Assembly: GCA_009773555.1 (NCBI GenBank)
Contig: WSXZ01000015.1
Coordinates: forward strand, 57,404-121,403
Length of the DNA: 64,000 bases
Direction of reading: 5' to 3'
Source: Methylocystaceae bacterium
Lineage (GTDB): Bacteria; Pseudomonadota; Alphaproteobacteria; Rhizobiales; Beijerinckiaceae
In this document: piece after piece, positions 1-64,000 of the stretch
Layout: the number at the start of each line of letters is the position of its first letter
Position numbering within the stretch: position 1 is the stretch's first letter
Translations under genes and position numbers: made by a program
Notes under the pieces: model-generated
Seen by the model: only the letters and a program-made list of their open reading frames with translations
Database searches by the model: none
Told to the model about the DNA's origin: nothing

Positions 1-34
1 GTTGTCAACGACGGGTATTTCCCAGAGGTGATGG

Positions 35-232
35 ATGCTGATTCAGATCAACGGGCGGCCGCAGGATGTGAGCGTGACGACGTTGCAACTGCTGCTGGAC
101 GAACTGGGGTATGATGAAAAGACCGTCGGCACCGCTTTGAACCAGGAATTCGTGCGCGCCAGGGACCGCGCCGAGACGCGGCTTCGTGAAGGCGACGCTG
201 TCGAGATCGTGACGCCGAGACAGGGCGGGTGA
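35..232 (+). CDS. thiS: Sulfur carrier protein ThiS
   Basis: 65 aa ubiquitin-like protein ending in GG, directly upstream of thiG. Confidence 0.9.
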   Translation: MLIQINGRPQDVSVTTLQLLLDELGYDEKTVGTALNQEFVRARDRAETRLREGDAVEIVTPRQGG

Positions 233-245
233 GCGAGTGTGACGC

Positions 246-1034
246 ATGAATGACCCGGTGAGGCTTTACGACGGCACGCTGTCCTCGCGGCTGCTGCTCG
301 GCACTGCCCGCTATCCCTCGCCGGCGATCCTGGCGGAAGCGATTCGCGCGTCGGGCTGCGAGATCGTCACCGTCTCGCTGCGGCGCGAGGCCGGCGGGGC
401 GCGCGCGGGCGAGGCTTTCTGGAGCCTGATCCGCGACGTCGGCGCGCGCGTGCTTCCCAACACCGCCGGCTGCCGCACCGCCAAAGAGGCGATCGCGACC
501 GCGCAAATGGCGCGGGAAGTCTTCGCGACCGACTGGATCAAGCTCGAAGTCATCGGCGAGGAGGACACGCTACAGCCCGACGTTTTCGGGCTCGTCGAGG
601 CGGCGCGCGCGCTCGCGGACGACGGCTTCAAGGTCTTTCCCTATACGACCGACGATCTGGTGGTGGCGGAAAAGCTGCTCGACGCCGGCTGCCGCGTGCT
701 GATGCCCTGGGCGGCGCCGATCGGCTCCGGGCGCGGGGTCAACGACGCTTTCGCCTTGCGGGCGCTGCGCGCGCATTTTCCCGATACGCCCCTCATCGTC
801 GACGCGGGACTTGGCGCGCCGTCTCACGCGGCGTTGGTGATGGAGATGGGCTATGACGCCGTGCTGCTCAACACCGCCGTTTCCCGCGCCGGCGACCCGG
901 TCTTGATGGCGCGGGCCTTCGCCCTCGCCATCGAAGCCGGCCGAGCGGGCTTTCGCGCACAGCCGATGACCCCGCGCGACATGGCGGAGCCTTCGACGCC
1001 GATCATCGGCCGTCCCTTCGACAGACTGGCGTAA
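246..1034 (+). CDS. thiG: Thiazole synthase ThiG
   Basis: ThiG motifs ([50 protein letters not shown]); position in thi operon. Confidence 0.95.
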
Positions 1035-1037
1035 CGG

Positions 1038-1886
1038 GTGGCGGCGCTGAGGCTCGATCCGTTCTATCTCATCGTCGACGACGCAGATTGGCTTTCCCGC
1101 CTGCTGCCGCAGGGCGTTAAGCTCGTGCAGCTGCGGGTGAAGGATCGCCCCGAGCCTGACCTGCGCGCGCAGATCGCGACCGCGCGGGAGATGTGCGCGC
1201 GACAGGGCGCGCAGCTCGTCGTCAACGACCATTGGCGGCTCGCGATGGAGGAAGGCTGCGACTTTGTCCACCTCGGCCAGGGCGATCTCGACGCGGCGGA
1301 CATCCCGGCGTTGCGCCGCGCCGGCGTCAGGATCGGCGTTTCGACGCATGACGAAGCCGAACTTGGCCGGGCGTTGTCGCTCGACGCGGACTATGTCGCG
1401 CTGGGGCCGATCTATCCCACGCTGCTGAAACAAATGGACTTTGCGCCGCAGGGCCTCGCCCGGCTGAGCGCCTGGAAGGCGCAGATCGGCGAGACGCCTC
1501 TTGTCGCCATCGGCGGACTGACCCCCGAACGCGCCATCGCCGCGCTCGCCGCGGGAGCCGACAGCGCCTGCGTCGTCACCGACATTTTGCGCAACGCCGA
1601 ACCCGAGGCGCGCGCGCGGGAATGGCTGTCTGCGACGCATACGCCGATGCGCGCGTGTGTCCATCGCCCAATCATGGGGCGCGTCTGCGGCCGATCTCGT
1701 CGCTGGTGCTTCATTACACCGGGATGCCGACGGCGGAATCGGCGCTCGCCCTGCTCTGCAATCCGCGCTCGGAGGTCTCCGCGCATTATGTCGTCAACGA
1801 AGACGGGAGCGTGCTGCAGCTCGTGCCGGAGTCGCGGCGCGCCTGGCATGCCGGAAAAAGCTTCTGGGCCGGCGAAACCGACATGA
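1038..1886 (+). CDS. thiE: Thiamine phosphate synthase ThiE; C-terminal ~85 codons overlap the next gene out of frame
   Basis: GTG start; ThiE motifs (VKLVQLRVKD, LVVNDHW, HLGQGDLD, ALGPIYPT, VAIGGL); homologous part ends near 1630 but the frame stays open to 1886. Confidence 0.85.
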   Translation: MAALRLDPFYLIVDDADWLSRLLPQGVKLVQLRVKDRPEPDLRAQIATAREMCARQGAQLVVNDHWRLAMEEGCDFVHLGQGDLDAADIPALRRAGVRIGVSTHDEAELGRALSLDADYVALGPIYPTLLKQMDFAPQGLARLSAWKAQIGETPLVAIGGLTPERAIAALAAGADSACVVTDILRNAEPEARAREWLSATHTPMRACVHRPIMGRVCGRSRRWCFITPGCRRRNRRSPCSAIRARRSPRIMSSTKTGACCSSCRSRGAPGMPEKASGPAKPT

Positions 1887-2371
1887 ACTCCGCCTCGATC
1901 GGAATCGAGATCGTTCACCCGGGCCACGACGACCCGCGTCCCTATCCAGCGGCGCAAATCGAGGCGACGGCCGCGCTCGCCAAGGACATCTGCCGGCGCC
2001 ACGCGATACCTCCCGAGCGCGTGCTGGCGCATTCCGACATCGCGCCTGGGCGCAAAGGGGACCCGGGCGAGTTCTTTCCCTGGGAGGAGCTTGCCCGCCT
2101 CGGCGTCGGGCGGGTTGTCGAGCAAAACCCGGGTCTCGGCGCGACGACAGTCTCGCTCGGCGACGCGGGCGCCAAGGTCGCCTCGCTTCAGCGCGACCTC
2201 GCGGCTTACGGCTATCGCGTCGAGCAAACTGGCGTCTATGACGCGCAGACGGTCCAGGCGGTCGAGGCGTTCCAGCGCCACTTCCGCCCTGCGAACGTCG
2301 ATGGCCGGGCCGACGGCGAAACGCGCGTGGCCCTCGCCAACCTCCTCGCGACATTCGGAGAACGCGTATGA
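1622..2371 (+). CDS. N-acetylmuramoyl-L-alanine amidase (AmpD-like) with peptidoglycan-binding domain
   Basis: Amidase_2 motifs (LVLHYTGM, SAHYVVNEDG, RAWHAGKS, SIGIEIVHPG, AHSDIAPGRKGDPG) and C-terminal PG_binding_1-like repeat. Confidence 0.9.
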   Translation: MAVCDAYADARVCPSPNHGARLRPISSLVLHYTGMPTAESALALLCNPRSEVSAHYVVNEDGSVLQLVPESRRAWHAGKSFWAGETDMNSASIGIEIVHPGHDDPRPYPAAQIEATAALAKDICRRHAIPPERVLAHSDIAPGRKGDPGEFFPWEELARLGVGRVVEQNPGLGATTVSLGDAGAKVASLQRDLAAYGYRVEQTGVYDAQTVQAVEAFQRHFRPANVDGRADGETRVALANLLATFGERV

Positions 2372-3219
2372 AGGCTGTGGTCGTGACCGGCGCCTCGACC
2401 GGGATCGGCGCGGCCTGCGTCAGCCTGTTGGTCGAGAAGGGGTTTCTGGTCTTCGCATCGGTCCGCAAGGACTCCGACGCGGCGGCGCTCGCGGCGCGGC
2501 ATGGCGACTCGGTTATTCCGCTCCTCTTCGACGTGACCGACGCCGAATCCATCGCGGCCGCCGCGCGCGACGTCGAAACCCGGCTCGGCGACGAAACGCT
2601 CGCCGGGCTGGTCAACAACGCCGGCGTCGCCGTCCCCGGCCCGCTGCTGCATCTGCCGATCGACGATTTTCGGCGCCAGATGGACGTCAATCTGATCGGC
2701 CAGCTTCGAATCATTCAGGCGTTTGCGCCTCTGCTCGGCGCTGGCGCGCAGCGGCGCGGGGCGCCCGGCCGCATCGTCAATATGAGTTCGGTCGCCGGAC
2801 GTTTCGCCGCGCCGTTTCTCGGCGCCTACGCCACGTCTAAATTCGGGCTAGAGGGCATGTCGGACGCGCTGCGGCGCGAGCTGATGGTCTATGGCGTCGA
2901 CGTCGTCCTGATCGAGCCGGGGATGATCGCCACGCCGATCTGGGACAAGGCGGAAGAGACTGATCTTGCTATGTTCGAGGGCACGACCTATGCCGCGCCA
3001 GGCCGGAGGATGCTGAAATGGCTTGTCGAGGCTGGCCGCCGCGCGCCGGGGCCCGATGTCGTCGCGCGCGCCGTGTTGCGGGCGCTGACGGCGCCGCGCC
3101 CGCCCATCCGCATCCCGGTGGTAAGAAATCGCTTTACGGACTACACGCTTCGCAGCCTGTTGCCGGGGCGGCTGGTCGACTGGCTGACGGCGCGCCGGCT
3201 CGGCCTGCTGCCGAAATAG
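2368..3219 (+). CDS. SDR family oxidoreductase
   Basis: TGASTGIG, NNAG, YATSKFGLEG motifs; ATGA overlap with preceding gene. Confidence 0.9.
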   Translation: MKAVVVTGASTGIGAACVSLLVEKGFLVFASVRKDSDAAALAARHGDSVIPLLFDVTDAESIAAAARDVETRLGDETLAGLVNNAGVAVPGPLLHLPIDDFRRQMDVNLIGQLRIIQAFAPLLGAGAQRRGAPGRIVNMSSVAGRFAAPFLGAYATSKFGLEGMSDALRRELMVYGVDVVLIEPGMIATPIWDKAEETDLAMFEGTTYAAPGRRMLKWLVEAGRRAPGPDVVARAVLRALTAPRPPIRIPVVRNRFTDYTLRSLLPGRLVDWLTARRLGLLPK

Positions 3220-3284
3220 GCGATCGCCCTGGGACGGATCCTTCCGATCGTCCGCAACGAGATTGAGCTGAAAGAGGAGAGGCT

Positions 3285-3695
3285 ATGTCCAACGCCAATG
3301 ACTGTGGCGCCCCGCCGAAACATGGCGCGGTCTGCTGGAACGAACTCAATGTCCACGATGTCGAACGGACGAAGAAGTTTTACAGCCACACTCTCGGCTG
3401 GAGCTTCGAGGGAATGCCCATGGACGGCGTCACATATTGGATCATCAGTTCGCAGGGCGCCAGGGTCGGCGGCATTTTTGAGATGACAGCCCCGGAACTG
3501 GCGAGCGTTCCAGAACACTGGCTGACCTATATCGGCGTCGATGACGTGGATGCGCGCCTGGAGAAGGCCAAGGCCGCCGGCGCCACGATCTGCAAGGACG
3601 CCTTCGAGATCCCCGGCGTCGGCCGCATGGCCGTGCTGCAACAGCCGGGCGGCGCCTTCGTCGCCTGGATGACGCCGAAGCCGACCGCCGCCTAA
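3285..3695 (+). CDS. VOC (glyoxalase/bleomycin resistance-like) family protein
   Basis: 136 aa, VCWNELNVHDVERTKKFY...GWSFEG fold signature. Confidence 0.85.
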   Translation: MSNANDCGAPPKHGAVCWNELNVHDVERTKKFYSHTLGWSFEGMPMDGVTYWIISSQGARVGGIFEMTAPELASVPEHWLTYIGVDDVDARLEKAKAAGATICKDAFEIPGVGRMAVLQQPGGAFVAWMTPKPTAA

Positions 3696-3732
3696 GGCGA
3701 AAGGTCTCGGCTGTGCAGGACCTCATCGCCGG

Positions 3733-4236
3733 CTAGGGCATGCTCGCCGCGCGCAGATCAGAAAGCGTCGCCATGAGCGTCAAGGGTTCGAATGGCGAAG
3801 GCTCGAAGCCCACCGCCAGATAGAAGGCGGCGGCCTCAGCGGATATGGCGTGGACCATTACGCCTCTGATTCCGATCGTCTCGGCTGCGTGGATAACGCG
3901 CTGGGCGGCGTCGCGGATGAGCGCGCGACCAAGACCCTGGTTCTGACGTGTGCGATCGATCGCCAATCGGCCAAGCACCGCCACCGGAACAGGATCGGGC
4001 ATATTGCGCCGAAGCCTTGGCGACGCCGCGATAACTGCGACCGCTCCGGCGGCGAGCGCATAATAGGCGACAACGCGAGAACCCTCGCAGACGACGTATG
4101 TTCGGGATGCGCCGCTCGCCTGATTAGCGCGGGCGCGGCGTTTGAGCCAGTCGTCGAGAGCGGAAACGCCGCAGTCGAAAGCGGAGAGTTCATCGGCGTC
4201 GGATATCGGGCGAGGTGGACTGGGCTTCACTCCCAC
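3733..4236 (-). CDS. GNAT N-acetyltransferase, TacT-like toxin of a type II TA pair
   Basis: FDCGVSALDDWLKRRARANQASGASRTYV and LGRLAIDRTRQNQGLGRALIRDA; overlaps upstream DUF1778 gene. Confidence 0.88.
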   Translation of the reverse strand: MGVKPSPPRPISDADELSAFDCGVSALDDWLKRRARANQASGASRTYVVCEGSRVVAYYALAAGAVAVIAASPRLRRNMPDPVPVAVLGRLAIDRTRQNQGLGRALIRDAAQRVIHAAETIGIRGVMVHAISAEAAAFYLAVGFEPSPFEPLTLMATLSDLRAASMP

Positions 4237-4544
4237 GGCGCTTTGGTCGTCATCATGCGCCGCAACTTCTCGTTCGGCGCGGGCGCCGCATCGAGGCGTT
4301 CGACGAAGCGCGCATAGTCTTCCGGACTGACATTGAACAGCGTGCGATCCAGCAACGCGTCTTGGGCGGCGCGGCGGCCGGCGTCGAGCAGAAAATCCGT
4401 GCGCGTCTTGCCGAGAAGCGTCGCGGCGCGCGCGATGAGTTCCCGGTCCTCAGGCTTAACGCGGAGATTGAGCGTCTCACGCTTCGCATCAGATCGGTTG
4501 GCCGCCATGACGGTTTTCTCCAGCAATTCATTTACTTTTAGCAT
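4227..4544 (-). CDS. DUF1778 / TacA-like antitoxin
   Basis: KRETLNLRVKPEDRELIARAATLLGKTRTDFLLDAGRRAAQ ribbon-helix-helix antitoxin signature. Confidence 0.88.
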   Translation of the reverse strand: MLKVNELLEKTVMAANRSDAKRETLNLRVKPEDRELIARAATLLGKTRTDFLLDAGRRAAQDALLDRTLFNVSPEDYARFVERLDAAPAPNEKLRRMMTTKAPWE

Positions 4545-4638
4545 GACGTAACGACGATGTCATTACCGGCACAAGCCGGGGACGCGCTCGGCGTTATGAT
4601 GGGCTCTCAAACAAATCGTCCTGCAAAAGAGGCTCCTC

Positions 4639-4785
4639 ATGTCCCCTTTTTCCGATCGACTGTTCATCCGACTCGGCGACTTTTTCGAAGGCGCCGCCGA
4701 AGGACGCTACGCCATCGGCGCGCTGACCTTTACGGTTGCCTTGGTTGTCGTCATCGCCGCCGTCGTCTATTTCCGGAGCGCTTGA
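4639..4785 (+). CDS. Small single-TM protein, 48 aa (absent from ORF track)
   Basis: Hand translation [48 protein letters not shown]; purine-rich sequence before ATG; TM helix. Confidence 0.5.
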
Positions 4786-4843
4786 CCTTGCGGCCGTTAC
4801 GGGCGACCTATCGGCGTCCGCAACGACCGCCGAAACGCCCCCC

Positions 4844-6142
4844 ATGAACGAAGCCGCATCAGAGACCTGTCTGCCCGACCCCGTCGCCGCCGAACCTGCG
4901 CCCCGCCGGCGCACATGCGCGGTGACCGTTGGCGCGGGCCCCGCCGCGGTCATCGTCGGCGGCGGCGCGCCGGTCGTCGTTCAGTCCATGACCAACACCG
5001 ATACGGCGGACGTCGAAGCGACCGTGACGCAGGTTCTGGCGCTGGCGCAGCAGGGCTCGGAACTGGTGCGCATCACCGTCGATCGCGACGAGGCGGCGGC
5101 GGCCGTGCCGTATATTTTCGAAAAGCTCGCCCAGAAGGGATGCCACGTCCCGCTGGTCGGCGACTTCCATTACATCGGCCACAAGCTGCTCGCCGATCAT
5201 CCCGCCTGCGGCGAGGCGCTCGCCAAATACCGGATCAATCCGGGCAATGTCGGCTTCAAGGAAAAGAAGGACAAGCAGTTCGCCTCGATCGTCGAACTTG
5301 CCGCCAAGCACGGCAAGGCGGTGCGGATCGGCGCCAATTGGGGCTCGCTCGATCAGGAGCTGCTCACCTATCTGATGGACGTCAACGCCGCTTCCGACAG
5401 GCCGCTCGACGCGCGCGCCGTGATGCGCGAGGCGCTGACCCGTTCGGCGCTGATGTCGGCGAAGCGCGCCGAGGAGATCGGCCTCGCGAAGGACCGCATC
5501 GTCATTTCGGCGAAGGTCTCGGCGGTGCAGGATCTCATCGCCTGCTACCGGATGCTCGCGCAGCGCAGCGACTATGCGCTGCATCTTGGCCTCACCGAGG
5601 CCGGCATGGGATCGAAGGGCGTCGTCGCGTCCTCGGCCGCGCTCGGCGTGCTGCTGCAGGACGGCATCGGCGACACGATCCGCGTGTCGCTGACGCCGGA
5701 GCCCGGCGGCGACCGCGCGCTCGAAGTGCGCGTCGCCCAGGAAATTCTGCAGACCATGGGCTTTCGCACCTTCGTGCCGCTCGTCGCGGCCTGCCCCGGG
5801 TGCGGGCGCACCACTTCGACCGTGTTTCAGGAACTCGCCCGCGACATCCAAGCGCATATCCGCGAGCGGATGGCGGCCTGGCGCGCGCAATATCCAGGCG
5901 TCGAGACGCTCAATGTGGCGGTGATGGGCTGCATCGTGAACGGTCCCGGCGAGTCGAAACACGCCGACATCGGCATTTCGCTGCCCGGCACGGGGGAGAC
6001 TCCGTCCGCGCCCGTCTTCATCGACGGCAAGAAGGCGATGACGCTGCGCGGCGAAGGCATCGCCGAGGAATTCACCCGCATCGTCGATGATTACATCGTG
6101 CGCCGCTTTGGCGGCGGCGCGAAGGGCGAAGCGGCGGAGTAA
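4844..6142 (+). CDS. ispG: 4-hydroxy-3-methylbut-2-en-1-yl diphosphate synthase (flavodoxin)
   Basis: IspG motifs ([49 protein letters not shown]); start MNEAASE chosen inside longer ORF. Confidence 0.95.
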
Positions 6143-6162
6143 GCTACGCCGTCGTCTCTCGC

Positions 6163-6250
6163 GCGCGTCATGGCCGGGCTTGTCCCGGCCATCCATGCAA
6201 GAAGCGCGATGACGACGTGGATGCCCGCGACAAGCGCGGGCATGACGCGC
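6163..6250. repeat. Intergenic palindromic repeat with terminal inverted repeat gcgcgtcatg/catgacgcgc
   Basis: gcgcgtcatggccgggcttgtcccggccatccatg...cgtggatgcccgcgacaagcgcgggcatgacgcgc. Confidence 0.7.
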
Positions 6251-6256
6251 GAAATG

Positions 6257-7114
6257 TCAAAGCTGCGCGCCGTTGGACGCCGATTCCAGCGCCTCCGCGG
6301 CCCTTCGCAGATCGCGCCAGGCGGCGGGCTTCAGCGCCGCGCTTTTCAGCATCGCCTCGAGACTCGAAAACACGAAGGCGCGCGCGACATGCGCGCCGCA
6401 GCGCGCTTCAAACGCCTTGCCGCGCAGCTTTCCCACCGGCTCGTTCGTCGTCAGCATGATCCGCGCCGGCGCTTCCCCGAAAATCAGCAGAACGTCCGGC
6501 CGCGCCAATTCGACCCGGCGTCGCGCGAAGGGCGCGAAGATCCCCGCTTCATGTGGGGATAGCGCGCGATCGCCGGGCGGGCGCCAGGGCGAAACATAGG
6601 CGAGAGCAGCGCTGGAGCGATCAAAGCCGATCGCCGCCAGCATATTGTCGAGGAGCCTCGCCGAAAGCCCGCTGAACGCCTCGCCGCTTGTTTCTTCCGT
6701 CACGCCCGGCGCGGCGTCGAACGCCATGAGTCGCGCGCCGGGCGCGCCGGCGCCGAACAGAAAATGCTGCGCCATGTCGCGAAACGGCGCATGCGGAAAA
6801 TCGGCCAGACGCGCAGCGAGTTCGTCAAGATCGCCCGCGCTGGAGGCCTCCTGCTCCGCGGCGCGAATGGCCTCATCCGGCGCGGCGATCGGCGCCGCGG
6901 CGGGGCGCGGGCGTTCGGCGGCCGTCGGCTGCGGCAAGGTTCGAAGCATCGTCGTCGATTCGGCTGGCTCGGTCAGCGACGCCGTGCGCGCGCGTGCGCT
7001 GTCCGCATAGCGATCGTGCGGCGCCTCATCGAGCGCGAGATCGACGCCGCTTTGAACGTACCAGTCGAGCAAAGCTCTGAGGCCGTTGGCATTTTCCGGA
7101 AGGTCGGCGCGCAT
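6257..7114 (-). CDS. Family 4-like uracil-DNA glycosylase homologue lacking Fe-S cysteines
   Basis: SGEAFSGLSARLLDNMLAAIGF, WRPPGDRALSPHEAGIFAPFARRRVELARPDVLLIFGEAPARIML, GKLRGKAFE; start chosen at 7114 (MRADLPENANGL). Confidence 0.75.
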   Translation of the reverse strand: MRADLPENANGLRALLDWYVQSGVDLALDEAPHDRYADSARARTASLTEPAESTTMLRTLPQPTAAERPRPAAAPIAAPDEAIRAAEQEASSAGDLDELAARLADFPHAPFRDMAQHFLFGAGAPGARLMAFDAAPGVTEETSGEAFSGLSARLLDNMLAAIGFDRSSAALAYVSPWRPPGDRALSPHEAGIFAPFARRRVELARPDVLLIFGEAPARIMLTTNEPVGKLRGKAFEARCGAHVARAFVFSSLEAMLKSAALKPAAWRDLRRAAEALESASNGAQL

Positions 7115-7246
7115 GACAGTGAGACTAAACGAAGCTGGCGCGAGATCAACCGATGCGGTGCGGAGCCGCACATTTTGCGGCGGCGATACGCGCAATCTAT
7201 ATTGCGCCAAATCAAAGCTTTCTCTCTCGATGAGACCGATCGGCCG

Positions 7247-8170
7247 ATGCTCGAGACCATCGCCATTGCCGAAGACGAACAGGACTTGCGTGAGCTGCTC
7301 GCCGAGTTCCTATCGACGAACGGCTATCGCGTTCTCGCGGCGCCGAGCGCTGCGGAATTCCGCGCCATGGTGGAGTTCGAGGCGATCGATCTCGCCATTC
7401 TTGACATCAACATGCCGGGCGAAGACGGGTTGTCGCTTGCAAGATGGCTGAATGCGCGCGGCTCGACGGGCATCATCTTCGCAACAGCGGTCAATTCGGC
7501 GATCGACCGCATCGTCGGGCTCGAATCGGGCGCCGACGACTATGTCACCAAGCCTTATCACATGCGCGAAATGCTGGCGCGTATCCGCGGCCTGCTGCGG
7601 CGCAGAAAGATGGCGCGCGCCGCCCTCGCCGGCAAAAGACTGGCGGCCATCGCGTCGATCGACGTCGTCGGCTACACGCGCTTGATCCATCACGACGAGC
7701 ATAACGGATTGGCGCTCATCGACCGGTTCTTTCGCGACGTCGTCACGCAATCGCTTCCTCGCCGCTCCGGAAGTTTGTTCAAGATGCTCGGCGACGGCGC
7801 GCTGATCGATTTCGCCAGCGTGCACAACGCGATCGAATGGGCCGTAGAATGCCAGACGGAAACGCGCGCTTATGCGACCGCGCATGGGCACGCGCAAACG
7901 CTGCAATTGCGCATCGGCGTGGCGGTTGGCGACGTGATCGTTCGAAACGGAGACCGCTTCGGCGAAGTCGTGGCGCTCGCCGCACGCATACAGGAAGCCG
8001 CGCCGGCCGGTTCGGTGATGATTTCGGATGTGGCGCACGCGATGACGCGCGGGAATATACGCAAGGACTTCGTGGCGCGACGGCACGCGCTCAAAAACAT
8101 CGCCGAGCCGGCGCAGTTGTGGCTGCACGAGATCTCCAGCGCGGCGCTTACTGAGCGCGCATCAAATTGA
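7247..8170 (+). CDS. Response regulator receiver fused to class III nucleotidyl cyclase domain
   Basis: Receiver (IAEDEQDLRELLAEFL, AILDINMPGEDG, YVTKPY) then cyclase (IASIDVVGYTRL, KMLGDGALIDF, AVGDVIVRNGDRFGEVVALAARIQ). Confidence 0.85.
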   Translation: MLETIAIAEDEQDLRELLAEFLSTNGYRVLAAPSAAEFRAMVEFEAIDLAILDINMPGEDGLSLARWLNARGSTGIIFATAVNSAIDRIVGLESGADDYVTKPYHMREMLARIRGLLRRRKMARAALAGKRLAAIASIDVVGYTRLIHHDEHNGLALIDRFFRDVVTQSLPRRSGSLFKMLGDGALIDFASVHNAIEWAVECQTETRAYATAHGHAQTLQLRIGVAVGDVIVRNGDRFGEVVALAARIQEAAPAGSVMISDVAHAMTRGNIRKDFVARRHALKNIAEPAQLWLHEISSAALTERASN

Positions 8171-8183
8171 GAAAGCGCCTCAA

Positions 8184-10166
8184 ATGAATATCCAGCAAGG
8201 GGCGACGCAAGCGCCGGGGACCGGCGGCGCGCTGCTGCAGGCGTTGTTCGACGCGATGCCCGGCCGCGCCGCCTTTCTCGACGTGGAGCTACGCTATCGT
8301 TACGTCAATCGCGAGTTTCTCCTGGCGCTCGGAGCGACAGAGGATCGCGTCATCGGCAAGTTCGTCGACGACGTTTTGGGCGCCCAAGCGGCCAGTCTTT
8401 ACAAAGCAGCGATGCAAAATCTTTCGGCCAATGAGCCGCAACGCCTGCGCCGTTTCGTTGACGACGCGGACGGCGCCCCGCGTTGGATCGAAGAGGAACT
8501 CAGGCCGTTCACGCCGGGCGGGGTCATGCAGGGCGTCGTCTGCGTCGCGCGTCCGCTGGCCGACGCCGAGCAGCAGTGCGAAAGCGATCGGCTGGAATTG
8601 CTGGAATCGCACAGGACGCGGGAGGCGATTCATGCGGCGGTGGTCGACTCCGCTCTCGACTGTATCGTCGTCATCGATGCGCAGGGCCGTGTCGTCGAGT
8701 TTAACCCCGCGGCTTCGACGACATTCGGCTATTCGCGCGAGCACGCGATCGGCAGGACCGTCGCCGAACTGATCGTCCCTGTGGAAATGCGCGATCATCA
8801 CAACAGCGGGCTTGAGCGCTTCCGAGCGGGCGGGCCGGCCTCCGTTATCGGGCGGCGCGTCGAATTGGAGGCGATGCGCGCCGACGGTTCGCGCATTCCC
8901 GTCGAATTGGCGATCACGGCGGTTGGCTCGGGCCCAAGCGCGCTCTTCACTGCGCATCTTCGCGACCTACGTCCGGCGCGAGAAGCGCAGGCGCAAATCG
9001 AAGGCCAAAGAGAAGCGCTCTACCAAAACGAAAAACTCGCAGCCCTTGGGTCGCTCCTCGCCGGGGTGGCGCATGAACTCAACAATCCACTCTCCATCGT
9101 CATCGGACAGGCGCTCATGCTGCGCGAGGCGGCTCAGTCGCATGCGAGTTTCGACACGCATTTTGAGGAATTTGCGGAACGCGGCGCGAAAATCGAGACA
9201 GCCGCCAACCGCTGCGCGCGAATCGTCAAGGTTTTCCTCGCCATGGCCCGTCAGCGCGAGGCGGAACGCGGAAGGGTGGAGATTCCCGATCTCGTCGACC
9301 GCGTGCTCGAACTCCTTTCGTATGGGCTGCGGACAGCCGGCATCGAGGTGACCAAAGACGTGCCTGCGGACCTGCCGCCGCTCTTGGCCGACAGCGACCA
9401 GTTGCATCAGGTGCTGCTCAATCTGGTGGTGAACGCCAAGCAGGCGCTCGAAGCGCAGCCGGCGCCCCGGCGGATTTCGATCGTCGCGCGCGCCGATCAA
9501 GCGGCCCAGACGCTCGATCTCCACATTTCCGACAATGGGCCGGGCGTTCCAGACGCTATCCGCAACCGCATTTTCGATCCTTTCTTCACGACGAAGCCGC
9601 AGGGGGTGGGAACCGGAATCGGACTCGCCGTTTCGCGCGGTCTCATCGAGTCGCACGGAGGTTCGCTCACTCTGGAGCCGCCGCAGCCAGGCGCGGGCGC
9701 TGTTTTCGCGATCAGGCTGCCGATCGAGGTGGGCATCGAAAGCGCCGCCGTTGACGAACATGCGGCGGCGGCGACGCAGCGACCGATCACGCAGAGGCGT
9801 GCGCTGATCGTGGACGACGAAGTCGAAATCGCAAGCTTGCTCGGCGAAATTTTGCGACGGCTCGGCTTCGACTGCGAGATCGCGACGAGCGGCGACCATG
9901 CGAAACAAGCGATCGCCGCGCGGCCGGCGGACCTCATTCTCTGCGACATCCGCATGCCCAACGGCGACGGCCCGGCTTTCTACGACTGGCTCAGCGTCGA
10001 ACATCCGCAGATGACCAACCGGATCGCCTTCGTCACCGGCGACGTTTTGGGTCCCGGCGCAGATCGCTTCATCGCGCGTTCGGGCTGTCCAATCATAGAG
10101 AAACCCTTTGCGCCGGAGGACATCCGCCTCGTCGCTGATTTGTTGTGCGACGACGCGGCGGCGTGA
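8184..10166 (+). CDS. PAS-containing hybrid sensor histidine kinase with C-terminal receiver
   Basis: Two PAS-like regions; H-box LLAGVAHELNNPLS; NLVVNAKQAL, DNGPGVPD, GTGIGLAVSRGL; C-terminal LIVDDEVEIASLL...ILCDIRMPNGDGP. Confidence 0.9.
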   Translation: MNIQQGATQAPGTGGALLQALFDAMPGRAAFLDVELRYRYVNREFLLALGATEDRVIGKFVDDVLGAQAASLYKAAMQNLSANEPQRLRRFVDDADGAPRWIEEELRPFTPGGVMQGVVCVARPLADAEQQCESDRLELLESHRTREAIHAAVVDSALDCIVVIDAQGRVVEFNPAASTTFGYSREHAIGRTVAELIVPVEMRDHHNSGLERFRAGGPASVIGRRVELEAMRADGSRIPVELAITAVGSGPSALFTAHLRDLRPAREAQAQIEGQREALYQNEKLAALGSLLAGVAHELNNPLSIVIGQALMLREAAQSHASFDTHFEEFAERGAKIETAANRCARIVKVFLAMARQREAERGRVEIPDLVDRVLELLSYGLRTAGIEVTKDVPADLPPLLADSDQLHQVLLNLVVNAKQALEAQPAPRRISIVARADQAAQTLDLHISDNGPGVPDAIRNRIFDPFFTTKPQGVGTGIGLAVSRGLIESHGGSLTLEPPQPGAGAVFAIRLPIEVGIESAAVDEHAAAATQRPITQRRALIVDDEVEIASLLGEILRRLGFDCEIATSGDHAKQAIAARPADLILCDIRMPNGDGPAFYDWLSVEHPQMTNRIAFVTGDVLGPGADRFIARSGCPIIEKPFAPEDIRLVADLLCDDAAA

Positions 10167-10184
10167 ACCGGACTCGCGACGAAT

Positions 10185-10412
10185 TCAACAGCAGCGAAAG
10201 GCGCGCTCGCCGCCGGCGCCGAAACGCGCATTCTCGCGCGCACGGAAAAATTCGTCGCGCGTCATGATCGCCTCACCGTCGTGGAGCGCGCGGACATGCG
10301 CGGCATAGGCGTCGTAATCGCCCTGCCCGACCATCAGCTTCGCGCCGTCGCGCAGCTTGCGCGCGAGACGATTGAGATCAAGCCCCGGCAGGCTGCAGAT
10401 CGTGCAATTCAT
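10185..10412 (-). CDS. YbdD/YjiX family small protein
   Basis: 75 aa, KLMVGQGDYDAYAAHVRALH...FFRARENARFG...RCC; overlaps cstA 3' end. Confidence 0.85.
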   Translation of the reverse strand: MNCTICSLPGLDLNRLARKLRDGAKLMVGQGDYDAYAAHVRALHDGEAIMTRDEFFRARENARFGAGGERAFRCC

Positions 10413-12471
10413 CTTCGGTCTCCCGCGTGGTGACATGCTCAGCGGCGCGCGCGGCGCGAATGGCTCGGATCGCGAAGCCGAGCATCGCCAGAACCAGCGT
10501 GACATAGATCGCGCAAAGCGTAGCGTCGACATAGTCGTTGAAGATGACGCGCTGCATCTCGGCGAGCGTCTTCGCCGGCGCCAGCAATTGGTCCTTATCG
10601 GCGGCTGCTGCGAATTTTCTGGCGTGCGCCAGAAAGCCGATGCGCGGATCGTCATGAAAGATTTTTTCAAACGCCGCCGTCAGCGTGCAGATGTAGAGCC
10701 ACGCCGTCGGCGCGATGGCGACAAAGGCGTAACGCTCGCGCTTCATCCGATAGAGCACGACGACGCATAGCGTCAGCGCGATCGCCGCGAGCATCTGATT
10801 GGCGATGCCGAACAGCGGCCACAGCGTATTGATGCCGCCGAGCGGATCAATCACCCCCTGATAGAGGAAATAGCCCCAGCCGCTCACGGCGATAGCGGTC
10901 GCGGCGAGGTTCGGCGTCCAGGCCCTTGTGTTGCCGAAGGCCGGAAAGAAGGCGCCGAAGAGATCCTGGATCATGAAGCGCGCGACGCGCGTGCCGGCGT
11001 CGATCGTGGTGAGGATGAACAGCGCTTCGAAAAGAATCGCGAAATGATACCAGAAGGCTTTCGCCGCCGAGCCGCCGATGGCGGAAGAGAGGATATGCGC
11101 CATGCCGACGGCGAGCGTCGGCGCGCCCCCGGTGCGCGACAGAATCGTCTTCTCACCGACTTCGGCGGCGACGCCGGACAGCGTCTCCGGCGTCACCGCG
11201 AACCCCCATGAAGAGATCGCCGCCGCGGCGGAATCCGGCGTCGCGCCGATCAGCGCCGGCGCGCTGTTCATGGCGAAATAGACGCCGGGCTCCAGCACGC
11301 TCGCGGCGATGAGCGCCATGACCGCGACGAATGATTCCATCAGCATGGCGCCATAGCCGATAAAGCGCGTCTGCGTCTCGTCGGCGATCATCTTCGGCGT
11401 CGTGCCGGAGGACACAAGCGCATGAAAGCCCGACACCGCGCCGCAGGCGATGGTGATGAACAGGAACGGGAAGACGCTGCCGGCGAAGACCGGGCCCGTG
11501 CCGTCGATGAACCGGCTGATCGCCGGCATCTGCAGGTCCGGCCAGACGATGAAAATGCCGATCGCGAGCGACATGATCGTGCCGACCTTCAGGAAGGTCG
11601 ACAGATAGTCGCGCGGCGCGAGCAACAGCCACACCGGCAAAACTGACGCGACGAAGCCATAGCCGATGAGCATGAAGGCGAGGGTCTCGGCCTTGAAGGA
11701 AAAGAGCGGCGCAAGCAGCGCGCTCTCCGAGACGGTGCGGCCGAAGGCGATGCTCAAGAGCAGCAGAACAAAGCCGATCGCCGACATTTCGCCGATCCGT
11801 CCCGGCCGCAGATAGCGGCCATAGACGCCCATGAAGACGGCGATCGGCAGCGTCGCGAACACGGTGAACGCCCCCCAGGGACTATCCGCGAGCGCCTTGA
11901 CGACGACGAGCGCCAGCACCGCCAGCAGGATGATCATGATCGTGAGAATGCCGATCATGGCGATGACGCCGGGCACGCGGCCCATCTCGGTCTTGATGAG
12001 ATCGCCGAGCGAGCGCCCGTCGCGGCGCGTCGAGATGAACAGGACGAGAAAGTCCTGCACGGCGCCGGCGAAGATGACGCCGGTTAAGAGCCACAATGTT
12101 CCCGGGAGATAGCCCATCTGCGCCGCAAGCACGGGACCGACGAGCGGTCCTGCGCCGGCGATGGCCGCGAAATGGTGGCCAAACAGCACCCATTTGTCGG
12201 TCGGCACATAATCGAGACCGTCATTGCGGCGAAGCGCGGGGGTGCGGCGGCGCGCATCGAGCCCCAGCACACGCTCGGCGATGAAGCGCGAATAGAAGCG
12301 ATAGCCGATGGCGTAGGTTCCGATCGCCGCCGTCACGAGCCACATGGCGTTGACGTTTTCGCCGCGCGAGACCGCGAGCGTGTAAAGCGAGAACAGCACG
12401 AGGGCGAACACGAGCGCCCAGGGAAACAGCGCGATGGCGTTGCGAGGAGAGCGAGCGAGAATTGTCGACAC
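10378..12471 (-). CDS. cstA: Carbon starvation protein CstA family transporter
   Basis: FGHHFAAIAGAGPLVGPVLAAQMGYLPGTLW, GFHALVSSGTTPK; longer ORF start (12561) reads through a repeat, so GTG 12471 preferred. Confidence 0.9.
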   Translation of the reverse strand: MSTILARSPRNAIALFPWALVFALVLFSLYTLAVSRGENVNAMWLVTAAIGTYAIGYRFYSRFIAERVLGLDARRRTPALRRNDGLDYVPTDKWVLFGHHFAAIAGAGPLVGPVLAAQMGYLPGTLWLLTGVIFAGAVQDFLVLFISTRRDGRSLGDLIKTEMGRVPGVIAMIGILTIMIILLAVLALVVVKALADSPWGAFTVFATLPIAVFMGVYGRYLRPGRIGEMSAIGFVLLLLSIAFGRTVSESALLAPLFSFKAETLAFMLIGYGFVASVLPVWLLLAPRDYLSTFLKVGTIMSLAIGIFIVWPDLQMPAISRFIDGTGPVFAGSVFPFLFITIACGAVSGFHALVSSGTTPKMIADETQTRFIGYGAMLMESFVAVMALIAASVLEPGVYFAMNSAPALIGATPDSAAAAISSWGFAVTPETLSGVAAEVGEKTILSRTGGAPTLAVGMAHILSSAIGGSAAKAFWYHFAILFEALFILTTIDAGTRVARFMIQDLFGAFFPAFGNTRAWTPNLAATAIAVSGWGYFLYQGVIDPLGGINTLWPLFGIANQMLAAIALTLCVVVLYRMKRERYAFVAIAPTAWLYICTLTAAFEKIFHDDPRIGFLAHARKFAAAADKDQLLAPAKTLAEMQRVIFNDYVDATLCAIYVTLVLAMLGFAIRAIRAARAAEHVTTRETEDELHDLQPAGA

Positions 12472-12495
12472 GATTGCGAGATCTTCGGCTATCTT

Positions 12496-12534
12496 CCCTC
12501 TCCCCGCTGGCGGGGAGAGGGCAGGGTGAGGGGC
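12496..12534. repeat. Palindromic repeat, left copy flanking DUF559 gene
   Basis: ccctctccccgctggcggggagagggcagggtgaggggc: 12-bp stem plus tail; inverted relative to copy at 12959-12998. Confidence 0.9.
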
Positions 12535-12584
12535 GAGGCGTATTGCCCCGATGTTGAGCAAGCATTGTTAGCAGAGATATTGCG

Positions 12585-12959
12585 ATGCGTGGAATACGTC
12601 TGCACGAAACCTTTTTCGGCCGTAAGTTACGAAAATCCCAGACATCCGCGGAGCAACGCCTTTGGGCGAAGCTGAGAAGCCGACGTCTCGGCGGATATAA
12701 GTTTGTCCGCCAACAGCCGATCGGACCTTATTTCGTGGACTTTCTGTGTCGAGAGCACGCGATGATCCTCGAGGTCGACGGCGCCACACATTCGACTGCG
12801 GAAGAGCTGGCGCACGACATGCGGCGAACCTGTTTTCTAAGCGACGCCGGATTTCAAGTTGTACGCGTAACGAACGACGACGTTTTCGCCAATATCGAAG
12901 GTGTCTGCGAAACTATTCTCGCGAAAATCCGGGACGACATCGCTGCGAAAAAGCCCTAG
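12585..12959 (+). CDS. DUF559 domain-containing endonuclease-like protein (Vsr/PD-(D/E)XK-like)
   Basis: SAEQRLWAKLRSRRLGGYKFVRQQPIGPYFVDFLCREHAMILEVDGATH, typical DUF559. Confidence 0.92.
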   Translation: MRGIRLHETFFGRKLRKSQTSAEQRLWAKLRSRRLGGYKFVRQQPIGPYFVDFLCREHAMILEVDGATHSTAEELAHDMRRTCFLSDAGFQVVRVTNDDVFANIEGVCETILAKIRDDIAAKKP

Positions 12960-12998
12960 CCCCTCACCCCTGCCCTCTCCCCGCGCGCGGGGAGAGGG
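12959..12998. repeat. Palindromic repeat, right copy flanking DUF559 gene
   Basis: gcccctcacccctgccctctccccgcgcgcggggagaggg; about 37/40 match to reverse complement of left copy. Confidence 0.9.
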
Positions 12999-13430
12999 AG
13001 TTAACGGTCAAGGGATCGCGGCGGCCGGCGAAATATTTGTCCAGAGCCTCGCCGAAAAGCGGCTCTTGCGGCGCCGCCGCCGCAAACAACGTCATCGACG
13101 AATGAAACTTCAAATCATCGGGAGAGCCGAAGATCTCATGCGCGCTGCATCCCTCGACCTTGTTGACGAGTCCAACGCACTCTTTGAGCCGCGCGCCCAA
13201 TAGAGGATGATCGAGATAGGCCGCCGCCTCGCCGAGAGAATGAATGGCGTAGCGCTGCGCCATGGCGCTTGCGCCGAGGCTCCTTCGAGCTGCGGAAAAA
13301 CGAACCACATCCAGTGGCTGCGCTTGCGGCCGGCGGCGAGTTCCGCCGTCGCGGCCGCATAGATCGGATCCTGCGCCGCGACGAAGCGGGCGAGATCGTA
13401 AGGATCGTCCGAGGCGGCGGTCATGACCAA
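12964..13430 (-). pseudogene. DUF1810 family protein, frameshifted near 13282; 3' end replaced by repeat sequence
   Basis: N-terminal half (DPYDLARFVAAQDPIYAAATAELAAGRKRSHWMWFVFPQLEG) and C-terminal half (ASAMAQRYAIHSLGEAAAYLDHPLLGARLKECVGLV..EIFGSPDDLKFHSSMTLF) are in different frames. Confidence 0.85.
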
Positions 13431-13450
13431 ATCCGTTGATCAACTCCGAT

Positions 13451-13558
13451 GTCATTCCCGACGCGCGCATAGCGCGCGATCTGGGAATCTAAAGCAAGAC
13501 CAACATTATAGAATTGGCTCTGGATTCCCGGTCGGACCTGTGGTCCGCCGGGAATGAC
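13451..13558. repeat. 108-bp intergenic repeat with gtcattcccg/cgggaatgac terminal inverted repeats
   Basis: Related element of similar length at 46970-47074 and half-unit at 41158-41197. Confidence 0.75.
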
Positions 13559-13576
13559 AGGCCAATCGATTCGATA

Positions 13577-17295
<3,719 letters not shown>

Positions 17296-17299
<4 letters not shown>

Positions 17300-18195
17300 G
17301 CAAGAGCCTTTTCGCGAAGAGGACGAACGCCGAGCAGGTGGCAAATGGCGAAGACGAGGTCGGCGCGATTATTTGTGTAGAAGTGGAATTCATTGACGCC
17401 GGCGCGCGCCAGGCTCATCACCTGTTCGACGGCGGTCGTCGCGGCGATGAGCGCGCGCGTCTCCGGGTCTTCGTCGAGTCCGTCGAAGCGCTCGGCGAGC
17501 CAGCGCGGCACGCTGGCTCCGGCCTTTTGCGCGAAGCCGGCGACCTGCTTGAAATTGCGGATCGGCATGATGCCGGGCACGATCGGAATCGTGATCCCCC
17601 GCCCGCGCGCTTTGTCGAGGAATTTGAAGTAGACGTCATTGTCGAAAAAGAACTGCGTAATGGCGCGCGTCGCGCCAGCGTCGACCTTCGCCTGAAGCGC
17701 GTCGAGATCCTGTTCGATCGACGCGCTTTCCGGATGGCCTTCAGGATAAGTCGACACCGAAATCTCAAAGTCGCCAATCCGACGAATGCCGCTCACGAGA
17801 TCGGTCGAATGGGCGTAGCCCTTCGGATGCGCCTCAAATCGCGAGCCGACGCCCGTGGGCGGATCGCCGCGCAGCGCCACGATATGGCGAACGCCGGCGT
17901 CCCAATAATCGCGCAGGATCGCGTCGATGTCTTCGCGCGCGGCGGAAACGCAGGTGAGATGCGCGGCTGGCTTCATTTCGGTCTCGCGCACGATGCGCGC
18001 GACGATCGAATGGGTGCGCTCGCGCGTGGTGCCGCCGGCGCCATAGGTCACGGAAACGAAATGCGGCCTCAGCGCCGCAAGTCGATTGATCGTCTGCCAG
18101 AGCTGCGTCTCCATCTCCGGCGTCTTGGGCGGGAAGAATTCATAGGAGATCGCAAATTGGTTGGGCGAGGCCGTGGGATGAAGAGCGTTAAACAT
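17296..18195 (-). CDS. metF: Methylenetetrahydrofolate reductase
   Basis: [47 protein letters not shown]. Confidence 0.95.
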
Positions 18196-19205
18196 CAGGC
18201 TGTCTCATAAGATGCAGTGGGAATGGGATCGGCGATGACGCGCGGATCGCGCGCCAGCCACAAGGACACGGTGAGCTTGGCCCCCTCGTTCGTGTCGGGC
18301 GCCAGTTCGCGGCGCTGAACGACATCCAGCCCCGCCTGCGCCAGCAGCCCGGTGATTTCGGCGTCGGAAAAGCCAAGACGGCGATGTGCATGCTTGTCGC
18401 GCAGCGCCTCTTCCTGATGCGGGGCAAAGTCGACCACAAGCAGACGGCCGCCGGGGGCGAGCACCCGCGCCGCCTCGCGCAAGGCGCGGCCCGGATCGTC
18501 GAGAAAATGCAGAACCTGATGCATGATCGCGAGGTCGATGGAGTTGCGCTCGATCGGCAGCGCATAGATGTCGCCCTGGCGCAGCTGGACATTGTCGAAG
18601 CCGGTCTCTTCGAGGCGGCCGCGCGCGACGCCGAGCATGGCGGAAGAAAGATCGACGCCGACGGCGCGCTCCGCCTGGGGCGCGAACAGCTCGAGCATCC
18701 GGCCGGCGCCGGCCCCAAGATCGAGCAGGTTGCGCACTGGTCTGTCACCGACGACCTGACGCATCGCGTCTTCGACGCGCTCCTCGGAAACGTGCAACGC
18801 GCGAATGCGATCCCACTCCTCGGCATGCGCGGCGAAATAGCGGGCGGCGTTCTCGGCGCGCGCGTGACGGACTTGGGCGAGTCTCGCGCGGTCGCCGGCG
18901 AGAAGGGCGTCGTCGGCCTCGAGCCAACCGACAATGGCGCGCGCGAGCGCGCCGGCTGGCCCGGCCGGCGACAGCCGGAAGAACGCCCAGGCTCCTTCGC
19001 GGCGGCGTTCGATGAGGCCCGCCTCGACAAGGAGCTTGAGATGGCGCGAGACGCGCGGCTGCGACTGGCCCAGGATCGCCACGACCTCGCTGACCGTCAG
19101 CTCCGACTGGGCGAGCAGCGCCAGAAGACGCAGGCGCGTCTCCTCTCCGGCGGCGTTCAGCGCCGCAAGCGTCGGATCGAGGGCCAGTTTGGCGACGGAC
19201 TTCAT
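18195..19205 (-). CDS. ArsR-family regulator fused to SAM-dependent methyltransferase
   Basis: N-terminal wHTH (GEETRLRLLALLAQSELTVSEVVAILGQSQPRVSRHLKLL) and methyltransferase (LLDLGAGAGRMLELFAPQA); start MKSVAKLA. Confidence 0.9.
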   Translation of the reverse strand: MKSVAKLALDPTLAALNAAGEETRLRLLALLAQSELTVSEVVAILGQSQPRVSRHLKLLVEAGLIERRREGAWAFFRLSPAGPAGALARAIVGWLEADDALLAGDRARLAQVRHARAENAARYFAAHAEEWDRIRALHVSEERVEDAMRQVVGDRPVRNLLDLGAGAGRMLELFAPQAERAVGVDLSSAMLGVARGRLEETGFDNVQLRQGDIYALPIERNSIDLAIMHQVLHFLDDPGRALREAARVLAPGGRLLVVDFAPHQEEALRDKHAHRRLGFSDAEITGLLAQAGLDVVQRRELAPDTNEGAKLTVSLWLARDPRVIADPIPTASYETA

Positions 19206-19647
19206 GAGTGCTCCGTTAGACATAAAGATATCTATATACGTCAAATTTACTGGGCGCAACCATGGTCGCCGATTTTGACGACGGAATGCTCTTGACCGAA
19301 TCCCGAACCGGGTTCATCTTTTCGTTACATCGCACCTGTCGATCCGACAGCATGGTCGGCAGGCTCGCTCGGGCGGGACCTCGATGCGAACGCGATCCAG
19401 GATAGGCTCAGACACCCCCTGTTGATGGGCCGAACCGAGCAACAAGTTGCGAGAGGAGCATGACGCCACCGGGTCAGACTATTTGACCGGCGTTTGGTTC
19501 CGGTCACTGGGCGATCAGGAGCAGCTGCCCGATCCGTCCATCCTCCGAGACAATCGACAATCTTCCGGGCGGCCGAAGGCAAAGGCCAAGCATCGGGCGC
19601 CCGTTCACAGACTGGACAATCCAGACTAGCTTCCGAGAGAAGCAAAT

Positions 19648-19675
19648 GGCCCCGTGAGCTCTACGCCACGGGGCC
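19648..19675 (+). terminator. Rho-independent terminator with no evident upstream + strand ORF
   Basis: ggccccgtg-agctctacgc-cacggggcc (perfect 9-bp stem) followed by tgttttattt. Confidence 0.75.
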
Positions 19676-19774
19676 TGTTTTATTTCCATCAGCTAAAAAT
19701 CAGGGTTCCGGGCGAAAGCCGAACGCGGCGTTCGGCGCGTTCGCTTTCAAGGCTCGGAACCAGCGCTGGGCCGG

Positions 19775-21736
19775 CTATGCCGGCGCCTTCTCTTCTTCCT
19801 TGCTGACGACCTCCAGGAAGGTCTCCGCCGCCTCGCGCCGCTCGAAGACATGCGGCTGCAGACCGCGTTTAGAGAGCGCCTCCTTCATTTTCAGGCGCGC
19901 GAAGGCGCTCGTCGCATAGCGGGTCGTCGTCAGATAATAGCGCTGGCTCATATAATCGATCATTTCGGCGTAATCGTCGTAGAGCGCCTCATTGATCTTC
20001 CAGCCATCGTGATTGACGACGGAGTTGACGCGCTTGCCGACCTTGTCCGACGCCTCGATCAGCGTCTTGCGCAGATCGTCGATGTCCTTCTTGGTTCGCG
20101 CGTGCCAGCCTTCGAGATTGACGAAAAGGATGTTGCGGTCCGCGTCGTAAGTGACGCGATCGGACATGTTGAGATTGATCAGGTCGGCGAGCAGCCCCAT
20201 CGGCTCGTCGATGAAGATGCGCTTATCCATCTCTTCAGCGTGTTCGATGATGGGCTTGAAGTCCATATGCGCCAGGATGTCTTTGTCGATATCGATCCCC
20301 GGCGCGACCTCGATCAGTTCAAGCCCCTTGTCGACGAGTTTGAACACGCAGCGCTCGGTCACGTAATAGACCGGCTGCTTGCGCTTTTGCGCGAATTTGC
20401 CGGAGAAGGTGATCTGTTCGACGGCATTGAGGAACTTCTTGTTCCTGCCTTCCTGCAGAATGTTCACCTTGCCGTCGGCGATTTCGACGCGCAGTCCGCC
20501 ATTGGTGAAGGTGCCGGCGTAGACGACGAGGCGCGCGTTCTGGCTGATGTTGATGAAGCCGCCGCAGCCGTTGAGGCGTCCGCCGAATTTCGACGTGTTG
20601 ACGTTGCCCTGCAGGTCGCACTCGGCCATGCCGAGACAGGTCATGTCGAGACCGCCGCCGTCATAGAAGTCGAACTGCTGGTTCTGCTGGATGATCGCGT
20701 CGGCGTTGGTCGCGGCGCCGAAGCTCGACCCTGAAGCGAGCACCCCGCCGATGGCGCCGGCTTCCGTCGTCAGCGTGATGTAAGGCGTCATCTTTTCTTC
20801 GTTGGCGACGGCGGCGATGCCCTCCGGCGCGCCGACGCCGAGATTGACGACGCCGTTCGGCGGCAGCTCGAAACTCGCACGCCGCGCGATGACCTTGCGC
20901 TCGTCGAGCGGCATCTTGGCGAACTTTTCGACTGGCACGCGGACTTCGCCGGAAAGCGCCGGATTGTGGATCACGCCATAGTTCATGCGGTGCATTTCCG
21001 GCGGATCGGCGACGACGACGGCCGAGACGAGAATGCCCGGTATATGCACGTCTTTCGGCTTGATCGAGCCCTGTTCGACGATGCGCTCGACCTGCGCGAT
21101 GACGAGCCCGCCATTGTTATGGGCGGCCATGGCCTGAGCGAGATTGTCGAGGACGAGCGCCTCGCGCTCCATCGAAATATTGCCGGAAGGATCGGCCGAG
21201 GTGCCGCGAATGAAAGCGACGTCGATCTTGGTGGCGATATAGAACAGCCACTCCTCGCCCATGATGTTATGGTATTTGACCATGTCCTCCTTGGTGCGGT
21301 CATTCACCTTGCCGCCGCCAAAGCGCGGGTCGACATAGGTATAAAGGCCGACTTTGGAGAAGAGGCCCGGCTGGCCGGAGGCGCAGGCGCGGTAGAGCTG
21401 CGAGATGACGCCCTGCGGAAGATTGTATCCGCAGATCTTGTTCTCCTGCGCCGCCTGGGCGACCTTCGGCATGCGGCCGAAATTGGCGGCGATGACCCGG
21501 CGCAGCAATCCTTCGTGATGAAAGCGCCCTGTGCCCAGGCCCTTGGAGTCGCCGGCGCCCGCGGTCATGATCAGCGTGAGGTCGCGCGGATGCTGGCTCT
21601 CGACGAAGCGCTTTTCCAAAGCGGCGTGCAAGGCCTCGGGAATGCAGCTCTGGACGAAGCCGGTTGTGGTTACGACGTCATTGTCGCGAATGAGCGCAAT
21701 CGCCTCGTCGGCGGTAATGACTTTGTTGTTCGCCAT
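19775..21736 (-). CDS. Acyl-CoA:acetate/3-ketoacid (propionate-type) CoA-transferase
   Basis: Two-domain CoA transferase (VVTTTGFVQSCIPEAL, GAPEGIAAVANEEK, TTEAGAIGGVLASGSSFGAATNADAII). Confidence 0.85.
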   Translation of the reverse strand: MANNKVITADEAIALIRDNDVVTTTGFVQSCIPEALHAALEKRFVESQHPRDLTLIMTAGAGDSKGLGTGRFHHEGLLRRVIAANFGRMPKVAQAAQENKICGYNLPQGVISQLYRACASGQPGLFSKVGLYTYVDPRFGGGKVNDRTKEDMVKYHNIMGEEWLFYIATKIDVAFIRGTSADPSGNISMEREALVLDNLAQAMAAHNNGGLVIAQVERIVEQGSIKPKDVHIPGILVSAVVVADPPEMHRMNYGVIHNPALSGEVRVPVEKFAKMPLDERKVIARRASFELPPNGVVNLGVGAPEGIAAVANEEKMTPYITLTTEAGAIGGVLASGSSFGAATNADAIIQQNQQFDFYDGGGLDMTCLGMAECDLQGNVNTSKFGGRLNGCGGFINISQNARLVVYAGTFTNGGLRVEIADGKVNILQEGRNKKFLNAVEQITFSGKFAQKRKQPVYYVTERCVFKLVDKGLELIEVAPGIDIDKDILAHMDFKPIIEHAEEMDKRIFIDEPMGLLADLINLNMSDRVTYDADRNILFVNLEGWHARTKKDIDDLRKTLIEASDKVGKRVNSVVNHDGWKINEALYDDYAEMIDYMSQRYYLTTTRYATSAFARLKMKEALSKRGLQPHVFERREAAETFLEVVSKEEEKAPA

Positions 21737-21929
21737 GTCCTCAGGGTTCCCTCGCTCCCCACTCTTTATTGGTTGCGGACTGTTGACGTCGCCGCTGTGG
21801 TGGGCGTTTTGCACAAAATGAGCGCTCAACCGTAGAGACCGCGCCGCTCTTGCGCAATAGCGGCGATGCGCCGCAGTTCGCGGGCAAGCGCGACAACGTG
21901 CTTGGGGATTGGCCGTTAGAGCGCTTCCC

Positions 21930-22028
21930 GATCACATGAAATCATGTGATCGATAAGGAAACGCTCAAGATCAAAGTATTGGGGCAGGTTCTCATCGAAA
22001 AAGTCTGTCAACTTTTTCGGAACCTGCT
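21930..22028. repeat. Double-palindrome intergenic repeat
   Basis: gatcacatga-aa-tcatgtgatc followed by caggttc...gaaaaagt-ctgtca-actttttc..gaacctg. Confidence 0.8.
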
Positions 22029-22409
22029 CTAGTCGCCGCGGTAGACGCAGCCCTCGAAACAGCTGTCGCGAAAGACGCCAACTTCGGCAAGACCCGGCAA
22101 TGTCGGCGAGAGGTCGCGCCAGATGTAGGCGCAGAGATTTTCGAGCGTCGGCTTCCCGAGGCCTTCGAGGTCGTTGAGAAACGAGTGATCGAGGCGTTCA
22201 CGCAGCTCCGCGAGCCTACGGCCAAGCTTGCCGAGGTCCATCACCCATTGCTCTTCGAGGCTGGGCGCGCCGCGCAGGGTCACGCGCACGCGAAAGGAGT
22301 GGCCATGCAGATTGCGGTATTTGCCGCCCTCTGGCGCCTCCGGATCATAGAGCGCGTGCGCCGCCTCGAAATAAAACTCCCGAAAGACCTCGAAACTCGA
22401 CACCGTCAC
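22029..22409 (-). CDS. queD: 6-carboxytetrahydropterin synthase
   Basis: FEAAHALYDPE..KYRNLHGHSFRVRVTL, LDHSFLND. Confidence 0.92.
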   Translation of the reverse strand: MTVSSFEVFREFYFEAAHALYDPEAPEGGKYRNLHGHSFRVRVTLRGAPSLEEQWVMDLGKLGRRLAELRERLDHSFLNDLEGLGKPTLENLCAYIWRDLSPTLPGLAEVGVFRDSCFEGCVYRGD

Positions 22410-23038
22410 TTCACCCCGATCGCCTTGTGGGTTTGCAAAGACAGACGCCAGCGCGGATGCGCCAGGCAGTAGCTGACCGCGGCCTCCGTATTGCGCGAAA
22501 CCTCCGGCCCGTCCATGGGCTGCAGCAGAAAATGCGCGAAGTCGAGCCGCTCATAGGCGGCCGGATCGACCCCCTTCTGGGGGAAGACCAGCTTCAATTC
22601 CGCGCCGCTCGTCTGGGTCAGCGGCGCGCCGCCCTTAGGCGACACGCAGATCCAGTCGATCCCAAAGATGACGGCCAGCGTGCCGTTCGTCTCGATGGCG
22701 ATCTCGAAGCCATGCCCGTGCAGCGCCGCGACCAAGGCCTCATCGATCTGCAGCATCGGCTCGCCGCCGGTCAGCACCGTGAAGCGTCGTTCGCGGCCCT
22801 CTCCCCACAGCGTCGCCAAATGGCCGGCAAGCGCCGCGGCGTCGGCGAACTTTCCCCCGCCCTCGCCCTCGAAGCCGACGAAATCCGTGTCGCAGAACTG
22901 GCACTGCGCGGCGGCGCGGTCCGCTTCGCGCCCGCTCCACAGATTGCAGCCCGCGAAGCGGCAAAAGACCGCGGCGCGGCCCGCGTTGACGCCTTCGCCT
23001 TGCAGGGTTTTGAAGGCTTCCTTGACGATGTAGGCCAT
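22406..23038 (-). CDS. queE: 7-carboxy-7-deazaguanine synthase
   Basis: KEAFKTLQGEGVNAGRAAVFCRFAGCNLW...CQFCDTDF; coupled to queD. Confidence 0.92.
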   Translation of the reverse strand: MAYIVKEAFKTLQGEGVNAGRAAVFCRFAGCNLWSGREADRAAAQCQFCDTDFVGFEGEGGGKFADAAALAGHLATLWGEGRERRFTVLTGGEPMLQIDEALVAALHGHGFEIAIETNGTLAVIFGIDWICVSPKGGAPLTQTSGAELKLVFPQKGVDPAAYERLDFAHFLLQPMDGPEVSRNTEAAVSYCLAHPRWRLSLQTHKAIGVK

Positions 23039-23050
23039 TTGCCCGCTCTA

Positions 23051-23095
23051 GATCACGCTGCATGGGCGAAATCGCCCACATGCAGTAACGTGATC
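23051..23095. repeat. Long imperfect intergenic palindrome
   Basis: gatcacgctgcatgggcgaaatcgcccacatgcagtaacgtgatc. Confidence 0.75.
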
Positions 23096-23179
23096 GATCT
23101 CAAAGTTCTAGAGCGCGCCTTACGCGAAAGGCCGGCATCCCCTTTTTCGCAGCGCGGACGCAGCAGGCGAGGCCGCCTC

Positions 23180-23557
23180 TTACCCGTTCTTGGGAAGCTC
23201 CTTGTCCTTACCGTCAGGTTCGGGCGCGGGCTGCGGGCGCGGGTCGAGGCTGCGGATATAGGAGACGATGTCGTCGATCTCCTTGCGCGACAGATGCATG
23301 TCGGGCATCGGCGGATGCGGATCCATCAGGAAATGGCCAAGCTTCTTCCTGTCGGTTCGGCGCTGGGAGATATCGAAGAAGGACGGCGCGTCGGCCGAGG
23401 CGCTGGTCTGATCCGACGTCACCACATGGCAGGACGCACACCATCGCTTCGCGACGATCGCGCCGCGATGGGCGTCTCCCGCCGCGAGCGCCAAATTTGC
23501 GAAAGCGGCGCTTGCGCCGACGAGAGCCATTGCGAGCGTAAGGCGTCGAAGCTGCAT
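23180..23557 (-). CDS. Exported c-type cytochrome
   Basis: Signal peptide MQLRRLTLAMALVGASAAFANLALA; CASCH heme motif; distal MPDMHLSR. Confidence 0.88.
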   Translation of the reverse strand: MQLRRLTLAMALVGASAAFANLALAAGDAHRGAIVAKRWCASCHVVTSDQTSASADAPSFFDISQRRTDRKKLGHFLMDPHPPMPDMHLSRKEIDDIVSYIRSLDPRPQPAPEPDGKDKELPKNG

Positions 23558-23950
23558 GTGGTTTTCCTTAAGCGGGAGCCGTCGATTCGCTTCGCATGAA
23601 AGCACAAGCGCGGCCCGCTGGGTATCGGCGCATCTCATGCGAGCTTGCGTCAGGACGACGCGTGGCCTCGAGCCGCTGCTGCATTTTTGCAACAGACATG
23701 TGTTCTGATTGCAACAGTACGGCGGATTAACATCTTGCCCACGATTGTCGCTGCGGCAGCCCCTTTTCAGACACAAAAGCTGAGCTAAGGTGATCGGGTC
23801 ACAAGCTCATTCGAGATGCGGAGACAGGCGCCGAAAGATTTCCCTTTCGGCCGCAGGTTCCTTCTTTCCCTCTCGCTGATCAGCGGTGACGGCTGGCGTA
23901 TGGCCTTGCAGACGTCGGGCGTCTTCTGGATTGAGGAAAGTCGGAACATT

Positions 23951-24838
23951 ATGGTCGGAAGCGTTCATACGGGCGTGATTTCAGCCTTTAGGCGCAGGAA
24001 TCGCGCGGCATTGCCGATCTGCCTTTTCACGATGAGCCTGGGCATGCTGGTGACGGCTTTTGTCGCGCCGGCGCCCGCTCTTGACGCGCCTCGAACCACC
24101 GCGAGGGCCGAGGCGCAACCTCTGCCGATGTTCAAGGATCCGCGCGAGGCTCTGCGCGCCGGAGTCGAAAGCTACCATGCCGGCGACGCCGCGACCTCGG
24201 TGACGGCGCTACGCTATGCCGCAGAAGGCGGCGAGCCGCTGGCGAAGTGGAAGCTTGGCAGGATGTACGCCGAAGGCGACGGCGTCATTCGCGACGACGC
24301 CAAGGCGTACGAATATTTCGCGCAGATCGTAGATCACTACGCCGACGACGAGCCCGATCCGCGCGAGCGGTCGATGGCGGCGAGCGCCTTCGTCGCCGTG
24401 GGCGTTTATCTGCGTGACGGCGTTCCAAGCGCGAAGATCAAGCCCGATCTCGATCGCGCATTCGATCTGTTCCGGTATGCGGCGACCTATTTCCGCAACG
24501 CCGACGCGCAATACAATCTGGCGCGCATGTATCTCGAAGGAGCCGGCGTGAAGAAGAACGTCCGCCAGGGCGTGAATTGGCTGGAGCTCGCGGCGCGCAA
24601 GGGCCACCCGCAGGCGCAGGCGATGCTCGGCCGGATGATGTTCACCGGCGAGGCGAGCGGCGAGCCGGAGCGTGCGCGCGGACTCATGTATCTCACGCTG
24701 GCGCGCGACGCTGCGGGCGGCGCCACTCGCGACCAATGGATCACGGATTTGCATGCCGAAGCGCTGAATTCCGCAAGCGACGCCGACCGTAGTGCGGCCG
24801 TCACCATGCTCGAAGGCTATCTGCGCGAACGCAACTGA
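23951..24838 (+). CDS. exoR: ExoR-like Sel1-repeat exopolysaccharide regulator
   Basis: ALRAGVESYHAGDAATSVTALRYAAEGGEPLAKWKLGRMYAEGDGV...AYEYFAQIVDHY, DAQYNLARMYLEGAGV. Confidence 0.8.
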   Translation: MVGSVHTGVISAFRRRNRAALPICLFTMSLGMLVTAFVAPAPALDAPRTTARAEAQPLPMFKDPREALRAGVESYHAGDAATSVTALRYAAEGGEPLAKWKLGRMYAEGDGVIRDDAKAYEYFAQIVDHYADDEPDPRERSMAASAFVAVGVYLRDGVPSAKIKPDLDRAFDLFRYAATYFRNADAQYNLARMYLEGAGVKKNVRQGVNWLELAARKGHPQAQAMLGRMMFTGEASGEPERARGLMYLTLARDAAGGATRDQWITDLHAEALNSASDADRSAAVTMLEGYLRERN

Positions 24839-24848
24839 CGTTCAGATT

Positions 24849-25736
24849 TCAACCGGCTTGGGCCGCAGCGCCCTTGAACTTCACCGGAATGCTCAAGAAG
24901 CGCGCGCCATCGCCGCGCGGCGGCGGAAACTTGCCGGCGCGAATGTTGACCTGAATTGAGGGGAGCAGCAGCCGCGGCGCGGCAAGCTCCTTGTCCCGCT
25001 TCTGTCGCCCGGCGACAAATTCCTCTTCACTGACGCCGTCCTTGATCTGCACGTTCTTGGCGCGCTGCTCGGCCACCGTGGTCTCCCACGCATAGGCGTC
25101 TCGACCCGGCGCTTTGTAGTCGTGGCACATGAAGAGCCGCGTCTGCGGGGCCAGCGAAAGAATGCGGCGGATCGATTGGTAAAGCGCATGCGCGTCGCCG
25201 CCGGGGAAATCCGCGCGCGCCGTCCCATAGTCGGGCATGAACAGCGTGTCGCCGACAAACACCGCATCGCCGATCTTATAGGCGATGTCGGCCGGCGTGT
25301 GGCCGGGCGTGTAGATCGTTTCGCCCTCAAGTTCGCCGATGTTGAACCGCTCGCCGTCCTTGAAGAGATGGTCGAAGCAGCCGCCGTCAGCCGTTACGTC
25401 CTCAGCCCCGAACACCGGCTTGAAGATCGCCTGGACCTTGTCGATGTGTTCGCCGATGCCGATCTTCGCGCCGGTCGCCGCCTTGACGATTTGGGCGGCG
25501 GAGAGATGGTCGGCGTGCGCATGAGTTTCGAGAACCCAATCGATTTTTAATCCTTCCCGCGCCGCCTCGGCGAGGATGGCGTCGATTGAATGCGAATCGG
25601 CGACGCCGCTCGCCGGATCATAATCGAGCACGGGATCGACGATCGCCGCGCGCTTCGTGGCGGGGTCGCTGACGATATAGGTGATCGTGTTGGTGGGCTC
25701 GTCAAAGAAGGCCCTCACGGGCGGCGCCTGCGGCAT
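24849..25736 (-). CDS. MBL-fold persulfide dioxygenase/Blh-like hydrolase
   Basis: THAHADHLSAAQ, YTPGHTPADIAY, VGDTLFMPDYGTARADFPGGD typical of Blh/ETHE1-like MBL proteins. Confidence 0.85.
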   Translation of the reverse strand: MPQAPPVRAFFDEPTNTITYIVSDPATKRAAIVDPVLDYDPASGVADSHSIDAILAEAAREGLKIDWVLETHAHADHLSAAQIVKAATGAKIGIGEHIDKVQAIFKPVFGAEDVTADGGCFDHLFKDGERFNIGELEGETIYTPGHTPADIAYKIGDAVFVGDTLFMPDYGTARADFPGGDAHALYQSIRRILSLAPQTRLFMCHDYKAPGRDAYAWETTVAEQRAKNVQIKDGVSEEEFVAGRQKRDKELAAPRLLLPSIQVNIRAGKFPPPRGDGARFLSIPVKFKGAAAQAG

Positions 25737-25826
25737 CGATCTCTCCTTCATTGCAGCGCTCAAGCGCTTCTCTTCGTTGGCGCTTTCGCCTTTTCCTGCT
25801 TGCGCCGTCAGATATATGCGCTATAG

Positions 25827-25850
25827 CTAAATAAGCAATAGCTAATATTA
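25827..25850. promoter_or_regulatory. Putative BigR/SqrR-type operator between blh-like and tauE-like genes
   Basis: CTAAATAAGCAATAGCTAATATTA; 20/24 identical to reverse complement of 36152-36175. Confidence 0.6.
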
Positions 25851-25864
25851 TACGAAGGAGCGAC

Positions 25865-26680
25865 ATGCTGACGGCTCTTCCTCTGGACGCCGTGCTTGGT
25901 CTGATTTCCGGCGGACTCGTCGGCTTTACGCTGGCGCTCGTCGGCGGCGGCGGCTCGGTGCTGGCCGTGCCGCTTCTCGTCTATCTTGTCGGCGTGCCCA
26001 ATCCACATATCGCGATCGGCTCAAGCGCCGCGGCCGTCGCCGTCAACGCCCTGATGAGTCTCGCCAATCATGCGCGCGCACGGACCATTAAATGGCGCTG
26101 CGCCTCTGTCTTCGCAGTGTTCGGGGTTGTTGGCGCATTCGGCGGATCGACGCTCGGCAAGATCATCGACGGCGAGAAGCTGCTCGCGCTGTTCGCGCTG
26201 CTGATGGTCGTCGTATCCTATCTGATGCTGCGGCGCCGGGGCGCGCTCGGCTATCCGGCAGTCAGGCTCAACCGCGAGAATTTCCCCCGTCTCGTCGGCG
26301 CCGGCGCCACGGCCGGCGCGCTTTCGGGCTTCTTCGGCATCGGCGGCGGCTTCCTGATCGTGCCGGGGCTGATGTTTGCATCCGACATGCCGATCCTGAA
26401 CGCCATCGGCTCGTCGCTCGTCGCCGTCGCCGCCTTCGCGGTGACGACCGCCGCCAACTACGCCTTTTCGGACCTCGTGGACTGGGAGCTTGCCGGGACG
26501 CTCGTGCTCGGCGGCGCGTTTGGCGGGCTGATTGGCGCCGCGGCGGCGCGACATCTGTCGAAGATGCGCGGCGCGCTCAGCGCCGTCTTCGCGACGGTCA
26601 TCTTCGCGGTGGCGCTTTATGTGCTCTGGCGCAGCGGCGGCGCGCTCGGACTACTCGATCACGCGGCGAAATCGGCGTAG
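25865..26680 (+). CDS. TauE/SafE family sulfite/anion exporter
   Basis: Multi-TM, LVGGGGSVLAVPLLVYLVGVPNPHIAIGSSAAAVAVNA...GFFGIGGGFLIVPGL. Confidence 0.9.
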   Translation: MLTALPLDAVLGLISGGLVGFTLALVGGGGSVLAVPLLVYLVGVPNPHIAIGSSAAAVAVNALMSLANHARARTIKWRCASVFAVFGVVGAFGGSTLGKIIDGEKLLALFALLMVVVSYLMLRRRGALGYPAVRLNRENFPRLVGAGATAGALSGFFGIGGGFLIVPGLMFASDMPILNAIGSSLVAVAAFAVTTAANYAFSDLVDWELAGTLVLGGAFGGLIGAAAARHLSKMRGALSAVFATVIFAVALYVLWRSGGALGLLDHAAKSA

Positions 26681-27465
26681 ATCGCGACGTGATCGGAAGG
26701 TTTCTCGCCGGCCCGCATCGATTTGACGATCTCCACCCGCGCCAGCCGATCAGAAGCTTGCGGCGAGAGCAGAAGATGATCGATGCGAAGCCCCTTGTTC
26801 TTCTGCCAGGCGCCGGCCTGATAATCCCAAAATGTATAGAGCCCGCCTTCGTCGGACGTCGCCCGAAGCGCGTCGGCATAGCCGAGATTGACCAGGCGCT
26901 GATAGGCGGCGCGGGTCTGCGGCAGGAATAATGCGTCGCCGAGCCACGCGGACGCCTCATAGACGTCGCGCGGTTCCGGGATGACATTGTAGTCGCCGGC
27001 GAGCACCGTCGGCTCTTCGAGGCGAAGCAGCGCCTCCGCATGGCGCGTCAGCGTCTCCATGAAGGCGAGCTTGTAGAAATATTTCTGCGTGTGCGGCGGA
27101 TTGCCGTTTGGCGCATAGATCGAGGCGACGCGCATGACGCCGCCGGCGCCGTCGGCGATGACCGCCTCAATGTAGCGCGACTGCGCCTCGCCGTCGAAGC
27201 CCGGCAGACCGAGAGTGACGTCCTGAAGCGGCGATTTGGATAGGATCGCGACGCCGTTGAATCCCTTCTGCCCGTGGACAGCGACGTTATATCCGGCGTC
27301 TTCGATTTCGAGTCGCGGAAAAACGTGATCCTCGCACTTCGTTTCCTGCAGGCAGAGCGCGTCCGGCGCGGCCTCGCGTAGAAAGGCGAGAAGCGGCGCG
27401 AGGCGCTGCCTGACAGAATTGACGTTCCAAGTCGCGATGCGCACCGTCGGCTCCCAACGCCGCAC
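26659..27465 (-). CDS. xth: Exodeoxyribonuclease III
   Basis: RIATWNVNSVRQRL, CLQETKCED, NGVAILSK, GDYNVIPEPRDVY, RIDHLLLS; true start may be GTG at 27444. Confidence 0.92.
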   Translation of the reverse strand: MRRWEPTVRIATWNVNSVRQRLAPLLAFLREAAPDALCLQETKCEDHVFPRLEIEDAGYNVAVHGQKGFNGVAILSKSPLQDVTLGLPGFDGEAQSRYIEAVIADGAGGVMRVASIYAPNGNPPHTQKYFYKLAFMETLTRHAEALLRLEEPTVLAGDYNVIPEPRDVYEASAWLGDALFLPQTRAAYQRLVNLGYADALRATSDEGGLYTFWDYQAGAWQKNKGLRIDHLLLSPQASDRLARVEIVKSMRAGEKPSDHVAIYADFAA

Positions 27466-27471
27466 GCGCTA

Positions 27472-27985
27472 GTCGAGGCGATAGGCAGCGTGGCAGGCGT
27501 TGCAGGCTTGCACGACTTGCGACAGTTCGGCAAGCGCGGGCCGCATGTCGCCGCCGGGCCCGATCTTGGACGCCTCCTGCGCGAATTTGCTTGCCTGCTC
27601 ATGCATCGTCAAACCAAGCGCGCGCATTTCGTCGGGCATGTGATGCGCCATCATCGCCGGCATATCGCCGAGTTCGCCGCTCTTGGCGTTCGGCTTGCAC
27701 GCCGCCGCGCCGGACGACGCCATGCGCGCCGTCGCCCTTGCCCAAGGCCGCCAGGATCTCGGCGACCGCCTCGGCATGTCCCCGCATATTGGCAAGCATA
27801 TGCGCGCGCATCGGCGCCGGAAGGTCGACCTCCTGGCGCGTGTCGCTCATCTTCGGCGACATTTTCATATGCTCCATGTTCATCTGCTTCATATGCCCGC
27901 CGTGATCGTCTGTATCGTCGCCCGCGATAGCGGCGGCGGCGAACAACGAGAGCCCGCATGCCGCGGCAAAGAAAAATCGTCCCAT
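27472..27985 (-). pseudogene. Cytochrome c'-like protein, frameshifted near 27727
   Basis: Signal peptide and N-half in 27599-27985 ORF; C-half with CNACHAAYR heme motif in 27469-27795 ORF. Confidence 0.75.
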
Positions 27986-28055
27986 TCTGGCCTCCCCCTT
28001 CGTGTGACAACAGCGAGCGTAGCGCGCCAGGCGCCGCCGCGCGCGGGACGAATCG

Positions 28056-29582
28056 TCACGGCCGCGCGTCGGCGGGCAGAGCGATGATTTGGCCCTGCCG
28101 CAGCTTCTTGCGATTCAGCGTCGGATTGGCGGCGGCGATGTCGCGCCAGCGCTTTTCGTCGCCATAGAGTCGCTTGGCGATCGCGCGCAGCGTGTCGCCG
28201 CGGCGCACCGTATAGGTCTTCTGCACCGCGGCCGAGGCTGAAGCGCTTTGCGTCGCTTTAGGCGTCCCCTGAACGGCCGTGGCGACAGGAATGGATGGCT
28301 GGGATGGCGCGGCCGGCTTCGCCTCGACGACGACGAACTCGCCGCGCAACATGCCCATCCAGCAGCTCCAGGGAATGACGCCGGTCTTCTCCGGCGTGAA
28401 TTCGATCGTCTGCCGTCCCGGCTTGACGTCGAATTCGAGCGTGAAGCGGGTGGGCGTAAAGCCAAGGCCATTGGCCTCCATTTCGATGGTCTGAGTCTTC
28501 GGCGCGGCCGAATCCTGCAGTGGTTGGGCGAACTCAGGCGCCGGGCTTCGCCAGCCCGTCATCAGCGACGCGAGATCGGCTCCGGAGCCTGTGAGGATCA
28601 ATCCGCGATTGATCATCACCGCGCCAAGCGCCACGACAATCACGCCCGACGCGGTCAGCAGACGATGCGTCACGGCGCCCGAGAGCACTGTCGTCAGCGC
28701 GCCGAAGGCCAGCATCACCGGCAAAGTTCCAAGGCCGAAGACGAAGAGCGTCTTCGCGCCTTCAACGGGGCTGCCGGTCCCGGCCGCCATCACATACATC
28801 GCCTGCAACGGTCCGCAGGCGATCATCAGACCGTTGAGAAGACCGATCACGAACGGTCGATGGCGCGCGCCGCCGGCCTCGCGGTTCACCCAGTTCTGCA
28901 GCGGCCGAGGCAGTCCGAGCCGAAAGCGGCGCAGCGGCGCGAACAGGCCAAGCATATTGAGCCCGAAGATGAGCAGGAAAGCGCCCGCCGCGACTCCGGC
29001 GACGCCACGCAGCATCGGCGTGAAAGCGATGAAGGCGCCGAGCCAGCCGAAGGCGGCGCCGATCGTTGTGTAGGACAGCGTCTTTCCGGCGCCATAGGAG
29101 AGGTGCGAGACGAAGGATGAGCGTCCCGCCCGCGCGTCGGCCGCCGCATAACTCACGACAAAAGCGCCGCACATGCCCACGCAGTGGAAGCCTGTCAGGA
29201 GCCCCAACAGAAACAAGAGGCCGAGACTCATATGCTGAGCGATGTCCGGCTCGCCTTCGGCGCTGATCCAGCGCGTATCGAACAGAATTAAGGCGGCGAG
29301 TCCGGCAAGCGCGGCGACGATGATCGCCAGTCTGATGAAGGGCGAACGCCGGCGCTGCGCCTCTTCCGTCAGAACGACGCGATAGCCGTTCTGCTCGACG
29401 CTGTTGCGAATCGCGCTGAAATTGGTCGCATCAGCGTCATAGTCGACGACGACCGTCTCGGTCGGATAGCTCGCCGAAACGCTGCGCACGCCGGCGAGCT
29501 TTCTGACCGCCGCCTCGATGACATGCTCGCAGCCGTGGCAATGCATGCCGCGGGCGTGAAAGGTGATCGCCGTTTCATTCAT
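28056..29582 (-). CDS. Multidomain membrane protein: HMA + SafE/DsbD-like 6-TM + cupredoxin-like + LysM
   Basis: GMHCHGCEHVIEAAV; LLTGFHCVGMCGAFVVSYA; FTLEFDVKPGRQTIEFTPEKTGVIPWSCWMGMLRGEFVV; TYTVRRGDTLRAIAKRLYGDEKRWRDIAAANPTLNRKKLRQGQIIALP. Confidence 0.88.
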   Translation of the reverse strand: MNETAITFHARGMHCHGCEHVIEAAVRKLAGVRSVSASYPTETVVVDYDADATNFSAIRNSVEQNGYRVVLTEEAQRRRSPFIRLAIIVAALAGLAALILFDTRWISAEGEPDIAQHMSLGLLFLLGLLTGFHCVGMCGAFVVSYAAADARAGRSSFVSHLSYGAGKTLSYTTIGAAFGWLGAFIAFTPMLRGVAGVAAGAFLLIFGLNMLGLFAPLRRFRLGLPRPLQNWVNREAGGARHRPFVIGLLNGLMIACGPLQAMYVMAAGTGSPVEGAKTLFVFGLGTLPVMLAFGALTTVLSGAVTHRLLTASGVIVVALGAVMINRGLILTGSGADLASLMTGWRSPAPEFAQPLQDSAAPKTQTIEMEANGLGFTPTRFTLEFDVKPGRQTIEFTPEKTGVIPWSCWMGMLRGEFVVVEAKPAAPSQPSIPVATAVQGTPKATQSASASAAVQKTYTVRRGDTLRAIAKRLYGDEKRWRDIAAANPTLNRKKLRQGQIIALPADARP

Positions 29583-29722
29583 CTAAGGTTTAACGCCTCG
29601 CCGCGCAGCATCGGACCACGACCGACGCTCCGGCGTCGGCCGCACTGCTCATTCCATCTCCGCGCCGTGGCCTGTGCGAGACGGAATTCCTTACAAAGTT
29701 ACTTGCCGAGTTACTTGCCGAA

Positions 29723-29908
29723 TTACTTGCCGAGCGTATCCATGCCCAGGAGCTTATAAGCGGGGCAGAAGTTGACGAAGGCCGTGGTCAGCGGAATGAG
29801 CCCGACGAGTCCCCATAGCGACTGCGGACCGATGAAGACGAGGCTGAGCAACAGGAGTCCGGCGACGATGCGGATGATCCGATCGGTCCTTCCGATATTG
29901 GCTACCAT
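29723..29908 (-). CDS. DUF2892 (YgaP-like) membrane protein
   Basis: MVANIGRTDRIIRIVAGLLLLSLVF..WGLVGLIPLTTAFVNFCPAYKLLG. Confidence 0.9.
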   Translation of the reverse strand: MVANIGRTDRIIRIVAGLLLLSLVFIGPQSLWGLVGLIPLTTAFVNFCPAYKLLGMDTLGK

Positions 29909-30001
29909 GACTAATCTCCTTTTTCCCGCGGCGATCGTAATGTCAGGCTATCGCCTCGCATGAGATCGCACAGCGACTAAGTCTCGCTTGAGGCGCGGCT
30001 G

Positions 30002-30103
30002 CTATTTCTGCCTGTCGTCGTCGTCGAGCTCGAGCCACATGGCGTTGAGAATGGCGAAGGCGCAGGCGAGCCCAAGCCCCAATATCCAGGAAAAATACCA
30101 CAT
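30002..30103 (-). CDS. cydX: Cytochrome bd small subunit CydX (33 aa; only seen as tail of a longer ORF in track)
   Basis: MWYFSWILGLGLACAFAILNAMWLELDDDDRQK; downstream of cydB. Confidence 0.9.
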   Translation of the reverse strand: MWYFSWILGLGLACAFAILNAMWLELDDDDRQK

Positions 30104-30120
30104 CGCACGCTTTCTCCCGC

Positions 30121-31260
30121 TCAATAATAATAGTCGTCGCCGCGACGGATCGCCGCCTCGGTCACTGCGCCGCGCAGCACGTAGTAGACCCAACTGGTGT
30201 AGGCTAGGACGATCGGTAGAAAGACGATCACCGCGATGAGCATGAGCGAGAGCGTCGCTTTGCTCGACGACGCGTCCCAAACCGTCAGGCTCTGGTTTGG
30301 ATGAGTCGATGACGGCAGCAGGAAGGGGAACATGCTGAAGCCCGCCATCGCCGCGACGCCGGCAACCGACAGGCTGCTCGCGAGAAGCGCGAGTCTTTTC
30401 GCCGACAAGGCGAAGGCGAGGGCGGCGACGAGCGCGCCCGCATAGGCGGCGGCGGGCGCCGCGATCATCCAGGAATAGGCGCGGTAATTGTCGAGCCAGG
30501 CGCCGGCCTCCCGCGTCACCGTCTTCGACAATGGATTGGACGGCCCTGCGTGGTCGATGACGCCGACGATCCGAAAACCTTCAACGCCAAGCATCGTCCA
30601 CAATCCAGCGGCCGAAATGAGCAGAACAAGCAGGATCGCGGCGAGCGCGCCATATCGCCGGGCGCGGACGGCGACGTCGCCCTCGCTCTTGACGCTGAGC
30701 CAGGCGGCGCCCTGCATTGCAAGCATCGTCACGCTGACGAGTCCGCAGAGCAAACCGAAGGGATTGAGGAGGCCGAGAAGGCCGCCCTCATAGGTCGCGC
30801 GCAGCGTCTGATCGAAATGAAAGGGAACGCCCTGCAGAAGATTGCCGAAGGCGACGCCGAAGATCAGCGCGGGGACAAATCCCGAAACGAAGAACAGCCA
30901 GTCCCAGGTCTCGCGCCAGCCGCGGTCTTCCCTCTTGCCGCGAAAGACGATGGCGACCGGCCGCAGGATGAAGCCGATGAGGACAAGCAGCATCGCGAGA
31001 TAAAACCCGGAGAAGGACACAGCATAGAGCGGCGGCCAAGCGGCGAAAACGGCGCCGCCTCCGAGAATGAACCAGACTTGATTGCCCTCCCAGACGGGTC
31101 CGATCGCGTTCAGCGTCACACGCCGCTGCGCGTCGTTGCGGGCGATGAAGGGATGCAGCATGGCGACGCCGATATCGAAACCATCGAGGACGGCGAAACC
31201 CGCGAGCAGGACGCCAAGCAGCGCCCACCAGATGAGACGAAGCGTCATATAGTCGAACAT
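30121..31260 (-). CDS. cydB: Cytochrome bd ubiquinol oxidase subunit II
   Basis: IWWALLGVLLAGFAVLDGFDIGVAMLHPF, GPVWEGNQVWFILGGGAVFAAWP. Confidence 0.95.
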   Translation of the reverse strand: MFDYMTLRLIWWALLGVLLAGFAVLDGFDIGVAMLHPFIARNDAQRRVTLNAIGPVWEGNQVWFILGGGAVFAAWPPLYAVSFSGFYLAMLLVLIGFILRPVAIVFRGKREDRGWRETWDWLFFVSGFVPALIFGVAFGNLLQGVPFHFDQTLRATYEGGLLGLLNPFGLLCGLVSVTMLAMQGAAWLSVKSEGDVAVRARRYGALAAILLVLLISAAGLWTMLGVEGFRIVGVIDHAGPSNPLSKTVTREAGAWLDNYRAYSWMIAAPAAAYAGALVAALAFALSAKRLALLASSLSVAGVAAMAGFSMFPFLLPSSTHPNQSLTVWDASSSKATLSLMLIAVIVFLPIVLAYTSWVYYVLRGAVTEAAIRRGDDYYY

Positions 31261-31274
31261 CGCTTTCGCCTTTC

Positions 31275-32821
31275 CTATTGGTTCTGCGCCGGCGCCGGCG
31301 CGGGAAACACGGGCGCGCCGGAGGCTTGGGGGTCGGCCTCCTCCCGTGGGCCGATGCGGACATATTTGACGATGAGCGCGACATCGATGATGGCGAGCGC
31401 GCTGTAGAACAGCACGAAGGCTGCGAGGCTCGCTGCCACATTCGACGCGGGGATGTTGGAGACGCCGAGGAACGTCGGCATCGTGCCGTCGATGATCCAC
31501 GGCTGCCGGCCATATTCGGCGACGATCCAGCCGAGTTATACATCGTCATGCGCAGGAACCAGGGTTTCCCAAAGCGTCGTCGGCTCGAGAGGTAAAAGGC
31601 CACGGCGAACAGCGCGATGAAATAGAACCCCAGCGCCACCATGATGCGGAACGACCAGAACAGCACCGGCACGTCGGGGATCGTCGACAGCGCCGCTTCA
31701 TGGATCTGCGCGTCGGTCGCATTCTCGATATCGGGCCTGATGCGCTTGACCAGCAGCGAATGGCCGACGTCGCGCATAGAGGCTTCGAGTTCCGGCGGAA
31801 CGACGGCGTTGGGATGACCGCCTTCTTTCGCAAGCCACTGATAGCCGGCCATGCCATTGCGGATGCGCGTCTCCGCGCGCGCGACCAGCGCTTTCACGCC
31901 TTCGACCGGCTTATCGAGCGAGCGCGTCGCAATCAGACCCAGGAGATAGGGTATGCGAATTTCGTCTTTCGTCGTTTCACTCTTGAGATCGGGAAAACCG
32001 AAGACCGTGAAGGACGCCGGCGGCGGCTCCGTCTCCCACATCGCCTCGATCGCGGCGATCTTCATCTTCTGGTTCTCGCCCGCCGTATAGCCGCTCTCAT
32101 CGCCGAGCACGACGACCGAAAGCGCGGAGGCGAGACCGAAGCTCGCCGCGACCGTCAGCGAGCGGCGAGCGATATCGACATGACGACGATTCAAAATGAA
32201 ATAGGCGGCGATCGACATGACAAACATCGCGCCCGTGACATAGCCGGCGCTGACCGTGTGCACGAATTTCGATTGCGCCACGGGATTGAACAACACTTCG
32301 GAGAAGGACGTGAGCTCCATGCGCATCGTCTGCGGATTAAATGCGGCGCCGACCGGGTTTTGCATCCAGGCGTTGGCGACGAGAATCCAGAGCGCCGAGA
32401 AATTGGCGCCGAGCGCGACTAGCCAGGTGACGACGAGATGCTGGACCTTGCTTAAGCGTTTCCAGCCGAAGAAGAACAGGCCGACGAAGGTCGCCTCAAG
32501 GAAGAAGGCCATGAGGCCTTCGATGGCGAGCGGCGCGCCAAAAATGTCGCCGACATAATGCGAGTAATAGGCCCAGTTGGTGCCAAACTGAAATTCCATC
32601 GTGACGCCGGTGGCGACGCCCATGGCGAAGTTGATGCCAAACAGCGTGCCCCAGAATTGCGTCGCCTCTTTCCAGACTTTTCGCCCGGTCATCACATAGA
32701 CGCTCTCCATGATCGCGAGCAGCAGCGCGAGGCCCAGCGTCAGCGGCACGAAGAGGAAGTGATACATCGCCGTCAGCGCAAATTGCAGGCGTGAGAGCGT
32801 GACGACGTCGAATTCGAACAT
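31275..32821 (-). pseudogene. cydA: Cytochrome bd oxidase subunit I with internal frame-disrupting deletion near 31530-31542
   Basis: CydA reading (SRLQFALTAMYHFLFVPLTLG...MEFQFGTNWAYYSHYVGDIFGAPLAIEG) breaks after PWFLRMTMY and resumes in another frame as GWIVAEYGRQPWIIDGTMPTFLGVS. Confidence 0.8.
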
Positions 32822-32840
32822 TTTGAGCTCCTGAGCGATG

Positions 32841-32999
32841 TCAGCGCGGCGCGCTGGCGGACAGCGCTTCCGCCATCTGCGCCGGCGTCACCTTGATGCG
32901 ATGCGCGGGACCGAAGAACGCGATGTAAAGCACAATGAGCGCCAGCAGCTTGAACCCAAGCGCGATGGCGATCTCGCGTCCCAATGGCCTTGTGCGCAT
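32841..32999 (-). CDS. CydP-like small membrane protein, 52 aa (not in ORF track)
   Basis: MRTRPLGREIAIALGFKLLALIVLYIAFFGPAHRIKVTPAQMAEALSASAPR directly upstream of cydA. Confidence 0.65.
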   Translation of the reverse strand: MRTRPLGREIAIALGFKLLALIVLYIAFFGPAHRIKVTPAQMAEALSASAPR

Positions 33000-33047
33000 C
33001 GACTCATCCCCTAGCGTTGCCTAGCGTTGCACGGCTGCGGCGCCGCC

Positions 33048-34331
33048 TTATGACAGTGCGCGGCGCAGCCGTTCGATGCCTAGCAGTTTCATGATGTAGC
33101 GCTCATAGACAGGCTCGCTCTGTCCCTTGCGGACCTTGCGCAGGAAGTATTTTTCATAGGCGATCTTCGCAAGATGCACCCACCGCCCCTCGCTTGACCA
33201 ATTGACGTTGCGCGGCGGAATCTGTGGCTTTGCCACGAAGGCGACGCCCTTGTCGCCGAAATCCGCTAAGCAAACCGCATTCCACGTGCCTTCTTCTTTC
33301 GCTTCGCGCCCAGCGATCAGCGCGGCGATATTATGCGCCGTCGCCGTCACCATCGACTCGATCATATAGCCGGTCTTCGGCGTGCCCGTCGGCACCGGCG
33401 TCGCCTCGACAGGTGGGATCGCAACGCAGACGCCGACGCCAAAGACATTTCGATATTTCGGATTGCGCTGATTTTTGTCGATGATGACGAAGCCGCGCGG
33501 ATTGACCAGTCCCTCGACGCCCATCAGCGCGTCGACGCCTTTGAAGGCCGGCATCACCATGGCGAATTTGAACGGCACTTCGTGCTCTTTCTTGACCTGC
33601 CCCTGATCGTCGAGTTCGGCGCATTTGAGAAGGCCGGGTTCGATGGCGGTCGTCTTGGCGTTGACGATCCATTTGATGTCGCGATCGCGGAACGCCGATT
33701 CGAGCATCCCTTTCGTATCGCCGACGCCGCCCAAACCCAGATGGCCGACATAGGGCTCGGAGGTGATGTACGTCATCGGCACCTTGTCGCGGATGCCGCG
33801 CCGGCGCAGATCGGTGGAAAGGATCATCGCGTATTCATACGCCGGACCAAAACAGGAGACGCCGGGCGCCGCGCCAACGATGATCGGACCAGGATCCTTG
33901 CAAAAATCCTCATAGGCCTTGGACGCCGTCTCGGCATGCTGCAGCGTGCAGACCGAATGCGTGTGTCCGCCATGCGGCCCAAGCCCCGGCACTTCCTCGA
34001 AAGCGAGCTTGGGGCCCGTCGCGATAACGAGATAATCGTAGGCGACGCTCTCGCCATTCTGCAGTTCGAGACGGTTTTCGTCAGGCAGAACGCGCTTCGC
34101 GCCCACCGGAATGAAATTGATCTTCTTCTTCTTGAACACCGGCGCGAGCGGAACCTTGAGTTCTTCAGGCTTGCGCCATTGCACGGCGAGCCACGGGTTG
34201 GACGGCGTGAACTGAAAATTCTCGAGTTCCGAAACGACCGTAACCTGATGTTGCTTTGCAAGTCCCTCGCGGAGTTCGATCGCGGCGGCGACGCCGCCGA
34301 TCCCCGCGCCCATGACGACGATATGAGCCAT
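33048..34331 (-). CDS. Sulfide:quinone oxidoreductase-like flavoprotein
   Basis: FAD motif GAGIGGVAAAIEL; cysteines at C128, C160 and C354 of the MAHIVV numbering in SQR-type contexts (HTHSVCTL, APGVSCFGPAYEY, AVCLADFG). Confidence 0.85.
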   Translation of the reverse strand: MAHIVVMGAGIGGVAAAIELREGLAKQHQVTVVSELENFQFTPSNPWLAVQWRKPEELKVPLAPVFKKKKINFIPVGAKRVLPDENRLELQNGESVAYDYLVIATGPKLAFEEVPGLGPHGGHTHSVCTLQHAETASKAYEDFCKDPGPIIVGAAPGVSCFGPAYEYAMILSTDLRRRGIRDKVPMTYITSEPYVGHLGLGGVGDTKGMLESAFRDRDIKWIVNAKTTAIEPGLLKCAELDDQGQVKKEHEVPFKFAMVMPAFKGVDALMGVEGLVNPRGFVIIDKNQRNPKYRNVFGVGVCVAIPPVEATPVPTGTPKTGYMIESMVTATAHNIAALIAGREAKEEGTWNAVCLADFGDKGVAFVAKPQIPPRNVNWSSEGRWVHLAKIAYEKYFLRKVRKGQSEPVYERYIMKLLGIERLRRALS

Positions 34332-34429
34332 TTCAGTCCCCCCTTTGCGCTTTGCGCGCATTAAGTTTCGCGCTGACGGTTGCGCTCATTGGCGACGACA
34401 TGCGCGCTTATCGCGCGCATGTCCGCGAC

Positions 34430-35119
34430 TTAGTCACGCTGTGCGTCGCAGAGCGAACGCAATGCCGCGAGATTGACGATCTCGGCGCCGCCGCGCGACA
34501 ATTTCACCCAGCCTGAACGCTCGAACGTTTTCAGCGTACGGCCGACGACTTCACGCGCGGTGCCGAGATCCGCGGCGAGCGCCTGCTGCGTCGCCGCGAT
34601 CTTGTCGCCGGCGCCGCGCAGCGCGAGAAGACGCTCAGCCAAGCGAACATTGATGCGTGTGCAGACAATTTCCTCGATGCGCGACATCAGCGAGGCGAGT
34701 CGCTTGCCGTAGCCGTCGAACACCAGCGCACGGAAACCCTCCGACGCGTTCATCAACGCGCTAAAACGATCGGCGGGCACAACAAAGGCGATGACGTCAG
34801 TTTCGGCGATCCCCTCGGCCGCGTAGGCGTCGTCCGAGAGCAGCGAGGCAGTCGTTAGAATGCAGGTTTCGTTCGCGCCGACCCGGTAAAGCACGATTTC
34901 CCGACCCGATTCGGTCACCCGCTGCACCCGCACCGAACCAGAAACGATCAGCGGAAAATGCGCGCAGTGATCGCCGGGCCGAAACAGCACGGCGCCGCGC
35001 GGAATTTGCTTGCGCGCGGCGGAGTCCCGCAGAAGCGTCTTCGTCGCCGCGTCGAGGCTGCGCAAGGAAGGCGTTTCGTCGATCCAATCGGACGGCATCG
35101 TCTGCCCTTCGTCGCTCAC
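34430..35119 (-). CDS. Crp/Fnr family transcriptional regulator
   Basis: cNMP-binding fold plus C-terminal HTH QQALAADLGTAREVVGRTLKTFERSGWVKLSRG. Confidence 0.9.
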   Translation of the reverse strand: MSDEGQTMPSDWIDETPSLRSLDAATKTLLRDSAARKQIPRGAVLFRPGDHCAHFPLIVSGSVRVQRVTESGREIVLYRVGANETCILTTASLLSDDAYAAEGIAETDVIAFVVPADRFSALMNASEGFRALVFDGYGKRLASLMSRIEEIVCTRINVRLAERLLALRGAGDKIAATQQALAADLGTAREVVGRTLKTFERSGWVKLSRGGAEIVNLAALRSLCDAQRD

Positions 35120-35185
35120 GATCCAAAGTCTTCACTTAAGCGCGCTGCGAACGATGAACGCACCCATGCTGAACATCGATGACGC

Positions 35186-35386
35186 CTAGAAGGCGGCGCC
35201 AGATTTGGCGCCGTACCGCTTCAGCGCCATCGCCAATGGGCAAAGGCCCGTGAAGGCCGCCTGCAGCAGATTGACGCCGACGAAAGCGGTGAGCAAGAGC
35301 CACCACGGACTGAACAACTGCGCCAAGAGCAGGCTGAGGAGGATCATGGTCCCGGCGAAGGCCATGATGATGCGATCAATGCTCAT
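35186..35386 (-). CDS. DUF2892 (YgaP-like) membrane protein
   Basis: MSIDRIIMAFAGTMILLSLLLAQLFSPWWLLLTAFVGVNLLQAAFTGLCPLAMALKRYG. Confidence 0.9.
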   Translation of the reverse strand: MSIDRIIMAFAGTMILLSLLLAQLFSPWWLLLTAFVGVNLLQAAFTGLCPLAMALKRYGAKSGAAF

Positions 35387-35742
35387 CGGGTGAGTTCCTT
35401 GGATTTGGCGCGCGCGCGCGGTTTGGCCGGCTTGCCGCACTGGTCGGCGCAGAACATTTCATAGAGCAGTCCGATGATCCGCGAGACATTGCCGTCGGCC
35501 AGGGAATAGTAAATCGTCTGCGATTCGCGGCGGGTCTTGACGAGCTTGTCCTCGCGCAGCCGTGCAAGATGCTGCGAGAGCGACGATTGGCTGAGCCCGA
35601 TCGCCTCCTGCAGCTTTGTCACCGACAGTTCGCCCCCGTGCAGCTGACAAAGCACCATCAACCGATGGCGGTTGGCGAGCGCCTTGAGAAAGCTTTCGGC
35701 CTCCGCAGCTTTCGGCGCGAGCGCGAGCAGATTTACATTCAT
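35383..35742 (-). CDS. ArsR-family regulator, BigR/SqrR-like
   Basis: LANRHRLMVLCQLHGGELSVTKLQEAIGLSQSSLSQHLARLREDKLV; Cys32 and Cys98 spaced 66 residues as in BigR/SqrR. Confidence 0.85.
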   Translation of the reverse strand: MNVNLLALAPKAAEAESFLKALANRHRLMVLCQLHGGELSVTKLQEAIGLSQSSLSQHLARLREDKLVKTRRESQTIYYSLADGNVSRIIGLLYEMFCADQCGKPAKPRARAKSKELTR

Positions 35743-35747
35743 GATAT

Positions 35748-35771
35748 CTAAATTAAGTTTATCGAATATAA
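35748..35771. promoter_or_regulatory. Putative autoregulatory operator just upstream of the ArsR start
   Basis: CTAAATTAAGTTTATCGAATATAA; 18/24 match to the 36175-36152 site. Confidence 0.45.
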
Positions 35772-35903
35772 TTGTCAAGCGCGCGCATCGGCGCCTCCGA
35801 AGAGCTCTTATGTCGCATTCAAGCCGACAGCAACGCAGTATATTACATACTTCTAATTTAATGAAATCGTCCGAGAACGGACGAATTGCGAAGGGAGAGT
35901 GAA

Positions 35904-36101
35904 ATGGCTGAATGTCTCGCGCCGACGCGCCGCTCCTTGATGTTGTTGTTGGGCGCGGCCGCCGCTGGACTGAGCACAACGAGCGCGCAAGCGAAGTCGA
36001 GCAAATCGGCGGCCGCCTATCGCGGCGCGCCGAACGGCCGGCAAAGTTGCGCCAACTGCTCCTGGTTCAACGCCCCATCGGGCTGCGATCTTTGGGGCTG
36101 A
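35904..36101 (+). CDS. Truncated HiPIP-like (high-potential iron-sulfur) protein, TAT-type signal
   Basis: MAECLAPTRRSLMLLLGAAAAGLSTTSAQA...AAYRGAPNGRQSCANCSWFNAPSGCDLWG*; CxxC...C present, distal GWC segment missing. Confidence 0.6.
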   Translation: MAECLAPTRRSLMLLLGAAAAGLSTTSAQAKSSKSAAAYRGAPNGRQSCANCSWFNAPSGCDLWG

Positions 36102-36151
36102 CGCGGCCGCATGGAATTCGGCGGCCGCGCGCCGCCGTCTCCTTCCCGAAC

Positions 36152-36175
36152 TTAAATTCGCTATTGCTAATTTAG
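36152..36175. promoter_or_regulatory. Putative BigR/SqrR-type operator upstream of RND efflux operon
   Basis: Reverse complement CTAAATTAGCAATAGCGAATTTAA; imperfect inverted repeat; 20/24 match to 25827-25850. Confidence 0.6.
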
Positions 36176-36199
36176 TTTGTGTGCATATAACTGGGCTGC

Positions 36200-37186
36200 A
36201 TGAGATCAATGTGCCGCTTCCATTTTGCGCCGACGGCGCTCCTCGCCGCGCTCGCCTTATCCTCGGGCGTCAAGGCCGGAGAGGTGACAATCCGGGTCGC
36301 CCCCGTGGATGACCTCAAGGCGGTCGTCGCCTCGGTCGAGCCTGCGCATCAATTGACGGCGCGGGCGCGCATCGGCGGCACCGTGAGCGCGCTCAAGATC
36401 AAAGAGGGCGATGACGTCGCCGGCGGCGCCGAAATCGCTTCGGTCGTCGATCAGAAGCTTTTTCTGCAGATGCAGGCGCTCGATCAGCGCATCCGCTCTC
36501 AGCAGGCGCAGCGCGAGAAGGCGCAGGGCGATTTCGATCGCGCGCAGGAACTGTTTCGGCGCGGAGTCTATACCAAGGCGCTCTTTGATCAGGCGAAGAC
36601 GGCGCTCGACGTCGCCGACCGCAACCTCTCGGCCTTGCGCTCCGATCGCAGCGTGATCGAACAGCAGGCGGCGGAAGGCTCGGTTCGCGCGCCGGGACCA
36701 GGGCGCATCCTCACCATTCCGGTTTCCATCGGCCGCGTCGTCATGCCAGGCGAGACCATCGCGACGATCGCCGAAGACAAATATATCCTGCGTCTGCAAT
36801 TGCCCGAGCGCCACGCGCGTTTCATGCGCGCCGGCGACAAGGTCGAAATTGGCGCGCGCGGCCTGCACGAAGAGGCGGGCGGCGGGCGCAAGCAGGGTCG
36901 CGTGCGCATCGTCTATCCCGAAATTCAGGGCGGCCGCGTCATCGCCGACGTCGACGTCGTCGGGCTCGGCGACTATTTCGTCGGCGAACGGGCGCGGGTT
37001 TACGTCACGACGGGCAAGCGCGACACGATCATCATCCCGCGCAGCGCGGTCTATCGACGCGCCGGCGTGGATTTCGTCCGACTCGCCTCCGGCGAAGAAG
37101 TCGTCATTCAGCTTGGCGAAGCGCACGGCGACGGCGTCGAGATTCTTTCCGGCCTCCATGACGGCGACGTGGTGTCGACGCCATGA
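36200..37186 (+). CDS. RND efflux periplasmic adaptor subunit
   Basis: Signal peptide, barrel-sandwich hybrid (TARARIGGTVSALKIKEGDDVAGG), HlyD-type coiled coil. Confidence 0.9.
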   Translation: MRSMCRFHFAPTALLAALALSSGVKAGEVTIRVAPVDDLKAVVASVEPAHQLTARARIGGTVSALKIKEGDDVAGGAEIASVVDQKLFLQMQALDQRIRSQQAQREKAQGDFDRAQELFRRGVYTKALFDQAKTALDVADRNLSALRSDRSVIEQQAAEGSVRAPGPGRILTIPVSIGRVVMPGETIATIAEDKYILRLQLPERHARFMRAGDKVEIGARGLHEEAGGGRKQGRVRIVYPEIQGGRVIADVDVVGLGDYFVGERARVYVTTGKRDTIIIPRSAVYRRAGVDFVRLASGEEVVIQLGEAHGDGVEILSGLHDGDVVSTP

Positions 37187-40100
37187 GCGCAGAGTTTCGC
37201 CCCGGCATTTCGGGAACGCTGACCCGCACCTTCATCAATTCGCCGCTGACGCCGCTACTGCTGATCGCCTCGATTCTCGTCGGGCTGATCGCGCTGCGGT
37301 CGCTGCCGCGTGAGGAGGAGCCGCAGATCTCGGTGCCGATGGTTGACATTATTGTGTCGGCCAACGGCTATAAGGCTGAAGACGCGATCGAACTCATCAC
37401 GCGGCCGCTCGAGGACATCATCAAGGGCGTCAACGGCGTCGAGCATGTCTACTCGCAGACGCGCGACGACAATGTCGTCGTCACCGCGCGCTTTTATGTC
37501 GGCACGCCGCAGGACAACGCCGTGCTGCGCATTCACGACAAGATACGCGCCAATATCGGCGAATTGCCGAAGGGCATTCCCGAGCCGCTGATCATCGGCC
37601 GCGGCATCGACGACGTGGCGATCGTCGTGCTGACGCTCTCCGCGAAGCCGGGGCGCGCCGATCGATGGACCGACAACGGCCTCTATCAAGTCGCCGAGGA
37701 ATTGCAGCACGACCTCACCAAGGTCAATGATGTCGGCCTGAGCTATATCGTCGGCGGCAGCCCCAATCAGATCCGCGTCGAACCCGATCCCGAGCGCCTG
37801 TCGCAATCTGGGGTGACGCTCAATCAGCTCATCGACAAGCTGACCAACGCCAACCGCTCCTTTCTCGTCGGCGCGTTTCGCGAGGCCAATCGCGCCGTGC
37901 CGGTCGTCGCCGGCCAAACCCTGCAGGGCGTTCCCGATGTCGGCCTGCTGCTGCTCACCACGAGAGACGGACGGCCGGTCTATGTAAAAGACGTCGCCGA
38001 TGTGCGCGTCGGCGCGGCCGAGCCCGACCGGCTCAGCTGGACAATGACCCGCAACGCCGCCGGCGGCCTCGATAAGCGCCCCGCCGTCAGCATCGCCATC
38101 GCCAAGCGCAAGGGCGCCAACGCCGTCATCGTCGCCGACGAGATCATGCATCGACTGGAGGCCGTCAAAGGCCGCATCGTTCCCGACGATATCGAGATCG
38201 CGGTGACGCGCGACTATGGCGAGACGGCCACCGAAAAGGCCAATGAACTGCTTTTTCATCTCGCGCTCGCGACCGTCTCAATCGTCGCGCTCATCGTGGT
38301 GATGGTGGGCTGGCGCGAGGGCGTCGTCGTCTTCGTCATCATTCCGACGACCATTCTGCTCACGCTTTTCGCCTCATGGCTGATGGGCTACACGATCAAT
38401 CGCGTCAGCCTTTTCGCGCTGATCTTCTCGATCGGCATTCTGGTCGACGACGCGATCGTCGTCGTTGAAAACATCGTGCGCCACTGGCATATGCGCGGCT
38501 CCCGCAGCCTGATCGATACGGCTGTGGAAGCCGTGGCGGAAGTCGGCAATCCAACCATCGTCGCGACGCTGACGATCGTCGCCGCGCTGCTGCCGATGAT
38601 GTTCGTCTCGGGTCTGATGGGGCCCTATATGAGTCCCATTCCCGCGAACGCTTCGCTCGCGATGATTTTCTCCTTCTTCGTGGCCATGACCATCACGCCC
38701 TGGCTTCTGCTCAAGGTCGCCGGCAAGCGTTTCGCGCAGGAGCGCGGCGACGGCGTCGATCATGCGCATGAACGCGGCCCCATGGGCAATTTCTATGTGC
38801 GCGTCGCGACGCCCTTGCTGCAGGGCCGAAAGCGTTCGCAATGGTTTCTTGCGGCCGTCGGCCTCGCGACGCTTCTGTCCATGGCGCTCTTCGCAACGAA
38901 GACCGTCCGCGTGAAGCTGCTGCCTTTCGACAATAAGTCGGAGATCGCGGTCGTCGTCGATCTGCCGCGCGGCGCTTCGCTCGAAGAAACGGATCGGGTG
39001 CTGACGGCGGCGGCCGAGCGTCTGAAGGACATTCCGGAGCTGACTTCCGTTCAGTCCTATGCGGGCGCGGCCGCGCCATTCAACTTCAACGGTCTTGTGC
39101 GGCATTACTATATGCGCAAGGCGCCGGAGATGGGCGATCTGGCGATCAATCTGCAGCCGAAGGCCGAGCGCAGCCGCGCGAGCCATGCGATCGCGCTCGA
39201 CATTCGCAAGCGGCTCGAAGGCTTGCCCGCGCCGGAGCATACCGCGATCAAGGTCGTCGAAGTGCCGCCGGGCCCGCCCGTGCTGTCGACGCTGCTCGCC
39301 GAAGTCTATGGTCCGGACGCGCAATCGCGGCGCGATCTTGCGGCGAAAGTGCGCAAGGCTTTTGACGCGGTCGATTTCGTCGTCGATACGGACGACAGCT
39401 TCGGCCAGCGCGCCGAGCGCATGCGCTTCGAGATTGATCAGGAAGCGCTCGAATATCATGGCGTCGAAGAGCGCGCCGTCTACGACACGATCGGGGCTCT
39501 GGTCGGCGGCGTGAAGATCGGCTTTTCGCAAAAGGGCGGCGGCGCCAAACCCATCGATATTTCCGTGGCGCTGCCGCGCGGAGCGATGACGCCCAGCGAA
39601 CGCATCCTGTCGACGCCGCTGCCCGCCGGCGGCACGGCGCGTCAGGGCGCCAATGTCGAGCTCGGCGACGTCGTCAAGGCGACGCGCGAACTCGGCTCCT
39701 ATCCGATTTTCCGGCATAATGGCCGCTTCGCCGAAATGGTCAGCGCCGAAGTCGCCGGACGTTTCGAAGCGCCGATCTATGGGATGCTCGCGGTCGAAGA
39801 CGCGATCAACAAGATCGATTGGGGCGCCTCAGGTCCGCCGACGATCAAATATCACGGCCAGCCGCTCGATGATTCCAAGCCCACGCTGCTCTGGGACGGC
39901 GAATGGGAGGTGACCTACGTGACCTTCCGCGACATGGGCGCAGCCTTCATGGTGGCGCTGCTCGGCATCTATCTCCTCGTCGTCGCGCAGTTCGGTTCGT
40001 TCAAACTGCCGCTGGTCATCCTCGCGCCGGTGCCGCTGACGCTCGTCGGCATCGTCATCGGCCATATCCTGTTCAACGCCGCCTTCACCGCAACTTCCAT

Positions 40101-40419
40101 GATCGGCTTCATCGCGCTCGCCGGGATCGTCGTGCGCAATTCGATCCTGCTCGTCGACTTCATCCGGCATTTGCGCGCCGGCGGCATGGGCTTGCGCGCG
40201 GCGCTGATCGAGGCGGGCGCCGTCCGCTTCAAGCCGATCTTTCTCACCGCCGCCGCGGCGATCATCGGCGCGGCCTTTATCCTTACCGATCCGATCTTTC
40301 AGGGCCTCGCCATTTCGCTGGTCTTTGGCCTCGCCTCATCGACGGCGCTGACCTTGCTTGTCATCCCCGCGATCTATGTCGTCTTGCGCGACGACGAAAT
40401 CCCAAGGAGTGCGTCATGA
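37183..40419 (+). CDS. RND family efflux permease
   Basis: 1078 aa AcrB/CusA-like; RSLPREEEPQISVPMVDIIV, LIFSIGILVDDAIVVVENI, GIVVRNSILLVDFI. Confidence 0.95.
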   Translation: MSAEFRPGISGTLTRTFINSPLTPLLLIASILVGLIALRSLPREEEPQISVPMVDIIVSANGYKAEDAIELITRPLEDIIKGVNGVEHVYSQTRDDNVVVTARFYVGTPQDNAVLRIHDKIRANIGELPKGIPEPLIIGRGIDDVAIVVLTLSAKPGRADRWTDNGLYQVAEELQHDLTKVNDVGLSYIVGGSPNQIRVEPDPERLSQSGVTLNQLIDKLTNANRSFLVGAFREANRAVPVVAGQTLQGVPDVGLLLLTTRDGRPVYVKDVADVRVGAAEPDRLSWTMTRNAAGGLDKRPAVSIAIAKRKGANAVIVADEIMHRLEAVKGRIVPDDIEIAVTRDYGETATEKANELLFHLALATVSIVALIVVMVGWREGVVVFVIIPTTILLTLFASWLMGYTINRVSLFALIFSIGILVDDAIVVVENIVRHWHMRGSRSLIDTAVEAVAEVGNPTIVATLTIVAALLPMMFVSGLMGPYMSPIPANASLAMIFSFFVAMTITPWLLLKVAGKRFAQERGDGVDHAHERGPMGNFYVRVATPLLQGRKRSQWFLAAVGLATLLSMALFATKTVRVKLLPFDNKSEIAVVVDLPRGASLEETDRVLTAAAERLKDIPELTSVQSYAGAAAPFNFNGLVRHYYMRKAPEMGDLAINLQPKAERSRASHAIALDIRKRLEGLPAPEHTAIKVVEVPPGPPVLSTLLAEVYGPDAQSRRDLAAKVRKAFDAVDFVVDTDDSFGQRAERMRFEIDQEALEYHGVEERAVYDTIGALVGGVKIGFSQKGGGAKPIDISVALPRGAMTPSERILSTPLPAGGTARQGANVELGDVVKATRELGSYPIFRHNGRFAEMVSAEVAGRFEAPIYGMLAVEDAINKIDWGASGPPTIKYHGQPLDDSKPTLLWDGEWEVTYVTFRDMGAAFMVALLGIYLLVVAQFGSFKLPLVILAPVPLTLVGIVIGHILFNAAFTATSMIGFIALAGIVVRNSILLVDFIRHLRAGGMGLRAALIEAGAVRFKPIFLTAAAAIIGAAFILTDPIFQGLAISLVFGLASSTALTLLVIPAIYVVLRDDEIPRSAS

Positions 40420-40769
40420 TCGAAGACTGGGCGGCGCTCGCCAAGAAGCTCTCGGCCGACATAAGAGAATTGCGGGTCGGCTCGCCTGAGGTGATGAAGG
40501 CCTTTTCGGCGATGGCGATATCGGCGGGCGCGCAAGGCGCGCTCGACCCCAAGACAAAGGAACTGATCGCTCTTGCGGTCAGCGTCGCGGTGCGCTGCGA
40601 CGATTGCATCGCTTTCCACGCCAAAGCCGCGTCACAGCGCGGCGCGACGCGCGAGGAAGTGATGGAGACGCTCGCCATGAGCATCTACATGGGCGCCGGA
40701 CCGTCGGTGATGTATGCGAGCCACGCGCTCGCCGCCTTCACCCAGTTCGACGCCGAAAAGCAAGCCTGA
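40416..40769 (+). CDS. Carboxymuconolactone decarboxylase/AhpD family protein
   Basis: KELIALAVSVAVRCDDCIAFHAKAASQRGATREEVMETL. Confidence 0.9.
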   Translation: MIEDWAALAKKLSADIRELRVGSPEVMKAFSAMAISAGAQGALDPKTKELIALAVSVAVRCDDCIAFHAKAASQRGATREEVMETLAMSIYMGAGPSVMYASHALAAFTQFDAEKQA

Positions 40770-40786
40770 GAAGAAAGGAACGAACA

Positions 40787-41128
40787 ATGGCTCTGGGCTC
40801 TCTCTTGTCGAAACTCGCGGGCGGCGGCGCGGCGCCGACGATCGAGCATGAGGATTTCTGCCGCGTCGTCGCGGACAAATCCTGCGCCATCGTCGATGTG
40901 CGCGAGCCGCATGAATATGGCGCCGGGCATGTCCCGGGGGCCAAGAACATGCCGCTCTCGAGCTTCGATCCGACAAAGCTTCCGAAGGGCGACGTCGTCC
41001 TCATTTGCCAGGCGGGCGGGCGTTCGGCAAAGGCGCTGGCCCAGGCGCAGGGCGCCGGACGAAAGGATCTTCGCCACTATGCGCCGGGCACCGGCGGCTG
41101 GCGCGCCAGCGGCGGCGCGGTGGAATAG
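40787..41128 (+). CDS. Rhodanese-like domain protein
   Basis: CAIVDVREPHEYGAGHVPGAKNMPLSSF...VVLICQAGGRSAKAL. Confidence 0.9.
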   Translation: MALGSLLSKLAGGGAAPTIEHEDFCRVVADKSCAIVDVREPHEYGAGHVPGAKNMPLSSFDPTKLPKGDVVLICQAGGRSAKALAQAQGAGRKDLRHYAPGTGGWRASGGAVE

Positions 41129-41157
41129 GCAACCCGGCGGGTTGACCGGCGCGATCT

Positions 41158-41197
41158 GTCATCCCCGACGCGCATAGCGCGATCGGGGATCCGGATA
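41158..41197. repeat. Half-unit of the gtcattcccg intergenic repeat
   Basis: gtcatccccgacgcgcatagcgcgatcggggatccggat resembles left half of 13451-13558. Confidence 0.6.
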
Positions 41198-41254
41198 TCA
41201 CGTAAGTCGCGATCGCTTCGCCGAGCGAAGCGTCGCGAGCTACGCCAATGCGCG

Positions 41255-41839
41255 TTACGCCGCCTTGCCCACCTTGGTCGCTTCCGAGACCTCGTTGATC
41301 TTGCCGGTCTTCACGTCATAGATGTAGCCGTAGATCGGGATGTTTTTCGGCACCAGCGGATGCGAACGGATGCGCGCGACGTCCTGCGCGACGCTTTCCT
41401 CCTGGTTCTCGATCGTGTGCCACTTAATGAAGTGGCCGGCCGCGCAGCCGCCGCCATGTTGCGGGTTCGACCAGTTCTCGCCGTCGAAACTCGCCGTCGC
41501 GAGACTGTCATCCAGCAAGTCGCTCATGATCTCGTCGCAGAAGAGCTCCATGCCGCAATTGGTGTGATGAATGACGAACCACTCCTTGGTGCCGAGCAGC
41601 TTATGAGAAATGACGAGCGAGCGAATCGCGTCGTCTGACGCGCGGCCGCCGGCGTTGCGAATCACATGCGCGTCGCCTTCCGACAGGCCGGCGTATTTCG
41701 CGGGATCGAGACGCGCATCCATGCAGGTCAGGATCGCGAAACCCCGCGCCGGCGGCAGCGCAAGTTCGCTCTTGCTTCCGAAATTGGCGGCGTAAGCATT
41801 GTTCGCGGTTACGACCTCGTTGACGATCTGGCTTGCCAT
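41255..41839 (-). CDS. Beta-class carbonic anhydrase
   Basis: [39 protein letters not shown]. Confidence 0.9.
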
Positions 41840-42052
41840 GTCTCTCTCCCGTGTTGCCGTGTTGCTTTGCAAACGCTTTTTTTGACCTTCCTCAACATTG
41901 AAGCGCTTCAGCTTCGTTTTCAAGCAGACAAGGCGCTCGATCTTCGTGACATAGTCGCTTGACCATCAGCGATATATATTTCGAGAGCGTCGGCGCTGAT
42001 ACTGTATAACGTTCGCGCAAGCGCGCAGGTCTAAAGGAGATGGTTGTAACGC

Positions 42053-42937
42053 ATGTCCGATTCCGCAGAGTTTTTTCCGGGTTTCGCTTCGCATTGGATC
42101 GATGCGCCGGCTGGAAAGATATTCGCCCGCGTCCACGGCGAGGGCCGGCCCGTGGTTCTGTTGCACGGGTTCGGCGAGACGCATGTCGCCTGGCGCAAAA
42201 TTGCGCCGGCGCTCTCAAAACGCTTCACCGTCGTTGCGATGGATCTGCGCGGCTATGGCTGGTCTGCGGTTCCGGCGAGCGAGAAGGGCGAGAACTATAG
42301 CAAACGGGAAATGGCCGCCGATGTCGTGGCGGTCATGGAGTCGCTCGGCCATGTGCGCTTCGCGCTTGTCGGTCATGACAGGGGCGCGCGCGTCGGCCAG
42401 CGGCTTGCGCTCGATCAGCCGGGCCGGCTCGATAAGATTGCGCTCATCAACATCGCGCCGATCAACGATGAGTTCGGCGACGCGGATTTGCAGCGCGTCG
42501 GACGCGCGCATTTCCTCGCGGCTGACGCGCCCAAGCCCGAAGAGCTGATCGGCCTCGATCCGATCGGCTTTCTCGACGATGCGCTGATGAATGCAACCAA
42601 GGCGAAGTCGCTGGAGCCGTTCGGCGCGGATGCGCTCGCGGCCTATCGCCAAGCCTTCAACGACCCAGCGCGCATTCACGCCTTCTGCGAGGATTTTCGC
42701 GCCGGCGCGACCATCGATCGTGAGCACCTTGCAGAGGACAAAGCGGAGGGCAAGAAGCTTGTCATGCCGACGCTCATTGTCGCCGGCGCGGCGACCTTTC
42801 CAGCGAACGGCCCCTCGCTCGTCGCCGCGTGGGGCGAATGGGGCGATGATGTCGCCGAGGCGCGCGTCGACTCCGGCCTTTATCCGATGGAGGAGGCGCC
42901 GGCGGAGACGCTTGCCGCCCTGGAGAAATTCCTGTGA
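42053..42937 (+). CDS. Alpha/beta hydrolase, haloacetate dehalogenase-like but lacking the catalytic His
   Basis: LLHGFGETHVAWRKIAP, GHDRGARVGQRLALDQPGRL; C-terminal SGLYPMEEAP where family usually has SGH(F/Y). Confidence 0.8.
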   Translation: MSDSAEFFPGFASHWIDAPAGKIFARVHGEGRPVVLLHGFGETHVAWRKIAPALSKRFTVVAMDLRGYGWSAVPASEKGENYSKREMAADVVAVMESLGHVRFALVGHDRGARVGQRLALDQPGRLDKIALINIAPINDEFGDADLQRVGRAHFLAADAPKPEELIGLDPIGFLDDALMNATKAKSLEPFGADALAAYRQAFNDPARIHAFCEDFRAGATIDREHLAEDKAEGKKLVMPTLIVAGAATFPANGPSLVAAWGEWGDDVAEARVDSGLYPMEEAPAETLAALEKFL

Positions 42938-43797
42938 GCCTCTATCGCGGCAAGACCGTCGCGCTCGCCCTTGGCGGCGGCGGCGCGCGCGGGCTTGCGC
43001 ATATCTGCGTGCTCGAAGCGCTCGACGAACTTGGCGTGCGGCCGGTGGCCATCGCCGGCGCCTCGATCGGCGCCATCGTCGGCGCCGCTTACGCCGCGGG
43101 CTTCTCGGGCGCGGAGCTGCGCGCCCACACTCAGGCCATTCTCAAGAACCGCATCGGACTCGCGCGCCGGCTGCTTCATGCGCGGGCGCGGGGGCGAAAG
43201 CGGCTGCTGTCCCGCGTCGCGCATCCGCTGCTATTCGACGGCGAGCGCTTTCTTCACGCCTTCTGGCCCCAAGGCATGCCGGAACGCTTCGAAGATCTAA
43301 GCATTCCGCTGCAGGTCGTCGCCACTGATTTTCGCCGCCGCATCGAAGCGGTTTTCGCCACGGGTCCGCTGGGCCCCGCCGTGGCCGGGTCGATGGCGAT
43401 CCCGGGCATCGTGCGCGCCGCCACGAGCGATCACGGCTATTTCGTCGATGGCGGATTGGTCAATCCCCTTCCTTATGATCATCTCTGGGGTCTCGCGGAT
43501 ATCGTCATCGCCGTCGACGTCTCCGGCAATTTCGGGGTTGAGACCGGCAAAGGGCCGCCGTCCGCCTTCGAGACGATGATCGTCGCGAGCCAGATCATGA
43601 TGAACGCGATAAGCTCGCGCATGATCGCCGAGCGGCCGCCCGACGTGCTCATCCGACCGGAAGTGCATCAATATCTCGCGCTGGACCTCTTCAAAGCCTC
43701 GCGCATTTTCGCCGCCGGCGACGCCTGCCGCGACACGCTGCGCCAGGGACTGGCGCAGGCGGCGCTGCGGTTAGAAGCTCGGAGCAGGATCGTTTGA
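42934..43797 (+). CDS. Patatin-like phospholipase family protein
   Basis: ALGGGGARGLAHICVLEAL, AGASIGAIVGAAYAAG (GXSXG), DGGLVNPLP. Confidence 0.9.
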   Translation: MSLYRGKTVALALGGGGARGLAHICVLEALDELGVRPVAIAGASIGAIVGAAYAAGFSGAELRAHTQAILKNRIGLARRLLHARARGRKRLLSRVAHPLLFDGERFLHAFWPQGMPERFEDLSIPLQVVATDFRRRIEAVFATGPLGPAVAGSMAIPGIVRAATSDHGYFVDGGLVNPLPYDHLWGLADIVIAVDVSGNFGVETGKGPPSAFETMIVASQIMMNAISSRMIAERPPDVLIRPEVHQYLALDLFKASRIFAAGDACRDTLRQGLAQAALRLEARSRIV

Positions 43798-43840
43798 AGT
43801 GGATCGCAGATGCGATCCACTTCAAACGTGAATCCTGCTC
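43782..43840. repeat. Long palindrome overlapping the patatin stop codon
   Basis: gagcaggatcgtttgaagtggatcgcagatgcgatccacttcaaacgtgaatcctgctc. Confidence 0.8.
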
Positions 43841-43858
43841 CATCCCTTAAATCAGAGT

Positions 43859-44311
43859 CTAGCGCCGCGCCTGAAAGAAGTCGCGCAGGAGCTGCGCCGC
43901 CTCGCTTTCGCGAATGCCGCCATAGACTTCAGGCCGATGATGGCAGGTCGGCTGCGCGAAAAACCGCGGCCCGTGCTCGACGGCGCCGCCCTTTGGATCG
44001 CTCGCCGCATAATAGAGCCGGCGAATGCGCGCGAAGGAAATGGCGGCCGCGCACATGGCGCAAGGCTCGAGCGTCACATAGAGATCGCAGTCGACGAGGC
44101 GCTCTGAGCCGATCGCGGCGCAGGCTTGGCGAATGACGAGCATCTCGGCGTGCGCCGTCGGATCGCGATCGCGCAGGGTGCGGTTGCCGGCGGCGGCGAT
44201 GATTTCGCCATTGCGCATAAGCGCTGCGCCGACCGGAACTTCGCCCGCCGTCGCGGCAGCCCGCGCCTGCTCGAAGGCGGCGCTGAAAGGGTCCTTGCCA
44301 TTCATTTGCAT
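43859..44311 (-). CDS. tadA: tRNA adenosine(34) deaminase
   Basis: AHAEMLVIRQA, LEPCAMCAAAI, YGGIRESEAAQLLRDFF. Confidence 0.92.
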   Translation of the reverse strand: MQMNGKDPFSAAFEQARAAATAGEVPVGAALMRNGEIIAAAGNRTLRDRDPTAHAEMLVIRQACAAIGSERLVDCDLYVTLEPCAMCAAAISFARIRRLYYAASDPKGGAVEHGPRFFAQPTCHHRPEVYGGIRESEAAQLLRDFFQARR

Positions 44312-44362
44312 CTCTTGAGCGAACGCGCTTCAAAGCGCGCTTGGCGCCTGCTATCAGAACCC

Positions 44363-46349
44363 ATGACCGAAAAGAACCGAAATACCCGCGGCGGCTCCCC
44401 CGGCGGCGATCGGCCCTTGCGCCGGCCCGCCAGGAAGACGGCCGCGCCGCACGCCGCCGCACGCCAAGACGCAAGGCCAGCAAAGCCCGGCTTCGACAAA
44501 CCGCGCTCGGACAAGCCGCGCTCGGACAAGCCGCGCATGGACGAACCGCGCTCGGACAAGCCCCGGTTTGACAGGCCTCGCTTGGACAGGCCCGCCGCGC
44601 CACGCGCCCAAGGCGAGCGCGACAAGCGTCCTGACAAGCCCCCCGTCAAGCAGCGCGCCGCCACGCCCGCGCCCCGCGAAAAAGCCTTCGAAGGCGAGCG
44701 GATCGCCAAAGTCATGGCGCGCGCGGGCGTGTGTTCGCGCCGCGACGCCGAGTTCTGGATCGCGGAAGGTCGCGTCGCCGTCAACGGGCGCGTGCAGACG
44801 AGTCCCGCCTTCAATGTGCGCGACAACGACAATATCACGATCGACGGCGCGCCAATGCAGGCGCGCGAGCGCACGCGGCTCTTTCTGTTCCATAAGCCCA
44901 CCGGCTATGTCACCACGGCGCGCGACGAAGAAGGCCGCGCCACGGTGTTCTCTTATCTTGAGGAACGCCATCCGGACTTGCCGCGGCTCGTCAGCGTCGG
45001 CCGGCTCGACATCAATACCGAGGGGCTGCTGCTGCTCACCAATGACGGCGGCCTCGCGCGCACGCTCGAATTGCCCGCGACCGGTTGGACGCGGCGCTAT
45101 CGCGTGCGGGCGCATGGGGCGATCGATCAGGCGCAACTCGATTCCTTGGGCGACGGCGTGACGATCGACGGCGTCCATTATGCGCCGATCGAGGCGCGGC
45201 TCGAACGCGAGCAAGGCGCCAACGTCTGGATCGCGATGAACCTCACCGAAGGCAAGAACCGCGAGATCAAGCGCGTCATGGCGCATCTCGGGCTCGACGT
45301 GACGCGGCTCATTCGCGTGTCATACGGGCCCTTCCAGCTCGCCGATCTCGCGGAAGGCGCGGTCGAAGAAGTGCGATTGAAAACGCTGCGCGAGCAATTG
45401 GGCAAGTCGCTCGCCGAACTTGCCGGCGTCGATTTCGCCGCGCCGCTGCGGGAGATGGCGCCGGCGGAACAGCAGGAGATTCGTCAGCGCGCCGAGAAGC
45501 GTCCGCGCAAACATGTTTCCACGCTGCGCAAAGAGCAGGACGAGCAACGCGACGCCGGACCGCGGGCGCGCGTTTCGCGCGGCGCGGTCGCCGACCGCAA
45601 GGGCCGCGCCGTCGCCGTCGAGCGGGTGACTCCGGCGCGGCGGCGCGAGGAGACGGCGGCGCCGCCGTCGCGCAACGCCCGGCGTTTCGAGGCGATGCGC
45701 GCCGATGGCGCGCCGCACCAGCCGAAGGCGCGATCGGAACGCCCATCGCGCGACAGCAAGCCGCGCGGCGAGCGTTTCCCGCGCGAGGACGGGCGCCGCC
45801 GTGCGCCGTGCGCCGCGCTTCGACGATCAGCGCGGAGCGCGTCCGCCGACGCGAGCGCCGCGCGAGCGGGGCACCGAGGGGCGCGACGAACGCCCGCGCA
45901 ACACGCAGAGGTTCGAGAAGCGGCCAGACGACCGCGCGAGCGGTCAGAGAAATTATCGCACGGCCAATCGCGATGACGCGCGGTTCGAAAAGCGTCCGCC
46001 GCGTCGCGACGGCGACGAAGCCCGACGCGATTCGCGCGGCGCCAGCGCGACGCGCCAGGAGCGGCCGCGGACATTCGACAAGCGCCCGGCGCGCAGCGGC
46101 GAGCGCGACTTTTCGGCTGGCGACCGCGCGCCCCGCGAACGCAAATTCGATCAGCCCCGCTCGGGCGGAGACGCGCGGCCCTCGCGCAGCGGCGGACCGT
46201 CTCGGGGCCCGCACAAAGGTCCACGCAGCGGACCGGGCAAAGGTCCCGCGGGCGGCCGAGGCGCGCCGCGCAAAGGACCGCCCAAAGGACCCTTCAAGGG
46301 ACCGCGCAAAGGGCCGCCGAAGGGACCACGCAAGCCGCGCGGCGCATAG
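44363..46349 (+). pseudogene. RsuA/RluB-type pseudouridine synthase with long basic low-complexity tail; tail frameshifted by a 7-bp tandem duplication
   Basis: S4 (RIAKVMARAGVCSRRDAEFWIAEGRVAVNG) and catalytic GRLDINTEGLLLLTNDG; tail continues in second frame to 46349. The catalytic domain itself is intact. Confidence 0.85.
44495..44592 (+). repeat. 15-bp in-frame tandem repeat encoding DKPRS-type pentapeptides
   Basis: gacaa(a/g)ccgcgctcg units: DKPRS DKPRS DKPRM DEPRS DKPRF DRPRL DRPA. Confidence 0.9.
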
Positions 46350-46352
46350 ACC

Positions 46353-46910
46353 ATGCGCATCGTCGGCGGCGCCCTGCGCGGTCGAGCGCTTTCGGGACCA
46401 CGTTCGCAGGCGATTCGACCAACGTCCGAACGGCTGCGCGAATCCGTTTTCGACATTCTCGCGCATCGCTTCGGCGATCCGGTTGCGGGCGCGAATGTCG
46501 TCGATCTCTTTGCCGGCGCCGGCGCGCTTGGACTCGAGGCCGTGTCGCGCGGCGCGGCGCGGGCGCTTTTCGTCGACGACGGCGCCGAGGCGCGCGCGCT
46601 GCTACGCGCGAATATCGAAGCGTTGGGACTTGGCGGCGTCACGCGCATCTTTCGCCGGGACGCCACGAAGCTCGGCGCCGCGCCGGCGGGCGAAACATTT
46701 TCGCTCGCCTTCCTTGACCCGCCTTACGGCAAGGATCTCGCGACGCGAGCGCTTATTGCGCTTGTCGATGGCGGCTGGCTTACGCCGGACGCCATCGTCG
46801 TCGTCGAAGAAAGCGCCAAGGCGCAAATCGACCTGCCGCCGAATTTGCTGCGCGAAGACGAACGCCGCTATGGCGACACGCAATTCGTCTTCGCGCGCTA
46901 TATTCGTTAG
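46353..46910 (+). CDS. rsmD: 16S rRNA (guanine(966)-N(2))-methyltransferase RsmD
   Basis: MRIVGGALRGRAL, RPTSERLRESVFDIL, VVDLFAGAGALGLEAVSRGA, FLDPPYGKDL. Confidence 0.95.
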   Translation: MRIVGGALRGRALSGPRSQAIRPTSERLRESVFDILAHRFGDPVAGANVVDLFAGAGALGLEAVSRGAARALFVDDGAEARALLRANIEALGLGGVTRIFRRDATKLGAAPAGETFSLAFLDPPYGKDLATRALIALVDGGWLTPDAIVVVEESAKAQIDLPPNLLREDERRYGDTQFVFARYIR

Positions 46911-46969
46911 CGCTCAAAAGAGGCGTTACGCTCTCATATGGACTCGGGCTGATCCGTCGCTTGGACCTT

Positions 46970-47074
46970 GTCATTCCCGGCGGGCCGAAGGCCTGACCGG
47001 CAATCCAGAGCCAGTCCAAGAATGCTGGTCGGGCGCTGGATTCCCGATCATGCGCGTCGCGCGTCGGGAATGAC
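46970..47074. repeat. 105-bp intergenic repeat with gtcattcccg/cgggaatgac ends
   Basis: Same ends and similar length as 13451-13558. Confidence 0.75.
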
Positions 47075-47101
47075 AGCCGTTCCGTTCAAACGGATTTTGT
47101 A

Positions 47102-47407
47102 TCACTCAAAGGCGACTTGGACTTTCGTCACCGCGCGATCGAAAAGGCCGGTAGGCAGATAGCACAGCGGATTGGTGGCGAGCGGCGCTTCCTTGCAGTG
47201 CTCGTGATCGCTTGTCCACGCATAGCCTGACTGCGCCATGCAACCCAAAATATATTTGCGGATCAGGTGATCTGCGTCCAAGCGGCGATTTTCAGGATAT
47301 GCGGACTCGCCGTCCAATTCGCAGGCCGACGTTTTAATCTGCTGCGCTTTGAAGAAGGACGAACTGGAGCCGATCAACCCGGCTTCCGCTCCAACGACCA
47401 TGATCAA
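47102..47407 (-). CDS. Hypothetical protein, N-terminal hydrophobic segment; possibly frameshifted with upstream ORF 47404-47604
   Basis: Open frame with TTG start; upstream frame encodes MILVLIFVGVALATGSVLSLM. Confidence 0.35.
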   Translation of the reverse strand: MIMVVGAEAGLIGSSSSFFKAQQIKTSACELDGESAYPENRRLDADHLIRKYILGCMAQSGYAWTSDHEHCKEAPLATNPLCYLPTGLFDRAVTKVQVAFE

Positions 47408-47724
47408 TCCGCCGACGAAGGCATCAATGAGAGCACGCTGCCTGTCGCCAAAGCGACGCCGACGAAAATCAACACGAGAATCATGACCCGTTCTCCGATG
47501 TCAGAGTAGTTTGGCGCCGCCGTCGAATGAGAGACGGGCATGCGCAGCGAAGGCCGCAGGCGGCGCCGGCGTACAGCCCCGATCCTTGCGCCTTCGTTCG
47601 ACACGTCTTGGCGTCGGACGAACGCAACGGGGCTCGATGGATTTGAGTGTGTGCGCCAAACGCGCCGCGGTCTGCGACTTAGTCACGAGCCTTCAAGCTT
47701 CGCTTCAAATCACAAAAGACGCCT

Positions 47725-50367
47725 TCAAAGCTTCTTCTTCAATTCGTAGAGCGCGGCGAGCGCTTCGCGCGGCGTCATCTGGTCTGGATCGATCTCATGA
47801 AGCGCGTCGCGCAACGTATCCTTCGGCGCCGACGTCTCAGCGAGGCGTGCGAAGAGCGGCAGATCGTCGATCAAAGTCTCGACCGGCGCGCGACGGTCGG
47901 CCGCTTCCAACTCTGCGAGGATCGCATGCGCACGCGCGACGACGCTCGCCGGCAGGCCCGCGAGCTGCGCGACATGCACGCCATAGGAGCGGTCGGCTGC
48001 GCCTTTGATCACCTCATGCAGAAACACCACATCGCCGGCGTGATCGGTCACCTTCATCGTCAGATTGACGAGGCGCGGCAGCCGCTTCGCAAGCTGCGTC
48101 AATTCGTGGAAATGCGTGGCGAAGATCGCGCGCGAGCGATTCACTTCGTGCAGATGTTCGATCGTCGCCCAGGCGATCGAAAGTCCGTCGAATGTCGCCG
48201 TGCCACGACCGATTTCATCGAGAATGACGAGCGAACGCGGGCTCGCGCCGTTCAAGATCGCCGCGGTTTCGACCATCTCGACCATGAAGGTCGAGCGACC
48301 ACGGGCGAGATCGTCAGACGCGCCGACACGCGAGAACAGCCTGTCGATGACGCCGATGCGGGCGGACTGCGCAGGAACGTAGGAGCCCGTCTGCGCCAGG
48401 AGCGCGATGAGCGCGTTCTGGCGCAGATAGGTCGATTTGCCGGCCATGTTCGGCCCGGTGACGACGGCGATTCGGCCGCCCTCCGCTGCGCAAAGATCAC
48501 AGTCATTCGCGGCGAAAGCCTTGCCTTGCGACTGTAGCGAAGCTTCGACGACGGGATGGCGCCCGCCGACAATCTCGAAATCGAGCGAGGCGTCGATCAG
48601 CGCGGCATAAAGATCGAGCCGCGCGAAGGCCTCGGCGAGGCGCCGCAAGTCTTCCGCGCGCGCGCAGACGCCCGCGACCAACGCGTCGAAGATCGCCAGT
48701 TCCCGCGCCAGCGCGCGATCGGCCGCCGAAGCGATCTTCGCTTCGAGCTCGACGAGTTCGCGCGTCGAGAAACGCATCGCGTCGGCCATGGTCTGGCGAT
48801 GCGTGAAGGTCGCGTCGAACGGCGGCCGCAGCAGCTTTTCGCCATGAGCCTGCGAGACCTCGAGAAAAAAGCCGAGAAAATTATTGTGCTTGATCCTGAG
48901 CTTCGTTTCGGTGAGCTGCGCATATCGCCCCTGCAGCTCGGCGATCACCTTGCGGCTTGCGTCGCGTAGGCGTCTCGCTTCGTCCAATTCGGAGTCGCGC
49001 CCCTCGCGAATAAAATCGCCGTTGCGCTTGTCGAGCGGCAGGCTGTCTTTCAAAGCTTCGGCGATTTCGCCGGCCAGCGCGATGTCCGCTTCAGAAAATA
49101 TCTGGGCTTCCGCAGCGATGTCCAATGGGGGATCGAGCTGCGCGAAAAGACGAGAGATGTCTTGCGCAGCGTCGAGCGCGACGCCGACGCTTGCAAGATC
49201 GCGCGGGCCGCCACGCTCCAAGGAAAGACGCGACAAGGCGCGCGAGAGATCCGGCGCGCGCGCGAGCTTGGCGCGAAGCGCGGCGCGCAGATCCGACTTT
49301 TCGAAAAAGAAGGCGACAGCGTCGAGACGCGCTGCGATCAATCGCGCGTCGGTCAAGGGCGCCGCGATCCGCTCGGCCAAGAGTCTCGCGCCGCCGGGCG
49401 TGACGGTGAGGTCGACCACCGAAAGCAGCGAGCCCTCGCGCGCGCCGGACAGCGTGCGCGTCAGTTCGAGATTGGCGCGCGTCGCCGAGTCGATTTCAAG
49501 CGCCGTCAGCGCGCGCAGACTTGTCGGACGCGACAGCGCCGGGCGCTGCCCCTTTTGCGTGCGCTCGACATAGAGGATCGCCGTCGCGGCTGCGGCGAGT
49601 TCGCAGTCGCTGAAGGCGCCAAAACCGTCGAGCGTCGCCACAGTGTAGAACGCCATGAGGCGTCTTGCCGCGTCGGCGCCGTCGCCGATGTCGCGGCCGA
49701 TCGGCGCGATGGGCGCGCCGGCGCCCTCGAAGAGCGTCGCAAGCGATGGGTCTCTGCACAGCGCGTCGGCGGCGATGATTTCGCGCGGCTCCAGACGCGC
49801 AATCTCGGCGCCGAGCGCATTCTCTTCGCGCTCACAGACCGTAAAGGCGCCCGTCGAAATATCGACGCTCGCCAGGCCGTATCGCCAGCGCCCGTCCTCC
49901 CCGCGCAAGCGCGCCATCGCCAAAAAGGCGTTGTGCCTCGCGGGATCGAGCAGCGCGTCTTCGGTGATCGTGCCGGGCGTGACAAGCCGCACGACGTCGC
50001 GCCGCACCACCGATTTCGCCCCGCGTTTTTTGGCTTCGGCCGGGTCTTCGGTCTGCTCGCAGACGGCGACACGATGTCCGAGCGCGATGAGTTTTTGCAG
50101 ATAGTCGTTGGCGCGCTCGACCGGCACGCCGCACATCGGAATGTCTTCGCCAAGATGCTTGCCGCGCTTGGTCAGCATGATGCCGAGCGCGCGCGACGCC
50201 GTCTGGGCGTCTTCAAAAAACAGCTCGTAGAAATCGCCCATGCGATAGAAGAGCAGGCAATCGGCGTTCGCCGCCTTGATCTCAATATATTGCGCGATCA
50301 TTGGGGTTACGCGCGTCTGCGCCTGATCATTGAGATTTTGAGCAGGAGCGGGCGCTGTGTGTTTCAT
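47725..50367 (-). CDS. mutS: DNA mismatch repair protein MutS
   Basis: [64 protein letters not shown]. Confidence 0.97.
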
Positions 50368-50486
50368 GCCAGCCAGTGTAACGGCGTCGCGGCGCAAGCG
50401 CCACGCGCGGCATGCGCTTGCATGTGGACGACGCGTCCGCCCGGGCCTAGATTCGCCGCTTGCCGCCTTTTGGATTGGGGACTTCG

Positions 50487-51503
50487 ATGATTGCCGCCAT
50501 TTGCCGTCCTATTGCATTTGCCGTAGCCGCCGCCTGGCTTTGTTCGGCTGCTTTCGCTGTGGAGCGCGTCGCGCCGGAATCGCCAACCCCGTGGCAGGTC
50601 GACAAGCATCCCTTTGCGGCGAAAAGGGCGAATGAAGCATTCAGCGGCTTTGCCTGCGGAACGAGCGGCATGTGTGTGCTGGCCGTGGATGAAGGCCGAC
50701 AGGGCGCCTTCATGCGCATCAAGGGCGAGCGACTTGTTTATGTCGGCGAGCCCTTCGAATTCAGCGGCGTGGAGAGGGAGCTCGACGCCGAAGCTGCCGC
50801 CGTCGACGACGGCTATTTTTACGTGGCCGGCTCACACGCCGCAAAGCGCGAAACATGCTGCGACAATTCTGACAGCCGACGAGTCTACCGGCTCACGGCC
50901 GACGAGAGCGGCCATATCGGAACGATGGCGCACAGCGAGCGCTTATGGGAAGCGATGCGCAGCCTTCCCGAGCTTGCGCCCTATGCCGTTCCCGGCGACT
51001 GCCGCTGCGACAGGGCCCCGGGCCACAACCGCGTCGACATCGAGGGCATGGCGGCGGCGAACGGGCGGCTTTTTTTCGCCTTGCGCGGACCGAATGTGGA
51101 AGGAAACGCCTACGTCGTCGGCGTCAACGCAAGGGCTCTTTTCGAGGGGGGCGATCTTAGACCCTCTCTCGCAACGGTTCGGTTGGGCGCCAACAAGGGC
51201 TTTCGAGATCTCGCAATCGCAGACGGCGTGGCGCTCGCTCTTGTTGGACCCAGTGACGCTGTACCGCCAGCCGACTATTCGATCGTCGAGTTGCACGGAC
51301 TAACGACCGGCGTAGCTGTGCAACCAAGAGAACTTGCAGCGCTCGATCTTCAAAACGCGCCGCTAGGGAAGAAAGGCAGTCTCATCAAGCCGGAGGCCAT
51401 CGCCGTGCTTGAGCTGAGCCCAAGACGCTATCGCTTGCTCGTGCTCTCGGATGGAGGCGATGACGGCGCGCCGCTGGTCTTCAACATTCCCCGCAAGCCA
51501 TAA
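50487..51503 (+). CDS. DUF3616 domain-containing exported protein
   Basis: Signal peptide [52 protein letters not shown] typical of DUF3616. Confidence 0.75.
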
Positions 51504-51537
51504 AAAGCCCCGGAAGAGCGTTCTTCCGGGGCTTTAT
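51502..51537 (+). terminator. Rho-independent terminator-like hairpin
   Basis: aaaaagccccggaagagcgttcttccggggcttta. Confidence 0.85.
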
Positions 51538-51548
51538 CGCATCTCGTG

Positions 51549-51623
51549 TTAGCGCCAGAACGCCAGAAGGATGATGATCGGTATCGGAATTCCGAGCATC
51601 CACAGCAAGACAGACCGAAACAT
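51549..51623 (-). CDS. 24-aa hydrophobic microprotein
   Basis: MFRSVLLWMLGIPIPIIILLAFWR; purine-rich aggt upstream; adjacent to PhnA-like gene. Confidence 0.6.
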   Translation of the reverse strand: MFRSVLLWMLGIPIPIIILLAFWR

Positions 51624-51635
51624 TTCTACCTCCCT

Positions 51636-52562
51636 TTAGAAGCGAGAGAACGCCGCGACGCCGACGTTTTCATCGCGATGGCGCCCGCCGAGCGTTGCGC
51701 CGTACCACGCCGCCACAGCGCCGAGGAGCATTGTCGCTGCGGACAGGAACGCGAGCAGGATGCCGGTCTTGCGCGCCGTCTCGGCCGTCTCCTTCGCCTT
51801 CGCCTGGTCTTCACGCAGGCGTTCGGCGCTCAGATCCACGCGCCTTTCCGCTTCCTGTGGGGCGAGGCCGGAGCGCGAAGCGAGAACATTGACAAGATAG
51901 GCGCGATCTTCTCCGGAGATTTCGCCTGTCGCCAAGCCGCGCTCGACGATGCGCTTCACGATCGCGCGCGGATATTCGACCGGCATCGTCACCCCCCGTG
52001 CGTTCACGTCGCCATCGCCGCGCATCAGAAAATCGACCCGCTCCTCGACCGGAGTCACCGTGGGTGCAAGCGCTGTCGTCTCGGTTCTGGCGCCTTCCGA
52101 AGACGCCGCCTCGGAAACGCCAGTCTTTGCGAGCTGGAAGAGAGAAGCGCCTGCGATCAGCGCGAACACCACGATCGCGGCGGCCCAGAGCACGAGGCCA
52201 TGGACCCCGTCGCGGACTTCCACCTCTTCTTGCGAAACATCTCCGGAGCGCCGGCGCAGCCTTCCCGTGACGTAGCCGCCGACCGCAAAGCTCGAAACGG
52301 TGATCCAAAGCACCCAGAGCGTCAACGCGATCAGATGAACAACCAAGGACGCGCCGCCATAAGGCGACGTCATCGACAGTCCGATCGCCGAACCGAATGC
52401 CCCCATGATGAAGGAAATTGCTCCGGCGATCGTTGCGCCGGCGATGATGGCGGCCCAATCGGTATTGGTCGACCGGCCAGACATGTCTTGGGCGACCGCC
52501 ACCGCGGCGGCTTCGCCGCGCGACGGCCCGACGCCGAGTCCCGTTTGCACGAAGTCAGTCAT
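51636..52562 (-). CDS. PhnA-like membrane protein
   Basis: NTDWAAIIAGATIAGAISFIMGAFGSAIGLSMTSPYGG...VTGRLRRR, C-terminal TM. Confidence 0.75.
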   Translation of the reverse strand: MTDFVQTGLGVGPSRGEAAAVAVAQDMSGRSTNTDWAAIIAGATIAGAISFIMGAFGSAIGLSMTSPYGGASLVVHLIALTLWVLWITVSSFAVGGYVTGRLRRRSGDVSQEEVEVRDGVHGLVLWAAAIVVFALIAGASLFQLAKTGVSEAASSEGARTETTALAPTVTPVEERVDFLMRGDGDVNARGVTMPVEYPRAIVKRIVERGLATGEISGEDRAYLVNVLASRSGLAPQEAERRVDLSAERLREDQAKAKETAETARKTGILLAFLSAATMLLGAVAAWYGATLGGRHRDENVGVAAFSRF

Positions 52563-52573
52563 TCTGCATCTCC

Positions 52574-52648
52574 TCAGCGCAGGCCAAGAAATGATAAAAT
52601 CGCCAGAACGACGACGATCAGTCCGACGAGATAAATGATGCCACTCAT
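52574..52648 (-). CDS. 24-aa hydrophobic microprotein
   Basis: MSGIIYLVGLIVVVLAILSFLGLR with ggaggt upstream of ATG. Confidence 0.65.
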   Translation of the reverse strand: MSGIIYLVGLIVVVLAILSFLGLR

Positions 52649-52863
52649 TGAAACCTCCGCTTCGACCGCTGCGCTGCCCGCAATCCTGACCTAAGCCGCA
52701 ACGTGGACAGCCGCGCATGCCCTAAAACTCTGGCGCTTCGTCATTGTTCCGTGACGCTTGGTTCCGTGACGCTTGGCGCGGCCGCGTTGGGCAAAGCGCT
52801 TGTGGACGCAGCCACGCTCCGGGTATGGTCGCCGTGTTGCGTCGCAACAGCAGAGGGGCGGAG

Positions 52864-55158
52864 ATGGCCGACGACATGGCGGAAAATCGGGCGGAAGGAG
52901 AGCAGCGCGCGACGATATCGGACAAGGAGGCGTTGCTGTTTCATTCGCGCGGCCGGCCCGGCAAGCTCGCCGTCATCGCCTCGAAGCCGATGGCGACTCA
53001 GCGCGACCTGTCGCTCGCCTATTCGCCGGGCGTCGCCGCGCCGGTGCTCGCCATCGCCAAGGATCCTTCGGCGGCGTTCGATTATACGACCCGCGGCAAC
53101 ATGGTCGCCGTCATCACCAACGGCACCGCGATCCTCGGGCTTGGCGATCTCGGCGCGCTGGCGGCGAAGCCCGTGATGGAAGGAAAGGCCGCGCTGTTCA
53201 AGCGGTTCGCGGACATCGATTCCATTGATCTCGAGATCGATACGAAGGACGTGGATGCGTTCGTCAACGCCGTGCGTTATCTCGGCCCCTCGTTCGGCGG
53301 CATCAATCTCGAAGACATCAAGGCGCCGGAGTGTTTCGTCATCGAGGAGCGGCTACGCGACCTCATGGACATTCCGGTCTTCCATGACGATCAGCACGGC
53401 ACGGCGATCATCTCCGCCGCCGGCATGCTCAACGCGCTGCTGCTGACGGGCCGTGACATCGGATCGGCGAAACTCGTCTGCAATGGCGCCGGCGCCGCCG
53501 GCATCGCCTGTCTCGATCTCGCGAAAGCGATGGGTTTCGATCCGCGCAACGTCATCCTGTGCGACACCAAGGGCGTGGTCTATCGCGGCCGCCAGGAGGG
53601 CATGAACCAGTGGAAGAGCGCGCACGCCGTCGACACCACGGCGCGAACGCTCGCCGAGGCGCTGGAAGGCGCCGACATCTTCTACGGCCTTTCCGTCAAG
53701 GGGGCCCTGACGCCCGCCATGCTTCGCAGCATGGCGGACAATCCGATCGTCTTCGCCATGGCCAATCCTGACCCCGAGATCACGCCGGAAGAAGCGCGCG
53801 CCACGCGCGCCGACGTGATCATCGCCACGGGCCGTTCCGACTATCCCAACCAGATCAATAACGTCCTGGGCTTTCCCTATATTTTCCGGGGCGCGCTCGA
53901 CGTGCGCGCCAAGACGATCAACATGGAGATGAAGATCGCTGCGACGAAGGCGCTCGCCGATCTCGCGCGCGAGGACGTGCCGGACGAAGTCGCCAACGCC
54001 TACCGAGGCGCCCGGCCGCGTTTCGGCCGTGACTATATTATCCCGGCGCCGTTCGACCCGCGCCTGATCTCGATCATTCCGCCCGCCGTGGCGCTCGCGG
54101 CGATGGACACCGGCGTCGCGCGCCGCCCCATCGTCGACATGAAAGCCTATCGCGCTGAGCTCTCGGCGCGCCGCGATCCGATCGCCGGGCTGATGCAGAC
54201 GGTCCACGAACGCGTGCGGCGTGATCCCAAGCGCGTCGTCTTCGCCGAGGGCGAAGAAGAGCAGGTGATCCGCGCCGCCCTATCCTTCGTTCATCAAGGT
54301 TTCGGACGCGCCGTGCTCGTCGGCCGGGAGGATCGCGTCAAGGAAGCGGCGGCGAACGCCGGCCTTGAGCTTCCCGCAGAGATCGAAATCCACAACGCCA
54401 AACTCTCAAGCCGCAACTCGGTCTATGCGCAGTTCCTGTTCGAGCGCCTGCAGCGCAAGGGGTATCTGATGCGCGACTGCCAGCGGCTGATCAATCAGGA
54501 CCGCAATCATTTCGCCGCCGCGATGGTGGCGCAGGGCGACGCCGACGCCATGGTGACGGGCGTCACGCGCAATTTCTCCCACGCGCTCGAAGACGTGCGC
54601 CGCGTCATCGACCACAAGCCCGGCCACCGCGTCATCGGCGCGTCGATCATTCTCGCCAATGGCCGCATTGTCGTCGTCGCCGACACGGCCATCACCGAAA
54701 TGCCCGACGCCAACGAGCTGGCCGAAATCGCCATCGAGGCGGCCGGCGTGGCCCGCCGCATCGGACTCGTGCCGCGGGTCGCCATGCTGGCCTTTTCGAC
54801 ATTCGGCTATCCGCCGGGCGAGCGCACGGCGCGCGTGCATCAGGCGGTCAACGTTCTCGACCACCGGCGCGTCGATTTCGAATATGAGGGCGAGATGGGC
54901 GCGGACATTGCGCTCAATAAGGATTTGATGAGCGCTTATCCGTTTTCGCGACTCACCGATACGGCGAATGTCCTTGTCATGCCAGCGTTTCATTCGGCGG
55001 CTATTTCGACAAAAATGTTACAGGAACTTGGCGGCGCGACCGTTCTCGGTCCGCTGATCGTCGGACTCGACAAACCGATTCAAATCGTCCAACTCGGCGC
55101 GACGGACACGGAGATCGTCAATATGGCGGCGCTCGCCGCCTTCGGCGTCGGCGGATGA
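52864..55158 (+). CDS. maeB: NADP-dependent malic enzyme with C-terminal phosphotransacetylase-like domain
   Basis: [46 protein letters not shown]-terminal PTA-like domain. Confidence 0.94.
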
Positions 55159-55160
55159 GC

Positions 55161-55280
55161 CGTCCTCCCCTTGATGGGTAGAGTCGCGCCGTAGGCGCGG
55201 GCGGGCTGAATCGCGCATCCCGCACTCTGCTCACCCCACCAGCGCGGCTTCGCCGCGCGACCTCCCCTTTGGGAGGTGAT
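55161..55280. repeat. Intergenic repeat with several hairpins
   Basis: cgcgccgtaggcgcg, gcgcggcttcgccgcgc and cctcccctttgggagg stems between maeB and ugd. Confidence 0.5.
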
Positions 55281-55307
55281 CGCACACGAAGCGAGAGACT
55301 GACACTG

Positions 55308-56612
55308 ATGAACATTACGATGATTGGTTCGGGCTATGTGGGTCTGGTCTCGGGCGCCTGTTTCGCCGACTTCGGCCATAACGTCATTTGCGTCGACGCG
55401 GACGCGAACAAGATCGAGCGCCTGAAGGCGGGCGAGATTCCGATCTTCGAACCCGGCCTCGACGAACTCGTCGCCAATAACGTCGAACAGAACCGCCTTT
55501 CCTTCACCACCGAACTCGAATCCTCGGTGAGGGGCGCGGACGCGGTTTTCATCGCGGTCGGCACGCCGTCGCGGCGCGGCGACGGCCATGCGGATCTGTC
55601 CTTCGTCTACGCCGTGGCGCAGACCATCGCCAAAGCGCTCAAAGGATTCACGGTCGTCGTCAATAAATCGACTGTCCCCGTCGGCACCGGCGACGAAGTC
55701 GAGCGCATCATCCGCGAAGTCAATCCGGACGCCGACTTCACAGTCGTCTCCAATCCCGAATTCTTGCGCGAAGGCGCGGCGATCGAGGATTTCAAACGCC
55801 CCGACCGCGTCGTCATCGGCATCGAAGATCCGCGCGCGCGCGAAGTGATGGAGGAAATCTATCGTCCGCTGTCGCTGAATGCGCCGCCGCTGGTCTTCGT
55901 TGGCCGCCGCACGTCGGAACTCACCAAATACGCGGCGAACGCTTTTCTCGCGACGAAAATCACCTTCATCAACGAGATCGCCGATCTGTGCGAGAAGGTC
56001 GGCGCCGACGTGCAGGAGGTCGCGCGCGGCATCGGCCTCGACAAGCGCATCGGCGGGAAATTCCTGCATGCGGGACCGGGCTATGGCGGCTCCTGCTTTC
56101 CGAAAGATACGCTGGCGCTGATCAAGACCGGACAGGACGAAGGCGCGGCGCTGCGCATCGTCGAAACGGTCGTCGCGGTGAACGACGCGCGCAAGCGGGC
56201 GATGGCGCGCAAGGTGATCAACGCGCTCGGCGGCTCGGTGCGCGGCAAGAAGATCGCGCTCCTGGGATTGGCCTTCAAGCCCAACACCGACGACATGCGC
56301 GACGCGCCCTCGCTCGCCATCGTCGCCTCGCTCGCCGGCGACGGGGCGCAGGTGCACGCCTATGACCCCGAGAGCATGGCGCAGGCGCGTCCGCTGATGC
56401 CGGAGGTCACCTTCCACGACAACGCCTATTCGGCGCTGGAAGGCGCCGACGCGCTCGCCATCGTCACCGAATGGGACGCGTTCCGTGCGCTCGATCTCGA
56501 TCGGGTCAGGAGCCTCTTGAAGCAGCCGATCATCGTCGATCTGCGCAACGTCTACCGCCCCGGCGACGTGCGCAAGCGCGGCTTCACCTATGTGAGCGTG
56601 GGGAGGGTGTGA
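55308..56612 (+). CDS. ugd: UDP-glucose 6-dehydrogenase
   Basis: MIGSGYVGLVSGACFADFGH, VNKSTVPVGTGDEV, GPGYGGSCFPKDT, GLAFKPNTDDMRDAPS. Confidence 0.95.
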   Translation: MNITMIGSGYVGLVSGACFADFGHNVICVDADANKIERLKAGEIPIFEPGLDELVANNVEQNRLSFTTELESSVRGADAVFIAVGTPSRRGDGHADLSFVYAVAQTIAKALKGFTVVVNKSTVPVGTGDEVERIIREVNPDADFTVVSNPEFLREGAAIEDFKRPDRVVIGIEDPRAREVMEEIYRPLSLNAPPLVFVGRRTSELTKYAANAFLATKITFINEIADLCEKVGADVQEVARGIGLDKRIGGKFLHAGPGYGGSCFPKDTLALIKTGQDEGAALRIVETVVAVNDARKRAMARKVINALGGSVRGKKIALLGLAFKPNTDDMRDAPSLAIVASLAGDGAQVHAYDPESMAQARPLMPEVTFHDNAYSALEGADALAIVTEWDAFRALDLDRVRSLLKQPIIVDLRNVYRPGDVRKRGFTYVSVGRV

Positions 56613-57016
56613 GCGGGGAAGGTCGATTGTGCCCCTCGCGTGGCTCGACGACCATTATCTTGCCCCGGTACGTGTTGATTAGAGCCCAAGTCGCCTTTTG
56701 GCGCGAGACGATCGTACCCTTTGCACTTCACGTTTTGGCAATACGTCTTCGACGTGAGCGGATACAATACCAGAACACCCATCACAATTATCAACAAGAC
56801 GTCGATCTCGTTCGGTCCTGCCCTTCTTGCGGCTTGCGCCTCTTTCGAACCGTCGTCTATTTGGTCCGTTTTGCGTTCTCTTTTATCTGTCTGGGCTTGG
56901 TGTCCAGAGCGTTTCTGCAACTGAAATCGTAAAAACAAAATTGCTCCAGTTAGAAGCAAGAGAGGGAAATGCCACACGTCCAGTTGGTCAGTGACTGACC
57001 GCCAAACGCCATCCAT
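56588..57016 (-). CDS. Hypothetical two-TM protein in a lower-GC patch
   Basis: Open frame with FPLLLLTGAILFLRF and VLLIIVMGVLVLYPL hydrophobic segments; no family recognised. Confidence 0.4.
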   Translation of the reverse strand: MDGVWRSVTDQLDVWHFPLLLLTGAILFLRFQLQKRSGHQAQTDKRERKTDQIDDGSKEAQAARRAGPNEIDVLLIIVMGVLVLYPLTSKTYCQNVKCKGYDRLAPKGDLGSNQHVPGQDNGRRATRGAQSTFPAHTLPTLT

Positions 57017-57129
57017 AATTGCCCTTTCCTAGAGACGCCAAGATACGCTTGCAGTAACAAGAGCATTAAAAAATAACGAGCGGCGGTCAACTAGTCTGCG
57101 CACGCGGGGATTCGAACGTGTCGCGCCTC

Positions 57130-57248
57130 CTGCGCCGCGAGCTTGATCTCCGAATAGCTACACTTCTCGTCGCTCTTCGCCGCGACATGCCGACGCGACG
57201 GCGGTTTCGACAAAGGGGCGCTCGCCTCGCAAGACGTTGATGAGAGAC
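57130..57248 (-). pseudogene. Decayed duplicate of the 3' end of hemA
   Basis: KPPSRRHVAAKSDEKCSYSEIKLAAQ vs Hem[27 protein letters not shown] (19/26); 63/75 nt match by hand count to 59780-59854. Confidence 0.85.
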
Positions 57249-57377
57249 GCCCCGCCGATATCTCCATCGACTGCCGCGCCAACCCTCCAGACCTTGTGCG
57301 ACCGCGCACAGCGCGCGCCGCGCGCCTAAGCGAGTTTGCATCGCCCTGTTCGCGATGTGGCCAGGCGCATTTTTTTC

Positions 57378-59705
57378 ATGGAGGTTTATATGGCTAAGCA
57401 AGTTGCCCCAAAAGACGCGCGTGTCGGAAGCTACCATCCGCGAGTCGTCGTCAAATTCCGCGATCGCACCGAACTGCCCTACGACGCCACGGTGGAAAAA
57501 GAAGTCGAGCGCCGGTTTCATGGCGCATGGACCCGCCTTGCCGAGCAGTTCAAGGGCATTTCCATGGCGCCTCTCTTCGCTTCGAAGAAAGCGGACGAGA
57601 TTCGCGACCTGATGGCGCGCGCTGAAGTCAGCGATCCGAGCTATCACGCCCCGGATTTCCTCGGCTATTTCGTGCTCAACGTGCCGGACGACGCTGCGCC
57701 GGAGACGGTCGCGAGAATCGTTTCGCAGTGGCCGTCGGTCGAAAAAGCCTATGTCGAACCAAAGCCCGTCGAGCCGCCGCTGGTCAACGCCGCCGACGAT
57801 CCGCGCAGCATGAATCAGGGTTATCTCGACCCTGCGCCAGACGGCATCGACGCGGAATATGCATGGCTTTTCGCTGGCGGCGACGGCGCCAATCAGGCGC
57901 TGGTCGATCTCGAATGGGGCTGGACGCTCAATCACGAAGATCTCGCGGCGCATAACATCTCGATCATTTCCGGGCTGAACAATTCCTTCTTCTTCCACGG
58001 CACGGGCGTGCTGGGAGAAATCTGCGCGGTCGACAATATGGTGGGCTGCGTCGGCGTCACGCCGAAACTCGGCTCCGTGCGCGTCGTCGGTCAGTGGCTT
58101 TCAGGCGGCGGCTACAGCACGTCTCAGCCCATCCTCGACGCCGTCGCGGTCATGAATTTCGGCGACGTGCTTCTGCTTGAGGCGCAGACGAGCTTCGCCG
58201 GCTACGTCAAAGTGCCGGTGGAGATCGAGCCTGCGGTGTTCGACGTCATTCGGCTGGCGACGGCGCTGGGGGTCGTCGTCGTCGAAGCCGGCGGCAATGG
58301 CGGCGTCGATCTGGATACGGTCAACGTGAGCGGTGAACTCGTCTTCAATCGCGCCAGCGCCGACTTCAAGGATTCCGGCGCCATCATTGTCGGCGCGGGA
58401 TCGTCGACCGCGCCGCATACGCGGCTCGGCTTCTCCTGCTTCGGCAGCCGCATCGACTGCTATGGCTGGGGAGAGAACGTCGATACGCTGTCTTCCGACA
58501 ACGCCAATGCCGCGACGAACCTTTATACGACCGGGTTCAATGGCACGTCGAGCGCGTCGCCCATCGTGACAGGCGCGGCGCTCGCCGTACAGGGTCTGGC
58601 GCAAGCCGCGCTCGGCAGCCGCTTCGCCCCGTGGCAGTTGCGTCAGATTCTCAGCAGTCCCGCCAATGGCACGGCCTCGCAAAATCCTGCGGTCGACCGC
58701 ATTGGCGTCATGCCCAATCTGCGCGCGATCATCGACGGCGACGTCCTCAATCTGGCGCCGGACGTCTATCTGCGCGACTTCGTCGGCGACAGCGGCGACG
58801 CCCATATGGGCGCGATCTCAGCGAGCCCCGACGTCATCCTGCGTCAGAACGCCGTCGCCGATCCGCAAGCCGCCTTCGGCCAAGGGAGCGGCGTCGAAAA
58901 CAGCGCTGCGCTGGGCTATGAAGCGGAGGCGGGCCAGGACAATTTCGTCTATGTCCGCGTGCGTAATCGCGGCGGCTCGGCGGCGAACAACGTCGAGGCG
59001 ACAGTCTTTTGGGCGCCGCCCTCCACGCTGCTGACGCCCGACCAATGGAATCCGTTGGGATCGACCACGCTGCCGTCCGTCCCGACCGGCGATCAGCTCA
59101 CGGTTTCAAATGCGATCCAGTGGCAGGCCGCCGACATTCCGGCGCCCGGACATTATTGCTTTGTGGCGCTGATCGGCGCGACGGGCGATCCGGCCCCGGC
59201 GCCCGCGGATTTTCTCGACTGGGATAATTTCCGCAGCTTCATCCGCAACAACAACAATGTGACCTGGCGTAACTTCAATGTCGTGAACAATACGCCGCCG
59301 GCGGGCGCCCAGCCCCCGGGCTTCGTCGCACTGCCCTTCCTTATGGCCGGCGCGCCGGACAAGGCCCGCCGCATGCGGCTGGAGATCGCCAGCCGTCTAC
59401 CAGCTAAGGCGGAAGCGATGCTCGAGATGCCTTTGGAGTGGGCGGAACTCCTCAAGGTCGCCGCACGGCCCGTCAAGGGCGACGCTCGCGAGAGGCGCGG
59501 CGTCGTCGCCATCAAGACGGCGGGACGCACGGCCTTCGCCGACGTCGTCTTCCCGGCGAAAGCGCGAATTCCGATGCGACTCCTCGTGAAGATTCCCGAG
59601 GATATGCGCAAGCAGGAGTTCGAGATCTACGCGCGGCAGATGTATGGCGAGGAGGAAGTCGGCCGCGTGACCTGGCGTCTCGCGCCGCCGCGCAAGCCGC
59701 AATAA
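57378..59705 (+). CDS. S8 family (subtilisin-like) serine peptidase with C-terminal beta-sandwich-like extension, no obvious signal peptide
   Basis: Triad contexts QALVDLEWGWTLNHEDL (D), FHGTGVLGEICA (H), NGTSSASPIVTGAAL (S). Confidence 0.85.
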   Translation: MEVYMAKQVAPKDARVGSYHPRVVVKFRDRTELPYDATVEKEVERRFHGAWTRLAEQFKGISMAPLFASKKADEIRDLMARAEVSDPSYHAPDFLGYFVLNVPDDAAPETVARIVSQWPSVEKAYVEPKPVEPPLVNAADDPRSMNQGYLDPAPDGIDAEYAWLFAGGDGANQALVDLEWGWTLNHEDLAAHNISIISGLNNSFFFHGTGVLGEICAVDNMVGCVGVTPKLGSVRVVGQWLSGGGYSTSQPILDAVAVMNFGDVLLLEAQTSFAGYVKVPVEIEPAVFDVIRLATALGVVVVEAGGNGGVDLDTVNVSGELVFNRASADFKDSGAIIVGAGSSTAPHTRLGFSCFGSRIDCYGWGENVDTLSSDNANAATNLYTTGFNGTSSASPIVTGAALAVQGLAQAALGSRFAPWQLRQILSSPANGTASQNPAVDRIGVMPNLRAIIDGDVLNLAPDVYLRDFVGDSGDAHMGAISASPDVILRQNAVADPQAAFGQGSGVENSAALGYEAEAGQDNFVYVRVRNRGGSAANNVEATVFWAPPSTLLTPDQWNPLGSTTLPSVPTGDQLTVSNAIQWQAADIPAPGHYCFVALIGATGDPAPAPADFLDWDNFRSFIRNNNNVTWRNFNVVNNTPPAGAQPPGFVALPFLMAGAPDKARRMRLEIASRLPAKAEAMLEMPLEWAELLKVAARPVKGDARERRGVVAIKTAGRTAFADVVFPAKARIPMRLLVKIPEDMRKQEFEIYARQMYGEEEVGRVTWRLAPPRKPQ

Positions 59706-59727
59706 CAAGCGGCGTCCTTACAAAAAA

Positions 59728-59758
59728 CAAAGCGCCGGCCATTGGGCCGGCGCTTTTT
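59728..59758. terminator. Rho-independent terminator between S8 peptidase gene and hemA
   Basis: aaagcgccggcc-attg-ggccggcgctttttt. Confidence 0.88.
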
Positions 59759-59776
59759 TCTATCCGCGAGCGACGC

Positions 59777-61030
59777 CTACTGCGCGGCGAGTTTGATCTC
59801 GGGATAGCTGCACTTTCCGTCGCTCTTCTCCTCGACATGGAGATGCGACGGCGGCTCGACGAAGGGAATGCCGAGCGTGCGCCAGACGTCGACGAGAGAC
59901 TCGACGAGGTTCGCGATATGCGCCTGCGTGTGGCAGGGCGTCGGCGTGACGCGCAGCCGCTCGCTTCCCTTCGCCACCGTCGGATAGTTGATCGGCTGAA
60001 TGTAGATCTTGCACAGCTCGGCGTCGCGCACCATCACCGGCACGATATGCGAGCCATTTTCCATGACGGGCAGGCCGGCGGCGGCGAGGGCGTGCTTGGT
60101 GATATGCGAGGCGCGCTGATGCGCCGCGCGCAAATCCGGTCGGCGCTTGAGCAGCCGCACGGCGGCGCAGGCCGCGGCGGCGACGGCCGGCGGCAGAGCC
60201 GTCGTGAAGATGAAGGAGGCTGCGTAAGACCGGATCGCGTCGATGACGACGGAGTCGCCGGCGATATAGCCGCCCATCGTGCCGAAGCCCTTGGCAAGCG
60301 TGCCTTCGATCACATTGACGCGCGCCATAACGCCTTCGCGTTCGCAAACGCCGCCGCCGCGCGCGCCATACATGCCGACCGCATGCACCTCGTCGACATA
60401 GGTCATTGCGCCATAGCGCTCAGCCAGCGCGACGATGTCGCCGACGGGCGCGATATTGCCGTTCATCGAATAGAGGCTTTCGAAGACGACAAGCTTGGGT
60501 CGACTGCCCGCTTCGATCAGCAGCTCTTCGAGGTGTGCAAGATCGTTATGGCGAAAGATCTTCTTCTCGGCGCGCGAGCGCTTCACGCCTTCGATCATCG
60601 AATTATGGTTCGAGGCGTCGGACAGAATGACGCAATTGGGCAGAAGGTCGGCGATGGTCGAAATCGCCGCGAGATTGGAAATCCAGCCCGAGGTGAAGAC
60701 GAGCGCGGCTTCCTTGCCGTGCAGATCGGCGAGTTCGCGTTCAAGCTCGACGATGGCGTGGCTGGTGCCGGAAATGTTGCGGGTGCCGCCGGAGCCGGCG
60801 CCGACCCTGCCAGCCGTGTCGACCATCGCGGCGATCACGTCGGGGTGCTGGCCCATGCCGAGATAGTCGTTGGAGCACCATATGGTCACGGGCTCGACCG
60901 AGCCGTCGTCGCGATGCCAATTGGCGAGGGGAAAAGCTTCGACGTCGCGCTCAAGATGCGCAAAGACGCGGTAGCGGCGCTCGTCCTTCAGACGGGAGAC
61001 GGCGGCCTCGAAGTAACGCCGATAGACCAT
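59777..61030 (-). CDS. hemA: 5-aminolevulinate synthase
   Basis: [75 protein letters not shown]. Confidence 0.96.
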
Positions 61031-61362
61031 GCTCGAACCCTTTGATTTTTTACTCTTGCCCCAGAGTTCAACGACTAGGCCCCCGTCCAGCCCGCCGTCT
61101 AGTTTGGACGTTTTCTTACATAGCCGATCCGCGCGTTAAAGGCGAGTGGCCGAATGACGCGCCCGCGCCTCTTTTCTTGCGCAGCGCGGCGCCACCGCCA
61201 ATAAAAACAATGGCGCCACGAGGCAGCGGCGCCGCCCGGCGGCGCCCCGACCGCGCCGTTCCTGGCTCCACCTTCAGCGAGGCTTTTTTGAAGGCGGCGT
61301 TTATGGGATGACCGTCAGGCCTCGCGTGAGGTAACGAAGAGACGGGAGTGCGCGTGACGGCC

Positions 61363-61887
61363 ATGAAGCTCTATACGAAAAAAGGCGACAGAGGCCAGAC
61401 GAGCCTCTTCTCGGGGCGGCGGGCGGCGAAGTTCGATCCGCGCGTCGCGGCGGTTGGCGATCTCGACGAATTGTCGGCGAGCCTGGGGCTCGCGCGGGTC
61501 GTCTTCCCCGAGGCGAACGATCTTTTGAGCGGCGCGCAAAAGGCGCTCTACACGATCAGCGCCATTGTCAGCGCCGAAGCGCGGAAGATCGATCTTGCCT
61601 TCGACGACGCCGAGACCGCGGCGCTCGAAGCCGAGATCGATCGCGCCACCGACGCGCTGCCGCCGCTGCGCGATTTCATCTATCCAGGAGAGGCCGAGGC
61701 GAGCGCGCGTCTGCACATGGCGCGCGCCGTCGCGCGGCGCGCCGAGCGCAGCGTCGCCGCGCTCGATGAACCGCCGGCGCCCGAAAGCGCCCTCGCCTAT
61801 CTCAATCGCCTGAGCGATCTGTTGTTCGCGCTGGCGCGGCTCGCGGACCTGCACAGCGGACACGCGGACCGGATGCTCGGCGGGTGA
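61363..61887 (+). CDS. PduO-type cob(I)yrinic acid a,c-diamide adenosyltransferase
   Basis: KLYTKKGDRGQTSLFSGRRAAKFDPRVAAVGDLDELSASLG, YLNRLSDLLFALARLA. Confidence 0.93.
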   Translation: MKLYTKKGDRGQTSLFSGRRAAKFDPRVAAVGDLDELSASLGLARVVFPEANDLLSGAQKALYTISAIVSAEARKIDLAFDDAETAALEAEIDRATDALPPLRDFIYPGEAEASARLHMARAVARRAERSVAALDEPPAPESALAYLNRLSDLLFALARLADLHSGHADRMLGG

Positions 61888-61951
61888 GGGTTTTGGGCGG
61901 CGGGAAGCGCCACGTCTCCGCCTTCCCGCCAGGTTGCGCAGCCACGCCCCG

Positions 61952-62511
61952 TCATCCATGGAAGATCGGAAACGCCTGAGGCTGGATCAGGATCAAGAGC
62001 CCGTAGACGAGGATGGCGATGCCCATGGCCTGCGCCACGGCGGGGGCACCAGGCGCCGTGGTGCGCGCCCATCCGCAGGGCGCCGAGCGTCCCTTCACGC
62101 CAGGAGGTCATGATGAAGCCGATCGGCGTGCGGCATTTGGTCAGGCAGAGCTCTTTTAGCGGCGTGAGCTGGTAGAGCCCGGCCGCGACAAGGATCAACC
62201 CGCCGACACGCGCCTCCGCCGGCGCCGAAAGATCCAGACGCGCGGCGACAGCCTCCGCGGCGCGCGCGCCAATATAAGCGAGGAGGCCAGACGCCATCCA
62301 GACGAGCAGATAGCCGGCGAGGAAGGCCCATGTTCCGACGAAGGCCTGTCCCCGTTTGCGGCGCGCGGCCTGCGTCTTGTGGAAGGTGATGACCTGCGCC
62401 TTGCCAGATCAGAAGCGTCCACGCCGCGACCGACAAAGCGATGAGCAGGGCCAGGATCGCGTGACGCTGAAGTGCGATCAGGTCCACGCGCGTCTGTGTC
62501 GGCGCCGCCAT
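61952..62511 (-). pseudogene. DUF2182 membrane protein remnant with two internal losses
   Basis: RHAILALLIALSVAAWTLLIWQGA / VITFHKTQAARRKRGQAFVGTWAFLAGYLLVW..LILVAAGLYQLTPLKELCLTKCRTPIGFIM / AQAMGIAILVYGLLILIQPQAFPIFHG lie in three frames. Confidence 0.8.
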
Positions 62512-62514
62512 CCG

Positions 62515-63075
62515 TCAATTCGACCATTCGATCGGCGCGTAATGCCCGTTCTGGCCCGAATTATTCCAGTCCATGCCGTGGTCGCTGAAATGGTTGCCCG
62601 TGCGGCCGACGCCGAACGCGATTTTCTCCGGCGCGAGCGGATGTCCGGTCATGCCCCAGATTTCACCGCTCGGATGCATGCTCGCGAGCGGATCGACGGC
62701 GACGGCGAGAATGCCCGGGATTTCGACCGCGCGTGATTTGCCCTCGATCGTATAATGAATCGAGGTCTTCTTGACGCCGAGATGCGTTCCGACCAAAGGC
62801 GCGAAAGCAGCCATAGGTCCGCCTTCGTCGCCGCCGAAAATCGCGCCCAGAGCGGCGGTCTGTTCGTCGGTTGCGCGCTCGTCGATATAGACGGCGAGCG
62901 TCCAGTCGCCCTCCGCCATTGGGCCCGGCGCATGCGCCGCAAGCGCCACATTCAGCCCATCGAGCGCCACGTCGCCATAATGGCCTTTGTCGATGTGGAA
63001 CGCCAAAATGTTGTCGCAACACCCTTGTGTCGGCGTCGCCATCATGGCCTTGGTCGAGACCAGTGCAGCGCCCAA
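62515..63075 (-). CDS. DUF1326 family protein, apparently N-terminally truncated
   Basis: PTQGCCDNILAFHIDKGHYGDVALDGLNVALAAHAPGPM...HPSGEIWGMTGHP...NNSGQNGHYAPIEWSN; expected N-terminal cysteine-rich segment absent. Confidence 0.75.
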   Translation of the reverse strand: MGAALVSTKAMMATPTQGCCDNILAFHIDKGHYGDVALDGLNVALAAHAPGPMAEGDWTLAVYIDERATDEQTAALGAIFGGDEGGPMAAFAPLVGTHLGVKKTSIHYTIEGKSRAVEIPGILAVAVDPLASMHPSGEIWGMTGHPLAPEKIAFGVGRTGNHFSDHGMDWNNSGQNGHYAPIEWSN

Positions 63076-63746
63076 TAGGCGTCGGCGATGTCGTCAACCG
63101 CAAGAACGCCGTCCGCGCCCTTGGAGCGCGCGTAGTCGGCGAAATTCGTCGCCGCATATTCGCCCGCGATCACGCCGTCGACGACGATATGGGCGACATG
63201 AACGCCCTTTGAGCCAAACTCGCGCGCAAGCCCTTGGGCGACGGCGCGCAAGGCGGCTTTGGCGGCGGCGAAGGCAAGAAACGGCGGACGCGCCCGCAAG
63301 GACGCCGTCGCGCCGGTGAATAGGATCGTGCCCTGCCCGCGCTGGGAGAAGCGCCTCGCCGACTCTCGCCCGACGATGAAACCGCCGAGGGCGTTTTGTC
63401 GCCAAAGGCGCTCGAAGAGTTCGGGCGCCGTGTCCTGAGTGGAAGCAGCGACATTGCTCCCAACATTGTAAGCGACCAGCGCGAGGTCGCCGTCGCGGTC
63501 CGCTTCGTCGAAGAGGGCGGCGACGTCGGCTTCGCTCGTGGCGTCTGCGACTTTGATCGCGGCCGCGCCGCCCGTGGCGGCGATCTGCTCGGCGACGATT
63601 CGCAGCCGCTCCGGCGTGCGGCCCGCGACCATGACGCGGAGCCCTTCGCGCGCGAAACGCCGCGCCAGCGCGGCGCCGAGTCCCGACTCGGCGCCAACGC
63701 CAATCACGAGCGCACTCCCCCTAATCGCCATCGCCGGTTCTGTCAT
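63042..63746 (-). CDS. SDR family oxidoreductase, apparently truncated at C-terminus
   Basis: VIGVGAESGLGAALARRFAREGLRV...YNVGSN...IADAYWALH then divergent WSRPRP*. Confidence 0.8.
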   Translation of the reverse strand: MTEPAMAIRGSALVIGVGAESGLGAALARRFAREGLRVMVAGRTPERLRIVAEQIAATGGAAAIKVADATSEADVAALFDEADRDGDLALVAYNVGSNVAASTQDTAPELFERLWRQNALGGFIVGRESARRFSQRGQGTILFTGATASLRARPPFLAFAAAKAALRAVAQGLAREFGSKGVHVAHIVVDGVIAGEYAATNFADYARSKGADGVLAVDDIADAYWALHWSRPRP

Positions 63747-63777
63747 GGAGCGTCAATTCTCTTCGACCGCGCTCGCC

Positions 63778-64000
63778 TCATGCGCGCCCAAAGAGAAGAA
63801 TGAAGTTGTTCGCCGGCATGTCCATAATTTTCTTAAGCGCGATATTGTGCGCATTGGCGGCGCGCTCGAGATCACGCACGTCCTTAAGGCCCCATTCGGC
63901 GATCTTGGGCGCGAGGATCTCCTGATCGAAAGCGGCGTTTGATTCGGTCGTATAACTGCCGTCAACCTTGAAGGGCCCGTAGATCGCGACAAAGCCATCC
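63778..64000 (-). CDS. DUF938 family protein (partial, C-terminal end)
   Basis: DGFVAIYGPFKVDGSYTTESNAAFDQEILAPKIAEWGLKDVRDLERAANAHNIALKKIMDMPANNFILLFGRA*. Confidence 0.7.
   Translation of the reverse strand, partial: DGFVAIYGPFKVDGSYTTESNAAFDQEILAPKIAEWGLKDVRDLERAANAHNIALKKIMDMPANNFILLFGRA

Follow-up and report, generated by a model that had tools for sequence, protein, structure and literature searches.

Intrastrand-triplex repeats of the PIT/TM type have been known for decades, and Hoyne is said to have described them, as PIT or TM_ECO, in 2000. DUF559 is a common protein family of unknown function. PIT/TM repeats are present in E. coli and in more than 260 genomes (Holder 2015, PMC4666352). 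Within the part of that paper drawn on here, triplex formation in vitro is reported for TM_ECO only, the authors find no common function among the flanking genes, and no nuclease partner is named (PMC4666352). The repeats that we describe in the window (the whole stretch of 64,000 nucleotides analysed here) and its relatives share with PIT/TM a CCCTCTCCC hairpin with a C/T-rich stem, followed by a purine-rich GGGTGAGGG tail that mirrors the stem, an intergenic location and a frequent arrangement in inverted pairs, but here the repeat brackets a DUF559 gene. The tag mirrors its own stem at 0.89-1.00 in seven of seven repeats, a correspondence that is clearly stem-specific only for the class designated S below. 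Judged by their sequences, the REPs that bracket DUF559 match the PIT/TM repeats, and the repeat itself is not new. Our survey of the open-access literature found no paper connecting DUF559 to palindromic repeats.

As in REPIN-RAYT systems, a single small nuclease gene lies between short palindromic REPs that pair up as REPINs, every nuclease lineage comes with a REP class of its own, and REPs are also dispersed elsewhere. Unlike the RAYT, which is an HUH Y1 transposase, the nuclease here is an EDxHD/PD-(D/E)XK enzyme, and in place of a GTAG tag the repeats carry a G-rich mirror of the stem (GGGTGAGGGG and similar). We therefore read the DUF559-REP system as a partnership that functions in the manner of REPIN-RAYT with an unrelated nuclease, and not as a member of that class. 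CGTC-tagged REPs are abundant in alphaproteobacteria and are said to lack a dedicated transposase (PMC3733652). CGTC-looking repeats occupy the same cysS site as one DUF559 cassette in relatives of the window genome, but their sequence and tag differ and they are not the repeats that bracket DUF559. A second inverted pair in the window, TCATTCCCGACGCGCG ... GGGAATGACA at about 13452-13560, looks by eye like a CGTC-type REPIN, and sequence like it matches many places in the genus.

On the protein side, the homing endonuclease I-Bth0305I shares the catalytic fold and the conserved E-D-H-D residues. DUF559, in contrast, is a free-standing single domain of 124 aa without an intron or DNA-binding extension, and its gene has its presumed sites on either side and does not interrupt one. 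Vsr, which nicks T:G mismatches of a methylase site during mismatch repair, is alike in fold only.

Inverted REPs around DUF559 genes

The window locus is composed of the following features.

12496-12534, + strand: left REP, with a palindrome at 12496-12521 followed by the G-rich tag GGGTGAGGGG aimed at the gene
12585-12959, + strand: gene for a DUF559 (PF04480) EDxHD/Vsr-like endonuclease of 124 aa
12959-12998, − strand: right REP, an inverted copy of the left REP
12431-13005, no strand: 575-bp block present, among the aligned genomes, in G000 and G025 only
10378-12561, − strand: flanking cstA ORF (PF02554), its true start probably near 12470
12964-13470, − strand: flanking DUF1810 gene, with PF08837 matches in two frames

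Aligned in inverted orientation, the two repeats agree at 37 of 39 aligned bases (2 mismatches) and differ by 1 gap, and each has a 12-bp stem (CCCTCTCCCCGC/GCGGGGAGAGGG) and a G-rich tail that faces the gene. The DUF559 ORF starts 51 bp past the left repeat, and the last base of its TAG stop is also the base with which the right REP begins. The earlier note had described this arrangement of inverted hairpins and abutting gene correctly; its statement that no further copy of the repeat was seen in the window holds for the window only. The stem pattern occurs there twice, where shuffles predict zero occurrences even with 3 mismatches, and more copies and gene-less pairs lie on contigs C114, C96, C135 and C120 of the 4.0-Mb, 144-contig assembly. 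As single-stranded DNA, both repeats form more stable folds than shuffled sequence does (z −2.95 and −3.14). Rfam gave only sub-threshold matches at the hairpins, and an RNA family was rejected as their identity. The gene itself matches PF04480 with 120.5 bits (E 4e-35), against a curated Pfam cut-off of 20.6. The DUF1810 gene beside the cassette covers profile positions 2-43 in one frame and 40-136 in the other, a split that is probably a frameshift.

All three DUF559 genes of the window genome are bracketed by inverted REPs, whose sequences differ between loci; the cassette on contig C42 has a perfect 46-bp inverted repeat with its copies 374 bp apart, and that on C62 has 49-bp arms within two REPINs. 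Across the genus, taken here as Methylocystis, flanking inverted repeats with a score of at least 36 were detected at 97% of 60 loci, compared with 0.1% of 2093 random intervals drawn from the same DNA. A wider test with a score of at least 34, on samples that are mostly from Alphaproteobacteria, detected brackets at 95.6% of genus genes (n = 68), 79.7% of the best NCBI matches (n = 74) and 70% of a phylum draw (n = 20), against 0.5% of 2252 random intervals; the NCBI set is biased to close relatives because the search profile was built from genus members, so that the phylum draw gives the fairer estimate. Roughly 20-30% of the wider DUF559 genes gave no detectable bracket. Chance pairing of the repeats with DUF559 is ruled out by the window shuffles and both random-interval controls, and the co-occurrence beyond chance, for which the earlier note proposed a test, is evident at either threshold.

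Bracketed genes in Deinococcus and Cyanobacteria are single checked cases. Long inverted brackets surround two plasmid genes of Deinococcus (scores 107 and 98), a Pseudanabaena gene has a bracket score of 108, and the arms in Picosynechococcus are weak (score 29). No bracket was found at the two Bacillaceae plasmid genes tested, and no inverted bracket at the Klebsiella and Lelliottia copies, which appear decayed. At loci L375 1468-1821 and L381 1474-1884, DUF559 lies within a Deinococcus operon (paaD-DUF559-paaZ) and a Sphingomonas operon (sufB-DUF559-sufC).

Tags point inward on 109 of the 128 tagged sides in the genus; the tail-inward orientation is common but not universal, and in the Deinococcus cassettes the palindrome lies closest to the gene. 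The proposal of a nuclease-linked, REPIN-like cassette with a PD-(D/E)XK protein in the position of the RAYT is sustained in its core by the co-occurrence and, as described below, by the lineage match, the copy-number link of two of three REP classes and the empty sites, and is modified in that many cassettes are REPIN-gene-REPIN rather than REP-gene-REP.

The strong hairpins, and a stop codon that abuts the right REP, would also suit REPs that serve as terminators or mRNA stabilisers around a small, possibly toxic ORF whose protein recognises none of them. We consider this quite improbable, as gene-less REP pairs are dispersed far from DUF559 and REP class matches nuclease lineage. REPs bracketed none of 284 other ORFs in an ORF-bounded control, a weak one because its pattern is insensitive and because DUF559 ORFs extend into the REPs.

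The nuclease and its REP classes

Invariant residues of the DUF559 protein include D52, E63, D65, H69 and D78 (window protein numbering). The structures matched by an AlphaFold model (pLDDT 89) are 3HRL, which is itself a DUF559 protein, and the I-Bth0305I catalytic domain (3R3P; E 6e-5, TM 0.77), followed by Vsr (1VSR), and a profile match to I-Bth0305I has an E of 2e-4. The protein is predicted to share its fold with Vsr and with I-Bth0305I, an EDxHD homing endonuclease. Selection on DUF559 is purifying, with a median dN/dS of 0.12 over 70 pairs and none above 0.46, and dN/dS is 0.06 between the window gene and its G025 orthologue. The Vsr-like fold, together with the link between VsrA, a DUF559 protein of Caulobacter, and ScmA (PMC12907096), would be consistent with a Vsr-type mismatch repair enzyme that has a cytosine methylase partner and for which the repeats are incidental. 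Such a role leaves both the bracketing and the matching of REP classes unexplained, and we think it very improbable.

REP classes were assigned by visual inspection of the repeats, ahead of tree building. On the nuclease tree of 60 genus cassettes, nine REP classes require 8 changes, which is the minimum, compared with a shuffled mean of 41.5, and the nine classes correspond to nine DUF559 lineages. Many of the 60 cassettes are orthologous, falling into 19 flank groups; one representative per group gives 7 changes, a figure without a shuffle. A label-free Mantel test limited to pairs without shared flanks gave a weaker but significant association (rho 0.13, p ~0.002).

Copy number follows the same pairing in part. 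Counted beyond the cassette's own repeats and ignoring phylogeny, REPs of the S class (p 3e-4) and the U class (p 6e-4) are commoner in genomes with the cognate gene, the U-class link having a p of 0.012 when the test is limited to the better genomes. No link was found for the T class (p 0.16), so the expectation that repeats would be rarer in genomes without the cognate gene was borne out for two of three classes. Hand-reading of tail-inward S-class pairs with a spacing of 200-1200 bp in G001-G013 found that 11 of 11 enclose a DUF559 gene or fragment, and DUF559 is the sole gene found inside S-class pairs of gene-sized spacing.

These results bear on whether another enzyme (a RAYT, an IS or host recombination) moves the REPs, with DUF559 as trapped cargo. 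Y1 transposases do occur in some genomes of the genus, and direct-repeat REPINs permit recombination; matches to Y1_Tnp/RAYT are, however, limited to 9 of 39 genus genomes and absent from the window genome, where a RAYT is thus ruled out as the partner. With REP class tied to DUF559 lineage, gene-sized S-class pairs holding DUF559 only, and the RAYT-typical GTAG tag absent from these repeats, we regard trapped cargo as improbable. The recurrent, type-matched pairing of enzyme and repeat suggests instead that an orphan repeat class has a dedicated enzyme and spreads with it.

Site polymorphism and a proposed homing-like cycle

At the window site, seven related Methylocystis have ~104 unrelated bp in place of the 575-bp block, whose right edge lies 7 bp beyond the right REP and whose left edge lies ~65 bp beyond the left REP, within the cstA start. 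Because these ~65 bp of the cstA start differ too, the site represents a replacement, not a clean insertion. Relatives differ at the C42 site: some keep the cassette intact, and others have an internally deleted form in which REP sequence survives, a remnant of the palindrome, or an X-type REP pair that looks like it holds a short DUF559 remnant. Beside cysS, the alleles form a series whose order is undirected: G012 lacks any element, and other genomes have a CGTC-like pair, one U REPIN (G018, G019, G013, G031 and others), a REPIN-DUF559-REPIN cassette whose REPINs are direct repeats (G000, G010, G025, G002, G008), or a cassette of another kind, the Y type. REPIN-gene-REPIN and single-REPIN alleles thus occur at one locus, and related genomes with empty sites exist for the window site, the C42 site and the cysS side. 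Two of three gene-less 140-bp S pairs keep S-cassette sequence and are deletion derivatives, i.e. gene-less REP pairs can arise by internal deletion.

The E. coli K-12 gene ycjD, which is annotated as DUF559, maps to the sapF-fabI interval and adjoins TM_ECO no. 9, and ycjD sequence is present in 3366 of 5426 E. coli genomes. In the two ycjD-less genomes that were opened (L251, L252), an RND efflux operon lies beside fabI at the expected ycjD position; the sapF-fabI region is therefore not a clean empty site, and E. coli was ruled out as an empty-site test. The PF04480 control search gave no match in E. coli, despite the annotation of K-12 ycjD as DUF559. Records NZ_CP141089 and NZ_OL790696 (L244, L245; E. 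coli, 4.8-4.9 Mb) and NZ_CP119142 (L246; N. gonorrhoeae, 2.2 Mb) are filed as plasmids and look like chromosomes.

An indel scan of two species at ~96% identity (G006/G007) found no REPIN insertion difference over 160 shared kb, a weak result obtained with a faulty REP pattern. It suggests that any REPIN movement is slow; movement is slow, or has stopped, or was missed through the faulty pattern. With a corrected pattern, 19 of 392 indels had more REPs in the longer allele, and a REP was present in 1.5% of random segments.

We read the window feature as one instance of a widespread element made up of nuclease and repeats, in which a small EDxHD/Vsr-type DUF559 gene is bracketed by cognate REPs. 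We hypothesize, with a probability of about 0.6, that the nuclease recognises and spreads its own REPs in a homing-like cycle. Each DUF559 would recognise the hairpin and G-tag that mark its cognate REP class and nick or cut there, and repair of the break would carry a copy of the cassette, or of a REPIN without the gene, from one REP site to another in the manner of a homing endonuclease. Recombination of the two flanking REPINs would remove the gene and leave one REPIN, and the REPINs found at other genomic positions would be derivatives that are not autonomous. Against this model, intact REPINs on both sides would stay cleavable, unlike a classical homing site.

The main rival to homing-like spread is that DUF559 processes REP hairpins or triplexes that stall replication and moves nothing, so that nuclease and repeat are retained together through linkage and addiction. 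PIT/TM loci are described, in the part of the source drawn on here, as unstable and possibly fork-stalling (PMC4666352), and VsrA of Caulobacter triggers DNA damage responses in the absence of a methylase (PMC12907096). Strong purifying selection on DUF559 and, weakly given the faulty REP pattern, the lack of a REPIN difference over 160 kb point in the same direction. Taken alone, such processing leaves unexplained the repeated bracketing at different loci, the REPIN-gene-REPIN direct repeats and the cassette swaps, and we judge it unlikely, if less so than the other alternatives.

More broadly, and at somewhat less than even odds, homing-like spread by DUF559 may constitute a second, RAYT-independent route of REP spread, in which class-specific DUF559 proteins move orphan PIT/TM repeats through a cycle of single-REPIN and REPIN-nuclease-REPIN states in several phyla. 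If they are partners, PIT/TM repeats and DUF559 would each explain the other, and a 124-aa protein together with a 40-nt DNA would suffice to test what spreads these repeats. The DUF559-REP pair would then also provide an independent comparison for REPIN-RAYT systems.
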